Below are positions 1 to 29,371 of a DNA stretch of 29,371 nucleotides, piece by piece (positions within the stretch are counted from its first letter, which is position 1; each line of letters opens with the position of its first letter). The translations under genes and the position numbers were made by a program. The DNA is from a virus: the IMG/VR virus record IMGVR_UViG_3300032297_000837, positions 1-29,371 of that record; one strand, given 5' to 3'. The notes below the pieces were generated by a model. It saw only the letters and a list, made by a program, of their open reading frames with translations. It was not told where the DNA came from and made no database searches.

Positions 1-5
1 GCCAT
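1..5 (-). CDS. Start of a further leftward gene, cut by the window edge
   Basis: Only the first five bases (ATGGC) are inside the window. The ATG lies one base after the TAA of the 107-aa gene, and a GGGAG ribosome binding site sits nine bases upstream, inside that gene's last codons. This matches the tight packing of the rest of the late block. Nothing can be said about the product. Confidence 0.45.
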
Positions 6-6
6 T

Positions 7-330
7 TTATATTACTCCCATGTTTACGAATAGATTGTAGTTATCTACTGCTGCATTTACTAATGCGATTTGTTGATTTCCAGAAGTAACCACAGCATTT
101 ACCTGAGAAGATCCTGCGTTAGTTATTGTTGTAACCTGTCCGCTAGATGCATTTGTTATCTCTGAAATTTTTGTATTTGTTAGTGCCACAATGTCGTTGA
201 CTCCCAAAAGCGATCCAAGGGATTCAAGGGATTTAGCCAAGAATACGATGTCTTGTGGTGTAAGAGTCGATGCAGATAGACCATTAATCTTGGTCTTTGC
301 CAACTCAATTTGTGCGGTAAGTGTTGTCAT
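7..330 (-). CDS. Small structural-type protein, paralogue of the C-terminal region of the FN3 tail protein
   Basis: This 107-aa protein is rich in Ser, Thr, Asn, Ala and Val and has no Cys. Its residues 8-65 align by eye with about residues 663-725 of the 883-aa FN3 protein encoded at 1662-4313. Shared features are a KIN(G/A)L start, a block like (A/S)KSL..L...LG(V/I)ND(I/V)VA, and an alternating A/T/V tail. The pattern looks helical or coiled-coil, as in shafts or trimerisation segments of tail fibres. A GAGGAG ribosome binding site lies seven bases before the ATG. It is the last complete gene of the leftward tail block. I infer a small tail or fibre accessory protein; no named family is recognised. 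Confidence 0.7.
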   Translation of the reverse strand: MTTLTAQIELAKTKINGLSASTLTPQDIVFLAKSLESLGSLLGVNDIVALTNTKISEITNASSGQVTTITNAGSSQVNAVVTSGNQQIALVNAAVDNYNLFVNMGVI

Positions 331-367
331 TTGTTTACTCCTCTAGAATATTGTATCATAGAACTCA

Positions 368-745
368 TTATACTGGAAGCTCTGGAAGGGTATATTCCAG
401 GTCTTCCGTCATTGTTTCTGGAAGGTCTCTTAGGGCCTGTCTGTAAGTTTCCCACTCTATTTTTTTTGCTTCTGATAAACCAGAATTTGGCAATTGAGTC
501 CAGTCTGATCTCATTAGCATTTCATCTCTATCTCTTCTTAATGAAAGGTACGCATAATCAGTTTTTAATGAAAGATAGTGTGAATCTCTTTCTTCTTCAT
601 CCATAACAACTGCAGCCCCAGAAACTAATTTATAGAATTTATTTTCATTGTCTTCTGGAATTGCATACCAATTTCCTTCTGGTTTTTCTTCTGCTAATAT
701 AACTTCGTCTTGAAATCCAAGTTCATTAAATTTTACGTATCTCAT
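368..745 (-). CDS. Tail assembly chaperone-like protein (Phage_tail_APC type)
   Basis: This 125-aa protein has a C-terminal block (about residues 72-110) with the signature of the phage tail assembly chaperone family: R(D/N)xxLxxSDWTQLP followed by a Trp-x2-YRQALRDLPE motif. In this family the motif typically occurs in small proteins encoded next to fibre genes that assist fibre or tail assembly. The N-terminal half (MRYVKFNELGF...) is a short beta-rich segment, also usual here. The ATG overlaps the stop of the upstream gene (TAATG) and has GGAG seven bases upstream. It lies directly after the 305-aa adhesin-like gene, so that protein or the FN3 protein is the likely client. The family match is by motif recognition only. 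Confidence 0.78.
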   Translation of the reverse strand: MRYVKFNELGFQDEVILAEEKPEGNWYAIPEDNENKFYKLVSGAAVVMDEEERDSHYLSLKTDYAYLSLRRDRDEMLMRSDWTQLPNSGLSEAKKIEWETYRQALRDLPETMTEDLEYTLPELPV

Positions 746-1662
746 TATCTATCTCCAAACAATTCTGCTGTTTTTCTCCACACCCTGTAAGCATTATATA
801 CGTTATACTCGTTAAGTTGATCATTGTATACTGATGCGGCTTGAGTCATTTTTAAATCTGGCTGAATCCAGAAATCTGAAAATGTGCTATTTAGCTCGTA
901 GAATTTATTATTCATTAAATGCTGGTTTGATCTCCAATAGTATCCACTAGCTACTTGCATGGCTACAATGGTAGTCTTTGGTGGAATTGCTCTTGCATGG
1001 CTCCATGTATAGTTAGAGTTACCGCCAGTTCTTTGTCCAGGAGTAATCCAGTTAATTCTAGTTACGTTATTATATGAACCATTTACGTCTGGAACACCCC
1101 AGGCAAAAGCTGATCCTTCGTGACCAGATGACCAATAAGATGTGTAGTGTCCCCAAACAGTTACAGTTTTTGTTAGTGTTGGATGATGGTTTCTTATGAA
1201 CATAAGTCTAAATCTAATTGGGTTGTAGTTGCTTCGGTTATCTAGAATTGAAATTACTTCAAATCCGCCAACAGTGGAGTTTGTTGCATATTCAATAACT
1301 CTATTTTCTCCAACATCTGAGTAGCTAAGTGTATTATTTCTAGAGTTTGTTCCAAGAGCCATCCAGAATGATCTTTCTGCATCTGGCTCGCTATTGTGAT
1401 AAGCATAGTATGATGTCCACGCTTCACCGCTTGACCAACCATATGACCATGAACCATTTCTGTATGTCATTGATGAAATTGTTGGAATCATATGAGGTCT
1501 GCGAGTTCCGTCTGTAACTTCTTTAAACAATCTGTCTTCTGCATTAGTGACTCCAAGGGATGCTGGAGTAATTCCAAGTGAAGATCCGTTTATTCCGATT
1601 GTTGCTAGATCGGCACCCTTAAGTCCTGACGATAATGTTAAAAGCGAGTCTAATGATGCCAT
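745..1662 (-). CDS. Tail fibre / receptor-binding-like protein, unknown family
   Basis: This 305-aa protein is rich in Trp, Tyr, Asn, Ser and Gly. It has many aromatic turn motifs (for example YRNGSWSYGWSSGEAW and WGHYTSYWSSGHEGSAFAWG), a composition typical of beta-rich, surface-exposed adhesin or sugar-binding domains. The first 50 residues are a simple Leu/Gly/Ser-rich leader that could be the trimer attachment. I chose the start at 1662 (MASLDS): it overlaps the upstream stop as TAATG and has GGAG nine bases before it. An in-frame ATG at 1677 would lack a good binding site. It lies between the FN3 protein and the assembly chaperone, so a distal fibre or receptor-binding role is plausible. 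No family is recognised. Confidence 0.7.
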   Translation of the reverse strand: MASLDSLLTLSSGLKGADLATIGINGSSLGITPASLGVTNAEDRLFKEVTDGTRRPHMIPTISSMTYRNGSWSYGWSSGEAWTSYYAYHNSEPDAERSFWMALGTNSRNNTLSYSDVGENRVIEYATNSTVGGFEVISILDNRSNYNPIRFRLMFIRNHHPTLTKTVTVWGHYTSYWSSGHEGSAFAWGVPDVNGSYNNVTRINWITPGQRTGGNSNYTWSHARAIPPKTTIVAMQVASGYYWRSNQHLMNNKFYELNSTFSDFWIQPDLKMTQAASVYNDQLNEYNVYNAYRVWRKTAELFGDR

Positions 1663-4313
1663 TATGCGATTCTCCATCCATTTGCAGTATTTGAATATAT
1701 TAATTTTAAAGCTCTATTGTTTACGTTAAATATAAGATCTTCTGCAGCGCCCTGAATTAATTCACCGTTTCTAGCTACTGTAAAAAAGTTTGTTGATGCG
1801 TTTCCAGAAATATCTATTATTTCTACAACGTGTCCTATTGCTGGGCCTGCTGGAAGCGTTAGTGTTAATCCGTTTACTCCGCCTTGGCCAGCTGGAGTAT
1901 TAACAAAAATTCTATCTCTATTAACCAAAAGCTTGCTTGTAGTTACAACTTGCCACGGATTATATCCAGCACTTGCTGCTAAAGCCGATGCTGTTGCAAT
2001 ATTTGATTCTTGATTTGTAATTACTGCTTCTAGAGAAGTAACTCTAGGATTAATATTGTCATAGGTTGCCTGCAAAGCAGTGTACTGACTTCTTAGATTT
2101 GAAACCTGTGTTCCATTTGCAGTTCCGCTTACTAGCGTAATTGCAGCTGCACCAGCATCATCAATTCTTTCAATTGCATTTGCCGTTGCTGCAACAACAT
2201 CATTTATACCAAGTGCTTCAGATAAAGTGACTAAAGATTTTGATACATAAAGTATTTGCTCTGCATTTAAAGCTGTAGATGTTAAGGCATTAATTTTACC
2301 CTTAATTGTATCAATCTGATTTGACAAAGTAGCGTAGTTTGCTGAGCTTCCGAAATCAGTTGTAATAATATTACTTGATTGTGACTGCTCGCCTTCAGAA
2401 GAACTTGTAATAGCTCTGATTTTAAATGTATAAGCAGTTGCTGGGGTAAGACCTGTAATAAGAATTGGTGATGTGGCTCCTGCGCCAGTTCCTCCAATTG
2501 GAGTAGATACAGCAGTATATCCAATTATTGTTTGTCCGTTAGTTACGGTTGGAGGTGTAAAAGCAAGAACCGCTGTCGTTGCGCCAGTTTTTGCAGCAAC
2601 ACCAACTGTAGGAGGTCCAGGTGGAGCCGTATCTGTATTTACAATATTACTTGCAGCAGATTGAGGACCAGTTCCAACTGAGTTAATTGCTGCTACTTTA
2701 AATGTGTAATGAGTTGCTGGGGTTAATCCTGTAAATGTAATTGGTGATGTTGTTGAGGTTGCAATTACTCCACCAGGAGTTGATGTACCAATGTAACCAA
2801 TAATTGCTGCTCCACCGTTTGAGGCTGGTGCGGTAAATGCAACAGTTGCAGTTGTTGATCCTGTCTTGGTACCAGTGCCAATTGTTGGAGCTCCAGGAAC
2901 AAAAACGTCGGTGGCATCTGTTGTTATAGTATTACTTGAGTTAGAATTTGAGCTATCTCCAACAAAGTTAGTTGCTACTACTCTAAAAGTATATTCGGTT
3001 GCAGGGGCTAGCCCTACAACTGTAATTGGTGATACCGAACCAGAAGCAATAATATTTCCAGGGGTTGATGTGACCGTGTATCCAGAAATTGCTGCCCCAC
3101 CGTCTGAGGCTGGTGCGGTAAATGCAACACGTGCTGTGGTTGATGATAATTTTGTAGCGGTTCCAATTGTTGGGGCACCAGGAACTGTGGCATCTGAAGT
3201 AATTTGATTACTTGCTGCAGAAGCAACAGAAGTACCAGCAGAGTTAGTTGCCGTTACGGTAAAAGTGTAAGATGATGCAGGACTTAGTCCTGTAATATTA
3301 ATTGGAGACGCTGATCCATTTGCAGTAATTCCGCCAGGGCTTGAGGTAACAGTATATTGTGTTACTGCTGCTCCATTATTTACAGATGGTGGAGTAAATG
3401 TAATTCTTGCTGTTGTTGAGCCAGTTTTTGTGGCGGTTCCAATTGTTGGGGCACCAGGTGCCGCTGCATCTGTAGTAATAGTATTACTTGAAGATGAGTT
3501 AATTCCAGCGCCTTGTGAGTTGGTTGCAAAAACTATAAATGTATAGTCTGTTCCAGGGGTTAATCCTGTAACGGGGATTGTGCCTGTACCTGCTTGTGAA
3601 AGGGTTCCAGTAATTCCACCAGGAGTGGATACAGCAGTGTAGCTAGTAATTGCAAATCCGCCATCTGATGATGGTTGAGTAAATGCTACTGTTGCAGTTG
3701 TTGAACCTGTTTTAGTGGCTTCACCTACTGTTGGGGCGCCTGGCGTATTAGGATTTATATAATCTGTAGTTGCAGTATTACTTTCCTGTGAAGGGCTAGA
3801 TGTGCCGATAGCGTTTATTGCTACTACCGAAAATGTATATGCTGTTCCTGAAGTCAAGCCTGTAACTGTAATTGGTGAAGATGTTCCGACAGATTGAATA
3901 CTTCCAGGTGTAGATGTTACTGTGTATCTCGCAATTGGGCTACCACCATCAGATGCTGGTGGTGTAAATGCAACAGTTGCTGTAGAAGTTCCTGTTTTCG
4001 TGGCAGGACCAATTGTTGGGGCTCCAGGTGCTGTAGAGTCTGTTGTTATAGTATTACTTGAAGAAGAGGGGCCAGATTCACCATCAGCATTAGTAGCCGT
4101 TACTGTAAATGTATAGTTTGTTCCAGGTTGTAATCCTGTAACCGTAATTGGAGATGTTGCGGATGAAGCAGATATGCTGCCAGGAGTTGATAGGGCAGTG
4201 TAGCTAGTGATTGCAGATCCACCATCATTAAGTGGTGCTGCAAATCCAACAGTTGCTGTTGTTGAGCCTGTTTTTGTAGCCGTGCCAATTATTGGAACAT
4301 CTGATACTGCCAT
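1662..4313 (-). CDS. Tail protein with seven fibronectin type III repeats
   Basis: This 883-aa protein has residues 1-655 made of seven tandem FN3 domains of about 90-95 aa. Each has the order P-x-PTIG-ATKTGSTTA, VAFT.P.SDGG, ITSYT..STPG, SPI.VTGL.P.T.YTF.V.A.N and SNTITTD. FN3 arrays are common in phage tail and fibre proteins, where they are thought to bind surface glycans weakly. Residues 656-785 are a helical segment whose first part is duplicated in the 107-aa protein at 7-330. Residues about 786-883 are a beta-rich C-terminal domain with a NPWQVV..SK and LTLPAG motif, also seen in other phage fibres. AAAGGAG precedes the ATG by six bases. A virion tail component is near certain; the exact position in the tail is not. 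Confidence 0.88.
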   Translation of the reverse strand: MAVSDVPIIGTATKTGSTTATVGFAAPLNDGGSAITSYTALSTPGSISASSATSPITVTGLQPGTNYTFTVTATNADGESGPSSSSNTITTDSTAPGAPTIGPATKTGTSTATVAFTPPASDGGSPIARYTVTSTPGSIQSVGTSSPITVTGLTSGTAYTFSVVAINAIGTSSPSQESNTATTDYINPNTPGAPTVGEATKTGSTTATVAFTQPSSDGGFAITSYTAVSTPGGITGTLSQAGTGTIPVTGLTPGTDYTFIVFATNSQGAGINSSSSNTITTDAAAPGAPTIGTATKTGSTTARITFTPPSVNNGAAVTQYTVTSSPGGITANGSASPINITGLSPASSYTFTVTATNSAGTSVASAASNQITSDATVPGAPTIGTATKLSSTTARVAFTAPASDGGAAISGYTVTSTPGNIIASGSVSPITVVGLAPATEYTFRVVATNFVGDSSNSNSSNTITTDATDVFVPGAPTIGTGTKTGSTTATVAFTAPASNGGAAIIGYIGTSTPGGVIATSTTSPITFTGLTPATHYTFKVAAINSVGTGPQSAASNIVNTDTAPPGPPTVGVAAKTGATTAVLAFTPPTVTNGQTIIGYTAVSTPIGGTGAGATSPILITGLTPATAYTFKIRAITSSSEGEQSQSSNIITTDFGSSANYATLSNQIDTIKGKINALTSTALNAEQILYVSKSLVTLSEALGINDVVAATANAIERIDDAGAAAITLVSGTANGTQVSNLRSQYTALQATYDNINPRVTSLEAVITNQESNIATASALAASAGYNPWQVVTTSKLLVNRDRIFVNTPAGQGGVNGLTLTLPAGPAIGHVVEIIDISGNASTNFFTVARNGELIQGAAEDLIFNVNNRALKLIYSNTANGWRIA
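2349..4313 (-). repeat. Seven tandem FN3-coding repeats, about 280 bp each
   Basis: The DNA coding for residues 1-655 of the FN3 tail protein repeats about every 270-290 bp. Recurring words at unit junctions include GTACCAATTGTTGG-like and CCACCATCTGATG-like strings on the plus strand. The units are diverged rather than identical, so the array looks old, but it is still a likely substrate for unequal recombination and copy-number change. Confidence 0.8.
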
Positions 4314-4325
4314 TTTGTACTCCTT

Positions 4326-7300
4326 TTATGCCTGAGCTTCTGTCCAAGACAAACGAGCTGAAATATCTCCAGATGTTAATCCTAGGTTTGTTGCAACGAT
4401 TGTTAAAATGTCTGGACCATTAGGGAATCCTGGAGCTTTAAAGTTTCCATCACCAGAAAGAATTGATGTTCCCAAGTCTTTAACCTTTGATAAATCAAAT
4501 GTGGTTGCTGAATAGTTTGTACCACCAGTACCGTCGGTGTAGAAGGCAAAAGCCTGATCTCCACCTCTAATTGTTGTGATCGGGTTAGTTACAGTAGATC
4601 CTGTTCTACCAGTGTTATCGTGATAGATAACCTGTGCTAGTGATCCACCAGGAATTCTAATAGTTTCCCAATCGTTTGGAAGATTTACTCCAGTAGGGAA
4701 TGCTGATGGGTTATAAATACCCTGAATCAAGAAGGCTCCCTGAGCAAGAATACCTAGTGAACTTAATGCAAGCTGCATAGTGTTAAGAGTTTCTCTCTTA
4801 CCGTAATTTCTTCCAATTCCGTTGTCAGCAGATGGAGCAATTCTAATTGAAAGAAGCGGTCTTGGAATTGCTGTTGTACCAAAGCTCTGGGAAACAGATC
4901 CTTGAGGAGTAACAATACTTGTTGGAATTGTAGTTCCGAATGGTATCGTATACTGAATTGTATTGCTTGTTACTGCACTTACTGTATACGTACCATTAAA
5001 TGTTATACTTTCAGTAGCAGTTGCAGATGTTTGTAACTGTGAAGTATATCCGTAAACTCCAGCAAGAGTGATGTCAAATGTGTTTGACGTTACTGCAGTT
5101 ATATCTCTAGATCCATTCAACACACCAACAACTGCAGTAGTCTGAATTTGACCATTTTGAAGATTTCTAGAAAGAACTGAGTTTGCTATTGTTACAGTCT
5201 GACCCTGAACAAAATTGTGAGCACCTTGAGTTGTAACTCTTATGTTTGACGCAGAAAGTCTTTGAATGCTTGTTATTGATGCTACAGTGTTTACGTCAGA
5301 AACTCTAACTGGGTATCCAACCTGCAACTGATGAGGTGCCGCAGTTGTTACTGTTGCAACACCTGCTGTGGCAGACTTTGAGGCAATCTTTGCAATAACT
5401 TCACCAGAACCTGCAACGTTTACGAATCTCTGCATACCAGCGGTAAAGATAAAGTTCTTATCATCATCAAACTTACCGTCCATGATAACAGATGATCCCC
5501 AGTGGCTAATTACTGGAGCACATGTATTTGTAATTGTTTGAACTGAAACTTGTGCAATTCCAGTTCCGTTTGTAATAGTATTATCTGGAAGGTACGTTGC
5601 ATTATTTGAAGATCCAGTTAGCTGAACTGCTTGTCCCTGCAGATAAGAAGTCATTGGTTGTCTTCTATTAATATTAACAGGATATCCCTGTGCAATAGAG
5701 TTATATTCTCTACTTGTAATTGTGTAAGAACAAATTTCAAAATTAGTATCGTCTTTTATTACCAAGAATCCTTGATCTGGCCAAAACTTAACACTGTCAA
5801 CATACATAACAATCATTGTTGGAGTTAGTGCTGATCCAACTATTCCTGAAGATCCAGCCTTTAGCTTTGTACTAAAGAATGGTGAGTTGATTGCTTCATA
5901 TCTTGCTGGAAGGTTTCCAGAACGCATGTAAGCTTCTGTATTTCTATTATTGTTAGGCATCTTGTGGCAATATACAATATTTCCTTCTGTGCCTCTAAAT
6001 CCGAATCTAATGAATCCCGCACCATACCATGTATAGTCAATGTAAGCCATCTGCATTAATGCAGGGTCTAGAGTATATCCTGAAGGCCCCTTGCCATCAA
6101 GCTTATCTACGTTCCACTCAGTTTGAGGAACTCTAATTTCTTGAGTTATAACATAAGATGAATTTGTTACAGAGTCTCCCTTATATGCAGGGCTAACCTT
6201 CATATTGGTATCTGATGCAATCTCAATAACTGTGTAGTTTGCTCCCTTTATAACAATTTGGTCTCCGACCAATAACTGCTTTCTAAATCTTGTATTTACA
6301 CCAGTAATTGTATTTGAGAATTTGGTTGCAGCAACTTTACCAAATAGGTCCTTCTTAGAGAATCTTCTAACTGCATACAGGTATGTGCCGTCGTATTCAA
6401 GGAAGAATCCGTTTTGGTCATTGAACATACCAGTTCTTGTTGCAGCACCCTCCCACTTATAAACAGTAACTGAAACATCAACTCCTCCTGGGAACTGATC
6501 GGTAGCAGTTAAGTTTTGTGTAAGAGGCATTATGTACTGGAACTCATTTGTTCCTAAAACATTTGTAACTGTAAACTTGCCGTTCCAAGGATTGTAAGTT
6601 CCTGCTGTTTGAACTCCGTCTACCTTAATTTTTGCTCCTGGCTGCATTCCGTGATCTTGAATTGTACGGACTGTTACAACCTGATTTCCAATCAAAACTC
6701 CAGCTACTGATATTTGGTCTACGTCAAAAGTTGGGGTAAACTTTACACCAGTTGAAAACTGAATTGACTTTCCTGATTGATATCTAAAGTGACGACGTGT
6801 TTGACGAATAACTCTTACACCACAAACATTGTCTGTTGTTGAAAGAATAACTCCGCCATCATGTGGTCTGTGCTGAACGTAGCCATTTGGCTTTGCATAA
6901 AGTCCTACCCCATTTGTAATAATTGGGTTAGCAACCTGTGAATCCATTCTAAATTTTATTTGGTTTGGAGCTGAGACGTTAAATACTCTCCAGGATCCCT
7001 TGATTGAACAATTTGGATTCTGGCTTCCAATTAGAATTGGTGTTCCTGGAAGAAGTCCATGAGCCGTGCTTGTTGTAATTGTAATTGTAGATTGTGCTGC
7101 TCCGTCTGAGTTTGCAGACCAACCTTGAAGTCCGACAGCATCGCTTCCGCCTGGAATGTGTGCGTTATCGAAGATTCCTCCACCAGTAACTGATGTAAGG
7201 CTTCCATCTGCAATTGATCCAGAAACAATTCCGTTTGCTAAATATGTAAATGTAAATCCGTCTGCGCTTACTGTTTCAACTGGAAAAGTTCCTTCAGCTA

Positions 7301-7883
7301 AAGGATTTTTTGTATCTTGAAGTGAAACAACATCTCCTGGAAGAAGTTCTGTTGCTGGGCTAGAAACAACTACTGTAATTGTAGATCTTGGTGAAACACC
7401 GTCTCCAGTTACGCTTACTACGTCAAATGAGTTTCCGCCTGTTGCTCTAGAAAAGAATGATGGGTAGTTTGATGTTAGAACTAAAGCTTCCCACTTAGAG
7501 CTCTGAATACCATATTCAAAGTCTGTATCCATTAAAGATTGTGGTGGGGCAACTCTTAGTTTATTTACTGCATCCATAAGTGGCTCTGTAAATGTTACTG
7601 TTTCTGCTGGCTCATCAACTATGATTGCAAGCTGATCTGTAGAAGCCATTGTTGCACAATTATACTTAAGAGTAATTATTGTTTTTGGCTCGTATCCAAC
7701 TTCATTGTCAACTGCAAAAGAAACTGCGCCTAGGTTAGTGTCGGAGAAGTTATAGATTACCTTACCCTGAGTGGTATTTGTGATAAGCATCAATCGGTCT
7801 TGTCTTACTATTCTTGGAATAGTAATTTGATTCGTGCTTGGATTAAATACGTAGTATGCGTGTTCTATTTGTCTTCTTGACAT
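4326..7883 (-). CDS. Large virion structural (tail) protein with FCCH/Ig-like repeats
   Basis: At 1185 aa this is the largest protein of the window. Near residues 116-146 it has a segment of the form SLMDTDFEYGIQSSKWE followed by PSFFSR. I recognise this from large structural proteins of marine T4-like and pelagic phages. Several units of about 70-90 aa follow a pattern such as T.A(H)G(L/M)..G..(I/V).(I/V).G...NG.(F/W).V..V....F.Y, resembling the FCCH-like repeats often annotated in phage tail proteins. The remainder is beta-rich and low in Cys. AGGAG lies seven bases before the ATG. It sits between the collagen-like fibre and the FN3 protein, so a baseplate-to-fibre connector or long fibre is likely. 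The role within the tail is inferred. Confidence 0.8.
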   Translation of the reverse strand: MSRRQIEHAYYVFNPSTNQITIPRIVRQDRLMLITNTTQGKVIYNFSDTNLGAVSFAVDNEVGYEPKTIITLKYNCATMASTDQLAIIVDEPAETVTFTEPLMDAVNKLRVAPPQSLMDTDFEYGIQSSKWEALVLTSNYPSFFSRATGGNSFDVVSVTGDGVSPRSTITVVVSSPATELLPGDVVSLQDTKNPLAEGTFPVETVSADGFTFTYLANGIVSGSIADGSLTSVTGGGIFDNAHIPGGSDAVGLQGWSANSDGAAQSTITITTSTAHGLLPGTPILIGSQNPNCSIKGSWRVFNVSAPNQIKFRMDSQVANPIITNGVGLYAKPNGYVQHRPHDGGVILSTTDNVCGVRVIRQTRRHFRYQSGKSIQFSTGVKFTPTFDVDQISVAGVLIGNQVVTVRTIQDHGMQPGAKIKVDGVQTAGTYNPWNGKFTVTNVLGTNEFQYIMPLTQNLTATDQFPGGVDVSVTVYKWEGAATRTGMFNDQNGFFLEYDGTYLYAVRRFSKKDLFGKVAATKFSNTITGVNTRFRKQLLVGDQIVIKGANYTVIEIASDTNMKVSPAYKGDSVTNSSYVITQEIRVPQTEWNVDKLDGKGPSGYTLDPALMQMAYIDYTWYGAGFIRFGFRGTEGNIVYCHKMPNNNRNTEAYMRSGNLPARYEAINSPFFSTKLKAGSSGIVGSALTPTMIVMYVDSVKFWPDQGFLVIKDDTNFEICSYTITSREYNSIAQGYPVNINRRQPMTSYLQGQAVQLTGSSNNATYLPDNTITNGTGIAQVSVQTITNTCAPVISHWGSSVIMDGKFDDDKNFIFTAGMQRFVNVAGSGEVIAKIASKSATAGVATVTTAAPHQLQVGYPVRVSDVNTVASITSIQRLSASNIRVTTQGAHNFVQGQTVTIANSVLSRNLQNGQIQTTAVVGVLNGSRDITAVTSNTFDITLAGVYGYTSQLQTSATATESITFNGTYTVSAVTSNTIQYTIPFGTTIPTSIVTPQGSVSQSFGTTAIPRPLLSIRIAPSADNGIGRNYGKRETLNTMQLALSSLGILAQGAFLIQGIYNPSAFPTGVNLPNDWETIRIPGGSLAQVIYHDNTGRTGSTVTNPITTIRGGDQAFAFYTDGTGGTNYSATTFDLSKVKDLGTSILSGDGNFKAPGFPNGPDILTIVATNLGLTSGDISARLSWTEAQA

Positions 7884-7893
7884 TTATATTCTC

Positions 7894-8514
7894 CTAAAAT
7901 AAATAACTTGATGCTGCAAATTTACTGTTCAACTCTGTTTGAGTCAAAGTACTTGTATACTTTGGATAATATAGACCTAGGTTTAGCATTGCGTCTACCC
8001 TAGCTACCGTTGTTTCCTCAAGTATATCATTAGCTAGTTCATTACCAGAAGGTCCAACTGCACCTGTTGCTCCAGTTAATCCCTGTAATCCTTGCGGACC
8101 TCTAATATTTCCCTGTAATGTCCATGTTGCTGAGGTCGAATTATATTGGAACCAGTCGCCTGTTGTTGTATTTAAATAATTATCTAAACCTAATTTATTT
8201 GCTGGGTTTTGTGCAGTTGGGTCTGCAATTCCAGTGAAGTTATACGAACCTCTTTGTCCAGCTGTTCCCTGTGGTCCCGCTGCACCTGCAGCACCCGCTG
8301 GTCCCTGTGTTCCAGCAGGTAGACTAAAATTTAATATTGCTGCTGAGGCTGTTCCACTATTTGTAACAGATGGTGCTGATCCTGAAGGTAATGTATTTGT
8401 TGCACCTATAGATATTGTTGCTGCTTGTCCAGGCAAACCTTGAGGACCTTGTGCTCCTGGTCGTGATCCTGCTACTACAACCCAGGCCGTGCCATTCCAA
8501 CGCTTTAGTGACAT
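7894..8514 (-). CDS. Collagen-like tail fibre protein
   Basis: This 206-aa protein has three separate runs of G-x-y collagen triplets: residues about 19-30 (GAQGPQGLPGQ), 68-88 (GTQGPAGAAGAAGPQGTAGQ) and 138-157 (GPQGLQGLTGATGAVGPSG). Short beta-rich segments with Trp and Tyr separate them. Phage collagen-like triplets form trimeric stalks in tail fibres. The N-terminus (MSLKRWNGTAWV) is the short module often found at fibre attachment ends. The C-terminus (LTQTELNSKF..SSYLF) is a likely capping motif. GGAGG lies nine bases before the ATG. It belongs to the same leftward tail block as its neighbours. Confidence 0.85.
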   Translation of the reverse strand: MSLKRWNGTAWVVVAGSRPGAQGPQGLPGQAATISIGATNTLPSGSAPSVTNSGTASAAILNFSLPAGTQGPAGAAGAAGPQGTAGQRGSYNFTGIADPTAQNPANKLGLDNYLNTTTGDWFQYNSTSATWTLQGNIRGPQGLQGLTGATGAVGPSGNELANDILEETTVARVDAMLNLGLYYPKYTSTLTQTELNSKFAASSYLF

Positions 8515-8553
8515 ATTATAATTCCTCCAAGTGTCATTATACTATAAATTTGT

Positions 8554-10827
8554 TCAAAATCCTATCCAAGATAATACTTCTGAATCTGAGTTTGGGTACA
8601 TCCTTTTCCATTGGTTATTAACAGATACATATATAGTTTTTTCTGAAACTACGTATATCATTACCCCTGGATACAAAGAAGCAGTAGGCAAATTTGAAAA
8701 AGATTGAACTGCTGCCGCTCCATTTTTAAATAAATCTTTATACTCTAGATATCCTTCTTCATTTGCTAAGTCTATCCAAAGATCTGTCTCTGCGGGCGTT
8801 GGAGGGGTCAAAGAAGAGATAATAGACTGACCTGCAGTATCATCTAAGTCTATCCAAAGCTCGCCTGTGTAAGAGGGGTTTGCTGGCTCGTTTGCACTAT
8901 ATATTAATTCTGCAATTGGCTCGTCAGTATCAATCCAAAGGGTATCGGTGTTGTAATTTGTTGGAGCTTCTGGCCCAGCATAAATAAATTCTGTTGCACC
9001 TGCATCATCATCAACGTCTATCCAAAGATCTCCAATGGTTGTTGCTCCTGATGGCGGTTCTATTAAACCAACAAAGAATGTGCTTGGTGGTGCAGATGCA
9101 TCTGTTGGAATTAATGTGAGTCCTCCGCCACCTCCTCCAGAACCTTGAATATCTTGCCAAAGCAATCCATCCCAAACCTTAAGCTTATTTAGTGGCTTGT
9201 TATAATAAATTTGTCCATGTACTGGGGATGCTGGTGCTGCGTCTAATCCAATAATTATACCGTTAGTGTATGTATTTTTAGATGTCCATGTGTTTGTTGT
9301 AGATAAAGAAAGATCTGATGATACATATTCCCAAGTAGAGCTTGATGCTTGCCAAACCTTTAATGCCTTTACGGTTCCACTTCTAAATTCATCTGTATCA
9401 AGCCAAAATGTTCCATCTGCTGGTGATGTTGGGGCAGAGGCTGACATAATAGCCTTAGAAGGAGGAATTATTGTTTCTAATATTAACTTGTTTGCTTCGT
9501 CGTCATAGGTTGCAGTTATATTAGGATTTAAATTGTGTACAAAAAGAGGAGCTATGTAATCCTGTGCTTGCTCTTGTGTTAGCTGTGCTATAACGGAAAG
9601 ATTAATTTTATTTGTAACATCGTCATACGCTGCAACTACATTTGAATGCCCTGCATGAGTAAATAGGCTTGCGGCAGCGTCTTGTGCCGCCTCGGCAAAA
9701 CCTGGAAGGTCTGCTGTGGTTATGTCAAAGTTTATTTTGCCTGTTGGATCATCATATGTAACTGAAAGCCCTGTGGCTTCTGTATTGCCAGAAACCATGC
9801 CGCCGACAACGTCTTGAATTCTTTCATCTGCGTCAGCAAGGGCAAGGTAGGTAGATGCTGCAGTTGTTATATTAAGCTTAGTAGAAAGGGCAGTAGTTAT
9901 GGTTGTTGCAAAATTAGCATCATCGCCAATTGCTGCGGCAATTTCATTTAGAGTATCTAGTAGTGCTGGTGCTGCATCAATAAGATTAGATATTGCGGTA
10001 TTAACATATGTCTTATCTGCAATAACTGATGTGTCTACTGCCAAGGTGATTGTATTGGCAGTATCATCATAGGTCTTTGTTATTCCATTGCCCGCCGTCA
10101 AAGATGTGGCGATGGCGTCCATGACTTCTTCATCATCATAGTTTGCAGTTAAACTTAGTTTTGCAGCCGTATCATCATATGAGACGGTTATATTGTAGTG
10201 CGTTCCGTCTGTAATTAGTTTTGCTGCTACATCTTGAATCTTTTCATTAAGATTTAATTGAGATTCAGGAACAAATCCATCTGGGCCCAAGGTTGCAATT
10301 CCGTCTGCATTTCCAACCTGTGTGACTGGAACAAAGCTAGTCCCAACAGTATTTCCAAGAGCAGTAATTGCAGAATCTACATATAGCCTAGTTGCTATGA
10401 CTGTTGTATCTACAGATACGGTTATTGTATTAGCTACGTCATTATAAACTTTTGTAATTCCTGAACCCGCTGTTAATGATGTAGCAATGGCATCCATTAC
10501 TTCTTCATCATCATATGTAGCGGTTAGGCTCAATGAGTTGGCAACATCGTCATAATTTACTGTTATGTTGGTATGCGTTCCAGCAGCCAATGAGGCAGCA
10601 ATTGCGTCTTGCGCCAATTCATTAGTGTAAATTTTAGATATTAAGTCTCGAACTTTATAATCTATACTTGTAACATCTGTCGAATTATCAACACCCAGTT
10701 TAGCCTCTAAGGCTTCAATTGCGTCATTAGCATTTGAGTGTTGGGCGGCATGAGATACAAGCTGAACAGAATCAGTAGCTGCTGGATTTAGCAGTTGATC
10801 TAGTGTCGTAGGGAATGTAGTTGCCAT
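8554..10827 (-). CDS. Modular long tail fibre protein
   Basis: This 757-aa protein has three zones. Residues 1-60 form an N-terminal attachment module (HAAQHSNANDAIEALE, common at the start of phage fibres). Residues 70-455 form a repetitive shaft with about nine YDD or YND units of the form NITV.YDD.AN.L.L, two copies of TAG.GITK.Y(N/D)D.ANTIT, and one APALLDTLNEIAAAIGDD module. Residues 460-690 carry five short LW(I/L)D or FWLD modules followed by acidic turns. A glycine run (563-569) acts as a hinge. The C-terminus is beta-rich. The same shaft modules occur in the 435-, 462- and 578-aa proteins. The usual ribosome site is missing or too far away (AGGGGG, 13 nt), while a TATAAT lies seven bases before the ATG. 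The gene follows the sugar-enzyme island. Confidence 0.85.
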   Translation of the reverse strand: MATTFPTTLDQLLNPAATDSVQLVSHAAQHSNANDAIEALEAKLGVDNSTDVTSIDYKVRDLISKIYTNELAQDAIAASLAAGTHTNITVNYDDVANSLSLTATYDDEEVMDAIATSLTAGSGITKVYNDVANTITVSVDTTVIATRLYVDSAITALGNTVGTSFVPVTQVGNADGIATLGPDGFVPESQLNLNEKIQDVAAKLITDGTHYNITVSYDDTAAKLSLTANYDDEEVMDAIATSLTAGNGITKTYDDTANTITLAVDTSVIADKTYVNTAISNLIDAAPALLDTLNEIAAAIGDDANFATTITTALSTKLNITTAASTYLALADADERIQDVVGGMVSGNTEATGLSVTYDDPTGKINFDITTADLPGFAEAAQDAAASLFTHAGHSNVVAAYDDVTNKINLSVIAQLTQEQAQDYIAPLFVHNLNPNITATYDDEANKLILETIIPPSKAIMSASAPTSPADGTFWLDTDEFRSGTVKALKVWQASSSTWEYVSSDLSLSTTNTWTSKNTYTNGIIIGLDAAPASPVHGQIYYNKPLNKLKVWDGLLWQDIQGSGGGGGGLTLIPTDASAPPSTFFVGLIEPPSGATTIGDLWIDVDDDAGATEFIYAGPEAPTNYNTDTLWIDTDEPIAELIYSANEPANPSYTGELWIDLDDTAGQSIISSLTPPTPAETDLWIDLANEEGYLEYKDLFKNGAAAVQSFSNLPTASLYPGVMIYVVSEKTIYVSVNNQWKRMYPNSDSEVLSWIGF

Positions 10828-10834
10828 ATGTTAT

Positions 10835-10840
10835 ATTATA
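10835..10840 (-). promoter_or_regulatory. Possible -10 box for a leaderless fibre transcript
   Basis: On the minus strand a perfect TATAAT is followed by seven bases and then the ATG of the 757-aa fibre gene. That places the expected transcription start at or next to the start codon. A -35 match is not obvious. It could re-start transcription after the sugar-enzyme island. Confidence 0.4.
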
Positions 10841-10865
10841 CCCCCTACTAGATTATGGCTCTTTA

Positions 10866-11684
10866 TTATCCAAGTATCTGGTTTTGCTTTATTTCTGACT
10901 GAATTGCTTGTTCAAATGTATACTCTGGTTTCCACCCAAAAAGAGCTCGATTATCTAAGGATGGAAAAACTGAATAGTCATCTTTATCCAGTAGCGTGTA
11001 CTCGACGTCTAATCCGTTAACTCGATACTCCTCTAGCACCTCTATTAATGTCCTGGATTTTCCTGTAAATATATCTGTTGTAAAAGAATAGCTATTTTGT
11101 AAATGCTCCATAGCCATAACATTTGCTCTTGCTATATCTAATACGTGTACATAATCTCTTGTGGAGGTAAAACTGTTAACCTCTATGCTTGAATTGTTTT
11201 TAATTACTTCAAATACATTAGTTGATTCGGTGTCACATACTGTTTCTGTCTTACCTACAATATTAAAATACCTCAAAATAGCAACTGCAGGACAAATAAG
11301 ATTTAACATTCGCTCCTCCCACTTTTTGCTTTTGGCGTAGGCATTATTGGGAGCATAAACAGCTGCAGATGAAGCAAACACTACGGGTATAGAAAATACT
11401 TTAGCTACAATAGCAACAGACAAAGTAGATAGAAAATTATTGAAATAATATAAATAAGGATTTTTTTTAGATTCTGGAATAGATTTTTTAGCTGACAAGT
11501 GAATTATTGCTGTTGGAAATTTATTAAAAGCATAAATAAATAAAAACATTGTGTTTCTACCAATTTTTTTGTCTACTTCAATTACTTTATATCCTGATGA
11601 TTCAAGCAGCTCTTTAGTTGCTGTTCCAACATAGCCTCTGGATCCAGTCAGAACTATGTTAGCAGTTTGCAAGTATCTCACCAT
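10866..11684 (-). CDS. NAD-dependent sugar epimerase/dehydratase (extended SDR, GalE-like)
   Basis: This 272-aa protein starts with a Rossmann nucleotide-binding motif TGSRGYVG (residues 13-20). It has the SDR catalytic set: Ser at 105-106 in FASSAAVY and Y116-x3-K120 in YAKSK. A later block TSTRDYVHVLDIARA is typical of GalE-like nucleotide-sugar epimerases. It is shorter than usual GalE (about 330 aa). Its likely substrate is a nucleotide sugar in the cytoplasm, which would feed the neighbouring glycosyltransferase. The printed start overlaps the upstream gene by 26 bases. A TTG at codon 5 with GGTGAG just upstream would give a more family-like N-terminus (QTANIVLTG), so the start is uncertain. 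The exact sugar cannot be read from sequence. Confidence 0.85.
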   Translation of the reverse strand: MVRYLQTANIVLTGSRGYVGTATKELLESSGYKVIEVDKKIGRNTMFLFIYAFNKFPTAIIHLSAKKSIPESKKNPYLYYFNNFLSTLSVAIVAKVFSIPVVFASSAAVYAPNNAYAKSKKWEERMLNLICPAVAILRYFNIVGKTETVCDTESTNVFEVIKNNSSIEVNSFTSTRDYVHVLDIARANVMAMEHLQNSYSFTTDIFTGKSRTLIEVLEEYRVNGLDVEYTLLDKDDYSVFPSLDNRALFGWKPEYTFEQAIQSEIKQNQILG

Positions 11685-12576
11685 TTACAAAATCAAGCCC
11701 TGCAAAAACTCCATACTCAGCAATTGTTCTTTCTGTGCCAAGAAGCATCTCTCCAGTGGTTCCTTCTGTTAAGGTCTTATAAATAAGTTTTTTAGAAATA
11801 ACATCTAGTGCATTGAACTCTTCTGGAAAATCTGCCCACAATAGTTTGCGCTTGTTTATTTCAGCAGGCTTATCGTGATTGTAATATAGATGGTACATGT
11901 ACTGCTCATTTGGAACAAGAATATCAAAGCCATGAGTATATGCTCTTGCCGCTAACCATATCTCTTCTCCATAGAATGCTATGTCTGTATTGAATGGCTG
12001 AAAACCTTTAACTGTAAATATTGATCCGCCTGATACAGATTTAACAAATATATTGCCGTCTTCAATAGGCATTGCTGTTTGAAGAGGAATTCTAGTTTCT
12101 CTAAACTGAGCTGGATTTTCATGAAAACTAATGTTTCTTAAATAACCTGGCGAAAGAACATCTTGCTCTACAAATTTAGCATCTAGTGATGGATACCAGT
12201 AGTTTGCTGGGTACATTGTAATTAATGGCTTGTGTATTCCTTGAATTTGATAGTCTAACACGGAATTTATTGCAATTTCGTCCCACCCCTTAACAAACCT
12301 TGAGTGAGAATCACATTGTAAATAATAATCTTCACCGTCATAAAATTGATGGGCAAGGGCTCTTCCTATTCCCAGACCAATGTTCTCTGGTGCTTTGCTT
12401 TCAGCATGTTTAACATTAGGTAAGTCTGGAACATTAATTTCTGACTCTTCTACATAAACAGTGTGGACTCCAAAATTAATTTGATGGTTTCCGCTTGATT
12501 TTTTTATTGCATCTAAAATTGTTGGAGTTACTTCAAGGTCTCTGTATGCTGCTATTTGTACAAATATTCTAGCCAT
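11659..12576 (-). CDS. GlcNAc-type glycosyltransferase (GT-A fold)
   Basis: This 305-aa protein begins with IFVQIAAYRD..VTPTILDAI, the start of the glycosyltransferase (GlcNAc) family related to Skp1 GlcNAc transferase. Its metal/nucleotide-sugar DxH-type motif is C-D89-S90-H91-SRF within YYLQCDSHSRFVKGWD. A typical downstream block is FYGEEIWLAARAYTHGFDI. These enzymes move a sugar, usually GlcNAc, from a UDP donor to a protein or glycan in the cytoplasm. The ATG overlaps the stop of the radical SAM gene (TAATG) with GGGGTGA upstream. The neighbouring epimerase could supply or convert its donor. Target candidates are the surrounding fibre proteins or a host surface glycan; the sequence does not decide between them. 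Confidence 0.87.
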   Translation of the reverse strand: MARIFVQIAAYRDLEVTPTILDAIKKSSGNHQINFGVHTVYVEESEINVPDLPNVKHAESKAPENIGLGIGRALAHQFYDGEDYYLQCDSHSRFVKGWDEIAINSVLDYQIQGIHKPLITMYPANYWYPSLDAKFVEQDVLSPGYLRNISFHENPAQFRETRIPLQTAMPIEDGNIFVKSVSGGSIFTVKGFQPFNTDIAFYGEEIWLAARAYTHGFDILVPNEQYMYHLYYNHDKPAEINKRKLLWADFPEEFNALDVISKKLIYKTLTEGTTGEMLLGTERTIAEYGVFAGLDFVNGEILANC

Positions 12577-13580
12577 TAATCACCCCAAATTGCATGAACA
12601 CAAGTTCTGCAGAAGTTTTCAAATGATTTAACAGTCATCATTTTATGCTCTATGCTCATCCATATATCACTAATTGGTTTATCATTTATATTTCCGAATA
12701 CAGTTTCGAAATCGTAATCATTGCAACAGATAAAGGTATCTCCATTAGCAGCAACATGTAACCATCCATTTGGCCTTCCGCCAACCTCTATGCCATTACC
12801 GCAACCAGTTACTCTTTCCTTGCCTTTTTTTTCTTTGCTCTCAATAGCAGACCTATTTGTAATAATTTGATGAGTGTCTAGGTGGCCATTTCTGTCAACA
12901 AGATATGGCATTTCATAAACTTGAACATCGGGAAACATTGCTTTCCATCCGTTTGTCATTCTTGCAAGACTACCAGTTTCAAGATCTATATCTATCTCTG
13001 GTGCATTTACTAGCTTCTGAATCCAGCCGCCATATTCTACAAGGGAGTTCTTGTTAATTCCGTTTACTTGAATAGATATTGCTTTGCTTGCAACCATTTC
13101 TGGAAGCTGCTCCATAGCATAACTAACTTGTTCAATTAGTTTGTCAAACATCTTAATAGGCTTTCCTGTTGCCTTTGCCCATTCTTCTGCTTCTGAGGCG
13201 GGCATATTAAAACAAATACCGTAAACAACATCTTTGTATTCTTTAATTAAGTCTGTTCTAGCTTTGGTCAAAGGTGTACCATTAGTCAAAATAATAGTTC
13301 TCATTTTATTTTTTCTTAGAACCTCAAGCATTTCTGGGAAATACTTGTAAAGAAGAACTTCATTATAATGAGCTGTGTATATAAAATCAAAAGTATCAGA
13401 AACAAATGTGCCTCTGCCTGCAACCAGCTGATTAATGATATTTTCAAATGTTTCAATTGGCATATTCATTCTTTGTGCTGAAGGGTTTTCAGCATATCTT
13501 ACAGGGCAAAACCAACAGCCAACATTACAAAGACCATTAGGGTCAATTTGGGCCATCGATATTTTGTATTGATATTTCAT
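12576..13580 (-). CDS. Radical SAM enzyme with SPASM-like C-terminus
   Basis: This 334-aa protein has the radical SAM iron-sulfur motif C18-x3-C22-x2-C25 (CNVGCWFC), followed by a normal TIM-barrel-like body (TIILTNGTPL, residues about 94-103). The C-terminal part has a SPASM-like Cys set: C260 (GCGNG), C285/C286 (DTFICCND), then C324-x2-C327 (CRTC), within the usual G.I.D.PISDIW context. SPASM proteins bind auxiliary Fe-S clusters and commonly modify peptides or sugars. It sits directly downstream of a small Cys-rich gene (22-bp gap) and overlaps the glycosyltransferase gene. Its substrate is unknown: a peptide substrate (the 84-aa protein or a Cys-rich fibre tip) or a sugar substrate are both possible. 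Confidence 0.88.
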   Translation of the reverse strand: MKYQYKISMAQIDPNGLCNVGCWFCPVRYAENPSAQRMNMPIETFENIINQLVAGRGTFVSDTFDFIYTAHYNEVLLYKYFPEMLEVLRKNKMRTIILTNGTPLTKARTDLIKEYKDVVYGICFNMPASEAEEWAKATGKPIKMFDKLIEQVSYAMEQLPEMVASKAISIQVNGINKNSLVEYGGWIQKLVNAPEIDIDLETGSLARMTNGWKAMFPDVQVYEMPYLVDRNGHLDTHQIITNRSAIESKEKKGKERVTGCGNGIEVGGRPNGWLHVAANGDTFICCNDYDFETVFGNINDKPISDIWMSIEHKMMTVKSFENFCRTCVHAIWGD

Positions 13581-13602
13581 ATAAGTCTTCAGATTACTCT
13601 GC

Positions 13603-13857
13603 TTACCATTTTCCTATTGGGCAAGAAGCTCCAGCAAGTTTAGTTTTTAAAGCCATAAAGCATCCACATTTTTTGCATTGCTTAGTTAGCGATATAAGCT
13701 CTGGACATAATTTGCAAATCTGATATCTTGCTTCGGATGTTTCTTCATCGACATATTCTGTATTTGGATTAAGAAGGTCCCATGGCTTTACATCTCTTTT
13801 TTCGCTTTTTTCAGCTTGTTTTTCTAAATATTTTTCCCACCTAGTTTTTTCTGTCAT
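13603..13857 (-). CDS. Small Cys-rich metal-binding protein
   Basis: This 84-aa protein has a charged, helical N-terminal half (TRWEKYLEKQAEKSEKRDVKPWDLLNP). Its C-terminal half carries C-x2-C (CKLC), C-x2-C-x-C (CKKCGC) and a final Cys in CPIGKW, which fits one zinc-ribbon or rubredoxin-like site. I know similar small proteins from phages, where they often lie next to glycosyltransferase genes, but no function is established to my knowledge. The ATG overlaps the upstream stop (ATGA), with GGAG ten bases before it. The position immediately before the radical SAM gene makes it a candidate partner or substrate of that enzyme. Confidence 0.7.
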   Translation of the reverse strand: MTEKTRWEKYLEKQAEKSEKRDVKPWDLLNPNTEYVDEETSEARYQICKLCPELISLTKQCKKCGCFMALKTKLAGASCPIGKW

Positions 13858-14216
13858 GGGTGAAACACTCCATCTATATACTTAGACCCAATAGTAACCC
13901 AAAGGGAATCTTCTGGAACTGCTATAAATTTAGGATTACTCAACATGATAGAGGCAAGCCTTTCATTTAATCTAATATATTGTTTTTCCCCCGAATCTTT
14001 ATCTGTTAAAGATATATCTATTTCTTCGGTATCTGGAAAAAATTCTTCTTCTAAAACTATAGAATTATTAAACATATTAAAAAATTCAATAGAATAAATG
14101 CTATTTTCTACTACTAAATTATCAATAACAAAACATGCAACTATGTGCAAATCAGCAGTGAGGCCTACTGGTTCTTGATCACTGTTAAAAATATGTACAA
14201 TGTTTTTACTTAACAT
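13854..14216 (-). CDS. Small protein of unknown function
   Basis: This 120-aa protein starts MLSKNIVHIFNSDQEPVG, is acidic and contains an alternating hydrophobic pattern consistent with a small beta-rich fold (LTADLHIVACFVIDNLVVENSIYSIEFF). The ATG at 14216 is preferred. A TTG at 14234 in the same frame would add MIKWLL, but it lies only a base or so from the GGAG. That GGAG is instead ideally spaced (nine bases) to an out-of-frame ATG at 14226 that would make a six-residue peptide ending inside this gene. Its stop overlaps the next start as ATGA, which binds it to the radical SAM island. It is not recognised. Confidence 0.6.
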   Translation of the reverse strand: MLSKNIVHIFNSDQEPVGLTADLHIVACFVIDNLVVENSIYSIEFFNMFNNSIVLEEEFFPDTEEIDISLTDKDSGEKQYIRLNERLASIMLSNPKFIAVPEDSLWVTIGSKYIDGVFHP

Positions 14217-14257
14217 AAGCAACCATTTTATCAATCTCCATAATTTTTGTCAATACC

Positions 14258-15658
14258 CTAGCAACCTGCTGGGAAATATGTGTTTCCGTCATATAAACAC
14301 TGTCCGACATATCCGCAAGGATTACTTGGGTTAGCAACGTCTGCAGAGTTACACTTCCAGTATACCCGTGGTCTTGAGGTTGTTGCAGGTGCACTCGTTG
14401 TAGTAGGTGCTGCAGTTGTTGCAGGGGCTGATGTAGTAGTTGAACAAGATGCTCCTGATGCTGCACCGTCAAAACACTGACTTGTGCTGGTACAAGGACT
14501 GCTAGGATTTGCAATATCTTGAGGCGTACATCTATTTAATCCAGGCTTAAATGCTGGGTATGTAGGTGCTGCTGTAGTTGTAGTGGGAGCTGGGGTAGTT
14601 GTAGTAGTTGCATTAGGATCTGGACAAGAAGGACCAGATGCGCCGTTATTAACGCAGTTAACTCCAGTACCGCTTCCATTGCTTGGGCATGGGCTTGCTG
14701 GGTTTGGAGCATCTCCTGCAGCACAGTAATGATATCCAGATAGGAGTGCTGGGTATGTAGTGGGGGCTGGGGTAGTTGTAGTAGTTGCTGCGCTATAGCG
14801 GTAAATGTATAAGGTAGCGTTGTATGTGTAGTTACAGGTACCAGTATTAAACCCAGGAGAAGGATCTTGCGCTGCCACAGTTCCATTATTTTGTGGGGTT
14901 GCTCCTTGAGAATTATCGTACTCTACCGTGTATTCATAAGCTATACCCTGTGCAACAACTGCGTTTGATGCTGAAGATTCTGAAAGACCTACAACATTTG
15001 GCATAATTCCACAACTTGGTGCTGGAGTAGTAGTTGGTGGAGCTGGAGTGGTAGTGGCAGGCGCCGAAGCTGTGGTAAAACTTGTACTAGCAGATGCAGA
15101 TGATCCGCTATAGTTTGCGTTTGCATATAGAGTTACTGTTACAGAATAAGTTGTTCCAGCAGAAAAACCAGAAAGTAAAACAGGGAAGTTTGCAGATGAT
15201 GAGGTTGGTTCATTATTTGAAGATCCATTGCTTGCTACTACTGTGTAGGAACCCCAACCACTTCCGCTCCACGCAATGTAAGCTTGATTTTGAGTCCAAG
15301 ATTGTCCAGCTCCAGCTCCGTATGCAACAGCACTGCTAATGTTTGGATATGGTGGTGGCGCTGGAGTTGTAGTAGTGGTTGGTGCTGGAGTAGTAGTAGT
15401 TGGTGCTACATATAGATAATAACTAAATGAAACAGAGTCACCGATTTTAACTGTAGCTCCGCTTGCAATTCCTTGATTTTCAATTACATTGTCTAAATTT
15501 ATATTTTGAACAACAGATGAAGTTTCAGTCCAATTAAGTCCGACAGAATTTAAAAGATCTTTTGCTTGAGATCTGCTTAATCCAGATAGTGATGGAACTG
15601 TTACTTTTCTTATTCCAACTTTACCTAGTCGGCCAATATGGCGAGATCTTCTAGCCAT
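14258..15658 (-). CDS. Tail protein with PASTA domains, Thr/Pro linkers and Cys-rich repeats
   Basis: This 466-aa protein is strongly modular. A basic N-terminus (MARRSRHIGRLGKVGIRK) is followed by a first PASTA-like domain (about 19-85: VPSLSGLSRSQAKDLL...), a Thr/Pro linker (APTTTTPAPTTTTTPAP) and an FN3-like domain (about 106-205). A second PASTA-like domain (MPNVVGLSESSASNAVVAQGI, about 220-290) follows, then three C-terminal Cys-rich units separated by more Thr/Pro linkers. Each Cys unit has the form C-x3-(D/G)-x2-NP-x2-PC ... C ... C. PASTA domains bind peptidoglycan or beta-lactam-like ligands in Gram-positive kinases. In a phage this suggests docking on the host wall. Thr/Pro linkers resemble those of secreted actinobacterial proteins and could be glycosylated. 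It lies next to the glycosyltransferase island. Confidence 0.78.
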   Translation of the reverse strand: MARRSRHIGRLGKVGIRKVTVPSLSGLSRSQAKDLLNSVGLNWTETSSVVQNINLDNVIENQGIASGATVKIGDSVSFSYYLYVAPTTTTPAPTTTTTPAPPPYPNISSAVAYGAGAGQSWTQNQAYIAWSGSGWGSYTVVASNGSSNNEPTSSSANFPVLLSGFSAGTTYSVTVTLYANANYSGSSASASTSFTTASAPATTTPAPPTTTPAPSCGIMPNVVGLSESSASNAVVAQGIAYEYTVEYDNSQGATPQNNGTVAAQDPSPGFNTGTCNYTYNATLYIYRYSAATTTTTPAPTTYPALLSGYHYCAAGDAPNPASPCPSNGSGTGVNCVNNGASGPSCPDPNATTTTTPAPTTTTAAPTYPAFKPGLNRCTPQDIANPSSPCTSTSQCFDGAASGASCSTTTSAPATTAAPTTTSAPATTSRPRVYWKCNSADVANPSNPCGYVGQCLYDGNTYFPAGC

Positions 15659-15659
15659 A

Positions 15660-16967
15660 TTAAGCGCTCAAATCGCCAAGTACAACCCAAGAATTAAATG
15701 CTCGTTTAATAAGAGTGGCGCTACTCCACCTTGCACGTAATTTTAATCCAGGAGTAGAATTTGGGGTAAATCCATCTCCTACTATAGTAACCTGAGAGGT
15801 TCCTGTTTGTAATATATCCACAGAGTATCCAACTGGAAATACGGTAGAGTCTATTATTGTTACAGTTCCTCCTGCAGACATTTCAATAAGTCTTCCAGAA
15901 TCAATTGGGGCAACAATATAGTTACCAGATTTAGAGTTTATTGTTATTGTATCTGCAGACTGTACAGAAATTGATCCTGCCATTGATGAATGGAATTGGC
16001 AAGCATAGTAAAGGTCATCTGGTGCATCTTGAGGAAGCTCTACTAGAATGTGACCTGATTGTGCTCCTCCATTTGTTATACCAGTTGAATATACATTTCC
16101 TGAGCTATAAGCTCCAGATACTGTTTGAATCCAGAATGGGTGTCCTGTGGCATTAACATGAATACGATATTTTTTACCTTTTTCAAATGTAATAAGACCG
16201 TTAGATACTCCGTTTACCAAATAGGATCCAGATCCAGAGTTAGTGATGTAATAGTCTACCGAAGGATCTGATAAGTTTAGTTTTAAATCGAGTGCTGTCT
16301 GTGTTGCGGTAGAAACTGGCTTAAGTGCATCGGTTGTATTGTCAACATTAGCAAGTCCGACCATTGTTTTGTCTATGCCAGCGACTGTGCCTGTAAAAGT
16401 TGGAGATGCAATTGGTGCCTTTAGTCCCAAGGCCGTTGTTATTGTTGCGGCATAAGATGCATCATCATTTATTGCAGCCGCTAATTCATTTAAAGTATCT
16501 AATGCTGTTGGTGCTCCATCAATTAAATTTCCTAGTTCTGATATTGGAATTCTGCCATTTGTGTCAAGGGTTGCAACTCCATCGGCATTTCCAAATAGAG
16601 TCATTGGAATATATCCAGTAGAAACTGTATCATCTAATGCATCAATTGCTTCATCAACATACAATTTGCTTGCAATAGTGCTATCAACTGCAAGTGTAAT
16701 TGTATTTGCATTGTCATTATATGTTTTTGTAATTCCCGTTCCTGCTGTTATTGCAGCTTCAACTGCATCTTGAGCAAGCTCTGTTAGTTCGCTTGGGATA
16801 ACATTTAGGTATGGTAAAACATTCCATCTAGAAGTTTCTCCTGAAGCAATTCCAACTTTAAACCTATTTACTGTTATATCAAAGCCAAATTCTCCAACTT
16901 GTAATATTGGATTATTGGTTGACCAGTTAGTAGAGGTGTCTCTTCTTACTTGTAATCTAACTGCCAT
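15660..16967 (-). CDS. Tail fibre protein carrying a cupredoxin-like domain
   Basis: This 435-aa protein has an N-terminal RRDTSTNWSTNNPILQVGEFGFD module (about 8-50) like the N-terminal domain of phage tropism determinants and fibres. Shaft modules are shared with the 578- and 757-aa proteins (LTELAQDAVEAAITAGTGITK, about 61-95; APTALDTLNELAAAINDDA, about 152-171). Residues about 236-336 form a cupredoxin-like domain: GHPFWI (H276) and YYACQFHSSMAGSI (C323, H326, M329), which are all four classical type 1 copper ligand positions. Similar domains exist in marine phage proteins. Residues 340-435 are a beta-rich cap. AAGGGG precedes the ATG. A virion fibre is confident; copper binding is inferred from the residues. 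Confidence 0.85.
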   Translation of the reverse strand: MAVRLQVRRDTSTNWSTNNPILQVGEFGFDITVNRFKVGIASGETSRWNVLPYLNVIPSELTELAQDAVEAAITAGTGITKTYNDNANTITLAVDSTIASKLYVDEAIDALDDTVSTGYIPMTLFGNADGVATLDTNGRIPISELGNLIDGAPTALDTLNELAAAINDDASYAATITTALGLKAPIASPTFTGTVAGIDKTMVGLANVDNTTDALKPVSTATQTALDLKLNLSDPSVDYYITNSGSGSYLVNGVSNGLITFEKGKKYRIHVNATGHPFWIQTVSGAYSSGNVYSTGITNGGAQSGHILVELPQDAPDDLYYACQFHSSMAGSISVQSADTITINSKSGNYIVAPIDSGRLIEMSAGGTVTIIDSTVFPVGYSVDILQTGTSQVTIVGDGFTPNSTPGLKLRARWSSATLIKRAFNSWVVLGDLSA

Positions 16968-16978
16968 TTTTTTGCCCC

Positions 16979-17911
16979 TTATCTAACATATACATAAATT
17001 ATACCTGGTTGTCCTGCTCCACCTGTGCCACCTTGTGTTGCTATTCCTCCACCTGTTCCTGAATCTCTTGATAAAGCTCCTCCGCCGCCTCCGCCGCCGC
17101 CTGCACCCCGATTTGTTGCTGGTGAACCAACAGAGCCAGAGGATGTTCCGCCTCCAGAGCCTGGCTGTGCACCACGACCACCGTCTCCACCTCTTCCTGC
17201 ACTTGAACCAGGATTTCCACCTTGACCGCCATTAGCTGGTCCGTTTGTACTTCCTACTGCACCGCCGCCTCCGCCGCCTCCGCTTCCTCCCAAAGTTATT
17301 GATCCGACACCAGGTGCGGTTGAATTTAATGTTGCACCTGAAGAACCTGGGTTACCAGACTGCCCTCCAGAGGGACTTCCATAGTTATAACTATATGATC
17401 CTCCTGTGCCACCAGATCCTCCACCAGGACCGCCAGACGATGCCTCTAAACCAATAGTAGCAGAAACTCCGCCTCCGCCAGAAGAGCTTCCAGATGTTGC
17501 TGTAGCTAAAGAACTAAAACTTGTATCTTGTCCAGGAGATCCAATAGTAACTGCATACTGAGTTCCAGGGTTTACTGGATAATCTTTAAAAATAAATCCG
17601 CCACCACCGCCACCGCCTCTTCCACCAGTTGCTCCAGAACCACCATCTGAATTTGCACCAGTTGCACCATTGCCACCTGCACCAATTCCTTTTACTGCAA
17701 TTTGAGAGTATCCAGAAGGCATTATAAAAGTTCCACTACTTGTAAATGTTGCAACAAGTGTATAAGAAGGAGCTAAATATTGATATGCCTTTTTCCAAAC
17801 ACCATTAATTTTTACCCACTCTTGAGTAACATTTTTCCAAACTCCAGCAACCTTTACAGATTGAGAAGAAACGTTTTTCCATACTCCATTTACTTTTATA
17901 TGTTTTGTCAT
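16979..17911 (-). CDS. Glycine-rich tail tip/adhesin-like protein
   Basis: This 310-aa protein opens with three copies of a VKV.GVWKNV unit (residues 4-42), a short attachment motif seen at the start of phage fibre proteins. A beta segment (about 48-75) follows. The remaining 230 residues are dominated by glycine runs (G7-G9) broken by Ser, Asn, Thr and Ala. This pattern resembles the polyglycine-II sandwich of distal fibre adhesins in T-even-like phages, where surface loops between glycine helices contact the receptor. The C-terminus GGTGGAGQPGIIYVYVR closes the fold. The receptor-binding role is inferred from that resemblance. It lies in the middle of the fibre gene block. Confidence 0.8.
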   Translation of the reverse strand: MTKHIKVNGVWKNVSSQSVKVAGVWKNVTQEWVKINGVWKKAYQYLAPSYTLVATFTSSGTFIMPSGYSQIAVKGIGAGGNGATGANSDGGSGATGGRGGGGGGGFIFKDYPVNPGTQYAVTIGSPGQDTSFSSLATATSGSSSGGGGVSATIGLEASSGGPGGGSGGTGGSYSYNYGSPSGGQSGNPGSSGATLNSTAPGVGSITLGGSGGGGGGGAVGSTNGPANGGQGGNPGSSAGRGGDGGRGAQPGSGGGTSSGSVGSPATNRGAGGGGGGGGALSRDSGTGGGIATQGGTGGAGQPGIIYVYVR

Positions 17912-17915
17912 ATTA

Positions 17916-19652
17916 TCACGGAGTATATACTAGCCAAACATCCCCGTCAGCACCACCAGAAGGTGCGGAGGTGGAAGCATAAGTAGCTCTTCCATAAGCT
18001 GATGTAGTCCAATCAATTGCAAGTCCTGGTATTCTAAATCTATTATTACTTGAATTTCCAATAGTTATTTCATTGCTTACTGATGCTCCAGAAAATAGAT
18101 TATTCGTTCCAATAATAATATTGTTTGATCCCGAAGCCAAGTTGGATCCAGCACTTCGTCCAATACCAATGTTACCGTCTCCTTGAGATGAAGCTAAAGA
18201 TGATGCTCCAACTGCAACATTTTGATCCCCAGCAATGTTTGTTGTTAATGCTTGCATTCCAATTGCAGTATTTTCATCTCCAGTTGTTGTTGCAATTCCT
18301 GCACCATAACCAAAATATGCTCCATTTACTCCAGTAGTCAGAGCATTAGCCGAATTATTTCCAACTGCTGTATTTGCATTTCCAGTTGCAAGCGGTAGAG
18401 CTGAATATCCTATTGCTACGACTCCAAATCCAGCTATATTACTTTTTAAAGCGTCAAAGCCTACTGCAACATTTTGAGTTGAAGTGTTTATCTTGCCAGC
18501 ATTTTGCCCAATAAAAGCATTTGTAGAGCTTGTAAGCCCATATACTGTTCCTAATGTTGAATATGTAGCAGCAGATGTTACTGGAATTGTTGCCCAAGAT
18601 TCTACTGTGCCATCTGTAGTTAAAAACTTACCGCTATTAGATGTTTGAGCAGGTAATGTATATTGTGCAACTGTGGCCCAAGATTTAGATGTTCCGTCTG
18701 TAGTTAAAAATTTACCAGAATTTCCAGTCTGGGAAGGAAGTGTCGGTTCTTTAGTTCCTAGTGCTGTGGTAATTGTTGAAGCAAATGAGGCATCGTCGTT
18801 TATTGCAGCTGCTAATTCGTTTAATGTATTTAATGTTTCTGGAGCGGTATCTAGTATATTAGAAATTGCTGTTGTTACATAAGACTCTGTTGCAAAATCT
18901 CCGTCTGTCAGTGCTGCGTTAAATTCAGCTAAAGTTCCGTTAAGAGTGTTTCCTCCTACTGATATAATAAGTCTTGTTCCGCCACTAGTAGTTACTATTC
19001 CTGAAACATATCCTATACCAGAGTTTACTACCGATATAACTCCCTGGGCGCTGATGCTTATTCTGCCGCCTTTATCAAGACCTGCCTGATAAATTGCTAT
19101 ATTGCTTTGTCCAAAAAATCCAGATATATTATCGTATTGAGCAATTGACGTAATTCCAGTCCCAAGACCAATTGTTTTGTTTGTTAAAGTTTGAGCTAAA
19201 GTATTTCTTGTAATTTCTGCTGGTATTTCAGAATCTGGAACTTTGCCGTCTGGATCTAAAGAAGCTACGCCATCTGCAGATCCAACAATACTGAGAGGTA
19301 CATAGCTTGCTGCTGCAGTGCTACCTAAACCAGAAACGGCGGTATCAACATAAGTTTTATTTGCAATAGTACTATCTACCGCAAGAGTAATTGTATTTGC
19401 GGTATCGTCATAAGTCTTTGTTATTCCAGTTCCAGCAGTAATTGCTAACTCTACAGCATCTTGAGCAAGTTCAGTTAATTCGCTAGGCAAAACATTTATA
19501 AAAGGAAGTGCTGCCCATAAAGCTGAGCCATTTCCAACTTTAATTTTATTTAAAGTTTTATCAATTCCAATTTCGCCATCTTTTAAGACATAAGTAGCGG
19601 AAGCCCATTGTGTAGAAGTGCCTCTTTTATGTTTTACTGAGCTATATGTCAT
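17916..19652 (-). CDS. Tail fibre protein with YadA-like head repeats
   Basis: In this 578-aa protein residues about 5-55 are the same type of N-terminal module as in the 435-aa fibre (KRGTSTQWAS...GEIGID). Residues 57-110 and 260-300 hold the shared TAGTGITKTYDD and APETLNTLNELAAAINDD modules. Two near-identical SGKFLTTDGT units lie around 310-350. Residues about 385-540 are a left-handed roll of YadA-head type, with repeated motifs such as NTAVG, ENTAIG, QNVAVG, GNIGIG and NNIIIG spaced about 22-26 aa apart. Such rolls form trimeric adhesin heads in bacteria and phage fibres. Its start overlaps the stop of the upstream gene (ATGA). Confidence 0.85.
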   Translation of the reverse strand: MTYSSVKHKRGTSTQWASATYVLKDGEIGIDKTLNKIKVGNGSALWAALPFINVLPSELTELAQDAVELAITAGTGITKTYDDTANTITLAVDSTIANKTYVDTAVSGLGSTAAASYVPLSIVGSADGVASLDPDGKVPDSEIPAEITRNTLAQTLTNKTIGLGTGITSIAQYDNISGFFGQSNIAIYQAGLDKGGRISISAQGVISVVNSGIGYVSGIVTTSGGTRLIISVGGNTLNGTLAEFNAALTDGDFATESYVTTAISNILDTAPETLNTLNELAAAINDDASFASTITTALGTKEPTLPSQTGNSGKFLTTDGTSKSWATVAQYTLPAQTSNSGKFLTTDGTVESWATIPVTSAATYSTLGTVYGLTSSTNAFIGQNAGKINTSTQNVAVGFDALKSNIAGFGVVAIGYSALPLATGNANTAVGNNSANALTTGVNGAYFGYGAGIATTTGDENTAIGMQALTTNIAGDQNVAVGASSLASSQGDGNIGIGRSAGSNLASGSNNIIIGTNNLFSGASVSNEITIGNSSNNRFRIPGLAIDWTTSAYGRATYASTSAPSGGADGDVWLVYTP

Positions 19653-19954
19653 AATGAACCTGCATCAATATCTTTGGTTTCATCGTATTGAGACTGTGAA
19701 GTTCCGCCGTCAAATATAGTTAAGGTTGGATTATAGTTACCTGCATATACAGTATGAATGTCTCCGTCATATGTGTGTATGTGATTTTCTAGTAAGTATT
19801 GTGGTCCGCTTGAGCCTACTGCAATCCACGCTGTTCCTGAATATACTCTAAGTTCTTGAGCTACTGTGTTGTAATATATATCTCCAGCTCTGCCTGCGGC
19901 TGGGTCTGATGATAATTCTGCGGCATTAAGGGGAACTAATCTTTTTACTGACAT
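19649..19954 (-). CDS. Small fibre-associated structural protein
   Basis: This 101-aa protein contains a module of the type AGDIYYNTVAQELRVYSGTAWIAVG (about 23-48), the same kind as AGQIYYDSSNNTMYYYNG in the 462-aa protein and HGQIYYNKPLNKLKVWDG in the 757-aa fibre. The remainder (IHTYDGDIHTVYAGNYNPTL) is short and beta-like. GGGAG precedes the ATG by six bases, and the stop overlaps the next fibre gene. A short fibre or fibre adaptor is likely; no specific family name can be given. Confidence 0.7.
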   Translation of the reverse strand: MSVKRLVPLNAAELSSDPAAGRAGDIYYNTVAQELRVYSGTAWIAVGSSGPQYLLENHIHTYDGDIHTVYAGNYNPTLTIFDGGTSQSQYDETKDIDAGSL

Positions 19955-19965
19955 TTAAAACTCCC

Positions 19966-21354
19966 TTAACCAGTAATTACGACTCTGTATGCTCCACTTG
20001 CAGGTGCTGTTGCAAATCTTAATGTAATTGTATTTGCTGATGTACGCTCTACGTCTGTTTCAACTAAAGCTTTTAGGCCTGCTGTTTCAAAAACTTGAAC
20101 AGTAACATCATCTGATCCCAAATTGTGTGTTACAACAAGCGCTGATAAAGCTGAAGGGTTAGCAAGATTTTCTGCGTACTTTCTTGCAATTGCATGGTAG
20201 TTTGTTCCATTATTTGTAAGTGTCCAGTTATCGCTTGTCTCATTCCATAGGACTTCAACATCTGTGCCATCGCCACGCTCTACACGAATACCAGCATCTG
20301 CTGTTGGTGTTCCAGTAAAGTCGGTATTAAGATTAATCTTATTATCGACAATATTTACCTGTGTAGTATTTACTGAGTTTATTGTTCCAGCTACGTTTAG
20401 GTTTCCGCCTACTGTTAAGTTATTTGTAATGCTTACATCATCTGGAAGACCAATTGTTACTGTTGTGCCTTCTCCTGTTGTAGGGCTTACTGTTACTTCA
20501 TTAGCTGTTCCTGTAATGTTTGCAACATAATCACCTGTTGTTTGAGTTCCTAGGTTTACATTCTTAACACTTACTGCACCGTCTGTTACGGTAAAATCTG
20601 TTGTAGCAAAAGAAGCAACACCACGGTTTGTAGTTGTTGCAATTTCTGCATCTACTGTTAGGGTTCCTGCCGTATCATCATATGTTACATCGATGCCTTC
20701 GCCTGCAACAATTTGTCCGCCAACAATATCTTGTACACGCTCAGCGTTTAATGTTACTGCGCCTGATGTTACTGTAAAATCTGTTGAGTCAAAGCTTGCA
20801 ACACCCTTATTAGTTGAAGTTGCATCTTCTGCTGATACTGTAACTGTATTATTTGTTACAGCTACGTCAATTCCTTCTCCACCTACAAATGCTAATGAAT
20901 CAGTTAATAGGTTAACTGTATCTGTACCAGTGTCTCCATTTATAGAAAGGTTTGTTGCTACGTCTGCTTCGCCTGCAGCAGTTAAACGACCTTGAGCATC
21001 TACTGTAAATGTTGGAATCTTTGTTGTTGAACCGTATGATCCAGCAGTTACTGCAGTATTATCTAAATCTATTGTTGTTGTACCAGCGGCATCGTTGTAT
21101 GTTGATGTTAGACCAACTCCGCCTACAATTGCTGAACCAATTACATCTTGAATGACCTCTGTAGAACCAGACATTGGCATCCATGGACCATTTGGAGAGG
21201 CAAGTCCATTGTAGTAGTACATTGTATTATTGCTTGAGTCATAATAAATCTGACCCGCTACTGGATTGGATGGTGCTGAACTTAAATTCTGAATTCTTGC
21301 ATTGAGCAGCTCATTCTTGTTGAGGTCAATGTTGGTTACAAATAATCTTGCCAT
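19966..21354 (-). CDS. Tail fibre / structural repeat protein
   Basis: In this 462-aa protein residues about 25-60 carry the GQIYYDSSNNTMYYYNG module. Residues 70-260 contain three diverged shaft units (IQDVIGSAIVGGVGLTSTYND, and VQDIVGGQIVAGEGIDVTYDDTAGTLTVD). Two copies of a TN(K/R)GVASF.(S/T)TDFTVT unit lie near 183 and 242. A central NLTVGGNLNVAGTINSVNTTQ motif (about 316-337) is common in cyanophage-like and T4-like structural proteins. The C-terminal 65 residues (VVTHNLGSDDVTVQVFE...) match the C-terminus of the 147-aa collagen-like protein next to it. AAAGGAG precedes the ATG. A virion fibre or spike is likely. Confidence 0.83.
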   Translation of the reverse strand: MARLFVTNIDLNKNELLNARIQNLSSAPSNPVAGQIYYDSSNNTMYYYNGLASPNGPWMPMSGSTEVIQDVIGSAIVGGVGLTSTYNDAAGTTTIDLDNTAVTAGSYGSTTKIPTFTVDAQGRLTAAGEADVATNLSINGDTGTDTVNLLTDSLAFVGGEGIDVAVTNNTVTVSAEDATSTNKGVASFDSTDFTVTSGAVTLNAERVQDIVGGQIVAGEGIDVTYDDTAGTLTVDAEIATTTNRGVASFATTDFTVTDGAVSVKNVNLGTQTTGDYVANITGTANEVTVSPTTGEGTTVTIGLPDDVSITNNLTVGGNLNVAGTINSVNTTQVNIVDNKINLNTDFTGTPTADAGIRVERGDGTDVEVLWNETSDNWTLTNNGTNYHAIARKYAENLANPSALSALVVTHNLGSDDVTVQVFETAGLKALVETDVERTSANTITLRFATAPASGAYRVVITG

Positions 21355-21367
21355 TTTTTATTCTCCT

Positions 21368-21811
21368 TTAGGACAGGTACGCTGTCCCTGAAAATGGTTG
21401 TGCCATTGTCAGTGTAATCTGGTTAACACTATTATAGTCTATTCCCGTTTCTAATATGTCGCCTGCAGAATTTTTGATAGTCACATTTGGATTGTATCCT
21501 AAATTATGAGTTATCTGAAGGCTATATATTCCATTTACTGGACCTGTTACCTGATTGATTAACCAAGGGTAGGTCAATGTTCCAGCTGTTAGAAGGTAGT
21601 TTGCTGCTCCGACCCATGTAAAGTCTGAGGGCTTTGGACCATAAAATCTTGTTGTGTTTTTGTCATAATAAAAATCGCCTTCAAGACCTAGTGTTTCTGA
21701 TGGGGCACCTAGGCCGTTTAATATTGTTTTTCCTCTTGGTCCTTGTGGGCCAGGGCTAGAAATAACTACATCGTTTACGACTTCTGTTACTACTACTTTT
21801 TCTACTGTCAT
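21368..21811 (-). CDS. Short collagen-motif structural protein
   Basis: This 147-aa protein has a short collagen-like stretch (SPGPQGPRGK, residues about 19-28). A GDFYYDKNTTRFYGP module (44-58) and a C-terminal ITHNLGYNPNVTIKNSAGDILETG domain follow. That last domain is the same type as the C-terminus of the 462-aa protein. The start overlaps the upstream stop as ATGA, so translation is probably coupled to the BppU-like gene. It is likely a small baseplate or fibre linker. Confidence 0.72.
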   Translation of the reverse strand: MTVEKVVVTEVVNDVVISSPGPQGPRGKTILNGLGAPSETLGLEGDFYYDKNTTRFYGPKPSDFTWVGAANYLLTAGTLTYPWLINQVTGPVNGIYSLQITHNLGYNPNVTIKNSAGDILETGIDYNSVNQITLTMAQPFSGTAYLS

Positions 21812-22161
21812 ACTGTCACCGACCTACTTAGTGCTAAAAAGCCTTCAAGTAATTTTATTTTGTTTCCGTTGCTATCTGTTACCATAATGTCGTAGGCTGA
21901 CTTTGGATAGAACAATTTGTTTGTCTGTGCAGCCGTCATTTTAATTGTTAGTTTGCCAGCAGTCGGATCTATTGAAATTCCATTTGATAAATTAGGGGTA
22001 GTTAATGTAAATGCTAATTTTGATCCGCCTTTTGTATCTCTAACCTGCATTTTTGCAGAAGCGCCCACTAGACTTATTGGCAAGTCTTGGCTATCTCGAT
22101 ACTCTACAACAAAAGAAAATGTTGCATTTTGGTCTACTTCAAAATTTTTAACGGCTGACAT
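21808..22161 (-). CDS. BppU N-terminal-like baseplate protein
   Basis: In this 117-aa protein the pattern F.VDQNATFSFVVEYRDSQDLPISLVGASAKMQVRD, followed by an I.IDPTAGKLTIKMTA segment, is that of the N-terminal domain of upper baseplate proteins (BppU type) from siphoviruses of Gram-positive hosts. That domain attaches fibres to the baseplate, and here the protein consists of that domain alone. AGGAG lies five bases before the ATG and is partly inside a small hairpin (22169-22181). It opens the tail/fibre part of the leftward block, directly after the lysis-type gene. Confidence 0.72.
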   Translation of the reverse strand: MSAVKNFEVDQNATFSFVVEYRDSQDLPISLVGASAKMQVRDTKGGSKLAFTLTTPNLSNGISIDPTAGKLTIKMTAAQTNKLFYPKSAYDIMVTDSNGNKIKLLEGFLALSRSVTV

Positions 22162-22168
22162 AATATCT

Positions 22169-22209
22169 CCTAAAATAGGAAAACTCCTGTACTTATTTTA
22201 GCACAGGAG
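22169..22209 (-). promoter_or_regulatory. Two hairpins in the spacer before the BppU-like gene
   Basis: On the minus strand a 7-bp stem (CTCCTGT, pairing 22184-22190 with 22203-22209, loop of 12) is followed by TTTTCC and then a smaller hairpin TCCTA-TTT-TAGGA (22169-22181). The latter contains part of the AGGAG ribosome site of the next gene. The first could be a weak terminator or processing site between lysis and tail genes; the second could limit ribosome access. Confidence 0.4.
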
Positions 22210-22233
22210 AGTCCCTAATTCGATATTAAATTT

Positions 22234-22470
22234 TTATTTTGCTACAAATCCGAATTCCTTGTTACTTGGGCTTAGAGCCTTAAGGATTACTGGTGCAACT
22301 GCTGCTACGCCACCTAGAAGAAGGTCTCTTGGATTTGTATTGCCAGTCATATATAGAGCAATTGCTGCTGAAAGAAATGCACGAGCATATGTTCCAAGCG
22401 CTGCTAAAATTTGTTCTGTCATTGTTACCTTTCCATCTTTGTTTAAATCCGCTTTATCGAATTTAGCCAT
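22234..22470 (-). CDS. Holin candidate with an N-terminal EF-hand loop
   Basis: This 78-aa protein has at residues 8-19 a canonical calcium-binding EF-hand loop (D-x-N-x-D-G-x-V-x3-E; DLNKDGKVTMTE). Two hydrophobic segments follow (about 22-43 and 50-67), joined by a polar turn TGNTNPRDLL, with a charged end. Size, topology and Ala/Leu/Gly content resemble small phage holins of the r1t type. Holins make holes in the cell membrane so that lysis enzymes reach the wall. GGAGA precedes the ATG. It is placed between the reductase and the tail genes rather than next to the transglycosylase at 25652. An alternative is a small virion or membrane protein of another role. Confidence 0.6.
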   Translation of the reverse strand: MAKFDKADLNKDGKVTMTEQILAALGTYARAFLSAAIALYMTGNTNPRDLLLGGVAAVAPVILKALSPSNKEFGFVAK

Positions 22471-22486
22471 ATTATCATCTCCATTT

Positions 22487-22523
22487 TGGGCAGGGTGCCC
22501 AGAATTTTGGGGAATATCCCCAA
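22487..22523 (-). promoter_or_regulatory. Tandem hairpins in the reductase-holin spacer
   Basis: Two perfect inverted repeats lie back to back: TTGGGG/CCCCAA with a 5-base loop (22507-22523) and TGGGC/GCCCA with a 5-base loop (22487-22501). Neither is followed by a run of T on either strand, so RNA processing or 5' end protection fits better than classical termination. Confidence 0.5.
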
Positions 22524-22530
22524 TACTATA

Positions 22531-22539
22531 ATTCTACCA
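22531..22539 (-). promoter_or_regulatory. Extended -10 promoter for the holin/tail block
   Basis: On the minus strand the sequence reads TGGTAGAAT, an extended -10 (TGnTAnnnT). A TAGACA lies 16 bases upstream of the TAGAAT hexamer as a -35. The identical nine bases occur in front of the reductase gene. The start site would fall just before the tandem hairpins. Confidence 0.5.
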
Positions 22540-22541
22540 CA

Positions 22542-24476
22542 TTAAGCAGATATGTCTACAAGCTCACAATTTCCATCTGAACTGCAGGCAAGGGTAGCAT
22601 TGGTAGATGTGCCATCCTCTGTCTCATAAAAAGATAAATCTTCCCAGCGAATATCTTTAGGCATCTTTGCGACAAGTGCATCGTATTCAGCCTTATCTAC
22701 TTCTTGATATGGGGCCTGCTTGTATGAGTGATCTGAGTGTGGAAGGAATGAAATTCCAGATACCTCGTCAAAATGCTTATACACCCATGCTCCTACTTCC
22801 ATCCACTCATCTTCTTTTACAGAAACTGTAATTGATGGCTTGTGCTCACACCATGCACGTTGGTAAACCAACCAAATGTTTAGGTGCTCAATAGCAGTAA
22901 GATCATTTCTAACAATTGCACCCTCTGGTGCCTTTACTGGGAATGAAAATACGTATGTATCATTTGGCTTCATTACATCATCTTCTACTGGAATCCCCAC
23001 CTCTTTAAGGAAGGTAGAAATTGGATCTCCCTTTGAACCACGAACAGTTCTAATATAGTATGGGGAATGCCAAGCATGCATTCCTGAAGATACCCCGACC
23101 AATTGAGATACTGTTCCAGAAGGCTTTACACAAGTAATAGCGGCAGACTCAGGAATCCCAATTTTCCCAGCCTCTTCTTTATTCTTTGCTCTTGCTGCTT
23201 CTCTAAGGGTCATTAAGAATGACTCTAGTGCAACTAAATCTTGTTTGCCTGACATAAACTTATGCCCAAACTGTCCAGTCAAAGAAACTCCTAGTAAGCG
23301 TTCCTCTTCTGTGTTATCTTTCCAAATCTTACGTAGGTACTTAAAGTCTGTAAGAGTAGACTGCCAGGTTCCAAGAATAGTTGCTAGTTCTACTTTACGT
23401 TCAATATCTTTCTTTGTATCATTTTCACGTAGTACGACTTCTGAAAGATTACAAAACTGGTAAGGACGTAGAATAATCTCTGAACACGGGTTAGTTCCAT
23501 AGTGTATATCTGGATCTCTTCTTCCATACTTGGCTGCTTGGGCTTGAGCTGCGGCCACATTGTATATGCCTCGTTCTCCTGATTTTGAATCATATAGAGA
23601 TTTCCATTCTGCAATAAATTGCTCCATCTCTGGCTTGCGTGAATACGCAACAGAGTTATTAGACAAGGCACGTTGTGGGCTTGCTTCCCACCAGTTACCT
23701 GACTTTGCCTGCGCCATTTCAATATCATTAATATTAGAAAGAGAAATCATTGCTGAGCGACGAACTCCTCCTACAACAACCACTTCACCAATCTTGCACA
23801 TAATGTCGTGGCATTCGATTGGCTTTAGATTTCTCCCTGTAGCATTCTTAAACTTTGCAATTGTAAAATCAAACAAGTTAATAAGTGGCTGTGGGCCTGA
23901 AGATCTTCCACCCATTGTCTTAAGTCTTGCCCCTGCTGGTCTTACCTTAGAAACATCAATTGCTGGAATCTGTCCAGACCAAAGTAGTGCTAGCAACTCA
24001 CGGTATGCTTTAGCCCAGCCCTGCTTTGAGTCTTCTACTGTAATAACTGTAGTTGACTTTTCTAAAGTTTCTGGGACGGCAGGAAGCTTATTGATGTACT
24101 TATACTCAACAGAGAATCCTACACCTGTACCGCACATAAGGATATACATAGTCTCATCAAATGAACGTGGTGAATCAACTGGTAAGAAAGCACAGTTATA
24201 TCCAGCTACATTATCTCTTTCTAATGCTGCTCCTGAAGTCATAACAGAACGCATTGATGGCATGACATTTCGTTCAAAGACGAACTCTTTTAATTCCGCA
24301 ACAAGCTTCTCATTTGGAATATAATTATGGTTCTTTTCTAGATGGCCAAGCATGAAGTTAAAATATCTATCTACTGTTTCACCCCAAGTCTCACGACGAT
24401 TATCTTCTGATATCCATCTTGCATATCTTGATAACGCAATGAAATTTTCGTATGGGTTTGCAATAGTCTTAGACAT
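22542..24476 (-). CDS. nrdJ: Adenosylcobalamin-dependent ribonucleoside-triphosphate reductase (class II)
   Basis: This 644-aa protein reduces ribonucleotides to deoxyribonucleotides for phage DNA synthesis, using coenzyme B12. The active-site set is clear: C95 (GYNCAFLP) pairs with C342 (FCNLSE) as the redox couple; the NPCSE motif holds N329, radical Cys C331 and E333; a C-terminal shuttle pair is C631-x5-C637 (ACSSDGNC). GTGVGFSVE (116-124) and KPSGTVSQLVG (451-461) are typical of the monomeric class II type. It is shorter than the best-known bacterial monomeric enzyme (about 740 aa), as is common in phages. AAGG lies about nine bases before the ATG. Its position beside late lysis and tail genes is unusual. 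Confidence 0.96.
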   Translation of the reverse strand: MSKTIANPYENFIALSRYARWISEDNRRETWGETVDRYFNFMLGHLEKNHNYIPNEKLVAELKEFVFERNVMPSMRSVMTSGAALERDNVAGYNCAFLPVDSPRSFDETMYILMCGTGVGFSVEYKYINKLPAVPETLEKSTTVITVEDSKQGWAKAYRELLALLWSGQIPAIDVSKVRPAGARLKTMGGRSSGPQPLINLFDFTIAKFKNATGRNLKPIECHDIMCKIGEVVVVGGVRRSAMISLSNINDIEMAQAKSGNWWEASPQRALSNNSVAYSRKPEMEQFIAEWKSLYDSKSGERGIYNVAAAQAQAAKYGRRDPDIHYGTNPCSEIILRPYQFCNLSEVVLRENDTKKDIERKVELATILGTWQSTLTDFKYLRKIWKDNTEEERLLGVSLTGQFGHKFMSGKQDLVALESFLMTLREAARAKNKEEAGKIGIPESAAITCVKPSGTVSQLVGVSSGMHAWHSPYYIRTVRGSKGDPISTFLKEVGIPVEDDVMKPNDTYVFSFPVKAPEGAIVRNDLTAIEHLNIWLVYQRAWCEHKPSITVSVKEDEWMEVGAWVYKHFDEVSGISFLPHSDHSYKQAPYQEVDKAEYDALVAKMPKDIRWEDLSFYETEDGTSTNATLACSSDGNCELVDISA

Positions 24477-24489
24477 TTTATAATACCTT

Positions 24490-24541
24490 TTTCTCCGCCT
24501 GGCGGTTAATTTAAATTTAGTGTGAAGATCCTATTCTACCA
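24490..24541 (-). promoter_or_regulatory. Promoter and small palindrome upstream of the reductase gene
   Basis: On the minus strand TGGTAGAAT (24533-24541) is an extended -10 identical to the one before the holin. The leader then carries a compact palindrome CCGCCTGGCGG-type stem (about 24495-24505) before the ribosome site. No cobalamin riboswitch could be recognised in this 88-bp spacer. Confidence 0.42.
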
Positions 24542-24564
24542 AAGAACAGTTAAAAGGGGAAGTC

Positions 24565-25566
24565 CTAGGAAAATTTTTCTACTAAATGTTGAAAGGCTTT
24601 CTTAGTCAACTGATCCCAATTATAATCTTCATGTATTTTATCTGCTTGAGCAAAATAATATCCAGAATAACCTTTATAATCAATAGATACATCACGCATT
24701 AGTTGTTCTAAATGTTTTGCATCTGGTTTAAACATTTTTCCAATGTACTCATCGCCAACAGATTTAGGTAAAGTCTCATCTGTAAGTTTAGATTTTAATT
24801 TGAGTGGTCCCATATAGTCCACATAGTGAGACCAATCATATGTTGATATAACTGGCATACCTGTTGCTAAACCTTGAAGCGGTATGAAACCAAAACCTTC
24901 TCCCCAAGTAGGGTATAACAAAACATGGTGGCTATGATACAGAGAAACAAGATCTGTTTCTGATAACTCTTCTGTAATTAAAGATATATTGTTATGAGCC
25001 ATTTCTGGACTCATAAACTGATTATGTTTATCGTATACCCTAGTAGTATTAAACTTGTGAGCTTTAATTGTTAAATGATAGTTTGGATTTCCGCCGAATA
25101 GCTTAATAAAAGTATCTACTGCTAGTTGTGCATCTTTTCTTGGAGATGGTTCTCCTATGTGTAAAAACTTAAGCGGTTGCCCTTCTCTTAAAACTCTGCG
25201 TTTTGGCTTCCAAATTTTTTCTATACCGTGTGGGTAAACATATATTGGCTTTGTAACACCGTTGTCTTTAAATACTTGTGCACACCAATCTGATGTCGCC
25301 CAGACTTCATCACAAACATTAAATCTTTCAACCCAGTCTGGTCTCATGGAAGTTGATTCCCACGGAGTGTATCCAATCTGATATTGATTTCTGTGTAACT
25401 TATAATGGTGAGGCTGAGTAAAGTTTAATTGAACAGTAGATTTAGGGTTAGCAAAAGATACAGCATGTCCTAAATTATTTAAAGAATTAACAATATTTTT
25501 TCCTGCATAGCCGAAGCCAACGGCAGGATCTAGTCCCGCTTGAATAGTATAATAAGATATATTCAT
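24565..25566 (-). CDS. GT-B fold glycosyltransferase (GT4-like)
   Basis: In this 333-aa protein an N-terminal half with VGFGYAGKNIVNSL (acceptor-side glycine loop) is followed by IYVYPHGIEKIWKP and FLHIGEPSPRKD (about 108-144), the start of the donor domain. LLYPTWGEGFGFIPLQGLATGMPVI (216-240) is the nucleotide-sugar binding block. The usual E-x7-E motif reads E223-x7-Q231 here, so the second acid is replaced by Gln. The protein probably transfers a sugar from an activated donor in the cytoplasm. It is the first gene of the leftward block, with only a weak AGAAAG site before its ATG, and it is divergent from the transglycosylase. Substrate unknown. Confidence 0.85.
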   Translation of the reverse strand: MNISYYTIQAGLDPAVGFGYAGKNIVNSLNNLGHAVSFANPKSTVQLNFTQPHHYKLHRNQYQIGYTPWESTSMRPDWVERFNVCDEVWATSDWCAQVFKDNGVTKPIYVYPHGIEKIWKPKRRVLREGQPLKFLHIGEPSPRKDAQLAVDTFIKLFGGNPNYHLTIKAHKFNTTRVYDKHNQFMSPEMAHNNISLITEELSETDLVSLYHSHHVLLYPTWGEGFGFIPLQGLATGMPVISTYDWSHYVDYMGPLKLKSKLTDETLPKSVGDEYIGKMFKPDAKHLEQLMRDVSIDYKGYSGYYFAQADKIHEDYNWDQLTKKAFQHLVEKFS

Positions 25567-25588
25567 GTTTTCTTTCTGGTTGACTGGC

Positions 25589-25618
25589 TTGACAGGCCTA
25601 TCCTATCAATGTTATGAT
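25589..25618 (+). promoter_or_regulatory. Sigma70-type promoter of the transglycosylase operon
   Basis: A perfect -35 TTGACA (25589-25594), an 18-base spacer and a -10 TATGAT (25613-25618) stand in the divergent gap, giving a short leader of about 27 bases to the chosen start at 25652. A second TTGACT starts nine bases earlier. Confidence 0.8.
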
Positions 25619-25651
25619 TGTAGTTCGTTATCTCTAGAGGAGGAAATGCCA

Positions 25652-26203
25652 ATGGAGAAAATAAAACAACAGGTTAGTGATTTGGCTCATAATCTGGTTA
25701 CAATAGTAATGATAACATTATTTATGTTTCCAGTCCAGCCTACACAAGCCTTAGTAGTAAAACCTTTAGTGAAAACTGAAGCCCAACTAAAGCAAGAAGT
25801 CTTAGATAAGTTCAGTAAAGAAATTTACAAGCCATCTGAGATGCTTACAGACGAAGAGCTAGTATTACTACTCAAGACTGTAGGATTCGAAGGAGTAGGC
25901 CTTAAGAAAGCTTGGTCCATAGCAAAGCGTGAATCTAACGGAAGACCGCTTGCATATAACGGGGATAAGACAACTGGAGATAGTTCTTACGGAATATTCC
26001 AGATAAACATGATTGGAGATCTTGGTCCTGAAAGACTTGAGAAATTCAAACTAGAGAGTAACAGAGAGTTATTCGACCCAGTAACAAACGCAGAGATAAC
26101 GTATTATATGACCAACGGCGGTATAGATTGGTCGGCTTGGAAGGGTATGACCCCAAAAGCTAAGGAATGGCTATTGCAATTCCCGATTGATCAGAAAAAG
26201 TAG
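25652..26203 (+). CDS. Exported lytic transglycosylase / lysozyme-like protein
   Basis: This 183-aa protein has a signal peptide: charged MEKIKQQ, hydrophobic core around 15-28, and PTQA before a likely cleavage near residue 33. The C-terminal catalytic domain shows AWSIAKRESNGRP with the catalytic Glu at 94, SSYGIFQIN (111-119) and DPVTNAEITYYM, the standard SLT/goose-lysozyme-like order. It would cut peptidoglycan strands outside the membrane, for lysis or for DNA entry. The ATG at 25652 is chosen because GGAGG is eight bases upstream; the ATG at 25646 is too close to it. It is the first gene of a short rightward operon with its own strong promoter. Confidence 0.85.
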   Translation: MEKIKQQVSDLAHNLVTIVMITLFMFPVQPTQALVVKPLVKTEAQLKQEVLDKFSKEIYKPSEMLTDEELVLLLKTVGFEGVGLKKAWSIAKRESNGRPLAYNGDKTTGDSSYGIFQINMIGDLGPERLEKFKLESNRELFDPVTNAEITYYMTNGGIDWSAWKGMTPKAKEWLLQFPIDQKK

Positions 26204-26208
26204 GTCAA

Positions 26209-26415
26209 ATGCAGATACAATATGTATCTAAGTACATAGCCTTATCAGAAGAGGGCCTTGTTCCTAGACTTGAATGTCCCATGGATCAGGGCTCTCTTCT
26301 ATGTAACTTAGATTTAGAAGACAACATTTATTTATACTGCCTCTCCTGTAATTACAAGAACTACATAGGACTAGAAGTATATGAGAACTTAGTGAAAGAA
26401 GTCAACAATGTCTGA
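26209..26415 (+). CDS. Small zinc-ribbon protein
   Basis: In this 68-aa protein C-x7-C (CPMDQGSLLC) and C-x2-C (YCLSC) are arranged as in a zinc ribbon, with acidic stretches between them. The start lies five bases after the transglycosylase stop, with a GTAGG site. Small zinc ribbons of this kind are frequent in phages. Binding to DNA, RNA or protein cannot be told apart from sequence. Confidence 0.7.
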   Translation: MQIQYVSKYIALSEEGLVPRLECPMDQGSLLCNLDLEDNIYLYCLSCNYKNYIGLEVYENLVKEVNNV

Positions 26416-26581
26416 ACATGGATGTAGTAATTGCAATTGTGGTCAAGGACTACAAATTGAAACAAAAAGTGCGTCGGCGGAAGAAGAGACCATTTATTCA
26501 TATGAATTTGAATCAAATAGCATTTTAGATAAAGACGCTATGGGGCGTGAAATATTTTGGAACGATATGGGGAGACCATAA
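26408..26581 (+). CDS. Small Cys-cluster protein
   Basis: This 57-aa protein (start MSEHGCSNCNCGQG) has C6-x2-C9-x-C11 at its N-terminus, followed by an acidic region (SASAEEETIYSYEFES) and ending WNDMGRP. It overlaps the previous gene by eight bases and the next start as TAATG, which supports coupled translation of three small genes. The Cys cluster could bind a metal. No family is recognised. Confidence 0.65.
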   Translation: MSEHGCSNCNCGQGLQIETKSASAEEETIYSYEFESNSILDKDAMGREIFWNDMGRP

Positions 26582-26784
26582 TGGAAGAAAAAGAATCTCA
26601 AAACATAGAAGACAACCTACCTATGGTGAACTACATAATGCTTCACCGTATTTATGACATGCTAACAATTATGGCAAACGGAGTAGATCCTGAAAAAACA
26701 GCTAAAATGATTGACTATCATGAACAAGGCTTTTTACTTGGGCCCGCACCATCATTTGCTCCATCTGAAGAACCTGTCGACTAG
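26581..26784 (+). CDS. Small protein of unknown function
   Basis: This 67-aa protein (MEEKESQNIED...) is acidic and mostly helical in appearance (LPMVNYIMLHRIYDMLTIMANGVDPEKTAKMIDYHEQG), with a Pro-rich tail. The ATG shares a base with the previous stop (TAATG), and GGGGAG lies six bases upstream. An in-frame TTG further upstream is not needed. The last gene of the rightward operon, it ends just before the small RNA promoter. Confidence 0.65.
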   Translation: MEEKESQNIEDNLPMVNYIMLHRIYDMLTIMANGVDPEKTAKMIDYHEQGFLLGPAPSFAPSEEPVD

Positions 26785-26789
26785 GATGC

Positions 26790-26818
26790 TTGACATATAA
26801 AATATTCCATATTACAAT
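26790..26818 (+). promoter_or_regulatory. Near-consensus promoter of a small RNA
   Basis: TTGACA (26790-26795), a 17-base spacer and TACAAT (26813-26818) make this one of the best sigma70-type promoters of the window. Transcription would start near 26825. No ribosome site plus reading frame follows it. Confidence 0.8.
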
Positions 26819-26824
26819 TAAGAT

Positions 26825-26920
26825 GTGTAGGTGACGGCAGCAATGTCTCCCTATATAATGTGTAGTAATACACTAGAAAAACCCAATCGGATCCGCCTCT
26901 GATTGGGATTTTTTCTTTTT
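26825..26920 (+). ncRNA. Predicted structured small RNA, about 95 nt
   Basis: Between the strong promoter and a Rho-independent terminator lies a short non-coding stretch that folds into three stems. Stem 1 pairs 26828-26831 with 26850-26853 and 26833-26835 with 26845-26847, around a GGCAGCAAT loop. Stem 2 pairs GTGTA (26860-26864) with TACAC (26869-26873), closed by a GTAA loop of GNRA type. Stem 3 is the terminator. There is no convincing reading frame. I do not recognise a known family; it is not a tRNA or tmRNA. A phage regulatory RNA is the inference. Confidence 0.65.
26882..26920. terminator. Rho-independent terminator, probably bidirectional
   Basis: CCCAATC (26882-26888) pairs with GATTGGG (26901-26907) and is followed by a T-rich run (26908-26920). 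On the other strand the same stem is followed by GGG then five T, so it may also stop leftward transcription. Confidence 0.85.
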
Positions 26921-27160
26921 ATAGATAGTATTTATATAATACGGGCAATATGGACATATAGTGCAATTAGTGCGAAAAAAGTGCGCCGAAAATAGAAGCC
27001 CATCTTTCCCATATGTGATCATTTCTAAAATATGCCATATAAGCCCTCTAAGAGGGTTCTAAAGCCCTAACGGGTCATATTTGGTATCTCCGATACTAAG
27101 ACCCTTAAAAGGGCGGGAGAAAAAAGATTAGGGACTTTACCCTATAGATATAACATACGT
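26921..27160. other. Non-coding spacer with short AGTGC repeats and a hairpin array
   Basis: No gene is supported in this 240-bp stretch. At 26960-26985 there are three AGTGC(A/G) repeats 9 and 11 bases apart. At 27044-27144 five small inverted repeats follow each other: CCCTC/GAGGG (27044-27056), CCC/GGG (27065-27074), GTATC/GATAC (27084-27096), CCCTT/AAGGG (27102-27113) and TAGGG/CCCTA (27129-27144). The last acts as a terminator for the leftward tiny genes. The rest could be a structured RNA, an origin-like element or a regulatory region. Confidence 0.6.
27118..27144 (-). terminator. Terminator of the leftward tiny-gene cluster
   Basis: On the minus strand a TAGGG/CCCTA stem (27129-27144, loop of six) is followed shortly by six T (27120-27125). 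It lies 17 bases after the last stop codon of the tiny-gene cluster. Confidence 0.55.
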
Positions 27161-27241
27161 TTATTTAGCTATATACACCAATGAGTAGTATGCACCAAGG
27201 ATGATTAGTAATGACCATAGGAATGATTTAGAACTGTTCAT
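27161..27241 (-). CDS. 26-aa single-span membrane peptide
   Basis: The peptide starts MNSSKSFLWSLLIILGAYYS and ends VYIAK. Polar ends surround a hydrophobic core of about 17 residues, so it is probably a membrane-inserted miniprotein. It overlaps the upstream 48-aa gene by 14 bases. Its stop is followed by a terminator hairpin. Support comes from the position in a chain of overlapping tiny frames, not from homology. Confidence 0.5.
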   Translation of the reverse strand: MNSSKSFLWSLLIILGAYYSLVYIAK

Positions 27242-27374
27242 TGTCTATATCTTCATTTAGGTCAAAATCAAAGATACTTTCTTGCTGTCCCGCCCAATTT
27301 AAAAATTTAGATAGAGCAAGACCTGAGAAGACTGCTGTCGCAGTTAAAGCAATTAAAGCATAGATCTTTTTCAT
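27228..27374 (-). CDS. 48-aa membrane-anchored small protein
   Basis: MKKIYALIALTATAVFSGLA is an N-terminal membrane or signal segment, followed by LSKFLNWAGQQESIF and an acidic tail (DFDLNEDIDNEQF). The start overlaps the stop of the 25-aa peptide as ATGA. The KK-start followed by a hydrophobic stretch is typical of single-pass or exported small proteins. No family is recognised. Confidence 0.6.
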   Translation of the reverse strand: MKKIYALIALTATAVFSGLALSKFLNWAGQQESIFDFDLNEDIDNEQF

Positions 27375-27448
27375 ATGTTTCCTGTCATATATGCAATTAA
27401 AAGAACCACTATTGGTCCAAATATAATTGTTGCTTGAATCCAGTTCAC
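27371..27448 (-). CDS. 25-aa single-span membrane peptide (GTG start)
   Basis: The peptide starts MNWIQATIIFGPIVVLLIAY and is almost entirely one membrane span. Its GTG start overlaps the stop of the 43-aa gene (GTGA), and its own stop overlaps the next ATG (ATGA). Two four-base overlaps in a row are strong evidence for coupled translation, although the peptide is very short. Confidence 0.5.
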   Translation of the reverse strand: MNWIQATIIFGPIVVLLIAYMTGNI

Positions 27449-27576
27449 TTAGATTCTCTAGCTTTCATAACGTATGCGTATTCCATGCCATGTGCCATGC
27501 AGTATCCAATAGATGGATCATCTTTTCTAAATACAAATGATGGCAATGGGCATGTATGTGCAGAACATCTATTCAT
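27445..27576 (-). CDS. 43-aa Cys/His mini-protein
   Basis: The protein starts MNRCSAHTCPLPSF and carries YCMAHGMEY around residues 25-33. Putative metal ligands are C4, C9 (with H7 between), C26 and H29. C26 and H29 stand at the same positions as in the 36-aa protein just upstream. An extended -10 box (TGGTATAAT) lies six bases before the ATG, so it is probably read from a leaderless mRNA. It heads the chain of tiny overlapping genes. Confidence 0.62.
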   Translation of the reverse strand: MNRCSAHTCPLPSFVFRKDDPSIGYCMAHGMEYAYVMKARESK

Positions 27577-27582
27577 ATTCGT

Positions 27583-27591
27583 ATTATACCA
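27583..27591 (-). promoter_or_regulatory. Extended -10 promoter, leaderless
   Basis: On the minus strand TGGTATAAT matches the extended -10 (TGnTATAAT) perfectly. The hexamer is separated from the ATG by six bases, which places the transcription start at the start codon. Confidence 0.65.
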
Positions 27592-27596
27592 TAATC

Positions 27597-27707
27597 CTAG
27601 TCAACTGTAATATTTAATGCATGATCTGAACAGTAATAGATTATCTTACCCTCTAGGGTTAACTTAGATGTATATGAGAGCTTGTCGCAATATGTACAAA
27701 AGTTCAT
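27597..27707 (-). CDS. 36-aa Cys/His mini-protein
   Basis: The protein starts MNFCTYCDKLSYTSKL. C4-x2-C7 and C26-x2-H29 (YYCSDH) form a minimal zinc-finger-like arrangement. Length and ligand spacing parallel the 43-aa protein encoded next. The ATG overlaps the stop of the HNH gene (ATGA), with AGAAGG upstream, so it is co-translated with it. Confidence 0.6.
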   Translation of the reverse strand: MNFCTYCDKLSYTSKLTLEGKIIYYCSDHALNITVD

Positions 27708-27988
27708 GATGCCTTCTTTCCGTGCTTTCTCATATGAGTTCTTACTCTATGACAATTTGAGCAAACTATTTCGCATTTGGCTATTTCTTCATCCAGACGT
27801 TTCTTAGATAACGTATTGATTAGTTCCGCCACATTTGAATGCTTCCGCCCACGAACATGATCAAAGTCCATCATATAATAGGGATACGAAACCTTACAAT
27901 CCATACAAGGATTCTTTTCTTTAAGATCTTTTAAATATTGCGCCAGGAATTCTTTTTGTTTCTTGATCGATATCTTCTCTGGAGACAT
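27704..27988 (-). CDS. HNH endonuclease-family protein
   Basis: This 94-aa protein shows the HNH layout: a zinc pair C28-x2-C31, the catalytic region DFDHVRG with H44, a central helix, and the second zinc pair C76-x2-C79 followed by H80 (VCSNCHR). Compact HNH proteins of this size occur in phages as DNA packaging nicking enzymes, homing-type endonucleases or free-standing nucleases. No terminase gene is in the window to support packaging. A TATAAT lies six bases before the ATG and no properly spaced ribosome site is present, so leaderless translation is likely. Confidence 0.87.
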   Translation of the reverse strand: MSPEKISIKKQKEFLAQYLKDLKEKNPCMDCKVSYPYYMMDFDHVRGRKHSNVAELINTLSKKRLDEEIAKCEIVCSNCHRVRTHMRKHGKKAS

Positions 27989-27994
27989 ACCCCT

Positions 27995-28000
27995 ATTATA
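27995..28000 (-). promoter_or_regulatory. -10 box of the HNH gene, leaderless arrangement
   Basis: TATAAT on the minus strand is followed by six bases and then the ATG of the HNH gene, the same geometry as at 27583-27591. An overlapping second TATAAT lies five bases upstream. Confidence 0.55.
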
Positions 28001-28015
28001 TTATAGATTTTTTAG

Positions 28016-28165
28016 TTATGCGATCTCTGTTGTGCTTACAAGAGTTTGAACCATTGATAGTTGATTAGCTTGTCCAGCTTCCAACTTTGTCTTTGCATCT
28101 TCTTCTGATTCTGCAATTACCGCTACCTGAATAGCAATATCGTATTTGTAGACATTCATTGTCAT
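28016..28165 (-). CDS. 49-aa small protein of unknown function
   Basis: The protein starts MTMNVYKYDIAIQVAVIAES, continues EEDAKTKLEAGQANQL and ends VSTTEIA. It has a beta-strand, helix and beta-strand pattern. AGGA lies six bases before the ATG at 28165, so that start is preferred over the ATG at 28159. A promoter with flanking palindromes precedes it (28174-28213). Phage proteins of the type V.V.A.SEEDAK..L are common but have no named function. Confidence 0.68.
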   Translation of the reverse strand: MTMNVYKYDIAIQVAVIAESEEDAKTKLEAGQANQLSMVQTLVSTTEIA

Positions 28166-28173
28166 TATTAATC

Positions 28174-28213
28174 CTAGTCGACTAGTTTATACATTCTACT
28201 AAATGTTAGTAAA
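28174..28213 (-). promoter_or_regulatory. Promoter with palindromic operator-like sites
   Basis: On the minus strand TTTACT (28208-28213), 16 bases and TATAAA (28186-28191) form a promoter. A perfect 6+3+6 inverted repeat TACTAA/TTAGTA (28197-28211) overlaps the -35 and spacer. A perfect 12-bp palindrome CTAGTCGACTAG (28174-28185) covers the expected start site. Both are good places for a repressor to bind. Confidence 0.55.
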
Positions 28214-28695
28214 ATATTTTTTTAGAAGTATGTCTTCTATATTTGTTTTTATCTTTTTAATGATAACTTCCAGAATTTGAGCATACAACCCCTATACCCC
28301 TTTTATGATTTCTAAAAGAGAACCCCGAAATGATCAGAGTATAAATCCGCCATTCATCGGTTCGAGCTGTTGCTATTATCTGAAAGTAATTGTAGAATTA
28401 CAACTTCCGTCATCATCGCACTTGGAGTTTAACCCCTTGATATTATCTCCTGAAACTGTCCAAGGTTTACAGTATAGCATTTGGAATTTTCGTAAGTCAA
28501 GGATCCAGGAAATATTTATTTCCCGCCCCCGTTTTGAAATTAGAGAAAATGTTAATATATTTTTAATATGTATGATACACACTATTTCTAATGTCCGTTT
28601 TGTCCGATAGTGCGCCCATAACCCTATAATCTTGAGCGTGAGTGTGGTGTAACTCACAAAAATAGTTTGCGAATACTAGTCAGTAACCCCCCTAA
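28214..28695. other. Non-coding control region rich in inverted repeats
   Basis: I support no gene here. Perfect inverted repeats are TAGAAG/CTTCTA (28223-28239), GTAATT/AATTAC (28386-28401), GGAAATA/TATTTCC with a 2-base loop (28508-28523), CACTAT/ATAGTG (28580-28612) enclosing a direct TGTCCG repeat (28592-28597 and 28601-28606), and GTGAGT/ACTCAC (28638-28657). A TATAAT lies at 28625-28630. The region separates leftward and rightward gene sets, which suits an operator cluster or replication origin. Confidence 0.55.
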
Positions 28696-28718
28696 ATGTC
28701 AGTCCCCCCTGTTAGGCT
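28696..28718 (+). promoter_or_regulatory. PafBC/RecA-NDp-like promoter
   Basis: ATGTCAGTC (28696-28704), eight bases and TAGGCT (28713-28718) fit the actinobacterial DNA-damage promoter consensus TTGTCRGTG-N8-TANNNT with two mismatches in the upstream half. It would give a leader of roughly 45-50 bases to the ATG at 28772. Confidence 0.55.
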
Positions 28719-28771
28719 TATAGTATAAGAAGTTAAGAAATACTTAATACTTAAAAAGAAAGGTCAATAAA

Positions 28772-28930
28772 ATGACAAACAGAATTTGGGAAAGTCGTAA
28801 CGACTACCTTACTAATAACGACTATGTATCTTGCTCAGCAGGGTGCGGTAGAGTAACCGCTTGGACACTCTGCGTAATGTGTGGCGGTAACTACGCTACA
28901 CACAACACTCTTGGAAAGGAGAATAACTAA
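28772..28930 (+). CDS. 52-aa zinc-finger-like small protein
   Basis: The protein starts MTNRIWESRNDYLTNN. A CSAGCGR motif (C-x3-C) and an LCVMCGG motif (C-x2-C) look like one zinc site. AAAGG lies eight bases before the ATG. It is the first gene after the PafBC-like promoter and overlaps the next start as TAATG, as in early phage operons of tiny genes. A role as a DNA- or protein-binding early factor is only inference. Confidence 0.65.
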   Translation: MTNRIWESRNDYLTNNDYVSCSAGCGRVTAWTLCVMCGGNYATHNTLGKENN

Positions 28931-29034
28931 TGAACGATTATCTAGACTATATGGATGAAATCTACGAGGAACTCGTAGAGGAATATGGACACGAAATAGA
29001 GTCCAAGTGTGAGCATAATCACACTAACGCCTAA
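28930..29034 (+). CDS. 34-aa acidic small protein
   Basis: The protein starts MNDYLDYMDEIYEELVEEYG and ends KCEHNHTNA. It is very acidic and helical, with a Cys/His end. The ATG shares a base with the previous stop, and AAAGGAG lies eight bases upstream. Highly acidic mini-proteins of early phage regions sometimes act as DNA mimics or inhibitors, but nothing here proves that. A small ACGCC/GGCGT hairpin overlaps its end. Confidence 0.58.
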   Translation: MNDYLDYMDEIYEELVEEYGHEIESKCEHNHTNA

Positions 29035-29051
29035 CGGCGTGTCGCTTGTAA

Positions 29052-29074
29052 ATGTCAGCCCTATCGGCTACAAT
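29052..29074 (+). promoter_or_regulatory. Second PafBC/RecA-NDp-like promoter
   Basis: ATGTCAGCC (29052-29060), exactly eight bases and TACAAT (29069-29074) repeat the architecture seen at 28696-28718. Both copies are preceded by AA or AAA and followed by an A(G)-rich (A/G)CATAA or GTATAA stretch. Confidence 0.55.
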
Positions 29075-29098
29075 TACAGCATAACAACTAAATAAGAA

Positions 29099-29158
29099 TT
29101 AAGGGAATGAGCCTTAGCAAATAATCCGAAAGGTGAGCCTAAGCAAATAAGTCCCTAA
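29099..29158 (+). repeat. Duplicated mini-ORF leader element
   Basis: Two imperfect 20-base direct repeats (29108-29127 and 29134-29154) lie in the leader of the 50-aa gene. Each contains a start and stop coding MSLSK (ATG at 29107, GTG at 29133). TTAAGGGA (29099-29106) and TCCCTAA (29152-29158) could pair and enclose both copies. Confidence 0.5.
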
Positions 29159-29193
29159 CAACTAACTAACTACTAACGAAAGAAGAACAGATA

Positions 29194-29346
29194 ATGACTA
29201 TCACTTATACACTATGGCAAGGCTCTCAACTATTAGCCGTTAATCAAAAGGCTAGCAAGCCCGAAGAAATCTTAGCGGTAATCGCTGAACTAAATAAACT
29301 AGGTAAGGGTTTCACTTACAACATTAGAGAAGTAGAGGTAAAGTAA
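29194..29346 (+). CDS. 50-aa small protein of unknown function
   Basis: The protein starts MTITYTLWQGSQLLAVNQKA, continues KPEEILAVIAELNKLGKG and ends IREVEVK. It is a compact beta-helix-beta pattern. The ribosome site is weak (AGAAG). Its stop overlaps the next ATG (TAATG). The gene lies behind the second PafBC-like promoter and the duplicated mini-ORF leader. No family is recognised. Confidence 0.62.
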   Translation: MTITYTLWQGSQLLAVNQKASKPEEILAVIAELNKLGKGFTYNIREVEVK

Positions 29347-29371
29347 TGATGACTAAATGGGATACTATTCA
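29346..29371 (+). CDS. Start of a further rightward gene, cut by the window edge
   Basis: The frame begins MMTKWDTI and runs off the end. The ATG overlaps the previous stop (TAATG), continuing the chain of coupled small genes. Confidence 0.5.

Follow-up and report, generated by a model that had tools for sequence, protein, structure and literature searches.

The window analyzed here, a 29,371-nt stretch of viral DNA (positions 1 to 29,371 of the IMG/VR record IMGVR_UViG_3300032297_000837), contains an island of five ORFs, all on the minus strand, that encode a 120-aa protein, an 84-aa cysteine-rich protein (Cys84), a radical SAM enzyme (rSAM), a GlcNAc-type glycosyltransferase (GlcNAcT), and a nucleotide-sugar epimerase. 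The preliminary description had reported five closely spaced or overlapping nonstructural genes interrupting the tail block, and both the ORF coordinates and the Pfam profiles bear this out. Because the genes lie on the same strand with overlaps of 4 bp, 1 bp, and 26 bp and a single gap of 22 bp, they are regarded as one transcription-like unit. The island sits amid tail genes on the same strand: on one side a Thr/Pro-rich PASTA adhesin (14,258–15,658) and, beyond it, a fiber gene with an Mtd_N domain (15,660–16,967; Mtd_N 3e-8 and tail-fiber PHROGs), and on the other a fiber gene with PHROG tail-fiber matches (8554–10,827). The GC content of the five genes is 0.29–0.36, as compared with 0.38–0.47 in the adjoining tail genes, and blastn searches with the region returned short fiber matches only.

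The two genes for sugar metabolism proved to be what the preliminary description had called them. GlcNAcT (11,659–12,576, minus strand, 305 aa) belongs to PF11397 (3.4e-34; 119.3 bits against a curated cutoff of 21), a Pfam family named for GT60-like polypeptide GlcNAc transferases. Over 17 relatives, D89-x-H91, E204-E205, and H229 are invariant, and D89-x-H91, E204, and E205 are candidate metal/donor-site residues. A PDB sequence search with the PF11397 profile matched no solved structure. The epimerase (10,866–11,684, minus strand, 272 aa; PF01370, 1.9e-21) is a GalE-like NAD-dependent epimerase/dehydratase with the features of an extended SDR, i.e., GSRGYVG (GxxGxxG), YAKSK (YxxxK), and the Epimerase profile match.

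The rSAM (12,576–13,580, minus strand, 334 aa) matches both PF04055 Radical_SAM (2.7e-9) and PF13186 SPASM (3.9e-9) and has the CX3CX2C motif, in which C18, C22, and C25 are invariant across 42 sequences. The earlier label “radical SAM-SPASM enzyme” thus holds for the radical SAM domain and the Pfam match, but not for a full SPASM domain, which has seven auxiliary cysteines and two clusters: only five C-terminal cysteines (C260, C285, C286, C324, and C327) are invariant. Four of these positions (C260, C285/C286, C324, and C327) would supply the cysteines of one auxiliary cluster in a region that aligns with BtrN, and the C-terminal domain would therefore fit a one-cluster “twitch” like that of BtrN. 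BtrN, which oxidizes an alcohol of an aminocyclitol (PMC9012708), is indeed the best match in both sequence (1.6e-12) and structure (Foldseek 9e-11; Z 20.3 over 226 residues, 2.9 Å), with SuiB, SkfB, and anSME as near structural matches. Two lineages have the rSAM fused to a glycosyltransferase: a PF11397-type domain in 4 deltaproteobacterial MAGs and, in another clade where the two are fused or adjacent, a second glycosyltransferase (confident model; GT-A/GT8 fold, Z 14–15). A relative of this second family lies next to the capsid gene in the cultured Enterococcus phage 9183. The family is almost exclusively viral, with relatives in 111 viral stretches as against 4 bacterial loci, in one scan each. 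Neither rSAM nor GlcNAcT gave a tblastn match at 1e-5 among 50,697 phage records, and consequently there is no cultured host for them.

Cys84 (13,603–13,857, minus strand) is a zinc-ribbon-like DUF6171 protein (PF19668, 1.2e-6; phrog_13558, 2e-16) and a constant core member of the module, which adjoins rSAM but is also found in cassettes with a 2-oxoglutarate (2OG) oxygenase gene and without rSAM. The whole of its C-terminal half is strongly conserved in a ribbon pattern. The 120-aa protein (13,854–14,216, minus strand, ATG start) matched no Pfam or PHROG family. An hhalign comparison (probability 66%, E 6e-5) with the family of ~145-aa proteins encoded next after the stalk in relatives suggests that it is probably a divergent version of them, and it is possibly a stalk chaperone.

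The probable substrate of these enzymes is the neighboring adhesin (14,258–15,658, minus strand; PASTA 2.3e-14), whose Thr/Pro-rich nature had been recognized from the outset. It is a stalk-like protein in which (TTTT)PAP repeats, e.g., APTTTTPAPTTTTTPAPPP, alternate with Cys-rich modules. Its Thr codons are mixed (entropy 1.65 bits), and the repeats are therefore considered to be kept at the protein level. Mixed Thr codons (1.6–1.95 bits) also make it unlikely that the stalk repeats arose through DNA microsatellite slippage alone. A scan seeded only on the backbone gene showed that the stalks of relatives constitute one family with a common N-terminal anchor, near-perfect repeats, and a Cys-rich tip. 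The repeats, which are exchangeable between members, are either of a Thr class, (TTTTAAP)n, or of a Pro-rich class that includes (PT)n, (PPVV)n, (PPPIIAT)n, and others.

The IMG/VR relatives share a conserved cassette in which a Cys-ribbon gene is followed by the genes for the radical SAM enzyme and the GlcNAc transferase and, in some cases, for the epimerase; its core genes are retained at 80–93% protein identity. Since the order Cys84-rSAM-GlcNAcT recurs in nearly all relatives carrying GlcNAcT, the arrangement is not due to chance. The concern that such an island might occur mostly away from fiber genes was not borne out: among the 41 unique rSAM loci that have a Thr-rich gene, this gene lies a median of 3 genes from rSAM and no more than 4 genes away in 39, as compared with 35% for other genes of the same loci. 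A gene with at least 3 TTT runs was present within 2 kb in 36 of 65 unique rSAM loci and in 18 of 35 PF11397 loci without rSAM, against 6 of 99 collagen-repeat controls. Scans that started from repeats or from the backbone gene recover the link as well; rSAM or a PF11397 transferase occurred in 7 of 119 TTTTAAP-seeded loci and in 0 of 120 collagen-seeded ones (p 0.007). The 107 neighbor proteins of TTTTAAP genes included GT2 (six), PF11397 (two), and Gly_transf_sug (two), none of which is among the Pfam families listed for 110 control proteins. What speaks against the link is that neither rSAM nor a PF11397 transferase lies within 4 kb of most of the TTTTAAP genes examined in viral contigs (103 of 110).

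The content of the cassette also varies with the class of repeat. Thr stalks are accompanied by rSAM, GlcNAcT, and epimerase, and a prolyl-hydroxylase-like 2OG oxygenase occurs with none of nine, whereas it is firmly identified with 26 of 32 Pro stalks (p 1.4e-5), although the nine include rSAM-seeded loci and only four came from the unbiased scan. Counting divergent genes raises the latter figure to 32 of 32; these are called no more than 2OG-like because hhalign aligned just 27 columns with the 2OG family (probability 27%). No 2OG gene was found in the window's cassette, which thus lacks the prolyl hydroxylase of a Skp1-type system. On the backbone-gene tree, the oxygenase changes in the same direction as the repeat class in all four switches, a number below the power of a sign test and on branches with weak support; on the rSAM tree, the association of 2OG with PT repeats is mostly confined to one clade, leaving too few independent changes for such a test. 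The match between repeat and enzyme therefore rests on few independent switches, and adjacent genes can also move as one block for nonfunctional reasons. A strict rule that PT repeats go with 2OG and T repeats with none was rejected over all glycosyltransferase loci. Locus L019 and six GT-only loci combine Thr repeats with an oxygenase of another subfamily, and the oxygenase of L349, also a Thr-repeat exception, has only a weak Pfam match; conversely, no 2OG gene was found in the PT-repeat loci with a glycosyltransferase L389, L391, L420, L465, L485, L490, and L504.

We consider it probable that the island is a late-operon cassette for modifying the phage's own tail stalk. This interpretation is supported by the conservation of the gene order, the linkage with repeat stalks, the glycosyltransferase–rSAM fusions, and the co-change of repeat class and oxygenase. 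Virion modification, for instance of the neighboring adhesin, had been proposed in the preliminary description, and the linkage and the tracking of repeat type by cassette content, both observed at the level of genes, argue for it. Most likely, the tail-gene enzymes of this freshwater phage decorate its own repetitive, mucin-like stalk with sugar; the best reading is a modular, virus-encoded glycosylation system for a mucin/extensin-like tail stalk, for which we infer the glycan, substrate, sugar, linkage, and rSAM chemistry as follows. The epimerase would make a nucleotide sugar, e.g., UDP-GalNAc from UDP-GlcNAc, and the PF11397 transferase would attach that sugar to hydroxyl groups in the adhesin's Thr-rich repeats. 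The BtrN-like rSAM might then oxidize or otherwise alter a hydroxyl-bearing carbon, more likely one of the transferred sugar than one of Thr, while Cys84 and the 120-aa protein might act on the stalk as adaptor or chaperone. In relatives with Pro-rich repeats, the added prolyl-hydroxylase-like 2OG oxygenase would create hydroxyproline acceptors. The chances seem even that this extends to many uncultured aquatic phages, which would combine a modular stalk (common anchor, exchangeable Thr or Pro repeats, Cys-rich tip) with a matching cassette, hydroxylases for Pro repeats and rSAM plus glycosyltransferase for a radical-modified glycan on the virus particle. Such a chemistry is not known from virions.

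The enzymes might instead remodel LPS or other envelope glycans of the host to block superinfection. LPS is also built by GT8-like and GT2 enzymes, and the pelagimyophage host-recognition clusters, which likewise have glycosyltransferase and radical SAM genes adjoining tail fibers, were interpreted as LPS modification; stalk repeats and an enzyme match are not described in the available portion of that paper (PMC7029224). Modification of the host surface is nevertheless unlikely, as the cassette lies within a structural operon directly after the stalk, its content tracks the stalk repeat, and PF11397/GT60 transferases act on polypeptides. That the genes are unrelated cargo (morons) in a permissive gap behind the fiber genes, functionally independent of the stalk, is distinctly unlikely: fiber regions are hot spots of gene exchange and the island is lower in GC than its neighbors, but the same core genes at high identity, the glycosyltransferase fusions, and the repeat-dependent composition all speak against it.

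A RiPP-type system, in which rSAM would cross-link Cys84 as a precursor peptide, is suggested by the small Cys-rich ORF immediately upstream of rSAM in nearly all loci and by SuiB, SkfB, and anSME being near structural matches, yet it is highly improbable. Cys84 has neither the division into leader and variable core nor the obligatory pairing with a maturase that are typical of such precursors. In the cultured Synechococcus phage S-IOM18, whose related module also has a fiber gene, its neighbor is a 2OG-like gene. Other phages use 2OG oxygenases, radical SAM enzymes, and glycosyltransferases for base modification, viral glycosyltransferases acting on DNA are cited in the literature, and some of the 2OG proteins have weak Tet_JBP matches. 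The action of these enzymes on phage DNA bases is still extremely improbable, because those Tet_JBP matches are below cutoff whereas the PF13640 match is strong, and because DNA hypermodification leaves the location in the tail block and the link to protein repeats unexplained.

Modification of the phage's own stalk has partial parallels in known systems. In the Skp1 prolyl-hydroxylase/Gnt1 (CAZy GT60) pathway of Dictyostelium and Toxoplasma, Gnt1 glycosylates the hydroxyproline produced by the prolyl hydroxylase (PMC6939170). The phage system has a PF11397-type transferase in common with this pathway, and in related phages its cassette also contains a 2OG gene. It differs in being viral and in that it would act along extended repeats instead of at a single Pro; in the window, moreover, it has Thr repeats, no oxygenase, and additional radical SAM, epimerase, and Cys-ribbon genes. 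Mycobacteriophage virions are glycosylated by phage-encoded glycosyltransferases on structural proteins (Freeman 2023, cited in PMC12619734), with glycans reportedly on capsid and tail-tube C termini, whereas the present genes predict a specialized repeat stalk to which a multienzyme cassette is matched. BtrN of butirosin biosynthesis, a twitch dehydrogenase, resembles the island's enzyme in fold, CX3CX2C motif, and four-Cys auxiliary pattern, but works on a free aminocyclitol, while the rSAM family is phage-borne and linked or fused to glycosyltransferases. The enzyme families are thus already known; their present combination was not found in the literature searched on mucin-like phage stalks, tail prolyl hydroxylation, or radical SAM action on fibers, which included few subscription journals.

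If the proposal is correct, bacterial viruses encode the enzymes with which they build mucin- or extensin-like glycoprotein stalks of their own, and the genome sequence alone would predict which modification each stalk receives. It would also give a function to DUF6171 and to a nearly virus-only radical SAM family, as well as to many genes for glycosyltransferases and 2OG oxygenases that are at present called “auxiliary” and connected with LPS or metabolism. The cassettes would also be a natural source of tools for adding sugars to simple repeats.

The 29,371-base IMG/VR record is complete and the window comprises all of it; its structural proteins bear a distant likeness to those of cyanophage myoviruses. 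The five non-structural genes that the preliminary description had placed at 10866-14216 were confirmed there on the minus strand, joined by overlaps of 26, 1, and 4 bp and a single 22-bp gap. They encode a 120-aa protein with no Pfam match; an 84-aa, zinc-ribbon-like protein, Cys84 (DUF6171, 1.2e-6); a 334-aa radical SAM enzyme, rSAM (Radical SAM, 2.7e-9; SPASM, 3.9e-9); a 305-aa PF11397 “GlcNAc” glycosyltransferase, GlcNAcT (3.4e-34); and an NAD-dependent epimerase (1.9e-21). Upstream lie a PASTA adhesin (14258-15658, minus strand), in which TTTTPAP repeats alternate with Cys-rich modules, and then a fiber gene, and a second fiber gene flanks the island downstream. Apart from the island, another glycosyltransferase gene (24565-25566, minus strand; PHROG 2170, GT4-like) stands upstream of ribonucleotide reductase, and 25565-26203 (plus strand) encodes a relative of a lysozyme/SLT-like protein (SLT_3 in the compared locus L007), whose gene in relatives comes after the cassette on the opposite strand.

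Scanning IMG/VR with the window rSAM gave 28 loci. A profile scan detected rSAM relatives in 111 viral stretches (the best 80 loci were retained) but in only 4 bacterial or archaeal loci among 84,980 species, and the family is therefore essentially viral. The order Cys84-rSAM-GlcNAcT is kept in nearly all GlcNAcT-bearing loci, with the epimerase behind in most. GlcNAcT is 75-88% identical to that of the window where the epimerase is present, whereas in epimerase-less loci it is a different subtype with about 60-65% identity. Because this subtype difference occurs while rSAM identity tracks the phage backbone, GlcNAcT and the epimerase appear to belong together as use and supply of the donor.

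Genes with three or more TTT runs lie within 2 kb at 36 of 65 unique rSAM loci and at 18 of 35 PF11397 loci lacking rSAM, compared with 6 of the 99 collagen-repeat controls; where rSAM loci hold such a gene, its median distance to rSAM is 3 genes, versus 7 for other genes there. Seeding from the repeat instead of the enzyme gave the same answer: rSAM or GlcNAcT occurred in 7 of 119 TTTTAAP-seeded loci and in none of 120 collagen-seeded loci (Fisher p 0.007), most TTTTAAP genes having neither rSAM nor a PF11397 transferase nearby. Among the 25 families listed for each set, glycosyltransferases in general were commoner beside TTTTAAP genes (at least six GT2, at least two PF11397, and at least two Gly_transf_sug in 107 neighboring proteins) than beside controls (none in 110).

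The cassette is preceded in many relatives by a gene for a stalk composed of an N-terminal anchor (SPLxRxPSGIGIxLR), a near-perfect repeat of about 60-400 residues, and a Cys-rich tip, and the repeat is exchangeable (TTTTAAP, PT, PPVV, PPVT, PPPIIAT, VP, AP, and others). Seeding a scan with the backbone gene that lies upstream of the stalk, and so without regard to repeat or cassette, returned a recurrent layout of backbone gene, stalk, small gene, Cys84, and enzymes. Among the 41 stalks classed, a 2OG-Fe(II) oxygenase accompanies 26 of 32 Pro-rich stalks, or all 32 once divergent 2OG-like genes bearing an HxD/E motif are counted, versus 0 of 9 Thr-rich stalks (p 1.4e-5, Pro versus Thr). Nine of ten oxygenases checked are clear PF13640 proteins; the protein of L349, a Thr-repeat locus, fell below the cutoff for every 2OG model. 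The backbone-gene tree, whose branch support is weak, contains four repeat-class changes, with oxygenase presence shifting at each, and linked genes moving together may also cause this co-change. On the rSAM tree the repeat-2OG association is 15/18 versus 2/51, mainly in one clade. There are exceptions: an oxygenase-like gene stands alongside Thr repeats in L019 and in six GT-only loci, and in several PT loci a transferase is present but no oxygenase was detected. Since rSAM, GlcNAcT, and the epimerase are found with both TTTT and PT stalks while the oxygenase occurs chiefly with Pro-rich ones, the oxygenase seems to be specific for proline and the remaining three enzymes for sugar or Thr. Certain Pro-repeat cassettes hold other sugar enzymes, namely a weak O-FucT match (L530:5245-6276), a GT61 match (L559:9352-10326), and a nucleotide-sugar-dehydrogenase-like protein (L577:8931-10259), which suggests different glycans on different stalks.

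Two loci (L023:4050-11240 and L309:8491-16085) represent an unusual variant of the cassette limited to hydroxylation, in which rSAM adjoins about seven distinct genes for 2OG-Fe(II) oxygenases, with GlcNAcT absent and no Thr or PT repeats close by; the L023 array also holds SDR and DUF6065 genes. In the cultured cyanophage Synechococcus phage S-SCSM2R (L611, PQ898602.1, about 226800-236300), 2OG oxygenases and several glycosyltransferases are clustered with an AHBA-synthase-like gene, a radical SAM maturase, and an inosamine amidinotransferase, a set that looks like amino-sugar or aminocyclitol chemistry.

In four deltaproteobacterial loci from MAGs (L402-L405), the transferase and rSAM profiles both match a single ORF of 622-623 aa. 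In another viral clade, rSAM has a different domain of about 310 aa either fused to it or encoded immediately before it; the model of this domain (pLDDT 93) is a GT-A/GT8-type glycosyltransferase (best Z 14.9) matching WbbM, UGGT, glycogenin, and LARGE1. rSAM is therefore tied to glycosyl transfer through two unrelated transferase families. Immediately upstream of the L405 fusion are small pentapeptide-repeat-like and PAAR-like genes, which are perhaps part of a contractile injection system. Relatives of the GT8-like domain occur in Lactobacillus, Staphylococcus, and Lactococcus phages and in the cultured Enterococcus phage 9183 (L613:6001-6870), where the gene lies directly behind that for the major capsid protein and its product is a candidate capsid glycosyltransferase.

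The CX3CX2C motif of rSAM is C18, C22, and C25, and C260, C285, C286, C324, and C327 are invariant across 42 sequences. BtrN is the sole solved relative found by sequence (1.6e-12), in an alignment covering both the core and the cysteine-containing C-terminal region, and also the top structural match of the rSAM model (pLDDT 92; Foldseek 9e-11; Z 20.3 over 226 residues); SuiB, SkfB, DesII, and anSME follow at Z 17-18. Because this nearest relative has one auxiliary cluster and oxidizes an aminocyclitol alcohol (PMC9012708), rSAM may oxidize, or alter in a related way, a carbon that carries a hydroxyl, the simplest candidate being one in the transferred amino sugar; this reading is favored only tentatively, since peptide-acting enzymes have the same fold.

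Glycosylated virions and virus-encoded glycosyltransferases near fibers are already known. In a search made mostly without subscription journals, no paper was found to describe a family of repeat stalks paired with a cassette of matching hydroxylase, transferase, and radical SAM enzymes. Modification of the host envelope or of DNA, production of a RiPP, or carriage as mere cargo would each leave the match between repeat and enzyme unexplained. The GT60 enzyme Gnt1 adds GlcNAc to hydroxyproline that a prolyl hydroxylase has generated (PMC6939170), and the same two enzyme types, transferase and oxygenase, are found in the phage cassettes. In the latter, the oxygenase goes with Pro repeats, and most Thr-repeat cassettes lack it. 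This pattern fits O-glycosylation of the stalk: proline of Pro-repeat stalks would be hydroxylated before being glycosylated, and in Thr-repeat stalks, the class to which the window belongs, the sugar would be attached directly to the Thr hydroxyls.
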